Source: Geminocystis sp. NIES-3708 (GTDB lineage Bacteria > Cyanobacteriota > Cyanobacteriia > Cyanobacteriales > Cyanobacteriaceae). From it: 64,000 nucleotides of DNA. Made by a program: the position numbers and the translations under genes. Numbering within the stretch: the stretch's first letter is position 1; each line of letters opens with the position of its first letter. Under the pieces are notes generated by a model that worked only from the letters and a program-made list of their open reading frames with translations, did no database searches and was not told the origin of the DNA. Below are positions 1 to 64,000 of the stretch, one piece after another. The stretch is from NCBI RefSeq assembly GCF_001548095.1, contig NZ_AP014815.1, positions 1,301,656 through 1,365,655 of the forward strand. Direction: 5' to 3'.

Positions 1-747
1 CATGTAGAAGGGGGAGGAGTAAGTGATTGGAGTGTTATTCGTCGTTTTTTATCTCGTGGGGCACAGACTTTAGGATTAATTATATTACCAAATGTAATAG
101 GAAAGGTATCTGATCCCATGAGTGGTTATTTTTTGGTGCGTCGTCGATGTTTAATTGGTTGCACCCTTAGCCCTTTAGGATACAAAATCTTAATAGAAGT
201 ATTAGGTAGAGGAAAAATAGGTTGGATTGGGGAAGTTGGCTATGTATTTCAAGAGCGTCAAGAAGGTGAAAGTAAAGTCACAAAAACACAGTATATTGAC
301 TATATCCGTCATTTAATTCGTTTGCGCTTATCTTTATGGCAATTTACTCGCTTTATACGTTTTGGAATAGTGGGATTTAGTGGCGTATTTGTAGATATGA
401 CTGTTTTATATTTATTAAGTGATCCTTCAACTTTAGCTTTACCTTTAACTCGTAGTAAAATTATAGCGGCAGAATTAGCTATTCTAAATAATTTTTTCTG
501 GAATGATACATGGACATTCAAAGATATTGCTCAGAAACAACCAAGTAAAAGACAAAAATTAAAACGGTTAATTAAGTTTAATATTGTTTGTTTAGGAGGG
601 TTAATTATTAATGTTTTACTATTAAATTTTTTCTTTAATATCTTTAGTTTAAATCGTTATCTTGCCAATTTTTTAGCCATCGCTGTTGTGACTATTTGGA
701 ATTTTTGGTTAAACTTAAAACTTAGTTGGAGAAGCACAGATATATAG
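1..747 (+). CDS. Glycosyltransferase family 2 / GtrA-like fusion, 5' partial
   Basis: The frame is open from base 1, so the gene begins outside the window; the ATG at 118 is internal. The first ~70 visible residues read like the end of a dolichol-phosphate mannosyltransferase (DPM1)-type GT2 domain: SDWSVIRRFLSRGAQ, then SDPMSGYFLVRR. After a linker the rest is a GtrA-like domain of hydrophobic helices (starting FIRFGIVGFSGVFVD, ending near WNFWLNLKLSWR). This DPM1-GtrA arrangement is a known family, thought to make or flip polyprenyl-linked sugars at the inner membrane for glycan modification; the sugar cannot be told from sequence. It ends 105 bp before the convergent Rieske-FAD gene. The family is secure; the specific substrate is not. 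Confidence 0.85.
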   Translation, partial: HVEGGGVSDWSVIRRFLSRGAQTLGLIILPNVIGKVSDPMSGYFLVRRRCLIGCTLSPLGYKILIEVLGRGKIGWIGEVGYVFQERQEGESKVTKTQYIDYIRHLIRLRLSLWQFTRFIRFGIVGFSGVFVDMTVLYLLSDPSTLALPLTRSKIIAAELAILNNFFWNDTWTFKDIAQKQPSKRQKLKRLIKFNIVCLGGLIINVLLLNFFFNIFSLNRYLANFLAIAVVTIWNFWLNLKLSWRSTDI

Positions 748-852
748 TTAATCAAGGGTTATTAAAAAAGTTCTTTCGTAAAGATATGAGTTAGGAGAAA
801 TACTTATAAATAAACACTTTTATATCAATTGTTAATTATTAATTATTACTTA

Positions 853-2778
853 TTAAATAGTTAATAAACCCGAAGGATTTACCGAAAGTAAGTCTCTTCT
901 TTGTAATCCTTCTTGATGAAGAATAGCATTGGCAGACATTAATCCAGTGCTAATTGCCCTTTCCATCAAACCACAAGGAAAAGGCATTTTTACCCAATCT
1001 CCAGCAAACATCAGGTTTTTAATGTGAGTTTCCGTTTCAGGGCGCATTTTAAAACTATTGGGCGGATAACCGGAAAAATTCTTCTGATTAACTAATTGTT
1101 GATGTAAAATATTGGCATCAGCTAATTCTGGTACAATTTCGTATAATTCTTGCACAAAAGTGGCTAAAATTGATTCTTGGGTAGGAAATTCTTTTTCTTT
1201 ATAACAATAAGCGTGTAACTCGACAACGCTTCCTCCTGTTTTCTGTGCCCACGCTTTATATTCTCTTTGAATGCGATGATAAAGGGTTATACTATCCGTT
1301 AATTTGTAGCCTGAAAGAGAAGCGAAATTACTATGTTGCCAATCAAAATCTTTATCTAACCAAAAACGCCCGACAGCAAAAGGATCAGCTAATGCTAAAC
1401 TAGCAACCTGAGTTTTAATGTGGGCAAAATTTTCTCCTTCACCTTCTATCAAATTAAATAGATGTTTTAAGCCATTAACATCCGTTGCCATCACAAAATA
1501 ATCCCCTTCAATTTTTTTCGGTTTACTAACTATGTTGGCATTATCCGCCACTAATTTCACCCTATTGTCTTCAACAGCGATAACTTTGTAAGTATTAAGA
1601 TTTCTTTTTGCAGGAGGGTTGACAACTTTACCATCTTGATCATACATTGCTCCATGACAAGGACATAAAAATTTACCGTCTTCTTGCTTATTTACGATAC
1701 ATCCTTGATGGGTGCAACTCAAAGAAAAGGCTTTATCCGTATTTTTCACTACTGCAAATAATTGATCTCCTGCTCCATAATAGTCATAATGGCTATCTTT
1801 TAATAAAGGATTAACGTCAACCCAAAAAGGCACGTTACTAACATTTTCACCTTCATAATATTCTATTGATATAATGCGATCGCCACCATAATTAATTTTA
1901 CTAATATTGGCTTCCGTAATGATTTTACCACCATTTTTAGTGATATTATTGGCAATAGGATTAACTAAACTTGTACCCATATCATCCACCGTACCATTAA
2001 AAGCCAACCCTTCAGGATTACCAAAAAAATAAAAATGAAAAAACTGCATCAGTTCACCAGTACTCAATACATCGGGAGCGTTAAGAGAAGACTTAGCGAA
2101 GGGAAGAAAATATAAGTCGAATAAGCCTTGAGGAATACCTTTTTTTGCCCAATCAGAGACAGAAATTGCATCTAAATTATCATAACTATTGGGAATTTTA
2201 AAGCTAGTAATAGCATGAAAAACTCGCCAATGGGCAGGATTAGCGAGATTTATGCCCCAATGAAGAGAATTTCGGGAGGATATAGCTAAATCGACAATAT
2301 TCCACGGAAAAGAGGAATGACTAGGGCGAAAATTTTCAGGTGCATATTTATTATCTTTAAACACCACCGAATAATAATCTAAAGATTGAAAATTATCCTT
2401 AATCTTAATTTCGTTAACAATGCTTTTGAGGTTATAGTATTGAGGGAAAAAACCATGAAAACCATGTTCCATTTTAAAGGAATCTTCTCCTACTTGAATA
2501 TCCCAACTAGCTATTTTTCCCCCTAATTGCGGTGATTTTTCTAATAACGTCACCTCAAATCCTCGATTACTTAATTCATAAGCAGAAGCTAAACCAGCCA
2601 ATCCGCCACCAATAACAACGACTTTTTTCGGTTTATTTAGTTTTCGAGGTAGGGTTAAAGTATCCCATTGATGAATTGTTGGTTGAGGTTTAACCACTCT
2701 TGAATAACCGAGAATACCGAGAATACCAGTAACGGTAAATAGTTTAAGAAGAGTGCGACGGGAGAGAAAACTATTCAT
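853..2778 (-). CDS. Exported FAD-dependent oxidoreductase with Rieske [2Fe-2S] domain
   Basis: 641 residues. The N-terminus has a twin-arginine-like motif (SRRTLLK, residues 6-12) followed by a hydrophobic stretch, suggesting Tat export in folded form. An NAD(P)-binding-like Rossmann FAD motif follows (VVVIGGGLAGLASA, about 53-66, then E80), as in phytoene desaturase/amine oxidase relatives. A Rieske domain is inserted at about 340-410: C355-T-H357 and C372-P-C374-H375 give the two Cys and two His cluster ligands, and C360/C374 match the disulfide pair of high-potential bc1/b6f-type Rieske proteins. The C-terminus (FAGDWV, MERAISTG) is the conserved end of desaturase-type flavoproteins. Inference: a thylakoid-lumen or periplasmic redox enzyme that takes electrons through the cluster. 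The substrate is unknown. It stands alone, with no obvious operon partner. Confidence 0.82.
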   Translation of the reverse strand: MNSFLSRRTLLKLFTVTGILGILGYSRVVKPQPTIHQWDTLTLPRKLNKPKKVVVIGGGLAGLASAYELSNRGFEVTLLEKSPQLGGKIASWDIQVGEDSFKMEHGFHGFFPQYYNLKSIVNEIKIKDNFQSLDYYSVVFKDNKYAPENFRPSHSSFPWNIVDLAISSRNSLHWGINLANPAHWRVFHAITSFKIPNSYDNLDAISVSDWAKKGIPQGLFDLYFLPFAKSSLNAPDVLSTGELMQFFHFYFFGNPEGLAFNGTVDDMGTSLVNPIANNITKNGGKIITEANISKINYGGDRIISIEYYEGENVSNVPFWVDVNPLLKDSHYDYYGAGDQLFAVVKNTDKAFSLSCTHQGCIVNKQEDGKFLCPCHGAMYDQDGKVVNPPAKRNLNTYKVIAVEDNRVKLVADNANIVSKPKKIEGDYFVMATDVNGLKHLFNLIEGEGENFAHIKTQVASLALADPFAVGRFWLDKDFDWQHSNFASLSGYKLTDSITLYHRIQREYKAWAQKTGGSVVELHAYCYKEKEFPTQESILATFVQELYEIVPELADANILHQQLVNQKNFSGYPPNSFKMRPETETHIKNLMFAGDWVKMPFPCGLMERAISTGLMSANAILHQEGLQRRDLLSVNPSGLLTI

Positions 2779-2886
2779 GTATTGCTATTTTGGAATATAT
2801 CTTGATAAATTAACATTTCTTAACTTAAATTATCATTAATTTCCTTTTTAGGATCAAGTTTATTAGAATTTAGTCGGGAATGTAAA

Positions 2887-2922
2887 ATGTCTTCTTTTCT
2901 TCTCCCTAAGCTAGGAAGACAT
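2887..2922. other. Inverted repeat in the gap upstream of the Rieske-FAD gene
   Basis: ATGTCTTC (2887-2894) and GAAGACAT (2915-2922) form a perfect 8-bp inverted repeat around a 20-base loop. It lies between the start of the Rieske-FAD gene and the 3' end of the helicase pseudogene, both on the minus strand. It could be a weak terminator for the upstream relic or an operator. There is no strong T-tract, so the role is uncertain. Confidence 0.3.
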
Positions 2923-3034
2923 CTAAATTGTCTGTTGAAATGGTTTAAACTCTTTGTTAGGAATTAATAAAAAATGTAAGTTGTAAGTAAAATAGGTTTA
3001 GCTTATTCCCTTATCTATTCTTCTCTGTCTTGAA

Positions 3035-6000
3035 TTAGTTTTCTTGAGATAAGATAAGATTTAAAATATTCAAGTTACAACAAGAAAGAATTTGTTTATC
3101 CGTAAATAGTTTATATCGCAATAATTTGAAGCTGAAGCTATTAAATAATATAAAAGGAAACTCATGATAATATGAGCCAATGGGTAAAATATTTTGTAAA
3201 GGAAATATGTATCTTAAATAAGATTGTAAAATTGTCCTAAAACTGCTTTCTTCTCCTAATTTTTCTTCAACTTCTGTAGCTAAATATTCTTTGATAATTT
3301 GTGGATTAATTAATAGTAGAAAAGGAAATGCATAATATTGATCAAATTGTTGGCTATTTTGTTGAAACTATTTCGTCATTAGATCATCTTTATTCATCTT
3401 TTCTAATAATTTGATCGCATTATAACAAGACATTTTTAAATGATGATTATAACTATCACTTTGGCTAATATATTTTAATTTTAAAAGTAAATTTTGATTT
3501 ATTTCTTGTTGTAAATTTAGCTCATAAGTTTCTTTTAATTGACGATTTAGTAAAGGAATAATTAACATATTTCCACTAACAAAACTAGGCTTAATTATGC
3601 CGATATTTAATAATTCTGCAAGATTTTTATTGACAGATTTAAGAAATTTATCGCTAAAAGATTCTCAAATATTAAGATAAGAAACAGGGTTATTTTTAGG
3701 ATTTTTGTCTATCCACTTTAATAAAAAGTCTGTCTTACCTAAAAGAGATTTTAATTTGTCAGAAACTTCTAGTAAAATTTTCGATTTATAGTTAATTTTA
3801 TACTCCTTATCTAACAGAGTAATTAAATTTTTCATTTTACCGCTAAAGGTTTCACCGACAGAAGATACTGATTTACCGCCGATAGGGATAATTAGATAAC
3901 GATGATTACCAATGTTAATGTTACCGTAACCTTTAATTGTAGTCATGATAGCGGCCTTCAGCAGGAGGAGAAGATTGACTACATTTAAAATTTTTTCTTG
4001 TAGGGATAATTCGGCTTCTTTCTCATCATCAAAAATTACTTCTTCCCAAAGATAAAAAGTTAAAAATTTATCTTTATCATCATTAGTTATTTTTTCGCCA
4101 TTTTCAAAAAATTCACTTCTGCCACGATAAATAACTCGGATAATTTCCATCAAGTTTGCTTCAATATTAAAACGAGGTATATCTACTAAAATATGCCTAG
4201 CTTTTGGGAAAGATAAACCTCGACTTCCCGAAGCAGTCATAAAGATAATTTTGACGTGATTTTCATATTCTTTAATTTTCTGTTTATCAGCTTCGGAATT
4301 GTTACTATGAATTTGTAAATAGTCTTTATTTTCAGTAAATTCTGTGTTAGTTTCTTCTGGTTGAGTGATTAAATCTTGAAGATGACTTTTATCTTGGATA
4401 TAAACGATAACTTGTTTATTTTCAGGATAAGCAAGAATTCTATTTATATCACTGATAATGGCTTGTTGTAAACGGGAAGTTAGATTATTAGTTTTTTCCT
4501 TGTAGAGAGATTCCGTAAATTTTTTAGTTTCAAGAAAAATTTGGTACTTAACGGTTAAATTTTTAGAAGGATAGGAGTTAGTGTTAATAATTTTGGCTGG
4601 TTTTTGATTAAATTCAAAATTAGTAGCGGATAGAGGTAAAATTTCTGAGTTAACTCCACGATAGTATATTTGATCAGGCTCGATCGAACTTTTTTCCAAA
4701 TGTTGACTAATAACTTTTTTATCAACAATGGAAGCATCAGCAATGATAATTTTAGCATTGAAGCCATAGGGATTATGAAAAAGATTATATTGACGAAAAA
4801 AGTTAGACACCAGATAAAAATTCGACACCACTACTATCTTCCGTTATTTCATCAATCATGATAAAAAAGTGTTTAAAGCGACTAGCAATTGCTGACATTT
4901 TGGAAGGGATAACTTGATTTTCTCTTCGGTTGTAGGCAGAATCAAAAATTTTCTCAAGATATTTAAGAGTATCATTTTTTTCATTTAACTTGTTCAAGGA
5001 TTGAATAGAAATAGTAGCGACAGTCTTTCGTCTTAATTGTGGATTGAAAGAAATTACCATCTTCATTAATTTTATCCGCTGAAGTTTTCAAAATATTTTT
5101 TCTGATGCCTATTTGTAAAGGATATACTTTTACTTTTGCTGTAAAAAACTTTTTAATACCTTCTCCAACCTCGCAACTGTTGTCTGAATTTTATATTTTT
5201 CAATTCTTTGTCTTATTCCCTGCAAAATATTCTTTTTCTTCTCGTCATCACCTGATTGCAAAATTGGTAAAACATTTTTTTCCCATGATTCTATCGGATT
5301 ATATGACAATTCTGAATTAATATCGTATCCGTCACCATCAATATCCTGTAGAGAAGAAAAAATAAAGGTAAATAATAAGGCAACTTTTAAAATTTTACGT
5401 TTACCACTTTCTCCCCTCCCTAATTCTTCTTGATGTTGTTTACTTTCAGGATTAAGTAAATTCAAATAATAATTTAAACTTGAGGAAGATTCCCCTTTTT
5501 CTCCTTGATTTTTTACTCCCCCATTCAACTTCAATTTCAACCCAAAAATAAACCCTTTTTCCCCTTTACTTTCGTTAGTGTCTTCCCCTAAATACCCTTC
5601 AACTAAGAGAATTATTGGCAACATATCGTGGGCTTCTCCCCTAGAAAATAAATCTCGATAATTAACTTCTAATCCCTCATAATTAACTATATAATCCCCT
5701 TCTCCTTTATTTTTATCATTTAGATAATTTTCTAATAACCTTAAGTGCCTAATTAAGTCTTATAAATAAATAACATCTGAATTTTTATTCACGTCAATCT
5801 GATTAAAAATATATTCTAAATGAATAATTTTTGCTTCTTTTTTTAGTCTTCCTAGTGCCTCATTTTTAACTAAGTCAACCAAATTTTCTATTTCTGATTT
5901 TTGTTTATTTTTACGATAATCACTATAATTAATAAATTCATGTAAAGTTAACTCTAAATCTTCGTATATTTCTGAGTCAACATCACTAAAATTTGTCGCT

Positions 6001-6571
6001 AAATACTGCCTTAAACTATCTTTCAATTCTTGCTCAAATTCTTTTATATTTTTAACTTTTATCATTAACTTATATAACTTTAAACTAGAATTGCTAGGAA
6101 TAATTTTTTCAGGATTTGAAATAGAGTAGTTAATCTTTGCTTTTTAATACCATTTATATAACTAAAAGCATATTCAAAACCTTTATTTTAATAGTTTTTC
6201 CATTTATTTAAATCGATTAATAATTTGCTAATACTCTTTTCTAAAGACTGATTATTAGGAGTTATTTTAACTAATAAATCTCTTAATTTATCTCTAATAT
6301 TTCTAATTTCTTGAGGAAAACTGTCTTCACTCTCATCACTAGAATTAATACTAACACAGCGATCTCTTTTATTAATACTAGCTGGTAAAAATATTTCGTC
6401 AGATAAGGCAATATTTCTCGCTATAGTATCAACATTAATCTTTAATCTTTTGTTATCAGGTGAAAATTAAAAAGGATTATATTGGTCAAATTGCCGTAAA
6501 ATTAATCTTAATAAAGAAGTATAATTAACTGTTGTTAATAAATCATCTTCTTCTCTTAATTTGTTAAACAT
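3035..6571 (-). pseudogene. Decayed large helicase-like gene
   Basis: Reading the minus strand from an ATG at 6569-6571 gives one broken protein of about 1,175 codons. In-frame stops lie at 6467-6469 (TAA), 6188-6190 (TAA), 5760-5762 (TAA), 3665-3667 (TGA) and 3368-3370 (TAG); in each case sensible coding sequence continues in the same frame beyond. The frame also changes near 6145, at a run of six A (coding strand) near 5143-5148, near 5060 and near 4810. The longest open pieces are 3665-4831, 5130-5624, 5760-6065, 4803-5066 and 3368-3568. A Walker B-like MIDEIT sits around 4850 and a helicase C-terminal region (TASGSRGLSFPKA, then VIYRGR) around 4130-4260; no Walker A was found. The gene is very AT-rich. 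It is best read as a dead gene of an accessory (defence or plasmid-type) helicase; the original function is not known. Confidence 0.85.
3665..4831 (-). pseudogene. Largest open fragment of the decayed helicase (helicase C-terminal part)
   Basis: 388 codons without a stop, so an automatic caller may list it as a gene, but it is a middle piece of the pseudogene spanning 3035-6571. Its first ~15 codons are an out-of-frame lead-in; the coherent sequence starts at RQYNLFHNPYGFNAK, directly continuing the DEIT-containing fragment 4803-5066. It contains IIFMTASGSRGLSF (motif V-like) and IEANLMEIIRVIYRGR (motif VI-like arginines), typical of the second RecA-like domain of an SF2 helicase. After its TGA at 3665-3667 the same frame continues into the fragment 3368-3568 and on to 3035. 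A functional product is unlikely. Confidence 0.6.
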
Positions 6572-6590
6572 AATATTTAGAATTTATCAA

Positions 6591-6631
6591 TAAAAAATGA
6601 AAAATGAAAAATGAGAATGAGAATGAGAAAA
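6591..6631. repeat. Short AT-rich tandem repeats (AAAAATG / AGAATG units)
   Basis: Three copies of AAAAATG are followed by three of GAGAAT in the gap between the SpoIID-like gene and the helicase pseudogene. Short degenerate tandem repeats like this are common between genes in filamentous and unicellular cyanobacteria. No role is visible. Confidence 0.6.
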
Positions 6632-6681
6632 CAAAAATCTTTCTAGTCTCCCAGTCTTCCTCTCACTTATCAACTATTCAG

Positions 6682-8304
6682 TTATTTACTCGGTTGCCAA
6701 AATATAATAGACTTATTTAAAGGCTCAAGTTTAGTACCAGGATAATAGAACTCTAATATCTTTTGTGCTGACCAACCTAAATAAGCTAAGTTATAACTAC
6801 CAAATTGGCTCAATCCTACTCCATGCCCAAATCCGCCACCGATAAAGGCATATCCAGCGAGTTTTTTATTTTGATCATAAAAAGGCTCTAAGTAAAATAA
6901 TGTGCTTCTAGGAGGCGTAAAAGCACTTCTCACTTCATTTTTAGCAAGGGATACCACCCCTAAGTCTGTGGTTATATCTAGTTTAATCACTCTACCTGAA
7001 GGAGATCGCTCTATAATCTTCATCTCCTTAATGGTGTTAAAATCCTGAAGAGGATGTTTTGTTCTTTTTAAATATTTTTGTAAATCTTTGGTTAAGTTTT
7101 CCAAGCTACTTTTACGATTCCAACGAAATAGACTTCTTCCTGTCTCATTAAACCCTTTTTGTAAAGCAATAAAGTTGCGAAAATTTGCTTCCGATTCAAG
7201 GCTATTTTGTCCTAAATTCCACACCTGTTGGGGTGAATCAATCACGGATTTAAGATAAGGGCGATTTTCTCCATTCCAGACATCTTCAAAATAAGATGTT
7301 ACCCCCCCAGTGGTAGAAGAATATAAAGCATCTACTAGCTCATTATTATAGGTTAACACTAATCCTTTTGTTTTGGCGATCGCTTTATCAGAAATGGGAG
7401 AAGTGCCGGTTAAACCATAATAAACCTGACAATGAGTTGTCGCACACATCTCATAATTATCAGCTTGAAATCTGCGAGTATTACGAAGAGCATAAGTCCG
7501 AGCAATGATAGTTTGTGCCTCGGCGGCGGCTAAGGGAACATTACTACCAATTTCATGAGGTACGACACCTCGCAAATAAGTCTCAATATTAACTTTATTA
7601 ACGAGAGTATAATCACCATAGGAATTAGGTTGCAAAGTGAAAGTGCCGCCATAATTACGCCAAGTGCCTTTAATGCCATCTTTAATTTGCACCACATCTC
7701 GACTGCTATTTATCTCTAAATAACTAGCTTGATAAATATTGTCGCCTACCTTAAAAGAAACCACTGGTTTTTCTAACAATATTGCTGTTTCAATATAAAC
7801 ATCTTTATAGCCTTTTTCTTCAATCCCTTTAAGTAATAATCTTTTTAATAAAGGCGTTGAATAAGTGCTACGTTTAGCCCACACTTGCCAACGCCCAGGC
7901 TGGGTGATTTCGACATCAATACCTAAAGATTGCCAACGTTTAGCATCATCTTCCGCAGTTTCAAATGTACCATGATCCCCTAAAATTAATCTTTCTTCAA
8001 TAATTTTATTTGGTAGAGATTTAGATGTGATAGATAATTTTAATTCATCGGTGGTTAAAGTTTTTTCTTCCTGAGTAGATAAATTAGTAAATTTAACGGT
8101 TAAAGAGTCTCCCTGAGTACTTTTAAGGGTAATTTCATCCTCTAATTCATCCCCAAATCTTTGTACAATACCCACTTTTAAATCTACGGCTAAAACTGAA
8201 AAATTGGGAAAAAATAACATCCCTATTAATAAGGGTAAAGTTAACCATTGTTGTGGAGATATTAACGGTAGAGTATTCAAATTTAGTAGATTATTAGCCT
8301 TCAT
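6682..8304 (-). CDS. SpoIID/LytB domain protein
   Basis: 540 residues with an N-terminal hydrophobic signal (about 17-39, LTLPLLIGMLFFPNFSVLA), so exported. The central-to-C-terminal half is a SpoIID/LytB domain: VPHEIGSNVPLAAAEAQTI-ARTYAL, then CQVYYG, SSTTGGVT, and near the end GHGVGLSQFGS. SpoIID in Bacillus is a lytic transglycosylase on peptidoglycan and LytB a modifier of amidase activity; cyanobacterial members are widespread and presumed to act on the cell wall. The N-terminal ~200 residues are a less conserved beta-rich region. Start chosen at the ATG that precedes the signal peptide. The gene stands alone, divergent from the NlpE/META gene 180 bp away. The domain call is firm; catalytic activity is inferred. 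Confidence 0.88.
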   Translation of the reverse strand: MKANNLLNLNTLPLISPQQWLTLPLLIGMLFFPNFSVLAVDLKVGIVQRFGDELEDEITLKSTQGDSLTVKFTNLSTQEEKTLTTDELKLSITSKSLPNKIIEERLILGDHGTFETAEDDAKRWQSLGIDVEITQPGRWQVWAKRSTYSTPLLKRLLLKGIEEKGYKDVYIETAILLEKPVVSFKVGDNIYQASYLEINSSRDVVQIKDGIKGTWRNYGGTFTLQPNSYGDYTLVNKVNIETYLRGVVPHEIGSNVPLAAAEAQTIIARTYALRNTRRFQADNYEMCATTHCQVYYGLTGTSPISDKAIAKTKGLVLTYNNELVDALYSSTTGGVTSYFEDVWNGENRPYLKSVIDSPQQVWNLGQNSLESEANFRNFIALQKGFNETGRSLFRWNRKSSLENLTKDLQKYLKRTKHPLQDFNTIKEMKIIERSPSGRVIKLDITTDLGVVSLAKNEVRSAFTPPRSTLFYLEPFYDQNKKLAGYAFIGGGFGHGVGLSQFGSYNLAYLGWSAQKILEFYYPGTKLEPLNKSIIFWQPSK

Positions 8305-8485
8305 AGATTGCGTTTACTCAGATCTAAGATTAAATGATGTAAAATTTATGTCAAGATTATATAGTAACAAAAGACGAAATCAAAATTGAAAATGAAGAAT
8401 TAAGAATTACAGTTAAAGATGAAAGGGAACTTTTTTGAGTCAGAAAAACGTCATGGGTGAATATACTTTGAATAAAATTAGCACC

Positions 8486-9334
8486 ATGAAAAATCCATTA
8501 TTAATAATTTCTTTATCATTATTAACAATCTCGGTGATGACGTACACTCAACCTAGTAAAGCTGAAATGAATGGCGAATGTACTCCTCCTGTTTCTTCAT
8601 CTGAAAATATCACGAATAAGCCTCTTATGCTAGAAAGTGTCGGTGATAATAGTGCTAATGCTTTAGATTGGAATGGCAAATATCAGGGAATTATCCCTTG
8701 TGCTAGTTGTGAGGGAATTAAAACTACTTTAACCCTTAATCAAGATCTTTCCTATGTATTATCAACTCAATATTTAGGTAAAAGTGAGGAAGTATTTGAG
8801 GTGAAAGGCACTTTTCAATGGAATAAAGCGGGAAATACAATCACTTTAGATGGAATAAAAGACGCTCCAAATCAGTTTTTGGTAGGAGAAAATACTTTAA
8901 TTCAACTGGATATGACAGGTAATAGAATTACTGGAAATTTAGCTGATAAATATATGTTGAGTAAAGTTAATGATACTGAAGCAACCATGGAAAATACTCG
9001 TTGGGAATTAGTAGAAATTATGGGTAAACCTGTGACGAAAACTGAAACTCAAAGACAGGCAATTTTTATTACTTTTGATGGTGAAAAAAATAGAGTCAAT
9101 GGCTTCGGTGGTTGTAATAATTTTATGGGTGGTTTTGAAATGAAAGAAGGTAATAGAATTAAGTTTGAGCAAATGGCTTCAACGATGATGGCTTGTGAAA
9201 ATATGGAAATGGAAGCGAATTTTATGCAAACATTACAGCAGGTTGATAATTACACCATCAAAGATAATGTTTTAAGTCTCAATCGAGCAAGAATGGCACC
9301 TTTATTAAAATTTACTGCGGTTAAAAATAAATAA
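8486..9334 (+). CDS. Exported NlpE N-terminal + META (HslJ-like) domain protein
   Basis: About 282 residues from the ATG at 8486, which places a clean signal peptide at the N-terminus (KNPLLIISLSLLTISVM...SKA); the frame is open upstream to a TTG at 8435 and an ATG at 8453, but these put polar residues before the signal. The first domain has the NlpE copper-stress lipoprotein signature (WNGKYQGIIPCASCEGI, with a CxxC). The second is a META/HslJ domain (TRWELVEIMGK, then VNGFGGCNNFMGGF and MASTMMACENM). The two-domain combination is known in bacterial envelope stress or heat-shock-related proteins. No lipobox Cys is obvious right after the signal, so it may be soluble in the periplasm. The biochemical role is unknown. 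Confidence 0.8.
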   Translation: MKNPLLIISLSLLTISVMTYTQPSKAEMNGECTPPVSSSENITNKPLMLESVGDNSANALDWNGKYQGIIPCASCEGIKTTLTLNQDLSYVLSTQYLGKSEEVFEVKGTFQWNKAGNTITLDGIKDAPNQFLVGENTLIQLDMTGNRITGNLADKYMLSKVNDTEATMENTRWELVEIMGKPVTKTETQRQAIFITFDGEKNRVNGFGGCNNFMGGFEMKEGNRIKFEQMASTMMACENMEMEANFMQTLQQVDNYTIKDNVLSLNRARMAPLLKFTAVKNK

Positions 9335-9381
9335 ATTCAGGCTTTTCTCTCACTACAAACTTTACAAACTTTTTTTTAAAT

Positions 9382-9942
9382 TTAGGGGAAGAAAAAGGCG
9401 ATTTTTGCCTCAAAATCTGGTAATAAAAGAGAATTTAACTTATCATTATCAAATAATGTTTCTGATAATACCAATTTTGCTTTTTATCTTCTATATACTT
9501 GCTTAAAAAAATGATCAACTATCCTATTTTCTCTGACTTCTTGTGGTGAATATAATTTAAGTTTAATTTCTCGATCTCGTTTTTCTTAATTCATAAGAAG
9601 GAAAATTACTTCTACTACCAATTCTGGTGCATCTGTTAAGTGTCCTGCGGAATCTTCTCATTGTGCTAATCTTGTTTCACTAATCCACACTAAATCAGGA
9701 ATAATACTATCAGTTTGCGAAAAAATGACTCTTAGTGCAATAATCGTATCTCCTAAACCAGTTTTTTGTGATCAAATTTTCAGTTGAAACGCGATTTCAC
9801 CGATAATTTGTTGATGTCTTAGATCAAGACTACGAGTCACTTACAAACTTTCTTCAATAATTTCAGAGTATTTCTCTTCCGAATCAGGGAATATCTCTAA
9901 ATCGGCGATCGTCTAAATAACTTTGTCAATAGTTTCAGTCAT
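9382..9942 (-). pseudogene. Uma2-family (DUF820) endonuclease pseudogene
   Basis: On the minus strand from ATG 9940-9942 a single frame of about 187 codons, the usual length of the family, reads MTETIDKVI, EKYSEIIEESL, then IIPDLVWISETRLAQ, GHLTDAPELVVEV, KRDREIKLKLYS and a tail ending LLLPDFEAKI, closing at the TAA 9382-9384. PDLVWIS and APELVVEV are hallmarks of the Uma2 restriction-endonuclease-like fold that is hugely expanded in cyanobacteria. The frame is interrupted by several stops (after KVI, EESL, AFQLKI, RLAQ, in the YSP...REN region and near YRR) plus probable small shifts. It is therefore dead. No partner gene is nearby. Confidence 0.8.
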
Positions 9943-10082
9943 AATAACTATTAAGTAAAGACGATATTGATTATAGTTGAGCGAAAATATTTATTGCTTA
10001 TGATTGTGCAAATGAGAAAAATTAACAAAACGTTACAATAATTCATCGAACATTAACCAATTTTAAGAGAAAATAATTAGGG

Positions 10083-10088
10083 TATAAT
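10083..10088 (+). promoter_or_regulatory. Candidate -10 box for psbV
   Basis: A perfect TATAAT lies 47 bases before the psbV start codon. There is no convincing TTGACA at the normal spacing, so if this is a promoter it depends on the -10 element or an activator, as is usual for cyanobacterial photosystem genes. Confidence 0.4.
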
Positions 10089-10134
10089 CTGAAACTCAAA
10101 GAAAATACCGATAGAAAATATTTGTTTGAGAATT

Positions 10135-10626
10135 ATGTTCAAAAAAGTTTTTTTAATGTTACTTGCAGGGATTATTTTAACGTGGCAGTCTTTTACTGGT
10201 ACAGCAAATGCCCTTAGTTTAAATGAAAATATTCGTACTGTGCCTTTAAATGAAGATGGTGCTCAAATTACATTATCTAATCAAGAAGCTCAAATTGGTT
10301 CGAGACTCTTTATTGATAATTGTGCTCAATGTCACCTTCAAGGTAAAACAAAAACAAATCCTAACGTGGGTTTAAGTAAAGAAGCATTAGCTAATGCAAT
10401 TCCCGCTAGAGATAATTTACTTGGGATGGTAGATTATATTAAAAATCCTACTTCCTATGACGGAGAAGAAGATCTTTCTTTATTTCATTTAAGCACGGAA
10501 CGCCCTGATCTTTGGCCTGAAATCCGCAACTATACCGAAGAAGATATTAAAGCTGTTGCTGGTTATATCTTAATTCAAACTAACGCAGATCCTCGTTGGG
10601 GTAAACGTTCACTCATCGAACCTTAA
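10135..10626 (+). CDS. psbV: Photosystem II cytochrome c-550 (PsbV)
   Basis: 163 residues from the ATG at 10135; the frame is open from a TTG at 10126, but the ATG gives the better signal peptide (FKKVFLMLLAG...TANA). It is an extrinsic lumenal subunit stabilising the oxygen-evolving complex. The heme c site is C63-AQ-C66-H67, followed by the PsbV-typical LQGKTKTNPNVGL; H118 (in LFHLS) is a candidate second axial ligand. RPDLWPEIRNYTEEDI and AGYIL are also PsbV-like. The C-terminus differs from the usual short aromatic end: it reads WGKRSLIEP. A PsbV2-type paralogue cannot be fully excluded. It is monocistronic; 100 bases separate it from the next gene, containing a short AT repeat. Confidence 0.88.
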   Translation: MFKKVFLMLLAGIILTWQSFTGTANALSLNENIRTVPLNEDGAQITLSNQEAQIGSRLFIDNCAQCHLQGKTKTNPNVGLSKEALANAIPARDNLLGMVDYIKNPTSYDGEEDLSLFHLSTERPDLWPEIRNYTEEDIKAVAGYILIQTNADPRWGKRSLIEP

Positions 10627-10632
10627 TTAAAT

Positions 10633-10662
10633 TAGCAATTGACAATTAACAATTAACAACTA
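10633..10662. repeat. AATTGACAATTAACAATTAAC-type intergenic repeat
   Basis: Two to three copies of a TTAACAAT-like unit directly after psbV. The same kind of repeat recurs at 52107-52146. It is low complexity, with no visible function. Confidence 0.5.
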
Positions 10663-10726
10663 ATTTTCAAGGATAGAGTAAGAAGGTTAAAATAGCGACT
10701 ATCTATTGTTAATTATCTTTACTTGT

Positions 10727-11839
10727 ATGGCAACTGTTACCCTCGAAAATATATCTCGTTCTTTTAATAAGGTTAAAGTTGTTTCTGATATTAGTTTTCA
10801 AGTGCCTGACGGTGAATTTTGGGTATTGGTTGGACCTTCAGGGTGTGGCAAATCGACTATACTAAGATCCATTGCTGGACTTGAATCTATCACTGAAGGT
10901 AATTTATTTTTTGATGATCTTTTAATGAATGCTATTCCTGCAAGGGAAAGAGATGTAGCAATGGTTTTCCAAAATTATGCTTTATATCCTCATCTCACGG
11001 TAGCGGAAAATCTTAGTTTTGGTTTGAAAATGCGGGGAGAAAAAAAAGCATTCATCACCGAAAAGGTTGAGTTTGTTTCCCAAATTCTCGATATTAATCA
11101 CTTATTAACTCGTAAACCAAAACAGTTGTCAGGTGGACAGCAACAACGAGTAGCATTGGGTAGAGCGATTATTAGGCAACCTAAAGTATTCTTATTAGAT
11201 GAGCCATTATCTAATTTAGATGCACAATTACGAGATCAAACACGCACAGAACTAAAAAAACTACATGATAAAGTTGGCATTACCACTATTTATGTAACTC
11301 ATGATCAAGTAGAAGCCATGACTTTAGGTGATCGCATTGTAGTTTTAGATCAAGGAAAGATACAACAAATAGGCACACCAGCAGAAATCTATAATCATCC
11401 AGCTAATAAGATGGTAGCCACTTTTTTAGGTACACCAGCCATGAATATTATTCCCGTTACCTATCATGATGGTGCATTTTGGATCAATGAACAACAATCT
11501 ATCTCTTTAGACACTTCTTTTTCAGATAAATTTCCTTTAAATAATGGGCAGGGTTGGGATTTAGGGATTCGCCCAGAATGTATCACCTTAATTAAGGATA
11601 ATCAAGAAAAATCTGACAATTCAATATTAGTAAAAGTAGAAGTTATTGAGCCCCTAGGCAAAGAAATTCTCATTACTGCAACTATTTTAGACTCAAATAT
11701 AAGTATTAATTTACAATTACCTATTCAATGGGCTGGAAAAAAAGGCGATCATCTAAAGATACAATTAGACTTAGATAAATTATACATTTTTGATCCTACC
11801 ACTGGATTAATGGGGAATGAGAAATTAAAATATGACTAA
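10727..11839 (+). CDS. ABC transporter ATP-binding protein, MalK/UgpC type
   Basis: 370 residues from the ATG at 10727 (MATVTLENISRSF), preferred over the TTG at 10706. Walker A GPSGCGKST, signature LSGGQQQR, Walker B VFLLDEPLSNLD and switch His (VTHDQVEAMT) are all intact, and the C-terminal ~130 residues are the TOBE/MalK-type regulatory domain (DLGIRPECI). The family powers uptake of sugars or glycerol-3-phosphate and is often one shared ATPase for several permeases. No permease or binding-protein gene is adjacent, which fits such an orphan ATPase. It ends in ATGACTAA, overlapping the polA start by 8 bases, so the two genes are probably cotranscribed and translationally coupled. The substrate is not determinable. 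Confidence 0.88.
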   Translation: MATVTLENISRSFNKVKVVSDISFQVPDGEFWVLVGPSGCGKSTILRSIAGLESITEGNLFFDDLLMNAIPARERDVAMVFQNYALYPHLTVAENLSFGLKMRGEKKAFITEKVEFVSQILDINHLLTRKPKQLSGGQQQRVALGRAIIRQPKVFLLDEPLSNLDAQLRDQTRTELKKLHDKVGITTIYVTHDQVEAMTLGDRIVVLDQGKIQQIGTPAEIYNHPANKMVATFLGTPAMNIIPVTYHDGAFWINEQQSISLDTSFSDKFPLNNGQGWDLGIRPECITLIKDNQEKSDNSILVKVEVIEPLGKEILITATILDSNISINLQLPIQWAGKKGDHLKIQLDLDKLYIFDPTTGLMGNEKLKYD

Positions 11840-14654
11840 TCCTTTATTTTTAATTGTTGATGGGCATTCTTTAGCCTATCGTGCCTATTATGCCTTAGCA
11901 AAAGCCAAAAAAGGTCCTCTTCGTACTTCTACTGGTATTCCTACGGGAGTTTGTTTCGGTTTTCTTAACTCTTTATTCCAAATTATCAGTGATTATCAAC
12001 CTCAGTTTATCGCCATTGCTTTTGACTTGAGAGAAGCAACTTTTCGCCACACTGCTGATGTTAATTATAAAGCCGATCGCCAAGAAACTCCTGCTGATTT
12101 TACTGAAGATATTAAGAATTTACAGCAGTTACTTATCAGTTTAAATATTAAAATTGTTACCGCAGCAGGATTTGAAGCTGATGACGTTATTGGTACATTA
12201 GCAACTCAAGCAATGGATGAAGATTGTCAAATTAAGATTTTAAGTGGAGATAGAGATTTATTTCAACTTGTCAATGATGAGAAACAAATTAGCGTTTTAT
12301 ATTTAGAGAGAAGTTTAGGTAAATATGAAATTTATGACGAGGAAGCAGTGTTTGCAAAAATGAAAGTAACCCCTCGTCAAATTGTCGATTATAAAGCCTT
12401 ATGTGGTGATAAATCTGATAGTATCCCCGGAGTGTTGGGAATTGGTGAAAAAATTGCTAGTAATTTATTAGCTGAATACGATAATTTAACTAACATTTAT
12501 AATAACTTAGAAAATATCAAAGGGGCAGTTAAAACTAAGTTAATTAATGGGGAAAAAGACGCTTTACATTCTCAATATTTAGCCCAAATAGTAACGAATA
12601 TTGACCTTAATTTATCTTTGGTAGATTTTAGATTAACAGGTTTTGATAATCAAACAATTATTCCTCTTTTACAAGAATTAGAATTGAATAGTTTTATAAA
12701 ACAAATTAATAATATTCAAGAAAAATTAGGAGGAAAGCTATTAACTATCACTGAAGATAAAAAAGAAGATCAATTATCTTTATTTAGTACTATTTCGACA
12801 GCAGAAGTTAGCTATGAAACTAATACTATTATCGTTGATGATCTTGATAAATTAGAAAAATTAATTATTACTCTTAAACAAGCACAATTAACTGCTTGGG
12901 ATACGGAAACTGATGGTTTAAATACTCAGCAATCTAATTTAATTGGTATTGGTTGCTGTTGGGGAAATTCTTTTGATAATGTAGCTTATATTCCCATTAA
13001 TCATAGTCAAGGAAAACAGTTAATCTTAGAAGAAATTAAAGCAAAATTACAACGTTTTTTAGAAGATTCTCAATATCCTAAAACACTGCAAAATGCTAAA
13101 TTCGATCGCCTTATATTGCTTAATCATGGCATAAATCTTCAAGGAGTTGTCTTTGATACTATGTTAGCCAGTTATGTTTTACAGCCTGAATCTAGCCACA
13201 AATTAAGCAGTTTATGCCAACAATATTCTTTAGATGTAATTGCTCAAGATTATGATAGTTTAAACTTAGGTAAAAACGAGACTATTGCTGATTTAAGTAT
13301 TGAAAAAACTGGTGATTATTGTGGATTAGATGCTTTAGCTACTTTCAAATTAACAGAGATTTTAACTAAAGAATTATCTAAATTTGCTGATTTACAATCT
13401 GTATTTCAATTAGAGCTAAAGTTAGAACCAATTTTAGCAAAAATGGAACAAGAAGGAGTAACAATTGATCAAGAATATTTACAGGAATTATCTCAGGAAA
13501 TTAACCAAGAATTACTTAAAATTGAAGCAAAAACTTACGAAGAAGTTGGCTCATTTAATTTAGCCTCACCAAAACAATTAAGTGAATTATTATTTGATGA
13601 ATTAGGATTAGATAAACGTAAGTCAACGAAAACAAAAACAGGCTATTCTACCAATCAAGCTATCTTAGAAAAATTGAAAGGTGATCATCCCATCATTGAG
13701 TATATTTTACAACATCGAATTTTAGCAAAATTAAAGTCAACTTATGTCGATTCTTTACCCACATTAATTAATCCTAAAACTAACAGAGTTCATACTAATT
13801 ATAATCAAACTGTAACGGCAACAGGACGACTTTCTTCCTCTAATCCTAATTTACAAAATATACCCATTCGCACAGCTTTTTCTCGACAAATTAGAAAAGG
13901 TTTTATTCCTAAAAAAAACTGGCAATTTTTAAGTGCAGATTATTCACAAATAGAGTTAAGAATTTTAGCCCATTTAAGTAATGAGCCTATATTAATATCA
14001 GCGTATCAAAATAATTTAGATATTCATACTGTCACAGCTCAATTATTATTAGAAAAAGAAAGCATTACTAAGGAAGAAAGAAATTTAGGAAAAACTATTA
14101 ATTTTGGTGTTATTTATGGTATGGGAGCTCAAAAATTTGCTAGAGAAAGTAATGTTAGTGTTGCTGAAGCTCAGAAATTTATTAGTATTTACCGAGAAAA
14201 ATACAATCAAGTTTTTAACTATTTAGAAACCATGAAAAAAGAAGCCTTAGCGAATGGTTATGTCACGACAATTTTAGGTAGAAGAAGATATTTTCACTTT
14301 AATGATCGAGCATTAGATAATCTAAAAGGAAAAGATATTAATACCATAGATTTATCAAATTTAAAACTTAATAATTATACAGCACAACAATTAAGAGCGG
14401 CGGCAAATGCGCCTATTCAAGGCTCAAGTGCAGATATTATTAAATTAGCGATGATCAATTTAGATAAAATGTTAAGTAATTATCAAGCTAGATTATTATT
14501 ACAAGTTCATGATGAATTAGTGTTTGAATTGCCTTTAGAAGAAATAGAAGAATTAACTATTAAAATTAAAGAAATTATGGAAAATATTATTCCTTTAAGA
14601 ATTCCTTTAATTGTAGATATTCATACTGGAAATAATTGGATGGAAGCTAAGTAA
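11832..14654 (+). CDS. polA: DNA polymerase I
   Basis: 940 residues, full length for the family. Order: 5' nuclease (LIVDGHSLAYRAYYAL; GFEADDVIGTLA; SGDRDLFQL; GDKSDSIPG), 3'-5' exonuclease, polymerase. The proofreading site looks intact, with D357 and E359 in WDTETDG, NAKFDRLIL, and YCGLDA, unlike many bacterial Pol I enzymes that have lost these acids. The polymerase carries motif A D703-YSQIELR, the O-helix region (RNLGKTINFGVIYGMG) and motif C VHD894-ELVFE. It fills gaps in repair and removes RNA primers. It starts inside the last codons of the ABC ATPase gene and ends 23 bp before a convergent dehydrogenase gene. Confidence 0.97.
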   Translation: MTNPLFLIVDGHSLAYRAYYALAKAKKGPLRTSTGIPTGVCFGFLNSLFQIISDYQPQFIAIAFDLREATFRHTADVNYKADRQETPADFTEDIKNLQQLLISLNIKIVTAAGFEADDVIGTLATQAMDEDCQIKILSGDRDLFQLVNDEKQISVLYLERSLGKYEIYDEEAVFAKMKVTPRQIVDYKALCGDKSDSIPGVLGIGEKIASNLLAEYDNLTNIYNNLENIKGAVKTKLINGEKDALHSQYLAQIVTNIDLNLSLVDFRLTGFDNQTIIPLLQELELNSFIKQINNIQEKLGGKLLTITEDKKEDQLSLFSTISTAEVSYETNTIIVDDLDKLEKLIITLKQAQLTAWDTETDGLNTQQSNLIGIGCCWGNSFDNVAYIPINHSQGKQLILEEIKAKLQRFLEDSQYPKTLQNAKFDRLILLNHGINLQGVVFDTMLASYVLQPESSHKLSSLCQQYSLDVIAQDYDSLNLGKNETIADLSIEKTGDYCGLDALATFKLTEILTKELSKFADLQSVFQLELKLEPILAKMEQEGVTIDQEYLQELSQEINQELLKIEAKTYEEVGSFNLASPKQLSELLFDELGLDKRKSTKTKTGYSTNQAILEKLKGDHPIIEYILQHRILAKLKSTYVDSLPTLINPKTNRVHTNYNQTVTATGRLSSSNPNLQNIPIRTAFSRQIRKGFIPKKNWQFLSADYSQIELRILAHLSNEPILISAYQNNLDIHTVTAQLLLEKESITKEERNLGKTINFGVIYGMGAQKFARESNVSVAEAQKFISIYREKYNQVFNYLETMKKEALANGYVTTILGRRRYFHFNDRALDNLKGKDINTIDLSNLKLNNYTAQQLRAAANAPIQGSSADIIKLAMINLDKMLSNYQARLLLQVHDELVFELPLEEIEELTIKIKEIMENIIPLRIPLIVDIHTGNNWMEAK

Positions 14655-14677
14655 ATAGTTAATAATAATATTCTTAA

Positions 14678-15562
14678 TTACTGATTAATATAACTTTTCA
14701 TCATGGCTTGAGTACCAAGATTATAACCTTCACCTTGATTTAATTGTGCGGCTATCTCAAATAATTTTTGAGCTAATTCCACACCGGGTAAATCACTATT
14801 TTCTCCTAAGGTTTCTTTTACTAATCGCAAATCTTTTAAAATATGTTTAATCATAAAACCGGGATTATAGTCAGAATCGATAATTTTTGGGGCTAAATTA
14901 CTTAATGCCCATGAACTAGCCGCTCCTGTACTACAAACATCAACTACTAAATGAGGATCAATACCTTGTTTTTCTGCTAATTTTAAGGCTTCACAAACCC
15001 CAATCATGTGTAAAGAAGCTAAAACTTGATTACATAATTTGACTGCTTGACCACTACCTGCTGAACCACAATAAGTAATATTTTTTCCTAGAATATTAAA
15101 ATAAGGCTCACATTCTTGAAAATCGGTTAAACTTCCTCCCACCATAATAGTTAAAGTGCCTTGTCTGGCACCAATATCACCGCCAGAAACAGGTGCATCT
15201 AAAAAACGAATATTTTTTTGTTGTAATTTGTGAGATATTTTTTGAGCTGATTGTGAGCCAATAGTGCTAAAATCAACGATAATACTATTGGACTGAGCAA
15301 ATTTCATCACTCCTTCAGAGTTAAAAAATACGTCTTCTACATCTGCAACATCTCCTAAACACGTAAAAATTATATTAGCATCTTTTACTGCTTCCGAGAT
15401 GCTATCTACGACATTGAGCTGAAATTCAGAGGGTAATGATTGAACATGAGGACTATTTTTAGTTCGGTTCCATGCTTTAATAGATTGACCACTTTTATGC
15501 AAATTAACATACATGGCTTTACCCATAACCCCTAAACCGAGAAAAGCTAGTTTATGTTTCAT
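14678..15562 (-). CDS. NAD(P)-dependent beta-hydroxyacid dehydrogenase (3-hydroxyisobutyrate dehydrogenase/GLYR family)
   Basis: 294 residues. N-terminal Rossmann motif FLGLGVMGKAM (about 7-17), substrate-binding DAPVSGGDIGARQGTL, and the catalytic-Lys region GSGQAVKLCNQVL, then a helical C-terminal domain. These are the four signatures of the family, which reduces glyoxylate, succinic semialdehyde, tartronate semialdehyde or similar acids. In cyanobacteria the best-known role of this subgroup is glyoxylate/succinic semialdehyde reduction, but the substrate cannot be fixed from sequence alone. It lies downstream of the ArsR-type gene on the same strand (66 bp apart), so cotranscription is possible. 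Confidence 0.88.
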   Translation of the reverse strand: MKHKLAFLGLGVMGKAMYVNLHKSGQSIKAWNRTKNSPHVQSLPSEFQLNVVDSISEAVKDANIIFTCLGDVADVEDVFFNSEGVMKFAQSNSIIVDFSTIGSQSAQKISHKLQQKNIRFLDAPVSGGDIGARQGTLTIMVGGSLTDFQECEPYFNILGKNITYCGSAGSGQAVKLCNQVLASLHMIGVCEALKLAEKQGIDPHLVVDVCSTGAASSWALSNLAPKIIDSDYNPGFMIKHILKDLRLVKETLGENSDLPGVELAQKLFEIAAQLNQGEGYNLGTQAMMKSYINQ

Positions 15563-15628
15563 TGTGTATTAATTTTAAAAATAGTTTTTTTGATGATATG
15601 ACAATTTCCTCAGATAGTTCATCAAATT

Positions 15629-15958
15629 TTAGGCACTAACATATTGAAGATGATAATTATTTATCAAAGATGGTTTTTGGCATTTATCTACATATTCTCT
15701 GAGTATATTGAATTGACTTTGATTTAATCGGTAATAAATACAACGTCCTTGTTGTCTAGTTTCAACAAAGCCAGATTCTTTTAAAATTTTGAGGTGAAAA
15801 GATACTTTTGATTGTTTAATACTCAGTAAATCACAAATATTCCCAACACACATTTCTTGATTATTTAATATATCTAATATGTTCAATCTAATAGGATCTG
15901 ATAAAGCATGAAAAACAATTGGTAATAGTTCTAATTTTTGTGATGTTTGTTCGTACAT
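15629..15958 (-). CDS. ArsR/SmtB-family transcriptional regulator
   Basis: 109 residues, winged helix throughout: HALSDPIRLNILDIL, then the recognition helix region (LLSIKQSKVSFHLKILKESGFV) and wing RQQGRCIYYRL. C37 and C42 lie in EMCVGNICDLL, the position of the arsenite-sensing cysteines of ArsR (usual form CVCDL); C72 and C93 are also present. The spacing CxxxxC is not the canonical CxC. The inducer may be a metalloid, a metal or a thiol/sulfur species. A perfect 16-bp palindrome lies about 100 bp upstream and is a candidate operator. No arsenic resistance gene is adjacent; the next gene downstream is the beta-hydroxyacid dehydrogenase. Confidence 0.88.
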   Translation of the reverse strand: MYEQTSQKLELLPIVFHALSDPIRLNILDILNNQEMCVGNICDLLSIKQSKVSFHLKILKESGFVETRQQGRCIYYRLNQSQFNILREYVDKCQKPSLINNYHLQYVSA

Positions 15959-16288
15959 AAACTTAATAATTTAATCTTTAAATCCTGCTCTCATTTTACC
16001 CATAGCAGTATATTTATTTACCATTTTTTACTTAAAGATTTGATAAAATTGCAAAAATAATCAGTATATATACTGACAAGAATTAGTGTTTTATGATTGT
16101 CTATCTACTTAAACAAGTAACAATTATATAGTTATCTGATTTTTTGGACGAATAATTAAAATAAAAAATAATTCAGTTTTAATTGAGAATAATTTTTCAA
16201 AGAAGTATAAACTTTTTCGGAATTGCTAGTTACTTTTTCCACAACATAAGGATTATCAAATAAATCTTTATGACTCATTATTAATTAT
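15959..16288. other. Intergenic region between phoU and the ArsR gene
   Basis: 330 bp with no convincing gene. It holds the palindrome at 16061-16076 and a 40-codon minus-strand frame (16156-16278, starting MSHKDLFDNPYVVEK) that lacks a clear ribosome-binding site and is not recognised. The rest is AT-rich. Confidence 0.5.
16061..16076. promoter_or_regulatory. Perfect 16-bp palindrome, candidate ArsR-family operator
   Basis: TCAGTATATATACTGA equals its own reverse complement. It lies 103 bp upstream of the ArsR-type start codon in an otherwise featureless gap. ArsR/SmtB proteins bind imperfect inverted repeats and usually autoregulate, so it is a reasonable candidate; binding itself is inferred. 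Confidence 0.5.
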
Positions 16289-16954
16289 TTAGTTGCGTTG
16301 TCCTGTGACAATATATGATACTCTTTGAGCTATATTAGTCGCATGATCTGCCATTCTTTCTAAATGACGAATTGCTAAAGCAAGTAAGATAATCGGTTCA
16401 ACAACTCCTTTTATATCCTTTTGATAAGCTAAAGTTTTATAAAGACTTTCATAAGCATAATCTACTGTATCATCTAACAGCTTAATTTTTTCTCCCGCCT
16501 CACTATCTAATTCACTTAATGCTACCATTGTCTTTGCTAACATTACTTGTGCTTGTTTCGACATGATGGCTAATTCTGGCATACAAGAATGAGGAGTATA
16601 AATTGCTAATTTCAGTGCTATTTCTGCTAAATCTTCAGCATAATCTCCTATTCTTTCTAAATCTCGCACAAGTTGCATAAAAGCACTTAATATTCTCAAA
16701 TCTTGAGCTACGGGTGCTTGTAAGGTTAAAATACTAGCACAGTGCATTTCTATTTCTCGATAATAGCGATCAATTTCTCGCTCTTGAGCTTTAATAATTG
16801 ATACTGCTTCTAATTCGCCCTCAAATAAAGCTTTATGACAATATCGAAAGGATTCCTCCACTAATGCACCCATTCTTAAAACATCTTGTGCAACTTTACT
16901 TGTTTGTTTTTGTAGTTGACTACCATCGCCAATGAGTTGATGTGATAATGCCAC
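16289..16954 (-). CDS. phoU: Phosphate signalling protein PhoU
   Basis: 221 residues of two PhoU three-helix repeats. The metal-binding motifs are visible in both: DLERIGDYAEDLAEIA in the first and HLERMADHATNIAQRV in the second (E/DxxxD pattern). PhoU damps the SphS/PhoR histidine kinase and the Pst phosphate transporter when phosphate is plentiful. The length and motifs are typical. No pst or sphS/sphR gene is adjacent, so it is a stand-alone copy. The 105-bp gap upstream faces the divergent creatininase-family gene. Confidence 0.93.
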   Translation of the reverse strand: MALSHQLIGDGSQLQKQTSKVAQDVLRMGALVEESFRYCHKALFEGELEAVSIIKAQEREIDRYYREIEMHCASILTLQAPVAQDLRILSAFMQLVRDLERIGDYAEDLAEIALKLAIYTPHSCMPELAIMSKQAQVMLAKTMVALSELDSEAGEKIKLLDDTVDYAYESLYKTLAYQKDIKGVVEPIILLALAIRHLERMADHATNIAQRVSYIVTGQRN

Positions 16955-17059
16955 TAATTTGTGCCCCTTTTATTAAAACAGTCAATCATTTAGAATATGT
17001 AAATAAAAATACTTACGTTATCATTAGATTTTTTTTCTTTTATATTCTAGTAAATAATT

Positions 17060-17881
17060 ATGATTCATGGCTTTATTCCCCCAGAAAGATTTTTTGCTTA
17101 TTTAACATGGCAAGAAATTAAAATGATGACACAGAAAGAGAATACCGTGATTATCCAACCTATTGGAGCAGTTGAACAACATGGTTATCATTTACCCTTA
17201 ATTGTAGATTCAGCGATTAGTCAAGGAGTATTAGGAAAAGCCTTCAGTTTGTTGAAGTCGGAAATTTCTGCCTATGGTTTACCAACTATTTATTATGGAA
17301 AATCTAATGAACATGAAGGCTTTGCTGGTACAATCAGCTTATCTGCAACTACTTTATATACTTTGATTGAAGAAACGGCAACAAGTATATATAAAGCTGG
17401 TTTTCGTAAATTAATTCTTATGAATTCCCATGGTGGGCAACCTCAAATAATGGAAATTGTCGCACGGGATTTACACCAAAAATTTCCCGATTTAGCAATT
17501 TTTCCTCTTTTTACTTGGAAAGTACCAAATATTACAAATGATTTATTAACCCCACAAGAGAAAGAGTTAGGTATTCACGCTGGAGATGCAGAAACCAGTT
17601 TAATGTTAGCTTTGTTGCCTAATCAAGTAAAAATGGATTTAGCGGTTAAAGAATATCCACGCAATTTAGCTCCTAATAGTTTATTATCGATGGAGGGTGA
17701 TTTACCTTTTGCGTGGTTAACTAGAGAAGTTAGTAAAACTGGTGTTATGGGTGATGCGACTGTTGCGTCAAAAGAAAAAGGTGAGCTTATTTTAACATCT
17801 TTAGCCCAAGGGTGGGTAAAGGTAATCGAACAAGTTTATCAATTCAAAATAAACAATGAAGAATCAGAAATTATTTTCTAA
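17060..17881 (+). CDS. Creatininase-family metal-dependent amidohydrolase
   Basis: 273 residues. Metal-ligand motifs of the family are intact: PIGAVEQHGYHLPLIVDS (Glu/His/Asp), LMNSHGGQPQIM, and GIHAGDAETSLML. Known members hydrolyse creatinine, or the amide/formamide bonds of riboflavin and F420 intermediates (ArfB) and mycofactocin precursors (MftE). Nothing here points to a specific substrate, and creatinine itself is unlikely in a cyanobacterium. It runs divergently from phoU and converges on a small conserved gene 45 bp downstream. Confidence 0.85.
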   Translation: MIHGFIPPERFFAYLTWQEIKMMTQKENTVIIQPIGAVEQHGYHLPLIVDSAISQGVLGKAFSLLKSEISAYGLPTIYYGKSNEHEGFAGTISLSATTLYTLIEETATSIYKAGFRKLILMNSHGGQPQIMEIVARDLHQKFPDLAIFPLFTWKVPNITNDLLTPQEKELGIHAGDAETSLMLALLPNQVKMDLAVKEYPRNLAPNSLLSMEGDLPFAWLTREVSKTGVMGDATVASKEKGELILTSLAQGWVKVIEQVYQFKINNEESEIIF

Positions 17882-17926
17882 TATCTTTATTTTATGGCTA
17901 ATTTTGATCAAATTTTTGTTTTTCTA

Positions 17927-18238
17927 TCACGACTTAAAAATCTGTTGTGCATTAGTAAGTGTTTTAATTACTTGATCTGAATCTATTAATCTTTTTAAAA
18001 CTACCTGACCGATATTATTGGAAAGTTTAGCATTCTCATTTACGGGGATAACTTCCACCATAATAATATTATCTTCTACCTCATTAAGCCATAATACTTG
18101 ATTATTTTCAATCATACCGAGAGGTAAAGATTGAATATGAGGCTTTCGGCGCCAAGAATTTTCATCCCAAATACCTCCTCTTTCCCATATACGATTATAA
18201 GTCCATCCCTCAGCAAGAAAAAAATATTTCATCGTCAA
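17927..18238 (-). CDS. Conserved cyanobacterial hypothetical protein
   Basis: 103 residues (or 101 if the second Met, MKYFFLAEGW, is the start). No catalytic motif or membrane segment is visible. The N-terminal pattern FLAEGWTYNRIWERGGIWDE and an acidic mid-section (WLNEVEDNIIMVEV) resemble a family of small uncharacterised cyanobacterial proteins I have seen before, but I cannot name a function. It is convergent with the creatininase-family gene. Confidence 0.65.
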   Translation of the reverse strand: MTMKYFFLAEGWTYNRIWERGGIWDENSWRRKPHIQSLPLGMIENNQVLWLNEVEDNIIMVEVIPVNENAKLSNNIGQVVLKRLIDSDQVIKTLTNAQQIFKS

Positions 18239-18420
18239 TGCTAGTTAAATTTATTTATTTTTAACATTTTTTATCCAAAAACTAAACATTTTTAATTGAA
18301 TACCTAAGTAAAGTATTTTTTCAACTGTATTACTATAGTAAAAACTTTGATGAGTAACTATTTCTTTTATTTTCTGACTTTTGCCCTTACCAAAATACTA
18401 ATGAAATTATGCTCGATTAT

Positions 18421-19701
18421 TTAACCTGAAACTAAAGAAAGCTCATTAATCAAGATAGAAGGAGTATAACAAGAACCGCTCCAAGTGAGATCATTTCCAA
18501 CACATTCAACTTTATTTAAGGCTTGATAAACATTTCCAGCTAACATTGTGTCTTTGATTCTACCGATAATTTCTCCTTTTCTGATGCGATAACCTAAATC
18601 AATATTGAAAGAAAAATCTCCAGAAATATCTGCACCTTCTCCTAAAATTTGATCGATAATAATACCATCTTCAATGTTTTTAATTATTTCTTCTAGGGAT
18701 AAGCTACCTTTTTCAATCACTAAATTAACTAAATCAGGAGTGGGATAACTACTTAAACTGGGGCGAAAACCATTTCCTGTATTCATTATGCCTAATTCTT
18801 GGGCAGTCTTTTTATCACTGAAAAAACTATTTAAAACTCCTTCATTGATTAAATTGAGATTTTGAGTTATTGTACCTTCATCATCAAAAGGACAATTATA
18901 GGGTTGTAAATTTGGTTGTTGATTTAAGGTTAAAGAAGAGGAAATAACTTTTTTTCCTAGAGATTCACTCCAAGGAGAAGATTTATCGAGAATTCTTTTA
19001 CCATTTAATGCCTCACTAATAGTTTCCCATAAAGTTATTGCTCCATTAGCGGTAAATAATACGGGTATTTTACCGTTTTTTATTGATGTATTTTTGTCAG
19101 CCCATTGTACTCTTTTTAAAACGGAATTAATCATCCTCTTTAAATCAATTTTGTCATGGCTATATTCACCGTCATAAATACCTAAAAAGTCTTCTTCTCT
19201 TACTAATTCAATTCCTAAAGAAGCACTATAACTATTATCTGTTTGTAAGCAGTATAAACCATGGGAATTGACAAGTGTCGTTGTTTCGGTTTCCCATTCT
19301 ATATCCAAATTAGTGATTATTTCAGGATATTTGTCTGTAATAATTGCGATCGCATCTTTTCCTTGAGCAATTAACTGATGAATATTAGGTTCAGTAATGG
19401 AATTAGGATATATTAATCTATTATTGTCGTTTAATAATGGCTGTTCAAAATCATTAAGTTCAGAAATTGCTAAGGCTTTATTAATCAAATCATCAGGATT
19501 AAAATCACCATAAGCTACAGCTAATCCGGGGCAACCATTGTGCCATAATCGAAGTGCAAAACCAGTAGCCTGTGAGCTTTCAATTTGTTTTAAACGATTA
19601 GCTTCAAAAGAAATTGGACGAGAATGGGATTGAACTTGATATACTTCTACATCAGAAATACCTTTTTTGAGAGTTAGTTCTAATAATTCTTCAGCCAACA
19701 T
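18421..19701 (-). CDS. TldE/PmbA-type protein (TldD/PmbA family)
   Basis: 426 residues. The family makes the TldD/TldE heterodimeric protease, in which TldD carries the zinc HExxxH and TldE does not. No HExxxH is present here, so this is the TldE (PmbA) partner. Diagnostic regions: SRPISFEANRLKQIESS and GFALRLWHNG in the N-terminal domain, and GEGADISGDFSFNIDLGYRIRKG in the C-terminal domain (conserved GxDxSGxFS). Known roles include processing of small modified peptides and CcdA antitoxin degradation. The tldD partner is not in this window. Confidence 0.88.
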   Translation of the reverse strand: MLAEELLELTLKKGISDVEVYQVQSHSRPISFEANRLKQIESSQATGFALRLWHNGCPGLAVAYGDFNPDDLINKALAISELNDFEQPLLNDNNRLIYPNSITEPNIHQLIAQGKDAIAIITDKYPEIITNLDIEWETETTTLVNSHGLYCLQTDNSYSASLGIELVREEDFLGIYDGEYSHDKIDLKRMINSVLKRVQWADKNTSIKNGKIPVLFTANGAITLWETISEALNGKRILDKSSPWSESLGKKVISSSLTLNQQPNLQPYNCPFDDEGTITQNLNLINEGVLNSFFSDKKTAQELGIMNTGNGFRPSLSSYPTPDLVNLVIEKGSLSLEEIIKNIEDGIIIDQILGEGADISGDFSFNIDLGYRIRKGEIIGRIKDTMLAGNVYQALNKVECVGNDLTWSGSCYTPSILINELSLVSG

Positions 19702-20065
19702 AACTTAAAATAAGCCTAATTTTTTAACTTTAACTATAATAACGTGATTTAAGAAATGTAATTAGATATTGATCTAAAATTTTATATAAAAAGTTGATAA
19801 AAAAAAATGCCCTGATTATAGTAATCCAAGAAAAGAAGTTGTGATATTTTTAAGGGTATTAGCTATCAATTTTTCAGCTATAGTAAAATTTACGACTTTA
19901 TTCTTTATTCTTCATTAATGATTTAAGATTAATTTAGGTTTAAAATTTAATAGAAAAAACCAATTTTTGAAGTAATAAAAATAGATAATATTTTTTTTAG
20001 TTATATAGTTATTAATATTTTTTGAGGATAATAAATATAAAATTAGATTAATAAATTTAACAAAA
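19702..20065. other. AT-rich intergenic region, no gene seen
   Basis: 364 bp between the divergent TldE-type gene and the LpxB-related gene. It is very AT-rich; a minus-strand 66-codon frame (19915-20115) is low-complexity and overlaps the real start of the downstream gene. No clear -35/-10 pair was found, though promoters for both genes must lie here. Confidence 0.5.
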
Positions 20066-21349
20066 ATGAATAATTTTGACATCATAATATTATCTAATGG
20101 TCCAGGAGAAATCACTACATGGGTTTTACCTGTAATTAAGCAAATTCGGACAAACTTAAATATACGACAGGAGCAAGTTCGGATTTCTTTAATTTTATCA
20201 CCTTGTCCTCACGCTACAGGTAATGAAGTTAAAATTGCTAGTCAATGGCAGGAAATTAATCGTATTCAATCAGCGAAAGATTTTTCTGCTTTTTTACTAT
20301 TAGGTAAAACTAAAGATAATTGGGATTGGTATTCTCAAGGATTAGTCATTTTTTTAGGAGGAGATCAATTTTTTACTTTAGTTATTGCCAAAAGATTAGG
20401 TTATCAAAGTTTAATTTATGCTGAATGGGAAGCCCGTTGGTATCGTTACATTGATTATTTTGCTGTCATGAATCAATCTGTTATCGATAAAATACCCACT
20501 CAATTTAAAAATAAATGCACTATTGTGGGAGATTTAATGACAGATGTTAGCATTTTAAATCAAGAAAAAAATAATGATCATAAAACTACTTTAACAATTG
20601 GTTTATTACCGGGATCAAAATCTAGTAAATTAACTCAGGGTGTACCTTTTTTAATGGCGATCGCAGAATATATTCTCAAAAAAAAATCTAATGTTGAATT
20701 TATAATACCTGTTGCCCCTACAATTTCTCCTGATTATTTAGCTAGTTATGGAAATAGAAAAAATAACTCTTTAATTAATAATTTAGGAGGAGTAACTGGA
20801 GAATTAATAATATTAGAAAATCAACTTTATTTACAAACATCAGGAGGAATAAATATTAAATTAATTCAAGAATTTCCTTGTTATAAAGAATTAATAAATT
20901 GTGATCTTTGTTTAACGACAGTAGGTGCAAATACAGCTCAATTAGGTGCATTAGCAATACCGATGATTGTTTTATTACCTACTTATCAATTAGAAGCCAT
21001 GAAATCATGGGATGGCTTATTAGGATTATTTGCTAATTTACCTATAATAGGCAATATTTGTGCCAAATTAATTAACTGGATTATAGTTCAATATACTGTT
21101 AAGAATAAAAAATTATATGCGTGGCCTAATATTTGGGCTAAACGAGAAATAGTACCAGAATTAATTGGTTATTTAACAGTAGAAGAAGTAGGAAATTTAG
21201 TTTTAGATTTATTAGAAAATCAGAAAAAAATAGAAGATATCAAATATAATTTGAGTACCGTGAGAGGCTCATCAGGTGCGAGTATAAACATAGGAAATAT
21301 AGTAAAAAAAATAATTATGGATAGAAATAAAGAAATTAAAAGATTTTAA
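20066..21349 (+). CDS. Lipid-A-disaccharide synthase-related protein
   Basis: 427 residues. The start SNGPGEITTWVLPVI is the typical N-terminus of an LpxB-related family confined largely to cyanobacteria. Other glycosyltransferase-B features are a VGDLMTD turn, GLLPGSKSSKL (nucleotide-sugar loop) and TTVGANTAQLGALAIPMIVLLPT near the C-terminal domain. True LpxB joins two acylated glucosamines in lipid A synthesis; this relative is longer and its activity has not been assigned. It has no operon partner that makes lipid A. Codon use matches the neighbours. Confidence 0.82.
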   Translation: MNNFDIIILSNGPGEITTWVLPVIKQIRTNLNIRQEQVRISLILSPCPHATGNEVKIASQWQEINRIQSAKDFSAFLLLGKTKDNWDWYSQGLVIFLGGDQFFTLVIAKRLGYQSLIYAEWEARWYRYIDYFAVMNQSVIDKIPTQFKNKCTIVGDLMTDVSILNQEKNNDHKTTLTIGLLPGSKSSKLTQGVPFLMAIAEYILKKKSNVEFIIPVAPTISPDYLASYGNRKNNSLINNLGGVTGELIILENQLYLQTSGGINIKLIQEFPCYKELINCDLCLTTVGANTAQLGALAIPMIVLLPTYQLEAMKSWDGLLGLFANLPIIGNICAKLINWIIVQYTVKNKKLYAWPNIWAKREIVPELIGYLTVEEVGNLVLDLLENQKKIEDIKYNLSTVRGSSGASINIGNIVKKIIMDRNKEIKRF

Positions 21350-21442
21350 TAAATTGTATTAAAAATAACCATAAAATGCTCAATAAACATTAGAATGGAT
21401 AATAGGACAAAAAACATTATTAGATATTTAAAGGAGGAGATC

Positions 21443-21640
21443 ATGCTAGTAATTCTCCAAAAAGAACAAATATTATCAACTCAAAGTATTTGTCAAAATT
21501 GTGTATGGGCAAATCAAAATGGTAATCCTCGATGGCATCAAGGAAAACTGGGTTGTGGATATTGTTTAAACACCAGTGAATTTAAACAAACAAAGTTATA
21601 TCAATGTCAGATGGGGTTTCGTCTTGCTAATATCGAATAA
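21443..21640 (+). CDS. Small cysteine-rich protein of unknown function
   Basis: 66 residues from the ATG at 21443, chosen because it follows a strong Shine-Dalgarno (AAGGAGGAGA, 21431-21440) at correct distance; the frame extends upstream to an ATG at 21395 with no such site. The protein has CQNC, GCGYC and a further Cys (YQCQMGF): five or six cysteines in 66 residues, in a pattern (CxxC...CxxC) that suggests zinc or an Fe-S cluster. I do not recognise the family. It is 32 bp upstream of the Tic20-like gene and probably cotranscribed. Confidence 0.72.
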   Translation: MLVILQKEQILSTQSICQNCVWANQNGNPRWHQGKLGCGYCLNTSEFKQTKLYQCQMGFRLANIE

Positions 21641-21672
21641 GTAAAGTTGTTTAACTAAATAAATTTAATTCT

Positions 21673-22149
21673 ATGAATTGGCGTAACACGACAGATTGGA
21701 AAGATAAATTATTCGCAGCCCTTGTTTATTTTTTTCCTCTTTACACTGCCTTGAATTTCGGCGTTTTTTTGTTTCAACAGTTTCCCATCTTAAACATCAT
21801 CAAAATCCCCTTAATTCCCTTGGCAATTATTAATCAAATTCCTTTTGGTGGTTTAATTATCTTTTTTATTTTATTTAGTGCCGTCGTCAGAAATCAGAAT
21901 ATTAGTCATTTTATTCGTTTTAACACTATGCAAGCCATTCTAATGGAAATTTTATTAATTTTAGTTAGTCTAATTTTTAATGTATTACTAGGAGCATTAG
22001 CAGGAACACTAATTACTGAAACAATCTTTAACACTATTTTTATTGGTACTCTAGCGGCTTGTGGCTACGGAATGATACAATCTGCATCAGGAAAATACCC
22101 CGAAATACCTTTGATTTCCGAAGCTGCTTCAGGTCAAGTACCATGGTAA
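21673..22149 (+). CDS. Tic20-family membrane protein
   Basis: 158 residues with four predicted membrane helices (about 14-32, 48-70, 90-115, 122-145). The block IPFGGLIIFFILFSAVVRN followed by ISHFIRFNTMQAILMEI is the Tic20 (plastid Ycf60) signature. In chloroplasts Tic20 is part of the inner-envelope protein import channel; the cyanobacterial homologue's role is unsettled. It follows the small Cys-rich gene and is convergent with the fumarylacetoacetase-family gene. Confidence 0.88.
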   Translation: MNWRNTTDWKDKLFAALVYFFPLYTALNFGVFLFQQFPILNIIKIPLIPLAIINQIPFGGLIIFFILFSAVVRNQNISHFIRFNTMQAILMEILLILVSLIFNVLLGALAGTLITETIFNTIFIGTLAACGYGMIQSASGKYPEIPLISEAASGQVPW

Positions 22150-22168
22150 TCTTAACAATTAATAATTT

Positions 22169-22951
22169 CTATATTCCATGATTGGCTTCAATTTGATTGG
22201 TTAAAGTGCCAATACTCTCAATTTCAATACTGACGGTATCCCCCACCGTTAAAGGTGCAATACCTTCAGGAGTGCCAGTTAAAATTACATCTCCTGGCAA
22301 CAGAGTCATAATCTGAGAAATATAGGCTACCAATTTTTCAGGAGAAAATACCATATTTGATAATAATGTAGATTGTTTTGGTGGTTGTTCCTCATTGACA
22401 ATTGTCGTTAATCTCGCTCCTGAAGTTAATTCTCGTACTATCCAAGGACCTAAAGGGCAAAATGTGTCAAATCCCTTCGCCCTAGTCCATTGTCCATCTT
22501 TTTTCTGCAAATCTCTTGCGGTTACATCATTAGCAATCGTGTAGCCCCAAATTTTACTTTTTGCTTCTTCCACCGTACAATTTTTAGTGCGATCGCCAAT
22601 AACCAGAGCTAATTCTCCTTCAAAATCTACTCGCTGAGATTGTTGAGGATAGACAATATTTTGTAAATGAGCAATCACCGCCGAAGAAGGTTTGAGAAAA
22701 ATTAAAGGTTCTTTTGGTACTTCTGAACCCATTTCCGCCGCATGATCTGCATAGTTTTTTCCTACTGCTACAATCTTAGAGGGCGCACAAGGAGCTAATA
22801 AATGATAGTCAGACTCTGATAAAACTTGATCTGTCACTTTTCCATTCAACCACGGAGGAGCATCCAACACTTCAACCGTGCGATTAAGTTGTAATTTACC
22901 ATAGTAAATGTGACCAGTGGTAGTTTTTACCCTCACATAACGTTGTGCCAT
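22169..22951 (-). CDS. Fumarylacetoacetate hydrolase-family protein
   Basis: About 260 residues from the ATG at 22951 (MAQRYVRVKT); a TTG at 22996 in frame would add 15 residues and is not favoured. FAH-fold motifs: VGKNYADHAAEMG, DFEGELALVIG (metal-binding acids), NDVTARDLQKKDGQWTRAKG, and TGTPEGIAPLTVGD. The family includes fumarylpyruvate and acylpyruvate hydrolases and oxaloacetate decarboxylases, all Mg2+- or Mn2+-dependent. The precise substrate is not determinable; acylpyruvate or oxaloacetate are the common ones for stand-alone bacterial copies. Confidence 0.88.
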   Translation of the reverse strand: MAQRYVRVKTTTGHIYYGKLQLNRTVEVLDAPPWLNGKVTDQVLSESDYHLLAPCAPSKIVAVGKNYADHAAEMGSEVPKEPLIFLKPSSAVIAHLQNIVYPQQSQRVDFEGELALVIGDRTKNCTVEEAKSKIWGYTIANDVTARDLQKKDGQWTRAKGFDTFCPLGPWIVRELTSGARLTTIVNEEQPPKQSTLLSNMVFSPEKLVAYISQIMTLLPGDVILTGTPEGIAPLTVGDTVSIEIESIGTLTNQIEANHGI

Positions 22952-23139
22952 AATAACAAATTTTGAATTTGAGGTTAATTGTAAAAAATTTTGCAATAAT
23001 TTCCTTTTCTGTTATAAATATATAGGAACTATTGCCTAAAAGTGTCAATCAATTTGTTTGGAAAGATACCATAAAGCATGAAAAACCTTGCTTCTCAGGT
23101 TGTGGGAAGCCATTTTAGTCCAAAAGGAGAAAAGCACAA

Positions 23140-23595
23140 ATGTCTAATACTTACGAAATGATGTTTATTTTGCGCCCAGATTTAACCCATGAGCAAGTAA
23201 ACAAACAATTACATAAATATCGTGATTTACTCAAACAAAATGGAGCAGAAAAAGTATCCGTGGATGTTTGGGGTAAGCGTCGTTTAGCATATCCAATTCA
23301 GAAATTCTTAGACGGAATTTATATTTTGACTCATTATACTGGAGATGGTTCTCAAGTAGCCTTGATTGAAAGAGATATGCGCTTAAGTGAAACAGTAATT
23401 CGCTATCTCACCATTAAATTAGATAAAGGGTTTGAATTTGAGGAAAAAGATATTCCTGAATTACAATCAACACCTGTCGCCACCCCAGTAGAAACAACAA
23501 CTGCCGTTGTGGAAACAGAAGAAGTAAGTCTTGAGGATGCCCCAGTGATTGAAGCTGAAGCCGCAACAGAAGAAGTTGCAGGTGTAGAAGCCTAA
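23140..23595 (+). CDS. rpsF: 30S ribosomal protein S6
   Basis: 151 residues, longer than the ~100-residue core because of a 45-residue acidic, Ala/Val/Glu-rich tail (TPVATPVETTTAVVETEEV...), a common extension in cyanobacterial S6. The core has NTYEMMFILRPDL, the RNA-binding WGKRRLAYPIQK, and YLTIKLDKG. The ATG is preceded by AAAGGAGAAAA at good spacing. S6 binds S18 and 16S rRNA in the small-subunit platform. The DUF1818 gene follows 27 bp later, so the two are likely one transcript. Confidence 0.96.
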   Translation: MSNTYEMMFILRPDLTHEQVNKQLHKYRDLLKQNGAEKVSVDVWGKRRLAYPIQKFLDGIYILTHYTGDGSQVALIERDMRLSETVIRYLTIKLDKGFEFEEKDIPELQSTPVATPVETTTAVVETEEVSLEDAPVIEAEAATEEVAGVEA

Positions 23596-23622
23596 ATTTA
23601 GGGTTGATGGAGGAAAAATATC

Positions 23623-23979
23623 TTGATCAAAAAAGGTAAAGGTTGGCGTATCGGATGGCAAGAAAAAATAAGCACTTATCAAGGCTTAATTGGAGCTGAA
23701 GATTGGGCAATGGAATTAACCACGGCAGAAATGCAAGATTTTTGTCGTCTTCTTTTACAAATTCATCAAGGTATGGCAGATATGACTAAACACCTCATGG
23801 AGGAAGAAATAATCATCTGTGAGGCAGAAAGTGATTTAATGTGGTTAGGTGCAGAAGGATACCCTCATAATTATTCTCTGCGTATTATCCTCCATCATCA
23901 TCGAGGTTGTGAAGGTACTTGGTCAGAAAATGTAACGCAAGATCTGATTCAAGCCACTCAATCTTTAAAACTTTTTTAA
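23623..23979 (+). CDS. DUF1818 family protein
   Basis: 118 residues starting at a TTG (23623), supported by the Shine-Dalgarno GGAGGA at 23609-23614; the next ATG (23710) would remove conserved sequence. KKGKGWRIGWQEK at the start and TTAEMQDFCRLLLQI in the middle match the DUF1818 family, short proteins found in cyanobacteria and plastid-bearing plants. The function is unknown. It follows rpsF closely and ends just before the tRNA-Pro promoter. Confidence 0.8.
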   Translation: MIKKGKGWRIGWQEKISTYQGLIGAEDWAMELTTAEMQDFCRLLLQIHQGMADMTKHLMEEEIIICEAESDLMWLGAEGYPHNYSLRIILHHHRGCEGTWSENVTQDLIQATQSLKLF

Positions 23980-23980
23980 C

Positions 23981-24009
23981 TTGACAATTACACTAATTAT
24001 TGTTATAAT
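23981..24009 (+). promoter_or_regulatory. Consensus sigma-70-type promoter for tRNA-Pro
   Basis: TTGACA (23981-23986) and TATAAT (24004-24009) are both perfect and separated by 17 bp. They lie 17 bp before the mature tRNA start. This is the strongest housekeeping promoter readable in the window. Confidence 0.85.
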
Positions 24010-24026
24010 CGATAACTGTTGACTAA

Positions 24027-24100
24027 CGGGGCGTAGCGCAGCTTGGTAGCGCACCACTTTGGGGTAGTGGGGGTCGTGGGTTCAAATCCCGCCGCTCCGA
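24027..24100 (+). tRNA. tRNA-Pro (anticodon GGG)
   Basis: 74 bases folding into a full cloverleaf. The acceptor CGGGGCG pairs with CGCTCCG (one G-U), followed by discriminator A. The anticodon arm CCACT-TTGGGGT-AGTGG places GGG at positions 34-36 with G37, as expected for proline. The T arm has GTGGG-TTCAAAT-CCCGC. CCA is not encoded, usual in cyanobacteria. Confidence 0.95.
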
Positions 24101-24310
24101 TTTGAAGAGAATAAGTATTCTTGAACAAAATTATTTGTGATGCCAGTGTTTAAAAATATAAGTAAGAAAAATATTGAAAAATTATAGTTTTTATATATAA
24201 GACAAATTGCTCTAAATTAAAGAAATATTAAAAAAGTAATAGTATTAATAATAATTAAATTAAACTGAGAGTAAATTATCAGAACAATTAAGTTTAATTC
24301 AAGTGTGAAT

Positions 24311-25540
24311 ATGGGTAATAATCAATCTTTTCAAATATTAATTATTGGTGGTGGTGCGGCGGGAATTACTGTTGCGGCTCAATTGAAACAGCAAAATTCT
24401 AACCTAACAATGGCTATTATTGAACCTTCTGAAAATCATTATTATCAACCTGCATGGACATTAGTTGGGGGGGGAGAATATTTATTAGAAGACACAGTAA
24501 AACATGAACAAAATTTAATTCCTCATGGCGTAACATGGATTAAAGATTATGCAGAAAATATTGATCCTGATCATAATCAAGTAACAACCAAAGCAGGTAA
24601 AATTTATGATTATCAATATCTCGTTGTTTGTCCAGGAATTACTATTGATTGGGATAAAATCAAAGGTTTAAGAGAATATTTAGGTAAAGATGGCGTTACA
24701 ACCAACTATACTAAAGAAACTGCCCCTTATACATGGGAAACTATTCAGAATTTTAAAGGTGGTACAGCCTTATTTACGTTCCCTGCGGGTGCAATCAAAT
24801 GTCCGGGTGCACCTCAAAAGATTATGTATTTAGCGGAAGAAGCCTTTACCCGCCAAGGGATTAGGGAAAAAACGAAGATTATCTATGGCAATGCCACAGG
24901 AAAAATGTTTGGTGTTCCCACCTATTGTAAACCTTTAGAAGAAATCGTTGATCGCAAAAAAATTGACGTTAAATATAATCACAATTTGGTTGAAATTAAA
25001 GGAGACACCAAAGAAGCTGTATTTGCAACGGAAAACGGAAATAATATTACAATTGAATACGATCTACTTCATGTTTCTCCACCCATGACTACCTATGATT
25101 TTATTAAACAAAGTGCGATCTCTAATGAACAAGGTTGGGTTGATGTTGATCAATATACTTGTCAGCATAATAAGTATAAAAACGTTTTTGGTTTAGGAGA
25201 TTCATCCAGTTTACCTACTTCTAAAACTGCCGCAGCTATTCGTAAAGAAGCACCTGTAGTCGTGGCAAATATTTTGGCATTAATGAATAAAAAAACAATC
25301 CAAAATAAGTATAACGGTTATGCTTGTTGTCCTCTGATTACAGGCTATGGTAAAACGATTATGGCAGAATTTGATTATGATAAAAAACCGTTACCTAGCT
25401 TCCCTTTAGATCCTACCAAAGAAAGAGCGAGTATGTGGTTTGTTAAAAAATATATTTTACCTTGGTTATATTGGAATAGAATGCTTAAAGGAAAAGCATT
25501 TGAGCCTGATAGTTGGAGATTTTTACTCCCTAAAAAATAA
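24311..25540 (+). CDS. Sulfide:quinone oxidoreductase-like flavoprotein (type II-like)
   Basis: About 409 residues from the ATG at 24311; a GTG two codons upstream is possible. FAD motif QILIIGGGAAGITVA, then YQPAWTLVGGG and LVVCPGI. Redox cysteines are seen at IKC166PGAPQK and C341-C342PL (numbered from the GTG), while the third cysteine of type I SQR is missing; this pattern matches the type II (mitochondrial SQRDL-like) enzymes, and cyanobacterial homologues oxidise sulfide with plastoquinone as acceptor. The C-terminal WFVKKYILPWLYWNRML is an amphipathic membrane anchor. It stands alone. A general NADH:quinone-type flavoprotein role is the main alternative. Confidence 0.8.
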   Translation: MGNNQSFQILIIGGGAAGITVAAQLKQQNSNLTMAIIEPSENHYYQPAWTLVGGGEYLLEDTVKHEQNLIPHGVTWIKDYAENIDPDHNQVTTKAGKIYDYQYLVVCPGITIDWDKIKGLREYLGKDGVTTNYTKETAPYTWETIQNFKGGTALFTFPAGAIKCPGAPQKIMYLAEEAFTRQGIREKTKIIYGNATGKMFGVPTYCKPLEEIVDRKKIDVKYNHNLVEIKGDTKEAVFATENGNNITIEYDLLHVSPPMTTYDFIKQSAISNEQGWVDVDQYTCQHNKYKNVFGLGDSSSLPTSKTAAAIRKEAPVVVANILALMNKKTIQNKYNGYACCPLITGYGKTIMAEFDYDKKPLPSFPLDPTKERASMWFVKKYILPWLYWNRMLKGKAFEPDSWRFLLPKK

Positions 25541-25956
25541 CATTAAATACCGATGAAAAATTAATGGTAAGTAGATAAGCTAAATTGGTAATAAATTTTA
25601 TTTTTCCCAAATCCATGAGAACACCTAGGTTCGACAGAAGAAAACTGGTGAAAGCAAGACAAGAAGACAAGGAGACAGGTGGACAAGGAGAAAGAGTTAT
25701 TTATTTGTCATTAAATTAGATGTAAGTTAAATGCATTTTAGCTTACTTATATGGAGAAACTGGTGCTTGTTTTATTATTTGAGAGATATAATTAAAGTAA
25801 GGGCAGTTTCTTCTTTTTTGAAGAGTTGTTTTCGTTGAGTCCTTAATAGCAGTAAGTTTAAGTTCTTTGCCTAGATAGAATTAATTTTATACTTGTAGTT
25901 AAAAGCAATTTTGCCCCCCATTAATACTGACTGGTAAGTTTGCCAAGGAGGCGATC
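25541..25956. other. Intergenic region with repeats and an imperfect hairpin
   Basis: 416 bp, no gene seen. It contains a purine-rich run (AGACAAGGAGACAGGTGG-like, about 25660-25700), a 10-bp imperfect hairpin at 25722-25746 (GTAAGTTAAA / TTTAGCTTAC) and two copies of a GARAAACTGGTG-like word (about 25647 and 25750). Cyanobacterial intergenic repeats of this type are usually relics. The downstream gene has atypical codon use, so this may be a transfer boundary. Confidence 0.5.
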
Positions 25957-26664
25957 ATGATTTTCGTTATCTTATCCCTTCCACTCAATGGAATTGGGGC
26001 AACTACTTTGGGAAAAAATTCAGACCCAAGTGAGGCTCGTTTTCAGTTTCAGCGTCAGTACATGGTCAAAAAACAACTTGAGCCACGAGGCATAATAGAT
26101 TCTAGAGTCCTCAAAGCAATGCTCACTGTACCTCGTCACCTTTTTCTTGAATCTGATGTCGCTCCCTTTGCCTACGAGGATTGTCCTTTGCCAATTGCGA
26201 ATAATCAAACTATCTCCCAACCTTATATCGTTGCATATATGACAGAACTAGCAACCATTTCCCCAAAAGCAAAAGTGCTGGAAATTGGTACTGGTTCAGG
26301 CTACCAAGCTGCTATACTGGGGTTATTGGCGAAGGAAGTCTATACAATTGAGTTTTTCCCCGAACTTGCTCGAAAAGCCAGTAATCTGCTTCAACAACTA
26401 GGCTATAACAATATTCAGATTAAAGCTGGAGATGGCTATCAAGGTTGGTCGGAACACGCTCCCTATGATGCTATTTTAGTAACGGCAGCTCCTGATCACA
26501 TCCCTCAACCCTTGATTGATCAATTGGCTATTAATGGTAAGATGATCATTCCTGTAGGAAATTGGTCTCAATCTCTTATTCTCCTTACCAAAACTCCCCA
26601 CGGCATTGTTGAAAACAGAATGCTTCCTGTTTGTTTTGTACCCTTAATAAGGAAATTAGTTTAA
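25957..26664 (+). CDS. pcm: Protein-L-isoaspartate O-methyltransferase
   Basis: 235 residues. An AAGGAGG ribosome-binding site ends 5 bases before the ATG. After a short hydrophobic start (IFVILSLPLNGIG, possibly a signal peptide) the PCMT fold is complete: VPRHLFLE, NNQTISQPYIVAYM, VLEIGTGSGYQAAIL (SAM-binding), YTIE, and DAILVTAAPDHIPQPLIDQL. It repairs isoaspartyl residues in aged proteins with S-adenosylmethionine. The codon choice (CTC/CTT Leu, more G/C) visibly differs from the TTA-rich neighbours, suggesting acquisition by transfer. An exported variant is possible given the N-terminus. Confidence 0.9.
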   Translation: MIFVILSLPLNGIGATTLGKNSDPSEARFQFQRQYMVKKQLEPRGIIDSRVLKAMLTVPRHLFLESDVAPFAYEDCPLPIANNQTISQPYIVAYMTELATISPKAKVLEIGTGSGYQAAILGLLAKEVYTIEFFPELARKASNLLQQLGYNNIQIKAGDGYQGWSEHAPYDAILVTAAPDHIPQPLIDQLAINGKMIIPVGNWSQSLILLTKTPHGIVENRMLPVCFVPLIRKLV

Positions 26665-26785
26665 TCTTAAAGAACTAAGATCTTTCTTTAAATTATGAAT
26701 GTTTTGTTACAAATATTTTTCATAGAATATAGTAGTTATGGTGGGCAATGCCTACCCTACTATTTTAAATGCGGAAGAATTTATT

Positions 26786-29494
26786 ATGGCGACAGATAAA
26801 GTTCATGACATTATGCGATATAACTATAATCCTCTCGATTTTATGTTTGCACCGAAATCCGTTGCCCTGATTGGTGCATCAGAAAAAGAAGGTAGTGTTG
26901 GACGCACTTTATTATGGAATTTGATTAGTCATCCTTTTGGTGGCACGGTTTTTCCTATTAATCCAAAACGTAAAAATGTTCTCGGTATTAGAGCTTATAG
27001 TACGATTAAAGAGTTACCTGAAACCGTTGATTTAGCTGTAATTGCCACACCGGCGGTGACAGTGCCGAATTTGATTAGGGAATGTGTCGAAGCTGGGGTT
27101 AAGGGTGCAATCATTATCTCCGCAGGATTTAAAGAAATTGGAGCAGAAGGGATTGCACTAGAGCAACAAATATTAAAAGAAGCCAAAAAAGGTAATTTAC
27201 GCATTATAGGTCCAAATTGCTTAGGATTGATCTGTCCTCCTACGGGTTTAAATGCCAGTTTTGCTAGTACCAGCGCAAAAAGTGGTAATGTGGCTTTTAT
27301 TAGTCAAAGTGGTGCTTTTTGTACTTCTATTCTCGATTGGAGTTTGAGAGAAAATCTTGGTTTTAGTGGTTTTATCTCCATAGGTTCAATGTTAGATGTC
27401 AATTGGGGAGATTTAATCTATTATTTTGGTGATGATCCATTAACAAAAAGTATTGTCATCTATATGGAATCCATCGGTGACGCTAGATCCTTTATTTCTG
27501 CCGCAAGGGAAGTTGCTTTATCAAAGCCGATTATCGTCATTAAAGGTGGGCGCACAGAGGAAGCCGCTAAAGCTGCTGCATCTCACACAGGTGCATTGAG
27601 TAGCAGTGATAAAGTCTTGGCGGCTGCCTTCCGCCGTTGTGGTGTTTTACAGGTAGATACCATCAAAGAAGTGTTTAACATGGCAGATTTATTAGCCAAG
27701 CAACCTCGCCCGAAAGGAAGACGCTTAACGATTTTAACCAATGCAGGAGGACCTGGAGTTTTAGCCACCGATGCGCTAACTTGGGGAAAAGGAGAATTAT
27801 CGCTCTTGAGTGAGACGACTATAGAAGAATTAAATAAAATTTTGCCTACCCATTGGAGTCACAGCAATCCCATTGATATTTTGGGAGATGCCACCCCAAG
27901 GCGTTATGCACAGGCTTTAGAAATTGCCGCAAAAGACGAAAATAGTGATGGATTATTAGTTATTTTAACTCCTCAAGACATGACTGATCCTACTAAAACT
28001 GCAGAAGAGTTAACAAAAATCACGGGCAAAATTAATCATAAACCTGTATTAGCAAGTTGGATGGGGGGAAGTGGTGTCGCTACTGGTGTTGAAATCCTCA
28101 ATCGTGCCAATATTTATACTCAACCTTATCCTGATGATGCGGCGAGGTTATTTAATCTCATGGGGCGTTATAGCTATAACTTGAAGGGATTATATGAAAT
28201 TCCTAGTTTTTCTAAGGCGGATAATCTCATTGATGAAGATTTAGCTATGAATATTATCGCCCATGCCCACGAAACGAATCGCACTTTATTGACGGAATAT
28301 GAATCGAAGCAGTTATTGCAAGCTTATAGTATTCCTACGGTAATGACTATTATCGCTCAAACCGTAGAAAAAGCCATCGAATCGGCGGAAAAAATTGGTT
28401 ATCCTGTGGTGATGAAACTCCATTCTGAAACTATTACCCATAAAACTGATGTGGGAGGTGTGAAATTAAATTTAACTAGCCAAGAGGATATAAAACAAGC
28501 CTTTCTTGCCATTCAAAAAAGAGTTAATGACAGTGACTTTTTAGGGGTAACAATTCAACCGATGATTAACCTTGAAGGTTATGAATTAATTTTAGGTAGC
28601 ACCGTTGATCCTCAATTTGGTCCTGTGTTATTATTTGGAACTGGTGGACAATTAGTAGAAGTATATCAGGATCAGGCTTTAGGATTACCACCTTTAAATA
28701 GTACCTTAGCCAAGCGTATGATGGAACAAACAAAAATCTATCAGGCTTTAAAAGGAGTTAGAGGTAGAAAATCTGTTAATTTAGAACAATTAGAGCAGAT
28801 TTTAGTATTATTTAGTCAATTAGTCATCGAACAACCGTTAATCAAAGAAATTGACATTAATCCTTTATTAGTTTCGGAAAATAACTTAATTGCTTTAGAT
28901 GCACGGGTGTTATTATATCCCCCTGACACTGAGAGAAAAGACATTATTCTTCCCGCTATTCGCCCTTATCCTAATCAATATATCTCCATGGCACAATTAG
29001 CCAATGGGAAAGAAATTAAAATTCGCCCGATTCGCCCCGAAGATGAGCCACAAGTTGCCTCTTTTTGTCAAAATTTATCTCAAGAAAGTGTTTATTTACG
29101 GTTTTTCCACTCTATCAGTTATCAATCCTTGATTTCCCATGAAAGGCTGACTCGCATTTGTTTTATCGATTATGATCAAGAAATTGCTTTAGTCGCTAGT
29201 TATCATCATCCAGATACTGATGAAAAAGAAATTCTGGCGATCGCAAGGCTAAGTAGAGTACATGGAAATACAGAACAAGCAGAGTTAGGTTTATTAGTTA
29301 AAGATAATTATCAAAGACAAGGATTAGGAACACTATTAGGACAAGATTTGATTAAAATAGCCAAAAAAGAAGGAATAAAAACTGTTATTGCTGATATTTT
29401 GCCTGATAATCAAGGAATGCAGAATCTTTGCCTTAAATTAGGATTTGAATTACATAAAACTGCGGATTTAGTCAATGCAGTTTATATTACCTAA
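26786..29494 (+). CDS. NDP-forming acyl-CoA synthetase / GNAT acetyltransferase fusion
   Basis: About 902 residues from the ATG at 26786 ([10 protein letters not shown]); the ORF is open to an ATG at 26738, but those 16 codons overlap a repeat-like sequence. Domains in order: CoA-binding ([14 protein letters not shown]), ligase-CoA with the catalytic His loop ([13 protein letters not shown]), succinyl-CoA synthetase-like ATP-grasp ([11 protein letters not shown]...HKTDVGG) and a C-terminal GNAT domain ([20 protein letters not shown]). Known relatives such as bacterial Pat/acyl-CoA synthetase fusions acetylate and inactivate acetyl-CoA synthetase, or interconvert acetate and acetyl-CoA with ADP. 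The active-site His appears intact, so ligase function is possible. It is monocistronic. Confidence 0.85.
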
Positions 29495-29813
29495 CTTCGA
29501 TATAAAATTATCGGTGAAGAAAGGAAATAACTAGGTGAGTATAATTAATTATGGATTTTATTTTTCCTAAGCTCTTGTTAATGATTGTTATCGGGGGGTT
29601 TAAACCCCTTTCCTTTCATTGCTTATACACCATTAATTTTTTCAAAATATTTACTATACTAATTCTTCACTTTTATTTTTTGCTCTCATTTCTTTAATCA
29701 CCGAATAATTAAGGATTCTTACATTGAACTTAAGTATATTATTGTGTTGGGGAAAATGGAATAGATAGGTCTAAACTTATTGGTAGTCAGCTATCAGTTT
29801 AATGATCAAAAAA
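29495..29813. other. Intergenic region with a perfect palindrome
   Basis: 319 bp between the convergent acyl-CoA synthetase and ion-channel genes. GGGGTTTAAACCCC at 29595-29608 is its own reverse complement and could serve as a short terminator stem for either strand (4-5 GC pairs, T-rich sequence downstream on the plus strand). A GTCAGCTATCAG word near 29787 resembles a known degenerate cyanobacterial repeat. No gene was found. Confidence 0.45.
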
Positions 29814-31709
29814 TCAAGATTGAGAAATCACAATAATTTGATCTTGATCATTAAAACCAATAATATTAGATTTTGGAGGATTGAGGACGATGCCATAGTT
29901 TTTTGCTTTATTGTTGGCGTATGCTTTGATGCGATAACCAATTACTGATTCATTTTGTTTATTGGCTGAAGCGACTACAGTATAAAAACTTAATGGTTGA
30001 TCGATTATGACATAATTAGTAATTGGTTTAAGATAAATTTCTGATCCTTCAGGGCTTAATAATTCTTCAAAAATTTCCTGATTAGTTTTGTTTTCTGCAA
30101 TTTGTGCCATGATTAAGCTAATAATACGTTCACTGATCACAAAATCATCAGGCTTTGCAATAGAGGCTAAATCTTGGTTTCTAGCATCTAACATTTCTGT
30201 TACAATAGTTTGATTTCCTCGTTGATAATCTTTTGTTAAATGACGTAATTGTAATAAAGTGACTAAAGTTTGAGCATCGGCTAATTCTGGTTCAACTTGA
30301 TCTGAAGAAGTTAGTAAAATTTGGTCATAACTAGATAAATTTAACTGTTGAAGAACATTATATTCTGTTGGTTCACCTTGATGATATTTAACTTTTTGAT
30401 GGATTAAATTCAATGTATTTTCTGCTAAACCAGTTTCTGATTCTGGAAGATTAGCAACAACAGTAACTAAAGAATCAGCACCGACATAATCATCTAATAA
30501 TTTAATCATTGAAGGTACTCGAACATTCCAACCCAATATTAAGGTATTTTCTGATTTTGGTGGTATCGGAATAGCGGTGGTAATCAGTTTAGAATCAATA
30601 TTTAATTCTACTTCTCTTAAACAAGCAGTATCATCATCTTCAGCGATAATAATTAATTGTTCGTTGGCTTGAAATAATCTTTCTTGGGGAGGATTTAGTT
30701 CTATTTTTCCTTCTTTATTTCTAATTCCAATTACTGAAGCATTTTCATGGGCTAGAACTATTTCACCATAATTTTTATCAACTAAATCTTGTTGTGAATA
30801 TAGATAAATTTCATTGCCGCTAAAATCAAATAAATCCATATAGATTAAAGATAAGCCAGACTGAAGACTGGTTTGGACAATGATACGGGAAATAATATCA
30901 TTAGTTAATAAACTTGATCCTTGATTTCCAGTAATTAACTTAATAATATCTAAACTTTTTTCTTCCTGAACCTCTGCAACAATATGATAAGATTTTCGAT
31001 CATCTCTTTGAATATTCATAATTGCTAACAAAGTTTTAATCAAATTAATATCACCATACTCTGACGGTGAATTAAGAATAATTATTGAGCGAGAATTTTG
31101 AATATTAACTAAAGCTAAATCATTAAAATCACTAGATTTTCCATGACGGCAAATAATGGGAGTATGATATTTAAAATTCAAAGATTTTTGTATATTTTCT
31201 TCCATTTCAACTTTATCTTCCTCGCTCAGAATTACAATTGAACATTTAGGATTATTAACATTGGCAAGAATTAATTCTGATAGGAGGGTAAAAATTTGAA
31301 AAGACCAACCAAGAATTACGATATGATCATTTTCTATTACCTGTGATCTTCCTTTTCTTAAATCTTGTAATTTACTTTCAATACCACTACTTAATAAACC
31401 AATTAAAGTACTGATGATAAAAATACCGCCAAAGGTGACAAATAACATAAATAAACGAAATAACCACCCCGTATCACCTCCTACCGTGCCCGTATCAAGA
31501 GTGCGCATTAAAACACCCCAGACGGCTTCGGGAAAACTATAGGGAGAGGAATCAGGAGAAGTTAATCCTGTGATGGTAATAATAATTGCAGTAATTAAAA
31601 TAAATAAACCTGAAATGATTGCTAAACCGCCAATAAGAGAAATAGTTCCCTTTGCCATAAAATTATCAAAGGCATAATGTAATCGATCTAGTAAAGTAAC
31701 TTTTTTCAT
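29814..31709 (-). CDS. CASTOR/POLLUX-type ion channel protein
   Basis: 631 residues. Two N-terminal membrane helices (about 19-47 and 85-108) flank a pore region (SFPEAVWGVLMRTLDTGTVGGDTGW), followed by two RCK/TrkA-N-like Rossmann modules (beginning DHIVILGWSFQ and NTLILGWNVRV) and TrkA-C-type segments. This is the architecture of the CASTOR/POLLUX family, cation channels known from plant nuclear envelopes (K+/Ca2+) and from bacteria. Ion choice is not readable. The start lies 23 bp after the stop of the upstream receiver-kinase gene, so they are almost certainly one operon. A strong functional link between kinase and channel is inferred, not shown. Confidence 0.85.
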   Translation of the reverse strand: MKKVTLLDRLHYAFDNFMAKGTISLIGGLAIISGLFILITAIIITITGLTSPDSSPYSFPEAVWGVLMRTLDTGTVGGDTGWLFRLFMLFVTFGGIFIISTLIGLLSSGIESKLQDLRKGRSQVIENDHIVILGWSFQIFTLLSELILANVNNPKCSIVILSEEDKVEMEENIQKSLNFKYHTPIICRHGKSSDFNDLALVNIQNSRSIIILNSPSEYGDINLIKTLLAIMNIQRDDRKSYHIVAEVQEEKSLDIIKLITGNQGSSLLTNDIISRIIVQTSLQSGLSLIYMDLFDFSGNEIYLYSQQDLVDKNYGEIVLAHENASVIGIRNKEGKIELNPPQERLFQANEQLIIIAEDDDTACLREVELNIDSKLITTAIPIPPKSENTLILGWNVRVPSMIKLLDDYVGADSLVTVVANLPESETGLAENTLNLIHQKVKYHQGEPTEYNVLQQLNLSSYDQILLTSSDQVEPELADAQTLVTLLQLRHLTKDYQRGNQTIVTEMLDARNQDLASIAKPDDFVISERIISLIMAQIAENKTNQEIFEELLSPEGSEIYLKPITNYVIIDQPLSFYTVVASANKQNESVIGYRIKAYANNKAKNYGIVLNPPKSNIIGFNDQDQIIVISQS

Positions 31710-31732
31710 TTGTATGATTTTATCTAATAAGA

Positions 31733-32833
31733 TTAATTTTGTTCTAATTTTTGTGAATAGTCAGAAAATTCTACAATAAAAATATTACCTTTTTCTGCAT
31801 TATTTTCTACTCTAATTGTGCCATTATGTGCTTCGATCGCCATTTTACAAAATGCTAAACCTAAACCAAGTTGTTGTACTTCTTCCATCTCTGAAGCAAT
31901 TTGATATTTTTCAAAAATTAATTGTTTTTTATCCTCAGAAATATTATTGCCAAAATCAATGATTTTTATCTGAATAATGTTATTTTCTAAGTAATTAAGT
32001 TCACAAATTATTTTACTATCATTAGGAGAAAATTTAATAGCATTGGCTAATAAGTTATTAATAATTCTACCGATTATTTGAGAATCTATAATGACCGTTT
32101 TTTCTTGAGAAGGTAGGTTCAAAATTAATTGAATATTACAAAAATTTGCAGCATTTTTAAAAGTATTAATTTCTGATTTTAAAAGTTGATTAATATTTTT
32201 TTCTTTCAATGATAAAATAAGTTGACCATATTGTAATTTACCCATTTGTAGTAAATTATCAATTTGATTATTTAAAATTTCCCCTGAACTAACAATTTCG
32301 TCAACTTTTTCTAAATAAATTTCTGGAGATATTTGAGGTATTTTTAAAATTCCTGCACAAAGAATAATATTGGTTAAAGGATTACGTAAATCATGAACAA
32401 TGATGCTGGTCATTTCTTCTCTTAAATTTAACAATTCTTGTAAAGAATCATATTGTTTTTTTATCCTTAACATGGAGTGAACACGGGCTGATAATTCCGC
32501 ACGATTAACTGGTTTACTGATAAAATCATCAGCACCAGCTTCTAAACATTTAGCTAAATCTTTTTTCTCATTTAATGCCGTAACCATAATGATAGGAATC
32601 GACTGCCATAGAGAATTTGCTTTAATAATTTTACAAATTTCAATACCATCTAAATCAGGCATCATCACATCTAAAATAATCAAGTCTGGTTTAATTATTT
32701 CTAATTGACATAAAGCATTTTTACCGCTAGAACTATAGTGCAAATCATACCTATAATCATAGAGTAAACCTTCAATAATATCAAAGTTATTAGGATCATC
32801 ATCTATTACTAAAATAGAAATTTTTTGTGTCAT
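31733..32833 (-). CDS. Response regulator receiver-histidine kinase (REC-HisKA-HATPase)
   Basis: 366 residues, an inverted hybrid with an N-terminal receiver. Phosphoacceptor D55 (LIILD55VMMPD), the acidic pocket (DDDP at 11-14) and K107 (ISKPV) are present. The kinase has H147 (VH147DLRNPLTNI), N box (LLANAIKFSP), and G boxes (DFGNNIS, GLGLAFCK). It has no membrane helix, so it is cytoplasmic and probably takes phosphate from another kinase or is itself modulated by the receiver. It is upstream of and cotranscribed with the ion-channel gene; the divergent hybrid kinase with a bilin-type GAF domain starts 197 bp away. It is a good candidate relay partner. Confidence 0.9.
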   Translation of the reverse strand: MTQKISILVIDDDPNNFDIIEGLLYDYRYDLHYSSSGKNALCQLEIIKPDLIILDVMMPDLDGIEICKIIKANSLWQSIPIIMVTALNEKKDLAKCLEAGADDFISKPVNRAELSARVHSMLRIKKQYDSLQELLNLREEMTSIIVHDLRNPLTNIILCAGILKIPQISPEIYLEKVDEIVSSGEILNNQIDNLLQMGKLQYGQLILSLKEKNINQLLKSEINTFKNAANFCNIQLILNLPSQEKTVIIDSQIIGRIINNLLANAIKFSPNDSKIICELNYLENNIIQIKIIDFGNNISEDKKQLIFEKYQIASEMEEVQQLGLGLAFCKMAIEAHNGTIRVENNAEKGNIFIVEFSDYSQKLEQN

Positions 32834-33030
32834 TAATTTAACTTAGTTTATCAAAATAATAATTAATTTATTTACTATTTAAAAATTATCTTCTGAAAAT
32901 TTACTGCATAATTAAGCAATCTTATATAATCTTATTGATAACTAATTTTTTAAAATAAATCTACTTTTTTAAAGATAGAGATTTCTAATTCAGTATATTT
33001 ACTTAACTTTCATCCTATTTTTACCTGAAC

Positions 33031-36000
33031 ATGAATATTGAGACAGAATTGAGACAAAAAATCTTTGATTTAGAAAAAAAAATTGAGCTACAAAACTTAG
33101 TTTCTAATATCTCCAATCAGATTCGTGAGTCCTTTATTTTAGAAAAAATTTTGTCCACTTGTGTGACACAAATAAGAGACTTTATTAATTGCGATCGAGT
33201 TTTAGTATTTCAATTTGAACCAGACTATAGTGGTATTATCATCGCCGAATCTGTGACTAACAATTTTCCTTCAAGTTTGGGTAATCGCATTGAAGATAGT
33301 TGTTTTATAGAAAAGACAAGCATTCTTTATCAAAAAAATATTCCTATTATTGTTAATAATATTTATGAAACAAATTATACTAAATGTCATTTACAATTAT
33401 TGAAAGAGTATAAAGTAAAAGGTAATCTAGTTGTACCCCTAAGAATCAAAGATGATTTGTGGGGGTTATTAATTGCACATAAATGTTGTGATTGCTCTAA
33501 ATGGGAAGAAACAGACATCGTACTTTTGCAAGAAATAGGTAAACAATTAGAAATTGCTATTAATCAAAGTATAATGTACAAAAAATTAGCAGAAAGTGAA
33601 AAGTTATATGGAGAAGCTCAAAAAATAGCACATATAGGCAGTTGGGAACATAATGTTCAAGATAAAAGTACTTATTGGTCTGAAGAATCATATAATATTC
33701 TTGAACTTAGTCCTCAAGAATGTGAGCCTTCCTTTGAAAAATTTTGTGATATAGTTCACCCCGATGATCTTTGCTTAGTGCAAACAAACTATGCCAATCA
33801 TATCGCTTATGGTGATGATTATGATTTTGTTCATCGTCTTCTCATGAAAGATGGCAGAATCAAATATGTTAGAGAAAAATGTAGAACTATTTATGATTCG
33901 GAAGGAAATCCATTACGATCTTTTGGAACGATGCAAGATGTAACTTCACAGAAGTCAGCAGAAAACATTATTAAGCTGATTATGGAAGGAACTTCAAATA
34001 GTATTAATGGACAAGAATTTTTTACTGCCCTAGTCACAAAAATTGGTGAAGCTATCAATAAATCTCATATTGTCGTGTGTGATTTGAGAGATGATTCTGC
34101 TTATGCTAAAACATTGGCATTTTGGGCAAAAGGAAAATTACAACCTAATATAAATTACAAACTTGAAAATACTCCTTGCGAAAAAGTATCAGAAAATCAA
34201 TATTATTTTTGTTGCCAAAATCTTCAACAGTATTTTCCCTACGACTTGTTTTTAAAAGAAATATCAGCTCAAAGTTATGTTGGTATTAGTTTACTGGATA
34301 TGAATGGAAATAGTTTAGGGCATCTTTGTATTTTAGATGAAAATCCTATAAGTACAGATATGGCTAACCAGATTAAAAATATTTTAGAAATATTTGCACC
34401 CCGTGCCAGTGCTGAATTATTACGCCTTAGAAAAGATGAAAACTTACAAGAAATTAACGCTATTTTAGAAGCAAAAATTCAAGAGCGTACAAAAGAATTA
34501 GAGTCTTCTCGACAATTTATTAAAACTGTTCTTGATACGATTCCCTTGCCAGTATTTTGGAAAAACCAAGAATCGATATTTTTGGGATGTAATCAAAAAC
34601 TCGCAGAAATTATGGACTTACAATCTACTTCCGAGATAATTGGAAAAAGAAAAGCTGATTTTCATAATCAAAATATAGAGGTGAATAATTATATTGATGA
34701 TGAAATTGTATTATGCGATCAAGAAATTATAACCACTGGTACAGCTAAATTAGCCATTGAAGAAACCTTAACTTTACCTAATGGCGAACAACGATTGATA
34801 GAAACCTATAAAGCACCATTAAAGGATTTGGATGGTAACATAATTGGTTTAGTGGGAATGTTTTTAGACATCACCATTAAAAAGCAAATAGAAGAAGAAA
34901 AACAAAGATTAATATTGGAATTACAACAAAAGAATAATCTTCTTAGTGGTATAACTAACGCACAATCTCAATTTATTACTGCCGAAAGTCGCTCTACCAT
35001 TTTTGAAAGTTTACTTTCTAGTATCCTAGAGTTCACTGATAGCGAATATGGTTTTATAGCAGAAGTTTTATCTCAACAAGATGATAGCTTCGTAATCGAA
35101 GAAACTATCCTACAAACAAGAAGTATTCCTTCTATTCAAAGCCAAAATATCACAAATATTTCATGGGATCAAAAAAACCAGAAATTTTATGAATCAAACC
35201 ATAGAAAAGGTATGGAATTGACTAACATAAATACCCTATTCAACACCATCATCATCACGGGGAAACCAATTATCAGTAATAATCCTCAAACCAATAATCT
35301 TGATGAAGATTTTGCCGAAAAACATTCTTTTCTTAATGCTTTTTTAGGAATTCCTTTTTTCAGTAACTCTCAATTAATTGGAATTTTAGGTATTGCTAAT
35401 CGTCAAGAAGGATATGATCACTCTCTAATTGAGTATTTACAGCCATTTATAATCACTTGTACAAACCTTATTAAAGGTTATAGAATCGATCGACAAAGAA
35501 GATGTGCAGAAGAACAATTATATAGAAGTAATAAAGAATTAATCCGTGCTACTCGTCTTAAAGATGAATTTTTAGCGAATATGAGTCATGAATTGCGAAC
35601 TCCTCTTAATGCTATTTTAGGTAACGCAGAAATTCTCTTAGAACAAATTTTTGGAGAAATTAATGATAGACAAGAAAAAAGTCTTAAAACCATTGAAAAT
35701 AGCGGCAATCATCTTCTTGAGTTAATCAATGATATTCTCGATGTAGCAAAAATAGAATCAGGTCAAATGAAGTTAGAACTTAATTCTACTTCCCTTGAGT
35801 CTTTATGCCAATCTGCCATCACTTTCGTACAACAACAAGCCTTTAAAAAGCAAATTCAACTCATTTCTATAATCCCTAAGTCTTTACCTAATTTATTACT
35901 AGATCAAAAACGTATTCGTCAAGTCTTAATCAATTTGCTTAATAATGCGGTTAAATTTACCTCTGAAAGAGGAAAAATTACCCTAGAAATATCTTTAATT

Positions 36001-36759
36001 AATAACTCAGACAAAGAAGATCAAACATATTTACGCATAACTATAACTGATACAGGAATTGGTATTAGTTCTGAAAATATCCCACTATTATTTAAACCTT
36101 TTATTCAAATAGATAGTACTCTTAATCGTCAATATGTCGGAACAGGTTTAGGATTGGCATTAGTTAAACAAATTATAGAACTTCACCAAGGAAAAGTTGG
36201 AGTGACTAGCCAAATTGGTGAAGGCAGTTGTTTTTATATTGACTTACCCTATTCTGTTTCAAGTCTTTCTTTTTTTCCAACTTCCATTATCAAAACTCAT
36301 TTTCATGACAAGGATATTCACATACCTTCGGCGACAAATTCCCCTTTAATTTTATTAGCAGAAGATAATGAAGCCAATATCCTCACCATTTCTAGTTATT
36401 TGTCCGCTAAAGGTTATCGTTTAATTGTGGCTCATAATGGCAAAGAAGCCATCCTTATAACGAAAACACATCATCCTGATTTAATTTTGATGGATATTCA
36501 AATGCCTGAAATCAATGGATTAGAAGCAATCAAAAGCATTCGACAACAAAAATCTTTTAACAATATTCCTATTATTGTTCTCACGGCATTAACCATGGAA
36601 GGCGATCGTACACTACCACTTCATGATCGCCATATACCTCTAAAAGAGTCACTCCATAATCGACAACTTTATCTTGATATAGGAGCTAACGATTATATTA
36701 GTAAACCCGTTCGCCTTAAAGAATTAGTCACTAAAATAGAAAAACTAATTAGAGTGTGA
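33031..36759 (+). CDS. Hybrid histidine kinase with DXCF-type cyanobacteriochrome GAF domain
   Basis: 1,242 residues, no membrane helix. Order: GAF1 (20-180), PAS fold (190-310), GAF2 (315-465), PAS (490-625), GAF3 (640-825), HisKA (H853 in MSH853ELRTPL), HATPase (NLLNNAVKF, DTGIGI, GTGLGLAL), C-terminal receiver (D1155 in LMDIQMPE). GAF1 resembles phytochrome/cyanobacteriochrome domains (CDRVLVFQFEPDYSG) and has the canonical bilin-anchor C119-H120 plus a second D89-S-C91-F motif, 28 residues before it. That is the spacing of DXCF-type cyanobacteriochromes, which typically sense blue/green or blue/teal light. The receiver has an unusual ~20-residue insertion (about 1194-1214). It is divergent from the kinase-channel pair. 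Bilin attachment is inferred. Confidence 0.9.
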   Translation: MNIETELRQKIFDLEKKIELQNLVSNISNQIRESFILEKILSTCVTQIRDFINCDRVLVFQFEPDYSGIIIAESVTNNFPSSLGNRIEDSCFIEKTSILYQKNIPIIVNNIYETNYTKCHLQLLKEYKVKGNLVVPLRIKDDLWGLLIAHKCCDCSKWEETDIVLLQEIGKQLEIAINQSIMYKKLAESEKLYGEAQKIAHIGSWEHNVQDKSTYWSEESYNILELSPQECEPSFEKFCDIVHPDDLCLVQTNYANHIAYGDDYDFVHRLLMKDGRIKYVREKCRTIYDSEGNPLRSFGTMQDVTSQKSAENIIKLIMEGTSNSINGQEFFTALVTKIGEAINKSHIVVCDLRDDSAYAKTLAFWAKGKLQPNINYKLENTPCEKVSENQYYFCCQNLQQYFPYDLFLKEISAQSYVGISLLDMNGNSLGHLCILDENPISTDMANQIKNILEIFAPRASAELLRLRKDENLQEINAILEAKIQERTKELESSRQFIKTVLDTIPLPVFWKNQESIFLGCNQKLAEIMDLQSTSEIIGKRKADFHNQNIEVNNYIDDEIVLCDQEIITTGTAKLAIEETLTLPNGEQRLIETYKAPLKDLDGNIIGLVGMFLDITIKKQIEEEKQRLILELQQKNNLLSGITNAQSQFITAESRSTIFESLLSSILEFTDSEYGFIAEVLSQQDDSFVIEETILQTRSIPSIQSQNITNISWDQKNQKFYESNHRKGMELTNINTLFNTIIITGKPIISNNPQTNNLDEDFAEKHSFLNAFLGIPFFSNSQLIGILGIANRQEGYDHSLIEYLQPFIITCTNLIKGYRIDRQRRCAEEQLYRSNKELIRATRLKDEFLANMSHELRTPLNAILGNAEILLEQIFGEINDRQEKSLKTIENSGNHLLELINDILDVAKIESGQMKLELNSTSLESLCQSAITFVQQQAFKKQIQLISIIPKSLPNLLLDQKRIRQVLINLLNNAVKFTSERGKITLEISLINNSDKEDQTYLRITITDTGIGISSENIPLLFKPFIQIDSTLNRQYVGTGLGLALVKQIIELHQGKVGVTSQIGEGSCFYIDLPYSVSSLSFFPTSIIKTHFHDKDIHIPSATNSPLILLAEDNEANILTISSYLSAKGYRLIVAHNGKEAILITKTHHPDLILMDIQMPEINGLEAIKSIRQQKSFNNIPIIVLTALTMEGDRTLPLHDRHIPLKESLHNRQLYLDIGANDYISKPVRLKELVTKIEKLIRV

Positions 36760-36842
36760 TGAAAAAGTATGAGAGATGAGGGTAACTATCCGCTTTTTTC
36801 CTCTCTTAACTTTATCAAACTGGTATTAAATTTTAAGGTTTT

Positions 36843-36857
36843 GTCAAAGACTTTGAC
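36843..36857. other. Short palindrome in a convergent intergenic gap
   Basis: GTCAAAG-A-CTTTGAC is a perfect inverted repeat about a single central base, in the 227-bp gap between the convergent hybrid kinase and GldG-family genes. It may help end transcription; no clean T-tract follows on either strand. Confidence 0.3.
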
Positions 36858-36986
36858 TTTCCAAAGTTTTTGGTCGATAATTTTTATTTCAGTTTTGCTA
36901 CAGTTTGAAATATTACACCTTAGATAAAAAATCCCTGTTTAAGTAAGATCATTACTAGAAACAAGAAGTCACTTCTTCATAATTAT

Positions 36987-38729
36987 TTATCGGCTTCTTT
37001 GCCACCATGTAACGATAGAAGCAGTAAAAGCTAATCCAGGAATAATAAATAAAGCTAACCAACCAATTAAACCACCTTGAAAAGTACTAAGATTAATTCT
37101 ACGATTAGAAGGCTCTTTGGGACTAATGGATAATGTCGAATTTTCTTCATTAGCTAACCATCCTACCGTATTGATAAATAAATCAGAATTTAACTGTTGT
37201 TGAAACCAGCCATCTGTGGCAAAGTTAGCATTTCCGATAACTACTATTCTGCTTTCTGAAGGCTGAGATTTCGAGATTGTTTGATTATTGTTTTTTTCTT
37301 CTAAAGGAGTTTTTATTGTTGGTGGTTGAGGCAAGTTTTCATCTATTTTATTTTCATTCATTGATTCTTGCTTTATTGGAGCTTCCACATTATTTTTGAC
37401 AGATAAATCATTTTTACTATCTAAACCATCTCCTTGAAGATTTAAAGATTTATTGAGGATATTTTTTTTAGCTAATGCAACCCCAATATTTAAAGGACCG
37501 GGTAAATCTGTTGTAGGATCTAGTTCTACATTTTCCCCTTCAGGATTTCTTTCACCCCATGATTGATTATTGGTAATTAAAAAAGGTGTTGCGGTGACAT
37601 CTGCCACAGTTTCGGTTATGATTGGTCTTGCCCAAGGAAATAAACTCATACCATTGCCAAAATTTTGGGTAATAGGATGTGTACCATAATCAACAATTAT
37701 AGTAATAGAAGGACCTAAACCGAAAACTTCTCCAGTGCCCGAAGCATCAACAACGAGTCTGTCATCAAATTTTATGCCCCATTCTTTGATTATTTGATCA
37801 AGATTCACATTATTTCCCGCATTGGACATAATCAATAAACTACCACCATTGTCTAAGTATTTTTCAATAATTTTTATCTCCCCCTCCAATAATTTTTGTT
37901 CAGGATTACTAATTATTACAACATTAGCATCAGGAGGAATTAGAGGAGAAGTAGCCAAAGTAAGAGAATTAATCATATAACCTTTATCTCTTAAGGTTTT
38001 TACTGCTTGAGATAAACTAACTTGTCCTTCTTCTATTGGTGATTCCCCATGACCTTGTAAGATATAAATAATGGGTTGTGTAGTTTGTTGAATTTTGGCT
38101 ATCGCATTAGTTAGTTTGATCTCAGAAAGACGATTATCTGAAGATAAAGTTTGTACTAATTGTTGTTTATCTGCATACTCTAAATAAACATCTCCTAGAC
38201 GAGTAACTTGAAATTTTTGAGCCAAATTAATATCTACTTGAGGATCAACAAATTGATATTGAAATTTATTATTTTTTCTACTATAATCTTGAAGTAATTT
38301 GCGATCAAAATCATTGGGTAGTGTACTAAAAATATATACTTTTAAAGGTTGACTTAAATTAGTAACTAATTGTTGAGATTGAGGAGAAAGAGTGTAAAGA
38401 TTATTCTCCGTAAAATCTATTTTTACCGAATATTTGAGTGCTAAAAAATTAACTAAAGCTAAAATTAATAATAAAGCAGAAGTAGAAATTATGGCATTAG
38501 TACCCGCTTCAATGCCTCGTTTGCCCCAAAAACTTTTATTGGTGTAAAGAAAAAGAGATATTCCACAAATAATAACTATTATTCCACTGCTTATAATGGC
38601 AATAATAATATTAGATAAATTATCAGTCACTTGTAATAAAACGATTCCTACTGATATTAAAAAAATACCTAAGAAAAAAAGGTAATTAAGATATTTTTTT
38701 ATCTTGACAATTAAAGTAAATTTTTTCAT
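36987..38729 (-). CDS. GldG-family membrane protein
   Basis: 580 residues. Two close N-terminal membrane helices (about 15-36 and 40-61), a third (75-96), a large extracytoplasmic region and a C-terminal helix (about 550-575, WLALFIIPGLAFTASIVTWW). The region after TM3 (IDFTENNLYTLSPQSQQLVTNL) and the mid motif IIYILQGHGE are typical of the GldG/ABC-2-associated family. In gliding Bacteroidetes GldG works with GldA/GldF as an ABC transporter. Here no ABC ATPase or permease is adjacent, so the partner must be elsewhere. An Asn/Glu-rich low-complexity loop (about 430-495) is present. A role in motility or secretion is conceivable but unproven. Confidence 0.78.
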   Translation of the reverse strand: MKKFTLIVKIKKYLNYLFFLGIFLISVGIVLLQVTDNLSNIIIAIISSGIIVIICGISLFLYTNKSFWGKRGIEAGTNAIISTSALLLILALVNFLALKYSVKIDFTENNLYTLSPQSQQLVTNLSQPLKVYIFSTLPNDFDRKLLQDYSRKNNKFQYQFVDPQVDINLAQKFQVTRLGDVYLEYADKQQLVQTLSSDNRLSEIKLTNAIAKIQQTTQPIIYILQGHGESPIEEGQVSLSQAVKTLRDKGYMINSLTLATSPLIPPDANVVIISNPEQKLLEGEIKIIEKYLDNGGSLLIMSNAGNNVNLDQIIKEWGIKFDDRLVVDASGTGEVFGLGPSITIIVDYGTHPITQNFGNGMSLFPWARPIITETVADVTATPFLITNNQSWGERNPEGENVELDPTTDLPGPLNIGVALAKKNILNKSLNLQGDGLDSKNDLSVKNNVEAPIKQESMNENKIDENLPQPPTIKTPLEEKNNNQTISKSQPSESRIVVIGNANFATDGWFQQQLNSDLFINTVGWLANEENSTLSISPKEPSNRRINLSTFQGGLIGWLALFIIPGLAFTASIVTWWQRSR

Positions 38730-38823
38730 AAGTTTTAAATAAAAATAACAAGTAAATAAAGTTTATCTTTATTATCTATTTTGAACAAAAAATTATCCAT
38801 TATCTATTACCCACTATTAATTA

Positions 38824-41800
38824 TCAACTTAACTTAATACCCAAAACTTGAGTATAAGCACCTTTAGCTTGAGTTACTCCTATAGTACGTTCTGAAGCCT
38901 CAATCATTGGTCTTCTTAAACTTACCACAATAAATTGAGCAGATTGTGCCTGTTGTTGAATCATTTTTGAAAGTTTTTCCACATTTGCACCGTCCAAGAA
39001 CATATCCACTTCATCAAAAGCATAAAAAGGGGAAGGACGATACCTTTGTAAAGCGAAAATAAAACTTAGTGCAGTTAAAGATTTTTCTCCCCCAGACATT
39101 GAGCTTAATCTTTGAACGGGTTTGCCTTTAGGATGAGCAACGAGAGTTAAGCCACCATTGAAAGGATTATTTTCATCCTCTAATTTTAAGTAACCATCAC
39201 CTTCTGAAAGAGTAGCAAAAATTGTTTTAAAGTTTTCATTCACCGCAGTAAAAGCTTCTTTAAATGCTCTTAATCTTAAAGTTGTAAAATTTTCTACTCT
39301 TAATAATAATTCTGTCCTTTCTCCTGCTAAAGTTATTAGTTTTTCTGATAATTCTTCCAATCTTTTTTGATTCTTTTCATACTGTTCTAAAGCTAACATA
39401 TTAACAGGTTCAAGAGCTTCTAATTTTTTTTCTCCTTTACGAATTTCTTGCTTAATTTGCTCAAGTTGATCTTGCAAACTATCAAAAGTAATTTTCTGAT
39501 TAATTTCTCCTGCCTGACTATTATTAACTAACCAAGGAATTTCAGGTAAAGGATTAGGTAAATCTTGACTTATTTCATCTATTTGCAAAGTTATTTCATT
39601 TAATTTAGTTTGTGATTCTTGGTGTTGTAAAACTAATTTTTCGATTGACCATTTTAATTGTTGATGTTCATTTTCTAACTGTTTAACTAAATTTTCTTGT
39701 TTATTTCTTCTTTGTTTTATATCCTCTAATTTTTGAGCTAATTCTTGAAAAAGATTTTCATACTTAGTAATTTTTTGGGCAATAATATTTAACTCATCAA
39801 TCAAATTAGTTTTTTCTTCACTAACTTGATTTTTTTGAGCCAATAAAAAATTTATTTTTTCTTTTCCTTCTTTAATTTTAGTCTCTAAGTCTTGATAATT
39901 AGTAATTAACCTATCTAAATTTTGTTGACTTTTATTAAATATAGATTGCTTCTGTTCTAATAACAATTCTTGTTCACTAATAACTTGCTGTAAATTTTGC
40001 CACTCTTGATTATCATAACTAGACTCTAACTCTTTTAATTCTTCTTGTTTTAATGCAGATTGATGCTGTAACAAAGGCAAATTTTGTTCAATATTATTTA
40101 ACTCTTGTTTACTGTGAACTAAGGCTTGATAATTCTTAGCATTACTAGCAATAATTTTTTCTTTATCTTGTTCTAAACGACTAATTTCTTGTTGACATTG
40201 TTCTAAAATTAACTGTTTTTTTTGTCTTTCTTGTCTTTCTTGATTTAACTCTTCTGAACATCTCTTGACTAACTCTCTTTTTTCTGATATTTTCAAACTA
40301 AGATGGATGATTATGTCTTCAATTTCACTTATTCTATTCCTTAAATCTAAAAACTCCTTACTTTCTGTGGAAGATACTCTCCCAAATTTTAAGGTTGAGC
40401 GAGAAGAAATACTCCCTCCTGTCATTGCTCCACTAGACTCTAACAATTCTCCATCTAAAGTAACTATACGCCCTTGCCCTGTTAATTTTCGTGCCGAATC
40501 CAAGTCTTCAAAAATAACAGTATTACCGAAAACATAAGCAAAAATTCCCTGATAAGTTGATTCAAACTTAACTAAATTAACGGCTAAATCAATAAAACCT
40601 TGTGCTTGAGAAATTTCCCTAGGAATATTAAAACGAGGAGATTGTATTTTATTCAACGGTAAAAAAGTTGCTCTTCCTGCCTTTTGTTGTTTAAGAAGTT
40701 TTATCCCCATTGCGGCGACAGTGTCATCTTCCACCACCATAAACCCTAAACGACTTCCTGCTGCAATTTCTAACGCCAATTGATACTTAGAATCCACCTC
40801 TCCCAAATGTGCCACCAAGCCACAAACACCGGGTAAGTCAGAATTTAAAATAATTTTACTCCCATAAGTACCTTGTGCTTCTTGTTGTGCTTGTTTAGTT
40901 GCCTCTAATTTATCTAATTGTCGTTGTTTTTCCCTTTGCTCTATTTGTAAACGATTAATAGTATCTTGATTTAAAGAAATTTCTGCTTCAACTTTTGCTA
41001 AATTTTGAGCTAATTCTTGAATTTTATACTCTGATTTAGTTATTTCTGCCTCTAAAGTAGGTGATTGATCATTTTTTTTGTTAATATCTTCTTGATACTG
41101 GTTTATTTGTTCATTTTCATTCTTAATAGTTAATTGTAACTTACTACATCTTTCTACTAATAAAGCCTGTTGGGTTAACTGAGGATTTAATTCTTTTTGA
41201 ATAGCTGTAATTTCTTGGTTTAATGCTGTTTGTTTAGCTACCCAGATTTGAGATTTAGAAGCAATTTGTTGTGCTTTTTGTTTATAATCATTTAACTGAT
41301 TTTTGATAATACTCTTTTCCTTTTCTAAATGAGGAATAAAGTTATCTTCTAATTGTTTAATCTCTGTAGATACAGTTATTAATTGTTGTTGATAATTATT
41401 AATTTTTTTCTCAATTTCTTCTTTTTCAAAAACTAAACTTTTATCTAAATCAAATAACTCTTGCTCTCTTTTTAAAAGTTGTTCTCGCTTTGCTTTATCA
41501 CTAGCTAATCTTGAAGCAATGGTAATTTGCTCTTCTTCCCCTAATGCCTTAACTTCTTCATTTAATATAATTAATTCCCTATTCGCTATCAGAATTTTAT
41601 CATCAATTTTACTCAAGTTTTGTGTTTTATTAATTTGTGTATTTTCTAAATCTAATAACTCTTTTTTTATCTCTTCTTTTTGTTGCTGTAAAAAACGCCA
41701 ATTAATGACAATTTGCCACTGTTTTTTTTCATGAATTTGAATCTTCAGTTTTTGATATTTAGCTGCTTTTTCCGAATCTTGTTTGAGTTTTGCACTATTT

Positions 41801-42588
41801 TCGATTAACTCATCTTGAATAATATGACATTTCTCTTCTCTTTCTTTTACTGCTTCTAAAGTTGTCTTGGTTTGCTCAATTTTGCGATCAAATTCTGCAA
41901 CACCAGCTAATTCATCAATAATCTCTCGTCTTTCTTTGCCATTCATAGTAATAATACGGGTAACATCTCCTTGTAAAACCACGTTATAACCTTCAGGATA
42001 AATCCGTAAACGATTTAATTGCTCATGCAACTCACTAGCATTACAAGGACTATCATTCAAATAAAAAGTCGAAGCATAACTGCCTCCTTTCGTCACCCGT
42101 AAACGACGAGTAATTTTTAATTCGGATAGCGAATCGAGGTCAAATTTTTTTTCTGTCTCTTTTTCTAGATGATCAATAATATTTTCTGACTCATTTTCTT
42201 GAATGTTATTACTACTATAAAAATTATCTTTATCTTGATTTTTACTATTATGATTTATATTTATATTTTTTGAATTATTGTAGTTATTATCTATTAATAA
42301 ATTATTATTTAAGCTATCTAAATTACTCAAATCAAAAGTAACAGAAACAATAGTCTCTAAAATTTTATTATTATTATTTTGACTATTATTGATCAAATCT
42401 GGTAATCTTTCCGCCCTCATTCCCTTAGAACTAGCTAAGCCTAAACAAAATAATAAAGCATCTAAAATATTTGATTTTCCTGAGCCATTTGGTCCAGAAA
42501 CTACTGTAAAACCGGGTAAAAAAGGAATAGAATTACTACCTCCAAAAGACTTAAAACGAGATAATTCAACACGCTTCACATAAACCAT
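38824..42588 (-). CDS. smc: Chromosome segregation protein SMC
   Basis: 1,254 residues. Walker A GPNGSGKSN (32-40) in the N-terminal head, two long coiled coils rich in Gln/Glu/Lys, a hinge around 580-700 (LPGVCGLVAHL, LEIAAGSRLGFMVVEDD, GRATFLPLNKI), and the C-terminal head with signature MSGGEKSLTALSFIFAL and Walker B FYAFDEVDMFLD. SMC dimers compact and segregate the chromosome. An unusual feature is an Asn-rich insertion in the N-terminal head (about residues 66-150), where SMC usually has a compact loop. ScpA/ScpB are not nearby. It is monocistronic and the last gene before the ribosomal block. Confidence 0.95.
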   Translation of the reverse strand: MVYVKRVELSRFKSFGGSNSIPFLPGFTVVSGPNGSGKSNILDALLFCLGLASSKGMRAERLPDLINNSQNNNNKILETIVSVTFDLSNLDSLNNNLLIDNNYNNSKNININHNSKNQDKDNFYSSNNIQENESENIIDHLEKETEKKFDLDSLSELKITRRLRVTKGGSYASTFYLNDSPCNASELHEQLNRLRIYPEGYNVVLQGDVTRIITMNGKERREIIDELAGVAEFDRKIEQTKTTLEAVKEREEKCHIIQDELIENSAKLKQDSEKAAKYQKLKIQIHEKKQWQIVINWRFLQQQKEEIKKELLDLENTQINKTQNLSKIDDKILIANRELIILNEEVKALGEEEQITIASRLASDKAKREQLLKREQELFDLDKSLVFEKEEIEKKINNYQQQLITVSTEIKQLEDNFIPHLEKEKSIIKNQLNDYKQKAQQIASKSQIWVAKQTALNQEITAIQKELNPQLTQQALLVERCSKLQLTIKNENEQINQYQEDINKKNDQSPTLEAEITKSEYKIQELAQNLAKVEAEISLNQDTINRLQIEQREKQRQLDKLEATKQAQQEAQGTYGSKIILNSDLPGVCGLVAHLGEVDSKYQLALEIAAGSRLGFMVVEDDTVAAMGIKLLKQQKAGRATFLPLNKIQSPRFNIPREISQAQGFIDLAVNLVKFESTYQGIFAYVFGNTVIFEDLDSARKLTGQGRIVTLDGELLESSGAMTGGSISSRSTLKFGRVSSTESKEFLDLRNRISEIEDIIIHLSLKISEKRELVKRCSEELNQERQERQKKQLILEQCQQEISRLEQDKEKIIASNAKNYQALVHSKQELNNIEQNLPLLQHQSALKQEELKELESSYDNQEWQNLQQVISEQELLLEQKQSIFNKSQQNLDRLITNYQDLETKIKEGKEKINFLLAQKNQVSEEKTNLIDELNIIAQKITKYENLFQELAQKLEDIKQRRNKQENLVKQLENEHQQLKWSIEKLVLQHQESQTKLNEITLQIDEISQDLPNPLPEIPWLVNNSQAGEINQKITFDSLQDQLEQIKQEIRKGEKKLEALEPVNMLALEQYEKNQKRLEELSEKLITLAGERTELLLRVENFTTLRLRAFKEAFTAVNENFKTIFATLSEGDGYLKLEDENNPFNGGLTLVAHPKGKPVQRLSSMSGGEKSLTALSFIFALQRYRPSPFYAFDEVDMFLDGANVEKLSKMIQQQAQSAQFIVVSLRRPMIEASERTIGVTQAKGAYTQVLGIKLS

Positions 42589-42752
42589 AGGATAAATTAA
42601 TAATCGACAATGAACAACAAATTGATTATTACTGATTATAAATTATAAAAAAATATATATAATAATTTTCAATCATTTGTGAGAAATAAAATAATTTTCT
42701 GAAATAAAGATTAATATATAGCAGTCCTAAATGAATTGCCATATCGAAATTG

Positions 42753-42789
42753 CAAAAAAAAACGCCCAAACTTTTTTAAAGATGAGCGT
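42753..42789 (-). terminator. Intrinsic terminator of rpmI-rplT
   Basis: On the minus strand, ACGCTCATC...TTTGGGCGT (42762-42789) forms a 7-bp GC-rich stem (one T-G pair) with a short extended upper stem, followed immediately by about ten T (42753-42762). It lies 24 bp after the rplT stop codon. Confidence 0.85.
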
Positions 42790-42812
42790 GAATAATAAAG
42801 AAATAGTTTTAA

Positions 42813-43163
42813 CTATGCTTTAATGGCTAATTCAACTACTTTTTGAAATGCTTCCGCATCCTGAATAGCTAATTGAGCTAAAATTTTGCGATTTAAACTA
42901 ATATTAGCTTGATCTAATTTATTAATTAATTGACTGTAGCTAATACCATGAATTCTGGCTGCTGCATTGATACGGGTAATCCATAAACGACGAAAATCTC
43001 TTTTTTTCTTACGACGATCACGGTAAGCATTACGAAGAGCCTTCATCACCTGTTGGTTAGCTGTACGAAATAGCTTAGAATGTGAACCACGAAAACCTTT
43101 AGCTAATTTTAAGATTTTCTTACGTCTTTTACGGGCGACGTTACCTCTTTTTACTCTAGTCAT
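42813..43163 (-). CDS. rplT: 50S ribosomal protein L20
   Basis: 116 residues, standard length. Basic N-terminus [25 protein letters not shown], then [13 protein letters not shown]-type core ([16 protein letters not shown]). L20 is an early assembly protein on 23S rRNA. It follows rpmI by 34 bp, the usual rpmI-rplT pair; infC is not adjacent here. In some bacteria L20 represses its own operon through mRNA binding, but no clear leader structure is visible. Confidence 0.97.
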
Positions 43164-43197
43164 TTTTTTACAATTAAATATTTAAGATGGTCAAAAT

Positions 43198-43404
43198 TTA
43201 TTTTGCGTAAGGCAACATTAAGCGAACTTCTTTCTCGTTACTTTCATCCACTAAAGCGAGATTACTTAAACGACGGCGTTTTTGTTCTGGACTTTTATGT
43301 TCTAATAAGTGATTTTTATTAGCTTTGCGACGAAGAATTTTTTTACCACTTCCAGTAATACGAAAACGTTTAGCCGCAGATTTCTTAGTTTTTAATTTAG
43401 GCAT
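43198..43404 (-). CDS. rpmI: 50S ribosomal protein L35
   Basis: 68 residues, full length. [20 protein letters not shown] is the conserved L35 start, followed by [22 protein letters not shown]-type sequence. Co-operonic with rplT downstream. No independent ribosomal gene lies between it and rpsJ (100-bp gap), so the str-operon end and this pair are close neighbours on the same strand. Confidence 0.96.
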
Positions 43405-43504
43405 AGTTTTGTTTTATCGAAATTTACACAATTTACTATTATAGCATTTAGGGTTGAGCAATCAGCTCTCCACAATGAACACTTAATTATTTTGACAACA
43501 ATAA

Positions 43505-43822
43505 TTAGAGTTTAACCTCAATATCCACCCCTGCAGGTAAATCTAATTTCATTAACGCATCGATAGTTTTAGAAGAAGGCTGATAAATATCGATAACTCG
43601 ACGGTGAGTACGAGTTTCAAAATGTTCTCTGGAATCCTTGTCCACGTGAGGAGATCTCAATACACAGTAGATTTTACGCTTAGTGGGGAGAGGAATAGGA
43701 CCTACTGGTGTAGCATTAGTACGATTAGCGGTCTCAACAATCTTAGTACAAGAAGTATCTAATAAACGACGATCAAATGCTTTAAGACGAATACGAATTT
43801 TTTGTTGTTGTAATGTTGCCAT
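43505..43822 (-). CDS. rpsJ: 30S ribosomal protein S10
   Basis: 105 residues. [18 protein letters not shown] at the N-terminus, [30 protein letters not shown] in the middle and [11 protein letters not shown] at the end are invariant S10 features. S10 is a 30S head protein and a NusB partner in antitermination. It follows tuf, as in the cyanobacterial str-type cluster, but 198 bp away behind a clear terminator, so it may have its own promoter or be made by readthrough. Confidence 0.97.
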
Positions 43823-43969
43823 GATTAAAATTTCCTATGTATGTAAGTTTTCAAGGTACGTAAGACAATGAACAGTCAACAATTATCACTATTAGTATTT
43901 GCTAACCGTCACAATTGTTTTCAGTTATCTTTCCTAAAGAAAATTAGGGTAAAGATATTTAAGCAAGAC

Positions 43970-44008
43970 AAAAAATTGGGGCGTACAAATCAAATAAAAT
44001 GTACGCCC
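43970..44008 (-). terminator. Intrinsic terminator after tuf
   Basis: A 9-bp perfect stem, GGGCGTACA (43979-43987) with TGTACGCCC (44000-44008) around a 12-base loop, followed on the minus strand by CAATTTTTTG (T6 at 43970-43975). It lies 12 bp after the tuf stop codon. Confidence 0.88.
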
Positions 44009-44020
44009 TATTATCTCAGC

Positions 44021-45250
44021 CTATTTTAAGATTTTAGCTACAGCACCCGCACCAATGGTACGACCACCTTCACGAATAGCAAAACGCATACCTTGCTCGA
44101 TCGCAATGGGGTTAATTAATTCCACAGTCATTTGAATACGATCGCCAGGCATAACCATTTCTGCAGAGCTACCATCATCAGCAGTAAAATCGCTGATAGT
44201 CCCAGTCACATCAGTGGTACGCACATAGAACTGAGGACGGTATCCAGGGAAGAAAGGAGTATGACGACCACCTTCTTCTTTTTTAAGAACGTAAACTTCC
44301 GCTTCAAACTTGGTGTGAGGAGTGATAGAACCGGGTTTAGCTAACACCATACCACGTTCAATATCTTCTTTTTGAACACCACGAAGAAGTACACCAACGT
44401 TGTCTCCTGCCATACCTTCGTCTAAAGTTTTTTGGAACATTTCAACTCCAGTAACGGTGGTGCTACGGGTGTCACGAATACCTACTAACTCTACGGTTTC
44501 TTGAACTTTAACTTTTCCACGTTCAATACGACCAGTAGCAACAGTACCACGACCAGTAATAGAGAATACGTCTTCAACTGCCATTAAGAAAGGCTTATCG
44601 ATGTCACGCTCAGGAGTAGGGATATAGCTATCTACCGCTTCCATGAGAGCATGAATTTTATCAGTCCACTCGTTTTCACCTTTTTGGGTTTTGGGGTTCG
44701 CAGTCATTTGCTCAACAGCTCTTAGAGCAGAGCCAGCAACGATCGGAATATCATCTCCAGGGAAACCATACTCAGTTAATAATTCACGAACTTCTAACTC
44801 AACGAGTTCTAATAATTCAGCATCATCAACTTGATCTTCTTTGTTCAAGAAAACCACGAGACTAGGTACACCAACCTGTCTAGCTAAAAGGATATGTTCA
44901 CGAGTTTGAGGCATCGGACCATCAGCCGCAGATACTACTAAGATAGCTCCATCCATTTGAGCCGCACCGGTGATCATGTTTTTAACATAGTCAGCGTGTC
45001 CTGGACAGTCAACGTGAGCATAGTGACGATCAGGAGATTCGTATTCTACGTGAGCAGTGTTGATAGTGATACCACGGGCTTTTTCTTCGGGAGCGGCGTC
45101 GATTTCATCGTATTTACGAGCTTTTGCTTGACCAATTGCAGATAAAGTCAAAGTAATAGCAGCGGTAAGAGTAGTTTTACCGTGGTCAACGTGACCGATT
45201 GTACCAATATTAACGTGGGGCTTTGTTCTTTCAAATTTTTCCCGTGCCAT
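44021..45250 (-). CDS. tuf: Elongation factor Tu
   Basis: 409 residues, matching the slightly longer cyanobacterial/plastid EF-Tu. G-domain motifs [10 protein letters not shown] (G1), [21 protein letters not shown] (G3), NKEDQVDD (G4) and GSALRA (G5) are intact, followed by domains II and III ([33 protein letters not shown]). The ~10-residue insertion before [11 protein letters not shown] is typical of cyanobacteria. EF-Tu delivers aminoacyl-tRNA to the ribosome. It is 33 bp downstream of fusA in the str operon. Confidence 0.98.
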
Positions 45251-45283
45251 TTTTCTGTTTTTTCCTTTGTTTAATTAATTAAT

Positions 45284-47359
45284 TTATAGATAACCTCTAT
45301 TTTTGGCAATAATGGTATTTGCCACATTGCTAGGAACTTCAGCATAATTACTGAACTCCATGCTAAATATACCACGTCCTTGGGTCTTAGAGCGAATATC
45401 AGTCGCATATCCGAACATCGCCCCTAAAGGAACTTTGGCTGTAACTTTAGCTAAACCGTATTCTGAGTTCATGCCCTCAATAGTGCCACGACGAGAATTG
45501 AGATCTCCCATTACATCTCCTAAGAAATTTTCTGGGACTTCCACTTCAACTTTCATCATTGGTTCTAACAACACAGGTGCTGCTTTTTCAACACCATCCC
45601 GAATTGCCATTGAACCAGCGATCTTGAATGCCATTTCTGATGAGTCCACATCATGGAATGAACCATCAACAAGGGTGACTTTAAGATCAATGACTGGATA
45701 GCCTGCAATTATACCAGATTCACAGGCTTCTTTTATACCTTGACCAATGGATGGTATATATTCTTTTGGAATTGTCCCACCAACAATTTTAGAGACAAAC
45801 TCAAAACCTTTACCTTCTTCTTGAGGCTCAATTTCAATAACTACATGACCATATTGCCCTTTTCCACCACTTTGACGAATAAATTTACCTTCCGCACTTA
45901 TAGATTTACGGATAGTTTCACGATAAGATACTTGAGGTTGTCCTACGTGGGCTTCCACTTTGAACTCTCGTAACATTCGATCAACTAAAATCTCTAGATG
46001 TAATTCCCCCATCCCGGCGATAACTGTTTGATTAGTTTCAGGATCAATACTGACTTTGAAAGTAGGATCTTCATCAGAAAGAGATTGTAAGGCCTTAGAT
46101 AATTTATCCATATCTTGGATAGTCTTTGGCTCTACTGCCACAGAAATAACAGGTTCAGGTACATACAGGGACTCTAAAACGATAGGATTTTCATCATCAC
46201 ACAAAGTATCCCCAGTGGTAGTCAATTTTAAACCAATAATTGCCCCTAAATCCCCAGCCCTTAACTCGTCCACTTCGATACGATCGTTAGCTTTAAGTAC
46301 AATTAGGCGAGAAATTCGTTCTTTTTTATTTTTGGTTGCATTATAAGCATAGCTACCTTTTCCCAAAACTCCCGAATATACTCGAATAAATGTTAAACGA
46401 CCATAGGGATCAGATGCAATTTTAAAGGCTAAAGCCGAGAAAGGTTCATCATCACTAGAATGTCTAACGCCTTCTTTTCCATCAGTTAAAATCCCTTTAA
46501 TAGGAGGAACTTCCGTTGGTGCTGGTAAATAATCTACCACCGCATCTAAAAGTAGTTGTACACCTTTATTTTTAAAAGCAGAACCACAAAGTATTGGCAT
46601 GATTGTTCCTTCAAGAGTGCCTTGACGGAGAGCTTGTTTTATTTCAGCCTCGGTAATTTCTTCCTCTCCCAGATATTTTTCCAAAAGAACTTCATCTGAT
46701 TCAGCTACAGCTTCAATCAAATAACCACGATATTTTTGGGCTAACTCTTGGAGTTCGGCAGGAATTTCTGTGATTTCTACATCTTGACCTAAATCATCTT
46801 TGTAGATATTTGCTTTCATAGTAACTAAATCAATGATACCGAGGAATTTTTCTTCGCTACCAATGGGAATTTGTATAGGAATAGCTGGTGCTCTCAAGCG
46901 TTCTTTTACCTGTTCATATACCTTAAAAAAGTTTGCTCCTGTACGATCCATTTTATTTACAAAAGCAATACGAGGTACGTGATAGCGATCAGCTTGTCTC
47001 CAAACAGTTTCCGACTGAGGCTGAACACCACCCACAGAACAAAACACAGCGATAACTCCATCGAGAACACGCATAGACCTTTCTACTTCAATGGTAAAGT
47101 CAACATGACCCGGAGTATCAATAATGTTAATGTGATGACCTCGCCAATCAGTACTGATAGCTGCCGCAGTGATGGTGATTCCTCGCTCTCTTTCCTGCTC
47201 CATCCAGTCAGTGACTGCATTTCCATCATGAACTTCCCCGATCTTGTGAACAATACCAGAGTAAAAAAGTATTCTTTCTGTTGTAGTGGTTTTACCCGCA
47301 TCTATATGAGCCGCAATACCAATATTACGAACTTTCTCTAGCGGAATTATACGAGCCAC
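45284..47359 (-). CDS. fusA: Elongation factor G
   Basis: 691 residues, full length. [32 protein letters not shown] and [10 protein letters not shown] mark the GTPase domain; the C-terminal domains end with the typical [19 protein letters not shown]. The start codon is GTG, fixed by a near-perfect Shine-Dalgarno AGGAGGTAAC at 47361-47370. EF-G drives translocation and, with RRF, ribosome recycling. It sits between rpsG (155 bp upstream) and tuf (33 bp downstream). Confidence 0.98.
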
Positions 47360-47514
47360 AGTTACCTCCTTTGACTTAGCACAACACTATTAAGTGATTT
47401 CTACTAAAAATTTACACCGTTTATTATTCTACACCGTTATTCACAAAACTTACCACTTTTGAAAAAGGGAAAATTGAAATAATGTAGAAAGCAATTTTTT
47501 GTCAATTTAGGGAC

Positions 47515-47985
47515 TTAGTAACGATAATGAGCGAAAGCCTTGTTAGCTTCAGCCATTTTGTGGGTTTCTTCTCTTTTTTTGATTGCACCACCAGTTTCGT
47601 TAGCTGCATCCATGATTTCGTTTGCTAATTTCATGGACATGGTTTTACCGCTTCTTTTACGAGAAAATTGGATTAACCAACGCAATGCCAAACTACTACC
47701 GCGAGAGGTACGAACCTCCATGGGTACTTGATAAGTAGCACCACCTACTCTTCTCGCTTTAACTTCTACTAAGGGAGTTAAGTTTTTAATAGCTTTTTCA
47801 AAAGTTTCCATGGGCTCGTTACCAGTTCTTTCAGCAATGATACTTAACGCATCATATAAAATTCTGGCGGCAAGAGATTTTTTCCCATCTTTCATAATTC
47901 TGCGAATGGTCATATTAACCAGACGACTATTATATAATGGGTCTGGTGGAACTTCCACCACTTTGGCTTTGCTTCTGCGAGACAT
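47515..47985 (-). CDS. rpsG: 30S ribosomal protein S7
   Basis: 156 residues. [21 protein letters not shown] start, [15 protein letters not shown] and [17 protein letters not shown] core, and the C-terminal [20 protein letters not shown] are all S7. S7 nucleates the 30S head. Second gene of the str operon, 38 bp after rpsL. The 155-bp gap before fusA is the longest in the operon but shows no terminator. Confidence 0.98.
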
Positions 47986-48023
47986 TTATTTATTATCCTT
48001 AATAATTTTATTTCTAAGTTAAT

Positions 48024-48398
48024 CTATGCTTTAGGACGTTTTGCACCATATTTGGAGCGTCCCTGTTTTCTGTCTTTTACCCCAGTTGCATCCAGAGTTC
48101 CTCTTACGATATGGTATCTAACACCGGGTAAATCTTTCACCCTACCCCCTCTGATTAAAACAACGGAGTGTTCTTGAAGGTTATGACCAATACCTGGAAT
48201 ATAAGCAGTTACTTCAAATCCTGATGTTAAACGAACCCTTGCTACTTTTCTTAAAGCAGAATTAGGTTTTTTAGGGGTTGTAGTATAAACCCTTGTACAT
48301 ACTCCACGACGCTGAGGACATTCTTTGAGCGCGGGGGATTTAGTCTTTTTCTGAATGAGAGAACGTTCGCTACGAATTAGTTGTTGAATAGTTGGCAT
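48024..48398 (-). CDS. rpsL: 30S ribosomal protein S12
   Basis: 124 residues. [44 protein letters not shown] (the decoding-centre loop with the streptomycin-site lysine in TPKKPNSA) and [18 protein letters not shown]. No streptomycin-resistance substitution is obvious at the TPKKPNS lysine. It is the first gene of the str operon; ribD on the same strand ends 114 bp upstream. Confidence 0.98.
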
Positions 48399-48512
48399 GG
48401 GATATGCTTTTTATACACAATTTTTTGTATATATAAATATAATTGCCCCTAGTATATCTTACCAGTGACAATCTATGATCATATCTCATTTTTTTGATTT
48501 TTGTCAATATCC

Positions 48513-49601
48513 CTAATTCGTAATTCCTAAATAGCCTTCGATTAAAAAATCCCCATCTATTTGTTGAATGCTAATGTTATTGAGTGAGAATGCTTCGTTC
48601 ATCTTTTTAGTCCCTAAATCACCGATGGGTGTAGGTGCGTTGTTACCACCAATAATTTTAGGAGCGATAAAAGCATATATTTTTTGGATATTCCCAGATG
48701 CGATCGCTTGTGATGCCAAATTCCCACCACATTCCCACAAAACGCTATTAAGACCTCGTTGATAAAGATCTTTCATGACAATTGAAGGAGTAATATCTTC
48801 TATTTCAACAATTTCCACTCCTTGATTTAATAAGTGGGTTTTTATGTTTGTATTCTTTTGAGGAATAGTAAAAATGACGGTTTCTGCTCGATTAACATCC
48901 CAAAGTTGACAATTTAAAGGTAAATTGAGAGTTTTTGTCATCACTACTCGTAAAGGATTATGATTTGTTACCCCATGAGTAGTTAATTGAGGATTATCAC
49001 GTCTAACGGTATTACCACCAATAATCACCGCATCACAGCTACTTCTTAGGTGATGGACAAAATTTCGAGATGATGTGCCTGTAATCCATTGACTATGACC
49101 TGTATCTGTGGCGATTTTACCATCTAAAGTCATGGCATACTTAAGGATACCAAAAGGCTGTTGATATTTCACTCGATGAATAAAAGCTTCGTTGAGTTTC
49201 ATACAAGCATCTTCTTCAATACCTACTCTCACATCTATTCCTGCGGAAATTAACTTCTGAATACCGCTACCAGAAACACGACTATCAGGATCTATCATTC
49301 CGACCACTACTTGCTTCACTTTGGCACGAATTAATGCTTCAGTACAAGGGGGAGTACGTCCAAAATGATTACAAGGCTCTAAATTGACGTAAACGATGGC
49401 ATTCTCGGCATTTAAACCAGCTTCTTGTAGTGCGAATATTTCTGCATGAGGTTGTCCTAGTTGAGGATGAAAACCTTCACCAATAATCTTTCCATCTTTA
49501 ACAATAACTGCACCAACTAAAGGGTTAGGGGATGTTTTACCTTGAGCTTTTTTCGCTAGTTCAAGACATCGCTCCATTAGTTTACTGTCAAAATCACTCA
49601 T
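48513..49601 (-). CDS. ribD: Bifunctional riboflavin biosynthesis protein RibD
   Basis: 362 residues, usual length. N-terminal cytidine-deaminase-like zinc domain (HAEIFALQ, then NLEPCNHFGRTPPC, giving His and two Cys ligands), C-terminal dihydrofolate-reductase-like domain (YAMTLDGKIAT, DAVIIGGNTVRRDNPQLT, WECGGNLA). It deaminates the GTP-cyclohydrolase II product and then reduces its ribose ring. Both halves look intact. Other rib genes are not in the window, as is common in cyanobacteria. Confidence 0.95.
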   Translation of the reverse strand: MSDFDSKLMERCLELAKKAQGKTSPNPLVGAVIVKDGKIIGEGFHPQLGQPHAEIFALQEAGLNAENAIVYVNLEPCNHFGRTPPCTEALIRAKVKQVVVGMIDPDSRVSGSGIQKLISAGIDVRVGIEEDACMKLNEAFIHRVKYQQPFGILKYAMTLDGKIATDTGHSQWITGTSSRNFVHHLRSSCDAVIIGGNTVRRDNPQLTTHGVTNHNPLRVVMTKTLNLPLNCQLWDVNRAETVIFTIPQKNTNIKTHLLNQGVEIVEIEDITPSIVMKDLYQRGLNSVLWECGGNLASQAIASGNIQKIYAFIAPKIIGGNNAPTPIGDLGTKKMNEAFSLNNISIQQIDGDFLIEGYLGITN

Positions 49602-50911
<1,310 letters not shown>

Positions 50912-51006
50912 TTAAGAATGAGGAATTATGATAATTTTCATGGTTCATTGTCAATTGTTCATTGTTCATTGATAATTATTTACTGTATCAAAAGGATTAA
51001 AGAAAT

Positions 51007-52101
51007 ATGCAAGACAAATTAATGTTAATGATTCCAGGTCCTACTCCCGTACCTGAGAGAGTATTATTAGCGATGGCACAACACCCTATGGGGCATCGTA
51101 GCGGTGATTTTAGTAAAATTATTGGTGAGTTAAACGAAAATTTAAAGTGGTTACATCAAACTAAAAATGAAGTTCTCACTTTATGTGCTTCTGGAACTGG
51201 GGCGATGGAAGCTGGTATCATTAACTTTTTGAGTGCTGGTGATAAAGTCCTCGTCGGAAATAATGGTAAATTTGGAGAAAGATGGGCTATTTTGAGTCGT
51301 GCGTTTGGTTTAGACGTAGAAGAGGTTACCGCAGAATGGGGTAAACAACTTGATCCTGAAGATTTTAGGGCTAAACTAGAAGCTGATACCGAAAAGAAAA
51401 TTAAAGCTGTTATTATTACTCATTCTGAAACTTCGACAGGAGTTTTAAATGACTTAGAAACTATCAATAAACACGTTAAGGCTCATGGTGAAGCTCTCAT
51501 CATCGTTGATGCTGTTACCAGTTTAGGGGCTGTAAATGTGCCGATGGATGAATGGGGTTTAGACGTAGTCGCTTCTGGCTCACAAAAAGGCTATATGATT
51601 CCTCCCGGATTAGGTTTTGTAGCGGTGAGTGATAAAGCATGGGAAGCCTATAAAACAGCTACGTTACCTAAATTCTACTTAGATTTAGCTCCTTACAAAA
51701 AAGCTAACGCTAAAAATAGTTCTCCTTTTACTCCTCCCATTAATTTAATGTTTGCGTTAAAAGCTTCTTTAGAAATGATGAAAGAGGAAGGATTGCAAAA
51801 TATATTTGATCGCCATAAGCTCTTAACTAAAGTTACCCGTGAAGGTGTCAAAGCCTTAGGTTTACCTTTATTTGCTAGTGATGAAGCTGCGGCACTAGCT
51901 ATCACAGCAGTAATTCCTGATAAACATGATGCCGAAGCAATTCGCTCAACTATGCGTAAGAGATTTGATATTGCTCTAGCGGGTGGACAAGATCATCTCA
52001 GTGGTAAAATTTTCCGCATGGGACATTTAGGCTTTGTATCCGAAAGAGATGTTTTAAGTGCCTTGGCTGCGTTAAAAGAAACTTTGGCACAGTTGGGATA
52101 A
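51007..52101 (+). CDS. Alanine-glyoxylate-type class V aminotransferase
   Basis: 364 residues. MIPGPTPVPERVL start, LCASGTGAMEAGI, IIVDAVTSLGAV and the PLP-lysine motif GSQKGYMIPPGLGF place it in the alanine-glyoxylate/serine-pyruvate subgroup of fold-type I, also annotated in cyanobacteria as the small subunit of soluble hydrogenase by historical mistake. In cyanobacteria the likely role is photorespiratory glyoxylate or serine transamination. The gap to the next gene carries an AT repeat. Confidence 0.92.
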   Translation: MQDKLMLMIPGPTPVPERVLLAMAQHPMGHRSGDFSKIIGELNENLKWLHQTKNEVLTLCASGTGAMEAGIINFLSAGDKVLVGNNGKFGERWAILSRAFGLDVEEVTAEWGKQLDPEDFRAKLEADTEKKIKAVIITHSETSTGVLNDLETINKHVKAHGEALIIVDAVTSLGAVNVPMDEWGLDVVASGSQKGYMIPPGLGFVAVSDKAWEAYKTATLPKFYLDLAPYKKANAKNSSPFTPPINLMFALKASLEMMKEEGLQNIFDRHKLLTKVTREGVKALGLPLFASDEAAALAITAVIPDKHDAEAIRSTMRKRFDIALAGGQDHLSGKIFRMGHLGFVSERDVLSALAALKETLAQLG

Positions 52102-52106
52102 ATATT

Positions 52107-52146
52107 AATTAACAATTAATAATTAACAATTAATAATTAACAATTC
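52107..52146. repeat. AATTAACAATTAAT tandem repeat
   Basis: Nearly three head-to-tail copies of a 14-base TTAACAATTAATAA-like unit right after the aminotransferase gene. The same word appears after psbV. Typical degenerate intergenic repeat with no visible function. Confidence 0.6.
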
Positions 52147-52223
52147 ATCAAGGGTTATAAATTATTTAGAGCATTAATTCGAGTTAAAATAATTCTGAGA
52201 TATTGTTAATAATTCATAAAAAT

Positions 52224-53711
52224 ATGACCACAGCTAATCAAACCAAGTATGAAGCGATTATTGGTTTAGAAACTCATTGTCAACTTAATACTAATACAAA
52301 AATTTTCTGTAATTGTTCTACTCATTTTGACAGTCCTCCTAATACTAATGTTTGCCCTGTGTGTTTAGGACATCCGGGGGTTTTACCTGTATTAAACGAG
52401 GAGGTGTTAAACTCTGCCATCAAAATGGGTTTAGCTATTGAAGGAGACATTGCTCGTTATAGTAAATTCGATCGCAAACAATATTTTTATCCTGATTTAC
52501 CCAAAAATTACCAAATATCTCAGTTTGATTTACCTATCGTTGAACATGGTAAATTGGAAATTGAATTAGTCGATTCTAAAACCAAAGAAGTGCGTAAAAA
52601 AACCATCGGTATCACCCGTTTACACATGGAAGAAGACGCAGGAAAATTAGTTCATGCTGGAAGTGATCGTTTAGCTGGATCAACTCATTCTTTGGTAGAT
52701 TTTAATAGGACTGGTATTCCTTTATTAGAAATTGTATCAGAACCGGACTTACGTAGTGGACAAGAAGCCTCTGAGTATGCTCAAGAACTGCGTCGTGTGG
52801 TGCGTTATTTAGGTATCGGTGACGGTAATATGCAAGAAGGATCATTACGTTGTGATGTTAACATTTCCGTGCGTCCTCTTGGTCAAAAAGAATTTGGTGT
52901 GAAGGTTGAAATCAAAAATATGAACTCCTTTAGTGCCATTCAAAAAGCGATTGAATATGAGATTGAAAGACAAATAGAAGCTATTAATAATGGTGAATCT
53001 ATTATTCAAGAAACTCGTTTGTGGGAAGAAGGTACTCAAAAAACTATTAGTATGAGAGTCAAAGAAGGCTCAAGCGATTATCGTTATTTCCCTGAGCCAG
53101 ATTTACCACCCATGGAAGTTAGTGAAGTGCAGTTAGAAGAGCTAAGAAAATTATTACCAGAATTACCAGCTAAAAAACGTAGTCGTTACGAAGCAGAATT
53201 TGGCTTATCAGCTTATGATGCTAGAATTTTAGCCGATGATAGAGATGTAGCGTTGTATTTTGAAACTGTTGTCGCTGGTGGTGTAAGTGTCAAAGCGGCG
53301 GCTAACTGGATAACGCAGGATATTGCCGCTTATTTGAATAGTAATGTTGGTATTACCATCAAAGATATTGCTTTAAAACCCGAGAATTTAGCGGATTTAA
53401 TTACTTTAATTGAAAATGGTACAATTAGCGGTAAAATTGCTAAAGATTTATTACCAGAATTATTAGTTAAAGGTGGATCTCCTAAAGAAATAGTCGAAAG
53501 TAAAGGCTTAATTGCTATATCTAATCCTGATGAATTAGCACAAATTATTGATAAAATTATCACTGCTAACCCTGATAAATTAGAACAATTTAGAGCGGGA
53601 AAAACTAAATTACAAGGGTTTTTTGTGGGGCAAATTATGAAGGAAACAGGAGGGAAAGCAGATCCGAAATTAGCAAATAAAATTCTCAATGAAAAATTAA
53701 ACAATAACTAA
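52224..53711 (+). CDS. gatB: Aspartyl/glutamyl-tRNA amidotransferase subunit B
   Basis: 495 residues from ATG 52224 (MTTANQTKYEAIIGLETHCQL); a TTG at 52203 in frame is less likely. Kinase-like domain (GLETHCQLNT, CPVCLGHPGVLP, HMEEDAGKLVH) with the zinc CNCST...CPVC cysteines, then the YqeY-type tail (FFVGQIMKETGGKADP). GatB phosphorylates Glu- or Asp-tRNA so GatA-derived ammonia can make Gln- or Asn-tRNA; cyanobacteria lack glutaminyl-tRNA synthetase. gatA and gatC are elsewhere. Confidence 0.96.
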   Translation: MTTANQTKYEAIIGLETHCQLNTNTKIFCNCSTHFDSPPNTNVCPVCLGHPGVLPVLNEEVLNSAIKMGLAIEGDIARYSKFDRKQYFYPDLPKNYQISQFDLPIVEHGKLEIELVDSKTKEVRKKTIGITRLHMEEDAGKLVHAGSDRLAGSTHSLVDFNRTGIPLLEIVSEPDLRSGQEASEYAQELRRVVRYLGIGDGNMQEGSLRCDVNISVRPLGQKEFGVKVEIKNMNSFSAIQKAIEYEIERQIEAINNGESIIQETRLWEEGTQKTISMRVKEGSSDYRYFPEPDLPPMEVSEVQLEELRKLLPELPAKKRSRYEAEFGLSAYDARILADDRDVALYFETVVAGGVSVKAAANWITQDIAAYLNSNVGITIKDIALKPENLADLITLIENGTISGKIAKDLLPELLVKGGSPKEIVESKGLIAISNPDELAQIIDKIITANPDKLEQFRAGKTKLQGFFVGQIMKETGGKADPKLANKILNEKLNNN

Positions 53712-53935
53712 AAATCGGGAAATTTCTTAAGGTGAATGATCTTCACTTAAATAATTAGGAATTAATTACTTAGATTCTAATTTTACCTTAATCCTATATA
53801 AGAATCTTTAATTAATAAGAAATTGAAGAAATAAAGGCAAGGAATTAGTATTATATCTATTAAAAAAATTAACAAAATTAATTAAATTTTTTAATAAATT
53901 ATTATTACTATTTCCTACTGTATTTATTGATTATT

Positions 53936-54691
53936 TTATCGTTTTCTTTCGGGAAAATGATCTATTTCGGCAGTGCCATAAAAAATAAATTCCTTATCTT
54001 TAATCCTAGCACGATCAACTCTTAACCTAATACCATCAATAGAAAACTTATCCAAATCAAGTAAATTATTAACATGATCGAGAATCACTTTTCCTAACCT
54101 TTGCCCTTCACTATTTTCTTGATATTGAGGATTAGTAAATTGAATTTTTGTTCTACCTTGTAAATCTAAATTTGCTTTAATATCTATATTCGTAACTTCT
54201 TCAGTATCTCCTATTTTTATTTGAGATTTAATAGTTAAAGATTTATCTTCATTTACCGTCATTTGTGTTTGTTGAAAATGAAGAGATTTTCCTTCATATT
54301 CTAATCTTTGTAACTTTTCAATGATAAAAGGTGTATTAAAAGAAGTTGTCAAATCTTCTTCCGTAATAACAACTCTCATAGTGGCTTGAGTTGGTTGTCT
54401 CAGCTTTACTTTACCACTAAAAATTGCACTAAAGTCAATGGAAACAGCTTGAAGATATAACTCCATCGCTTCGAGTCGTAAGCCGTTGTACATCAACATA
54501 CCATTACCAATGAAGTCAAAACCATCAATACTTCCTTGTAAAAGTTTGGCTACAGGTTCAACTCTAAGATTCGCTTGTAAATTGCCTGTTTTTTTAAACA
54601 AGGCAGCTATGGCTGTGGTTATTGCTTTACTGACTATTTTATCGCCATTTTGTCCTGAAAAAGGTAAGCTACCAAACACAATTGCTGTCAT
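53936..54691 (-). CDS. DUF2993 (LmeA-like) lipid-binding protein
   Basis: 251 residues. VEPVAKLLQGSIDGFDFIGNG, then LEAMELYLQAVSIDFSAIFSGK and the strand-rich remainder are DUF2993 features; the family includes LmeA of mycobacteria, which binds phospholipid and supports lipoglycan maturation. No signal peptide is evident, unlike LmeA. The cyanobacterial function is unknown. Monocistronic; the flavin oxidase gene follows on the same strand downstream. Confidence 0.82.
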   Translation of the reverse strand: MTAIVFGSLPFSGQNGDKIVSKAITTAIAALFKKTGNLQANLRVEPVAKLLQGSIDGFDFIGNGMLMYNGLRLEAMELYLQAVSIDFSAIFSGKVKLRQPTQATMRVVITEEDLTTSFNTPFIIEKLQRLEYEGKSLHFQQTQMTVNEDKSLTIKSQIKIGDTEEVTNIDIKANLDLQGRTKIQFTNPQYQENSEGQRLGKVILDHVNNLLDLDKFSIDGIRLRVDRARIKDKEFIFYGTAEIDHFPERKR

Positions 54692-54817
54692 CGTCCTGAT
54701 TTACTTTTACAATTACCCATCTTAACATTAAGAAATATTAAATTTTGTAAATTAATATTAATAAGTTGAGAGAAAAGTATAAGTTAAAGATATATGAGAA
54801 GTATTGCATTGTCAAAA

Positions 54818-56176
54818 TTAAAATTCTTTTGCCACTCGCAAACCACTTAAGTAAGCACCATGTGCTGTGGCAGGATAATCTAGAGAAGTAGCTTCTCCTG
54901 CAAAATAGACTCGTTTACCAATGGGTTTAGCTAATTCTCGACGATGTTTAGGAGTTGAACCTGTGGCATAATAAGAATAAGAACCAAAAGTAAATGGATC
55001 ACTATTCCACCTAGTTAATTGATAATCTTGGGGGTTAGGTATAGAGTTACCAAAAATACTTCGTAAAGTTTTCATGGCATCTTCCACAATTTTTTCATCT
55101 TTCCAAAATTCAATTTCATTACCAAATTTACCTGCATTAAATCCTAATAAAATTGGAATTTTGAGTGCTGATTCTAAATTTACCCATTCACTCCATTGTC
55201 CTTTTTTTGGGGAAATATGTTCAATCCAATCATAATTTTTTGTCCAAAATCGTGAGGGAAAACGTAAGTATAATTTATTTAAAATTCCCATGCCTAAAGA
55301 GTTGATTGCTTTAATTTTATTAGTGGGTAAAGAAGGTGAAAATTTAACAATATTTTTTTGTAAAACTCCTAATGGTAAAGTCACAATTACTGCATTAGCA
55401 GTAAAATTACCTTGATTAGTCTTGATATTTACTCCTTGAGAATCATATCTTATTTCTTGGACAAGATGATTGAGTTTAATATTTAAACCCTTTGCGAGAT
55501 AGTCAGTAATAACGTTATAGCCATTGACAAATAGTAAATCATTTCCGTCAAATTCTTTTTCTTCATCAAAATATTGAGCTGAAAGTTTAGATGTATCTGC
55601 GGCGTATTCATGCTCAATGATAGTATTTAGTAAATACTGTAAATCAATGCGATCTATTTTCGATAAATTTTGCCAATTTAATTCTTTTTCCAATGCCTGT
55701 TGCAAAGAAATGGGTTGTGAATAATTATTTTGTATCTCGATAATTATTTTTTCTAACTTACTCTGTAATTTGTCTAATTTATTTTCTCGTGCCTTTGTAA
55801 TAACTTTACCATTAGTGTCATAAATAATCCCATTATTATAAGTGGTGGGAAATAATTTGGCGTTGGCAGATTTAGCTAATTGAGTAATAGGGTTGCCTTC
55901 CTTGCCATGAATCCATGAAGCACCCATATCTACAGGAGCATCTTTCCATTTTCTACTTGTCCACAAACGTCCACCGATACGATTTCTACCTTCTAATAAG
56001 ACTACTTCAAAACCTTTATTTTGTAAAGAACGAGCGGCACTTAATCCAGCAATTCCTGCACCGATGATAATAACCTTTTTTTTGGTTTTAATTTGATTAC
56101 TTATTGCTAATTTTTGACTACTTAAAGTAGTAGCTAAAACAAGGCTGGTTAAATATAAAAAATGACGACGATTCAT
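54818..56176 (-). CDS. Flavin-containing amine oxidase-like protein, exported
   Basis: 452 residues from ATG 56174-56176; the frame is open to 56260, but that start would run into the end of the cysteine desulfurase gene, and the shorter one gives an RR-type signal (NRRHFLYLTSLVLATTLSS). FAD motif VIIIGAGIAGLSAARSL, RNRIGGRLWT, and C-terminal GSYSYYATG...VYFAGEATS mark the monoamine/polyamine oxidase family. Members oxidise amines such as spermidine, or act as L-amino-acid oxidases. Substrate unknown. It is directly downstream of the desulfurase gene (40 bp), so possibly cotranscribed. Confidence 0.88.
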   Translation of the reverse strand: MNRRHFLYLTSLVLATTLSSQKLAISNQIKTKKKVIIIGAGIAGLSAARSLQNKGFEVVLLEGRNRIGGRLWTSRKWKDAPVDMGASWIHGKEGNPITQLAKSANAKLFPTTYNNGIIYDTNGKVITKARENKLDKLQSKLEKIIIEIQNNYSQPISLQQALEKELNWQNLSKIDRIDLQYLLNTIIEHEYAADTSKLSAQYFDEEKEFDGNDLLFVNGYNVITDYLAKGLNIKLNHLVQEIRYDSQGVNIKTNQGNFTANAVIVTLPLGVLQKNIVKFSPSLPTNKIKAINSLGMGILNKLYLRFPSRFWTKNYDWIEHISPKKGQWSEWVNLESALKIPILLGFNAGKFGNEIEFWKDEKIVEDAMKTLRSIFGNSIPNPQDYQLTRWNSDPFTFGSYSYYATGSTPKHRRELAKPIGKRVYFAGEATSLDYPATAHGAYLSGLRVAKEF

Positions 56177-56216
56177 GATGAAAAAATTGACAGATAGGCA
56201 ATGGATAATCAAAAAA

Positions 56217-57380
56217 TTATTCAGCAATATGATCTTTAAAGAAGGATAAAAATAATTCAAAAATTACTGCTACTGTTAATTCTAAGTCTTCTATGGTAGT
56301 ATAACGATCGAAACTAAAGCGTATTCCTTTGATTGCTTCTTGTGGTGAGTAACCCATAGCTAATAAGACAGGTGACGGCAAGGTTTGCCCACTACTACAA
56401 GCTGAACCAGCACTGATGCCGATACCCTTTAAACTTAATTTTCTGACCATTTTTCGCCCTGTTATTGCTTCATCATCATTAATGAGAAAACTAGCATGAT
56501 GGGGTAAACGATAGAATTTTTCTCCTGTTAAGGCTAAATTAGGACATTTCGATAACATTAAGTTGATGAAATAGTCTCTTAACCCTCTCAATCTCAAGCT
56601 TTCGGATTCCATCTCTTTTTGAGCTAAACTGGCTGCTAATCCTAACGAAGCAATGGCAGGTAATGATTGTGTACCTGAACGTAACCCATTTTCTTGTCCT
56701 CCGCCATGCCATAAGGGATTTAATTTAACACCTTGCTTAACATATAATGCTCCAGCCCCTTGAATGCCGTAAAATTTATGTCCAGAAAGGGATAATAAGT
56801 CTATTCCCAAATCTTCCACATCCACAGGCAAACGCCCCACCATTTGCACAGCATCAGTATGAAATAAGGCTTTAGTGTTATCTTTCGTTACTTCTACTAA
56901 TTTTTTGATAGGTTGAATTGTACCAACTTCACTTTGTCCGTAAATAATAGAAACTAAGACGGTATTTGGTTGTAAAGCATTTTTTAAGTCTTCAGGATTA
57001 ACTCTCCCTTCTCGATTCACTGGTAATCTTGTCACTTGCCATCCTTGCTTTTCTAAAATTTTGACTGGATTAGCGATCGCTGAATGTTCTACACTAGAGA
57101 TAATAAGATGTTGTGGCTGATGATAATGAGAAGTTATGCCGAAAATAGCTAAATTATCAGCTTCTGTGCCTCCTGATGTAAAAATAATAGAGTCTGGTGA
57201 AGAAGCGTTAATTAAATCTGCTACTTGCCATCTAGCTTTTTCTAAACTTATGGCAGCCCTTTCTCCCCAAGAGTGTAAGCTAGAAGGATTACCCCAGCCA
57301 TCCGCCAAAATTTTGGTGACTAATTCGATAACTTCTGGACGAGGAGCAGTGGTGGCACTAGAATCAAGGTAGATTGGCAT
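56217..57380 (-). CDS. Cysteine desulfurase (NifS/IscS family)
   Basis: 387 residues. YLDSSATT start, HTDAVQMVGRL, PLP-lysine LSGHKFYGIQGAGALYV, and catalytic Cys loop AGSACSSGQ. Group I (IscS/NifS-like) by the ACSSG context. It takes sulfur from cysteine for Fe-S clusters, thiouridine and other cofactors. In cyanobacteria the main Fe-S machinery is Suf with separate SufS, so this is one of the additional copies. No Fe-S scaffold gene is adjacent. Confidence 0.92.
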   Translation of the reverse strand: MPIYLDSSATTAPRPEVIELVTKILADGWGNPSSLHSWGERAAISLEKARWQVADLINASSPDSIIFTSGGTEADNLAIFGITSHYHQPQHLIISSVEHSAIANPVKILEKQGWQVTRLPVNREGRVNPEDLKNALQPNTVLVSIIYGQSEVGTIQPIKKLVEVTKDNTKALFHTDAVQMVGRLPVDVEDLGIDLLSLSGHKFYGIQGAGALYVKQGVKLNPLWHGGGQENGLRSGTQSLPAIASLGLAASLAQKEMESESLRLRGLRDYFINLMLSKCPNLALTGEKFYRLPHHASFLINDDEAITGRKMVRKLSLKGIGISAGSACSSGQTLPSPVLLAMGYSPQEAIKGIRFSFDRYTTIEDLELTVAVIFELFLSFFKDHIAE

Positions 57381-57624
57381 TTTTTAACGATGAAGAATAG
57401 ACAGTTAATCAATGATGGATAGATAATATTGCAATCCTATTTGAATCATCAGATTTTGGATAGGGGTATTAGATAGATAGGAAGTAGAAGATAGGAGATA
57501 GTATTGAAAAGGATTTTAGAATTTTATTTTCTGACAAATCATTTGTGATTGTTATATTAATATTCTACTTAGATTTTACACAAAAAAAGTTAGTAAGACT
57601 ATAATCAAATATCTATAACAAAAA

Positions 57625-60600
57625 CTAAAAACGATGTTCAAACTCTATGATTCCTCGACTATCTTGCTCAAAATCACTTGAACCTCTTAAAATAGTTTTA
57701 TCGTTAAGACGATATTGAATGCTATAACTGGGTGCTTGTTCATTCGTTAGAATTTTAGTAATAGAAATAAAAAGATTGTTAGTTATATCTAAACCTAATT
57801 CTGCACCTAAAGCAAAACTAGATGTTCTATTTTCTGTATCAAATATTTGAGTAGGAAATAATCTTAATTGATCAAATCCAAATTCTTTTTGTAGTTGTCC
57901 TTGTACACTTCCTAAAAAAGCGGCACTAGCTAAATTTGCTAGTCCTAAATTGCCATCTCCTTCTTCAAAATTATTAAAAAATCCTCCTCCTAAAAGAGCG
58001 ATAATTTCTGTTTGATTTCTCTGAGGGCTACTGCTTAATTTAATATTATTTTCTAAGTTATTACTCCAACCTTTTACATTAGCTTTTATTTTAATTGTTT
58101 GAGCATTATTAAAAGATGAATTACTTATATCTCTGATTTCGTTGGGGTTGTAATTATCAGCTAACTGATAACGTAAAGTCTCTGTTACAGAACCTTCTAG
58201 TTGTATATCTAAATAAGGTTCAAAGCCATTATCCATGGTAAACTTAGCAATATTATTATAGTTTTTTGATAGTTTTAATTGACTGGTAAAAAGATTTAAA
58301 TTGCCTCCTTTTAAATTAATAATTCCTTCGGGCTTTAAATTATTTAATTGCCCATTTATATTTAAGTTACCTTCAGCTTGTAAATTTAATAATGGTGCTT
58401 GATTAATAATAATATTTTTTCCTAAAATTAATTCTAAATTATCGATTTTTGTATTGATAGCCAGTTCATTTTTATTAAAATTCTGATTATTATTTAAGTT
58501 TTCAGTTACTTTAATTTCCCCATCATATAATTTTATTTTACCACTAATTTTAGGAGCGAGTGCACTATTAGAAATATTAATTAAACCTTGTGCATTTCCC
58601 AGATATAAACTATTAATATCTAAGGTTAAATCATCAACACTAATATTTAAAGAGTCATCAGAAAAACGATTATTAATTAAAGGTAAACCTCCAACAATAT
58701 TGATATTACCACCACTAAAATTACCCGTTAGATTAGGAATATTTAACTGATCAAAATTAAAAAAGACTTGACCATTAATATTAGTAATAGGATTATCAGG
58801 AAAAATCTTACCACCAATAACTCCATTTTTAAAAGTTGCAATTCCTTGAGTATCAATATCTGTAATTTTGTTACCAAATTGAGAATATTTACCTTTAATA
58901 TCTAAATTAATATCTCCTTGACCTTGAAGCCAATTAAGTTTATTATTAGTGATAATATCTAATAAATTAAATCCATCTTGAGTTAAATTTAAACTGACAA
59001 TAAAGTCATTATTTTCTGGAATAATAGAATTAGGAAATAATTGAAAAGGTAAACTAGCAATTAAAGTTAATGGTTGTGTATTTTCTGTTAAATTACTTTT
59101 AGCTAAAAAATCTAACCTAGAGTTTCTAAATCCAAAACTAGCTTTTGTTTTATCAATTTGAGTGCCATTTATACTAGAATCTTGAATTTCAATATTGCCT
59201 TTTGCTAAAGGTTTTTCTTCACTGCCACTAATAGCGATACTAGCATTAATAATACCATCAATATTTAAAAGATTAGGTAAATTAACTATTTCTTTAAGCT
59301 GAGAAATCGAAAAATCAGTCAACATTACTTCACCAGAAATTCTCTCAGATTTAAAAGTCCCAGTCAAAGATAAAATGCTATTATTACTATTAATTTTGAC
59401 AGGTAATAAAGTTAATAAACCATTATCATAACTTCCAGTGGCTTGTAATGAATCTCCATGATATTTTCCCCATAACCAATTATTTCCCCGCAAATCAAAT
59501 TCGGCTTTTATGCCTTCTTGAAAAGATAAATTAATATCAACACTACCTGTTAAATTTCCTTGTAAAGTTTCTAAACTAGGCAAACTACCATGAAGACTAT
59601 TTGCTTCAGATTCCTTTAATTGCGCTTCAACTTTGCGGAAAAAAGTTAAAGTATCGAATAAAGAATTATTACTTCCTTCAATGGAAGCCAAAGGTTTTGG
59701 TTGACTATTAGTTATTGAAGGAGAAGGTAAAGTTTTTTCTCCGTTATTAGTTATTGAAGGAGAAGGTAAAGTTTTTTCCTCGTCATTAGTTATTGAAGGA
59801 GAAGATAAAGTTTTTTCCTCGTCATTAGTTATTGAAGAAGAAGGTAAAGTTTTTTCTTCGTCATTAGTTATTGAAGAAGAAGATAAAGTTTTTTCCTCGC
59901 CATTAGTTATTGAAGGAGAAGGTAAAGTTTTTTCCTCGTTATTAGTTATTGAAGGAGAAGACAAAGTTTTTTCTAAATATAAATCCTTTGCTTTGCCATA
60001 TTTACGAGGTTGCAATCCTAGAGATATATCTTCTAACTCAAAAATTTCCCAACTATTTAAAATATTTTGTATCTCACCCTCTTTGATTTCTACTTTCGCC
60101 TTGATTTGTGGGTTTTGTCTAAAAGGTTGTAACTCTCCAGCAAAAAGATATTCATTTTTTTGATGATTTAATTTTCCATTTTCTAATTTTATAATTCCTT
60201 TTTCCCCTGAAAGTTTAGTGGTAAGTTTATCTCCTTGTAAATGGTTGATGCTTGGTTTGTCTATAATGACATTTCCCGTTGTTAATTCATAATTATTGAG
60301 ATTAACATTGACATCTCCTGAAAGATTACCACCAATTTTTTTTACATCAGTGGGAAGATGAGTTAACCACGTTTTGGTAATTGTTTCTAAAGGAATATTG
60401 AAGACATTGATGGCTAAAGTGTCATCATTTTTTATTGCTTTAACTTGAGTCTCTTTAATTTGTAAGTTAATTAATTGCGGTTGGTTTTGATTATCGAATT
60501 GTAAAGAAATTTTCTCCTCTGAATTTTCAGAATCGAGTTGTAAGTTTAAACCTTCGTTAATGCCAAAAGTTATATCTCCTTTTAAAGAAGAAAAAGCAAG

Positions 60601-63069
60601 ATTAGCCATTTGAAAATTATTAAGGGTAACATTTCCTTTTAACTGCGGTTGAGATATATTCCCTTGCAAACCTCCTTGAAAGTCAACTTTTCCCTGATAG
60701 TTTAGTAAATCGAAAGAAGAAGGTAACGATAAATTATTTAAGTCAATTCCTGTTGCGAGAATATCTAAATCAATATTTTTAACTGTCTGTGTTGGAATAT
60801 CAACATCAATAATTCCTTTTGCTTCAATACCCTTACTAACTGCTTGATTTAACTTTAAATTTTCACCATTCCAAGAAAAATTTGCTGAAATTGGTTGATT
60901 AATAAGACTAATTCCTTGACTAAAAACTAAGTCGCCATCGAGATTAATTTTTTCTGCCGTGAGATGATTAATATTTCCTCTTGCTGTTAAATTACCACTA
61001 ACATCTCCCCGTAAATTCTTTCCCATACCATTAAGGGCAAAATTTACAGCATTTGTTTCGGCAATAAAGTTATCTTTTACCAATGTAAAGTTGTCAATAT
61101 TTATTCTTCCCTCTGATAAATCTAATTTTCCTTTTCCTTGAATTTCAATGTTGTTATTATTCGCTAAATTACCTTTTACTTCTAAATTAGCATTAACTTT
61201 TTTTTGGTGCATTGTCAAAAAAGTCGAGTTAATAGAAGGTAATAGAGAAAAAAGAAAATTTTCAGTATTTATTAATGTTTCCCAGTTACCTTGACTAACT
61301 TTCGTATTAATAAAGTTAACTTTTCCTCCACCAAAATTAATATTAAAATCTCCGAATAACTCAATATTATTTACGTTAATCTGCTGATTTTTCCCTGATA
61401 TTTGAAACTTTCCATTTAATAATGAATCATTACAAGCAAATTTTTCGCAATCGAGATTTGATAACTGTCTTAAATTGACTTTTGCTAGTGCAACTTCTCC
61501 TTTCCAACTATCACGATTAATTTCTAAATTCTTAACGACGGCTTTACCTCCTTGCGGCAATTCTACTGTAGAAAAACCTGTTAATTTACCTTGATTAAAA
61601 TTCTTCCAATTTCCTGATAAATTATATTTCCCTGAAATTAAACCAATATTAATAGGTAATTGTTGTTGATAAATAGAGAGTAAGTTTTTCCCCTGAATAT
61701 TTTTTCCGACAAAAAGAATATTAAAACTATCATTTTCTTTTCCTAATAAATTCACATTTCCTGTTGCCGTCACTTCTCCGCCGATAGTTGGTAATAATTT
61801 CAGATTATTAATACTTAATTGATGGTTATAAATTTCTATATTGCTAGTAATATTCTCAAAACTAATTTTATCAACTTCTGCTTTTCCTACATTAACTATA
61901 TTTGCCTGAATTTTAGGGTTATAAATATCTCCAGTAATATTAATTTTTCCTTTGATTTTTCCTTTGATTTCTAAATTATTTTTATCTAACTTCAAAGAAG
62001 AAAGTATACTATTTATCTCAAAGGGATGAGAAGTATTCGCTTGAATATTTAGCTGTTGATTATTAGTAGTAATAAATCCATTGACTTGAGTATTAATTAA
62101 ACCTAAATTAGTATTAATATTATCCAAATTTATTTTTTCATTATCAAAAGTAACTTTTCCTTTACTTTTAGTTAATGGATTAGGCAAATTGAGGAGATTA
62201 AAATTAACACTATCAAAGTTAATATCTCCTTTAATATCCGTTAAAACATTTTGAGAAAATTGTAAATCAATATTTCCTGTAACTTTTCCAGAATTAGCAT
62301 TTATAGGAAGAATAATCAAATTATTAATGGTATTTGTCGCTAAATCCTCACCATTGATATTGAATAACCACTGACTTTCTGGAATTTTATATAAACCATT
62401 AACTTTAATATTTCCTCCTTGAACAAAATTTCCTTTAACTTCCAGTAAAGATTGATTTTCTTCAATAATAATATTAGCATCAGAAATTTTTAACTGAGTA
62501 ACTGAAGCTGATAAATCTTGTAAATTATTATTTTTAACTATTAAATTACTATTTTTGGCATGAATACTATTAACATTAAAATTCCAGAATAATATTTTAT
62601 TTGTCTCATTATTTAATGATAAATTAATCCAACTATTATCTTTATTTTGTTGTAAATATATACTACTATCAATAAAAGTAATACCAAAATCAATATTTTT
62701 TGTAAATAACTGTAAAGGATTAAAATTAATTTCTATCGCTTCAGCAATGGCAGAATCATTTTCATTTTTAGTAGTATCAATTTGGGTTTTCCCTAATCTA
62801 ATTTTCGTCAAAGAAACTGCTTCTATCTTACCCAATTTTACAGGGCGAGAAATGTAATTACTAACAGGTTTTTCCATTAAAGGAATTAGCTTTTGAGTTA
62901 AAAAAAACCAACCATAACTTAACCCCCCTCCCAAGAATAATAAGGTGAGATAAATAAACCATCGCCAGAAACTATATTTTTTTTCTAACTCTAGAGATTG
63001 TTTTTCAATATCCTCTGGATTTTGTGAAAAAGAGAAATTAGAAGTATCAACCATATTACACACCGACAT
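57625..63069 (-). CDS. TamB-like inner membrane/periplasmic translocation protein (DUF490)
   Basis: 1,814 residues (1,809 if the second Met is used). A short cytoplasmic start, one membrane helix (about 34-57), then a very long series of beta-rich repeats with Asn/Ile/Leu-rich strands typical of the TamB/AsmA group, and the C-terminal DUF490 domain (EIIALLGGGFFNNF, then FGFDQLRLFPTQIF). TamB-type proteins bridge the periplasm and move phospholipid or help outer-membrane protein assembly. Around residues 1030-1125 a low-complexity linker contains seven near-identical 13-residue units (EKTLxSxSITNxE), coded by a 39-bp tandem repeat. It is divergent from the iron-uptake porin gene. Confidence 0.9.
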   Translation of the reverse strand: MSVCNMVDTSNFSFSQNPEDIEKQSLELEKKYSFWRWFIYLTLLFLGGGLSYGWFFLTQKLIPLMEKPVSNYISRPVKLGKIEAVSLTKIRLGKTQIDTTKNENDSAIAEAIEINFNPLQLFTKNIDFGITFIDSSIYLQQNKDNSWINLSLNNETNKILFWNFNVNSIHAKNSNLIVKNNNLQDLSASVTQLKISDANIIIEENQSLLEVKGNFVQGGNIKVNGLYKIPESQWLFNINGEDLATNTINNLIILPINANSGKVTGNIDLQFSQNVLTDIKGDINFDSVNFNLLNLPNPLTKSKGKVTFDNEKINLDNINTNLGLINTQVNGFITTNNQQLNIQANTSHPFEINSILSSLKLDKNNLEIKGKIKGKINITGDIYNPKIQANIVNVGKAEVDKISFENITSNIEIYNHQLSINNLKLLPTIGGEVTATGNVNLLGKENDSFNILFVGKNIQGKNLLSIYQQQLPINIGLISGKYNLSGNWKNFNQGKLTGFSTVELPQGGKAVVKNLEINRDSWKGEVALAKVNLRQLSNLDCEKFACNDSLLNGKFQISGKNQQINVNNIELFGDFNINFGGGKVNFINTKVSQGNWETLINTENFLFSLLPSINSTFLTMHQKKVNANLEVKGNLANNNNIEIQGKGKLDLSEGRINIDNFTLVKDNFIAETNAVNFALNGMGKNLRGDVSGNLTARGNINHLTAEKINLDGDLVFSQGISLINQPISANFSWNGENLKLNQAVSKGIEAKGIIDVDIPTQTVKNIDLDILATGIDLNNLSLPSSFDLLNYQGKVDFQGGLQGNISQPQLKGNVTLNNFQMANLAFSSLKGDITFGINEGLNLQLDSENSEEKISLQFDNQNQPQLINLQIKETQVKAIKNDDTLAINVFNIPLETITKTWLTHLPTDVKKIGGNLSGDVNVNLNNYELTTGNVIIDKPSINHLQGDKLTTKLSGEKGIIKLENGKLNHQKNEYLFAGELQPFRQNPQIKAKVEIKEGEIQNILNSWEIFELEDISLGLQPRKYGKAKDLYLEKTLSSPSITNNEEKTLPSPSITNGEEKTLSSSSITNDEEKTLPSSSITNDEEKTLSSPSITNDEEKTLPSPSITNNGEKTLPSPSITNSQPKPLASIEGSNNSLFDTLTFFRKVEAQLKESEANSLHGSLPSLETLQGNLTGSVDINLSFQEGIKAEFDLRGNNWLWGKYHGDSLQATGSYDNGLLTLLPVKINSNNSILSLTGTFKSERISGEVMLTDFSISQLKEIVNLPNLLNIDGIINASIAISGSEEKPLAKGNIEIQDSSINGTQIDKTKASFGFRNSRLDFLAKSNLTENTQPLTLIASLPFQLFPNSIIPENNDFIVSLNLTQDGFNLLDIITNNKLNWLQGQGDINLDIKGKYSQFGNKITDIDTQGIATFKNGVIGGKIFPDNPITNINGQVFFNFDQLNIPNLTGNFSGGNINIVGGLPLINNRFSDDSLNISVDDLTLDINSLYLGNAQGLINISNSALAPKISGKIKLYDGEIKVTENLNNNQNFNKNELAINTKIDNLELILGKNIIINQAPLLNLQAEGNLNINGQLNNLKPEGIINLKGGNLNLFTSQLKLSKNYNNIAKFTMDNGFEPYLDIQLEGSVTETLRYQLADNYNPNEIRDISNSSFNNAQTIKIKANVKGWSNNLENNIKLSSSPQRNQTEIIALLGGGFFNNFEEGDGNLGLANLASAAFLGSVQGQLQKEFGFDQLRLFPTQIFDTENRTSSFALGAELGLDITNNLFISITKILTNEQAPSYSIQYRLNDKTILRGSSDFEQDSRGIIEFEHRF
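59708..59974 (-). repeat. 39-bp tandem repeat inside the TamB-like gene
   Basis: Six full units plus most of a seventh start at 59708, 59747, 59786, 59825, 59864, 59903 and 59942. The period of 39 keeps the reading frame and encodes EKTLxSxSITNxE. Units differ by only a few bases (mainly GG/AA and CC/TC), so the array looks recent and probably varies in copy number. Confidence 0.95.
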
Positions 63070-63260
63070 CTTAGAAGCATTAACTCTTAGCTTACCTCAT
63101 TCTCTTTTCACCTGACTTCTTCCGCTCAATTTTTTTCCTTTTTCTTTCTCTACTACAATCACAAATTCGCCTAAGTTATTGATATTAACTTGCAATAATT
63201 TTTGGTTTAAGCTATACTTTATTGAATATTAAAGTCAATTAATTTTGGTGTAAGGAATTA

Positions 63261-64000
63261 ATGTTACTATTTTTAGGCAAATGTTCACCGATGACTTCTT
63301 TAACGGTTTTAATATCGACTTTGTTAGCCTCCTCTGTAGGAGCATTAGAAATACCGACAGAAACGGATTTGTTAGAGTCTAAAAACTCTTTTGGACAAGT
63401 AACTTCTGTTTCTCAACTAAGGGATGTATCCCCTAATGATTGGGCATTTGAAGCCTTAAGAAGCCTTGTAGAACGCTATGGATGTATTGTAGGTTATCCT
63501 GATCGAACATTCAGAGGTAATCGTGCTTTAAGTCGTTATGAATTTGCGGCTGGTTTAAATGCTTGTATGCAACAAATAGAACGATTAATTGCTTCTAGTG
63601 AATCAATTTTAAAAGAAGATATTGAGAAACTTAAGCGATTAATGGTAGAATTTGAAACGGAATTAGCAACACTCGGGGCAAGGGTTGATAACTTAGAAGG
63701 GCGAGTAGCCTTTTTAGAAGATCATCAGTTCTCTACCACCACAAAACTTAGCGGTGAAGTAATTATGAGTTTAGCTAGTGCATTTAACTCCGATACTTCT
63801 AGTTATGATGGTTTAACAAAAAGAGCAAATCCTGTCAATGAAAATCAAGCCGTATTTAGTTACCGTAGTCGTTTTAATTTTGATACCAGTTTTACAGGTA
63901 AAGATAGATTAAGAGTGCGGATTCAAGCAGGAAATATTAGGGCTTTTGATGGTAATACGGATATGACACGATTAAGCTATGATACCAACACAGACAATGA
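63261..64000 (+). CDS. Iron-uptake porin (SLH + OprB-type), 3' partial
   Basis: Starts at ATG 63261 and runs open to the window edge (about 246 residues visible). N-terminal signal peptide (TSLTVLISTLLASSVGA), an SLH domain (VSQLRDVSPNDWAFEALRSLVER...GYPDRTFRGNRALSRYEFA), a short coiled coil (about 100-150, LKEDIEKLKRLMVEFETEL), then the first strands of the OprB-like barrel (TTKLSGEVIMS). This layout is that of the major cyanobacterial outer-membrane porins, several of which take up inorganic iron. The SLH domain anchors to peptidoglycan-linked polysaccharide. Ion specificity is inferred from family. Divergent from the TamB-like gene (191 bp between). Confidence 0.92.
   Translation, partial: MLLFLGKCSPMTSLTVLISTLLASSVGALEIPTETDLLESKNSFGQVTSVSQLRDVSPNDWAFEALRSLVERYGCIVGYPDRTFRGNRALSRYEFAAGLNACMQQIERLIASSESILKEDIEKLKRLMVEFETELATLGARVDNLEGRVAFLEDHQFSTTTKLSGEVIMSLASAFNSDTSSYDGLTKRANPVNENQAVFSYRSRFNFDTSFTGKDRLRVRIQAGNIRAFDGNTDMTRLSYDTNTDN

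Follow-up and report, generated by a model that had tools for sequence, protein, structure and literature searches.

A probable coding minisatellite in the linker of a TamB-like protein of Geminocystis sp. NIES-3708

The window analysed here, a stretch of 64,000 nucleotides from Geminocystis sp. NIES-3708, carries on its minus strand a tamB-like gene encoding 1814 aa (57625..63069), which was assigned from the open reading frame list and from a match above cut-off to the Pfam TamB profile (PF04357). The matched domain occupies C-terminal residues 1447-1814 (57628..58731, minus strand) and scores 161.6 bits against a cut-off of 22.4, and 148.7 bits when the search is run across the whole genome. 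By this curated cut-off the protein belongs to the TamB family. The NCBIfam model for the autotransporter assembly protein TamB (NF047952) gave 22.9 bits, short of its cut-off of 825. By eye, a hydrophobic segment starts near the N-terminus, from about residue 34. TamB relatives are periplasmic proteins with an inner-membrane anchor, and by analogy with E. coli TamB and plant TIC236, for which this is established, the NIES-3708 protein would span the periplasm. A sequence search of the PDB returned no relative of the C-terminal 693 aa at E 1 or of the whole protein at E 0.01. The genome assembly, of 4,042,078 bases in 6 contigs (main contig 3,883,409 bases), carries a second TamB-family gene at another locus, as revealed by the genome-wide profile search. 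The published NIES-3708 genome consists of a chromosome and five plasmids (PMC4424290).

The tamB-like gene is divergent from a porin gene (63261-63998) with SLH and OprB domains, and a gap of 191 bases separates the two. Judged by positions, the same arrangement is found in a relative (locus L056), where the porin is named from sequence likeness only. On the other side, the third open reading frame beyond tamB (window 53936-54691) encodes an LmeA-like phospholipid-binding domain (Pfam PF11209), which is of possible interest near the gene of a lipid bridge.

Within the tamB-like gene, TRF, a core search and translation of the units delimited a 39-bp tandem array of 6.8 copies (59707..59973, minus strand), which reads as seven units starting with EK. 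TRF reported a period of 39 with 92% matches, no indels and a score of 450, by far the highest among the 17 TRF rows of the window. A 33-base core occurs 7 times at an exact spacing of 39 bp with 0-2 mismatches, and the same core had 0 occurrences in 100 dinucleotide shuffles. The minus-strand translation runs in frame as EKTL[SP]S[SP]SITN[NGD][EG]; six units of 13 aa are complete and the seventh runs on as ...SITNSQ. The sequence-only reading had described nearly seven 39-bp units, with the frame kept, in a TamB gene, and the TRF copy number, the unit identity and the PF04357 match bear this out. With its high-identity tandem units in frame, the array has the makeup of a coding minisatellite and is a candidate VNTR. 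It is located at a single genomic site, the next best match in the genome having E 0.04 over 26 bases (40 of the 76 first-look candidates were scored in this search). Among the papers listed by searches of an open-licence library, none described the repeat. Judged by eye, the A6 runs of the units are out of phase for a classical -1 slippery site.

The array fills most of a linker that extends over residues 1032-1124 (93 aa; 59698..59976, minus strand), as delimited by the family alignment and script anchors. The linker contains no aromatic residue, is rich in S, T, E, P, and N, and has a net charge of -8; it is probably disordered. It is preceded by a conserved edge, QPRKYGKAKDLY (residues 1020-1031; 59977..60012, minus strand), and P.YG.A.DL-like stretches are seen by eye at this edge in many order-level relatives. 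The conserved edge following the linker, SLFDTLTFFRKVEAQLKESEAN (residues 1136-1157; 59599..59664, minus strand), is likely a helix, and many order-level relatives show, by eye, an SLL.QLRRFSEI.ALL.QQ-like stretch at its position. A helix at residues 1136-1157 also appears in an AlphaFold2 model of residues 760-1400, which was built from only three sequences and is of very low confidence (pLDDT 28).

We then compared the joint across the genus, with one genome per species, so that the variation described is variation between species. All five genus genomes, NIES-3708 among them, carry the TamB-like gene, and in every one this same joint holds a tandem array whose repeat unit and copy number are particular to that genome. 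NIES-3708 (G000) has 6.8 copies of 39 bp and a linker of 93 aa, G004 has 10.2 copies of 42 bp (147 aa), G002 has 13.8 copies of 48 bp (230 aa), and G001 has 35.6 copies of 45 bp (537 aa). In G003, the 45-bp array is found in two pieces of 2.1 and 5.2 copies, both of which run into contig ends and are presumed to adjoin, giving a linker of at least 121 aa. Among unbroken arrays, copy number thus varies about fivefold between species (6.8 to 35.6), and the four unbroken linkers range from 93 to 537 aa. Aromatic residues number 0-6 in the linkers of the genus, and serine reaches 44%. The longest array includes an exact 334-bp repeat, a block copy of about seven units. In the metagenome assembly G004 (G004:C66, L056/L026), one in-frame stop lies in the C-terminal part of tamB, reflecting either a sequencing error or a broken gene. 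The opposite strand of the arrays also has open frames (328 aa in one relative; a weak self-match), presumably because a stop-free repeat whose length is divisible by three leaves them open.

The units were cut at EK codons and compared within and between species, both pieces from G003 being treated as a single species. For all 67 complete units, the nearest neighbour is a unit of the same species. Mean unit identity is 0.85-0.95 within species and 0.40-0.78 between species. The units fall into two clades, one comprising G000, G003, and G004 and the other G001 and G002; between-species identity is 0.64-0.78 inside a clade and 0.40-0.45, at the nucleotide level, across clades. In a test with 500 codon shuffles, consensus units are alike inside clades, only 0-1 shuffles scoring as high as the real units. 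Across clades, 5-57 shuffles do so and homology of the units is not demonstrable; the arrays would therefore either go back to a single inherited array that every line rewrote, or have started twice at the same joint. These results support an array that is young or kept homogeneous. The recent expansion proposed from the sequence of this one locus holds at the level of species, and the genus genomes showed neither a fixed copy number nor units equally diverged in all relatives.

To gauge constraint, we calculated pN/pS from uncorrected distances. The ratio within arrays is 0.83 in NIES-3708 and 1.52, 0.72, and 0.78 in three other species; in G003, pS is 0 and pN 0.11, leaving the ratio undefined, with too few sites to read. 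The flanks gave about 0.25-0.44 in six pairs of four genus genomes, a comparison of genome with genome that differs in kind from the comparison of copy with copy in the arrays. The linker is clearly the looser part relative to its flanks, and amino-acid change within the arrays is about as free as silent change. Units from all five species begin with EK and share a serine/proline stretch. Some constraint may lie behind this, although the EK start comes partly from the choice of cut.

In the family, the C-terminal TamB part was found in 13 of 15 genomes, NIES-3708 included; no match came from G006, which is 63% complete, or from G011, which is 99% complete and whose miss is unexplained. The anchor-to-anchor distance is 84-585 aa in the ten family genomes read through both sides. 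In three further genomes (G003, G007, and G010) a contig ends within the linker or close to it, and in G007 a 132-bp unit of 1.8 copies lies at this point. Elsewhere in the family, six linkers from other genera are complete; these are polar, with lengths of 35-225 aa. Five of them lack an array, and G005 has 2.5 copies of a 24-bp unit. When linker and remainder were measured separately in nine family genomes, the linker was 35-537 aa and the remainder 1721-1741 aa, some of these remainder counts including open frame ahead of the start codon; G004 was left out of this comparison because the stop cuts its frame. Nearly all length variation of the TamB-like gene in these nine genomes is located in the linker.

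Outside the family, the joint is short. In the order survey, 118 of 120 genomes matched; seven of the 120 belong to the family, and 112 of the 113 others matched. We examined 84 of these 112 out-of-family genomes at one locus each, picked for strong matches reaching near the joint. An upstream anchor that stopped early left five rows (L063, L068, L105, L122, and L124) with extrapolated distances of 7-28, and these rows were excluded. In the remaining 79 genomes, the anchor distance is 44-111 aa with a median of 47, and 77 of the 79 have at most 62 aa. TRF found no array of score 40 or more overlapping the joint in the 84 out-of-family loci. By eye, many order-level relatives share the layout of P.YG.A.DL, a short turn, the SLL.QLRRFSEI.ALL.QQ-like stretch, and LP.L..L.G, which places the insertion of the family in the turn just ahead of the probable conserved helix. 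The linker is lineage-restricted, being present in the family and absent from the sampled rest of the order.

TRF detected repeats of another kind in 17 of the 84 out-of-family TamB loci, from 12 genera (L064, L066, L067, L072, L078, L101, L102, L105, L106, L109, L111, L112, L113, L114, L117, L119, and L125). They are in-frame tandem duplications that all end before the upstream anchor; the units measure 153-270 bp (51-90 aa), and every one has a length divisible by three. By eye the units resemble beta-groove modules, and they reach up to 5.5 copies, the copy numbers being lower bounds because several duplications run off the end of the stretch. Such module duplication is possibly a rigid route to a longer bridge. 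In the genome of NIES-3708, the second TamB-family gene contains an in-frame 8-bp array of 7.1 copies (L141 5202-5258), which encodes the charged stretch TGRRGDGETRRQEDRQTGR. Tandem runs of the 7-bp unit AATTAAC are located at window 10630-10663 and 52106-52145, and the two-unit pattern, allowing up to one mismatch, has 7 matches in the window against 0.35 expected. Heptamer repeats are known from cyanobacteria, and the AATTAAC runs resemble these.

We consider it probable that the array is a coding minisatellite in a loop, specific to this lineage, of a TamB-like bridge across the envelope, and that this loop serves as a flexible passive tether. A polar linker would have been acquired in the Geminocystis family where two parts of the protein meet at a conserved joint, and in the genus Geminocystis a 39-48-bp unit within the linker would then have begun tandem copying. 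Inside each species, copies have come and gone and been homogenised, presumably through replication slippage or recombination between units, which would explain why unit and copy number differ from species to species. The loop itself may loop out or passively tether two parts of the groove, so that its length could drift at little cost while the frame is kept. Largely neutral slack appears to be the best reading of the linker, neutrality being judged here from distances between copies rather than from populations.

The sequence-only reading had suggested instead that linker length tunes the reach of the protein. In its adaptive form, copy number would set how far the bridge stretches or bends, and lineages or strains would be fitted to the width of their envelope. 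The large changes are indeed confined to the linker, with the rest of the protein almost constant in the nine family genomes, and copy number varies about fivefold across species. However, the sampled relatives in the order manage without the linker, and the unit sequence is nearly unconstrained. By our own estimate of about 0.36 nm per residue, an extended linker of 537 aa would greatly exceed the span of the periplasm. Duplication of the beta-module-like units provides a stiffer route in relatives, which would be a better candidate for reach than the Geminocystis loop. Linkers of 93-537 aa, almost unconstrained in sequence and placed at a joint that is short outside the family, appear to fit slack better than a ruler, and the data lend no support to tuned reach. 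We regard adaptive tuning as unlikely. A related proposal, in which the array is an evolvable length dial, with recombination varying tether length in a population and selection on envelope width or flexibility sorting the variants, is in our judgement decidedly doubtful. If it were true, cyanobacterial TamB would have two quick routes to length, a soft one through the array and a rigid one through module duplication.

The linker could also offer multiple binding sites, to peptidoglycan or to some other protein of the envelope, for instance, with selection acting on the repeated EK..S motif. An EK-started, S/P-rich unit does recur across the five genus genomes, but inside the arrays amino-acid changes are roughly as common as silent ones, units show little likeness from one clade to the other (nucleotide identity 0.40-0.45), and other genera of the family have different-looking linkers, five of the six complete ones without an array. 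We therefore consider a binding array improbable. A dispersed genomic repeat element that landed in frame by chance is very hard to credit. The genome does have other short tandem repeats, including the AATTAAC runs and the 8-bp array of the second TamB gene, but the 39-bp unit has no second copy in the genome, and the arrays of the species differ and yet lie at the same joint. Since the array is present at one genomic site only, an origin from a dispersed repeat was rejected. It is equally hard to believe that the copy number is an assembly artefact, with the array collapsed or expanded. The G003 assembly does break inside the array at two contig ends, and the paper on NIES-3709, possibly our G002, describes MiSeq reads with gaps closed in silico. 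Against this, arrays are present in five separate assemblies. NIES-3708 was sequenced from GS FLX+ shotgun and 800-bp MiSeq paired-end libraries (PMC4424290). Given the read length of FLX+, these should span the 267 bp of the array.

The event is neat but ordinary in kind; the protein in which it occurred is unusual. The family bears on the question of how bridge-like lipid transfer proteins come to match the gap they span: it provides a natural series of one protein with about 1720-1740 aa outside the linker and a linker of 35 to 537 aa, the arrays of the genus being copied and homogenised species by species. Should the linker prove to be slack lying in line with the bridge, the bridge must tolerate a long flexible interruption at its middle, which would limit models of an unbroken groove. 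If the linker matters, copy number is a ready-made dial for testing reach.

The protein resembles the TamB/TIC236 bridges (PF04357) in its C-terminal TamB domain, which lies far above the cut-off, and differs from them at the joint, where the measured order-level relatives have no repeat array and no insert this large. In the available part of the report on E. coli TamB, cryo-EM shows a continuous U-shaped hydrophobic core (PMC12800296). In plastids, the TamB homologue TIC236 reaches across the intermembrane space to contact TOC75 (PMC11377289). Through this homology cyanobacterial TamB is of wider interest, the likeness to TIC236 being drawn from its description only. Among repeating beta groove (RBG) proteins, the accessible text of PMC7613979 attributes all length variation of the Tweek/Csf1 bridges to disordered loops and the enlargement of VPS13C/D to internal duplication. 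Cyanobacterial TamB likewise shows both a loop and duplicated units, but the duplications in RBG proteins, as far as that text describes them, are old and of whole domains, whereas the Geminocystis loop is a near-identical array homogenised within species. As that text presents them, the disordered loops of the eukaryotic Tweek/Csf1 bridges would be the nearest known pattern, if the Geminocystis loop is disordered as its composition suggests.

Short in-frame tandem units whose copy number differs among genomes are typical of bacterial coding minisatellites and VNTRs. The TamB array is likewise short, in frame, and variable in copy number, the variation here being seen between species. Periscope Proteins, in the part of PMC9704523 available, have very similar tandem repeat coding sequences whose variation is attributed to homologous recombination. 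The TamB array shares with them repeats of very high identity at the DNA level and a variable length, which here varies between species. Periscope Proteins, as portrayed in that part, are cell-surface rods; the TamB units, in contrast, are 13-16 aa long and probably unfolded, in a protein expected to be periplasmic.
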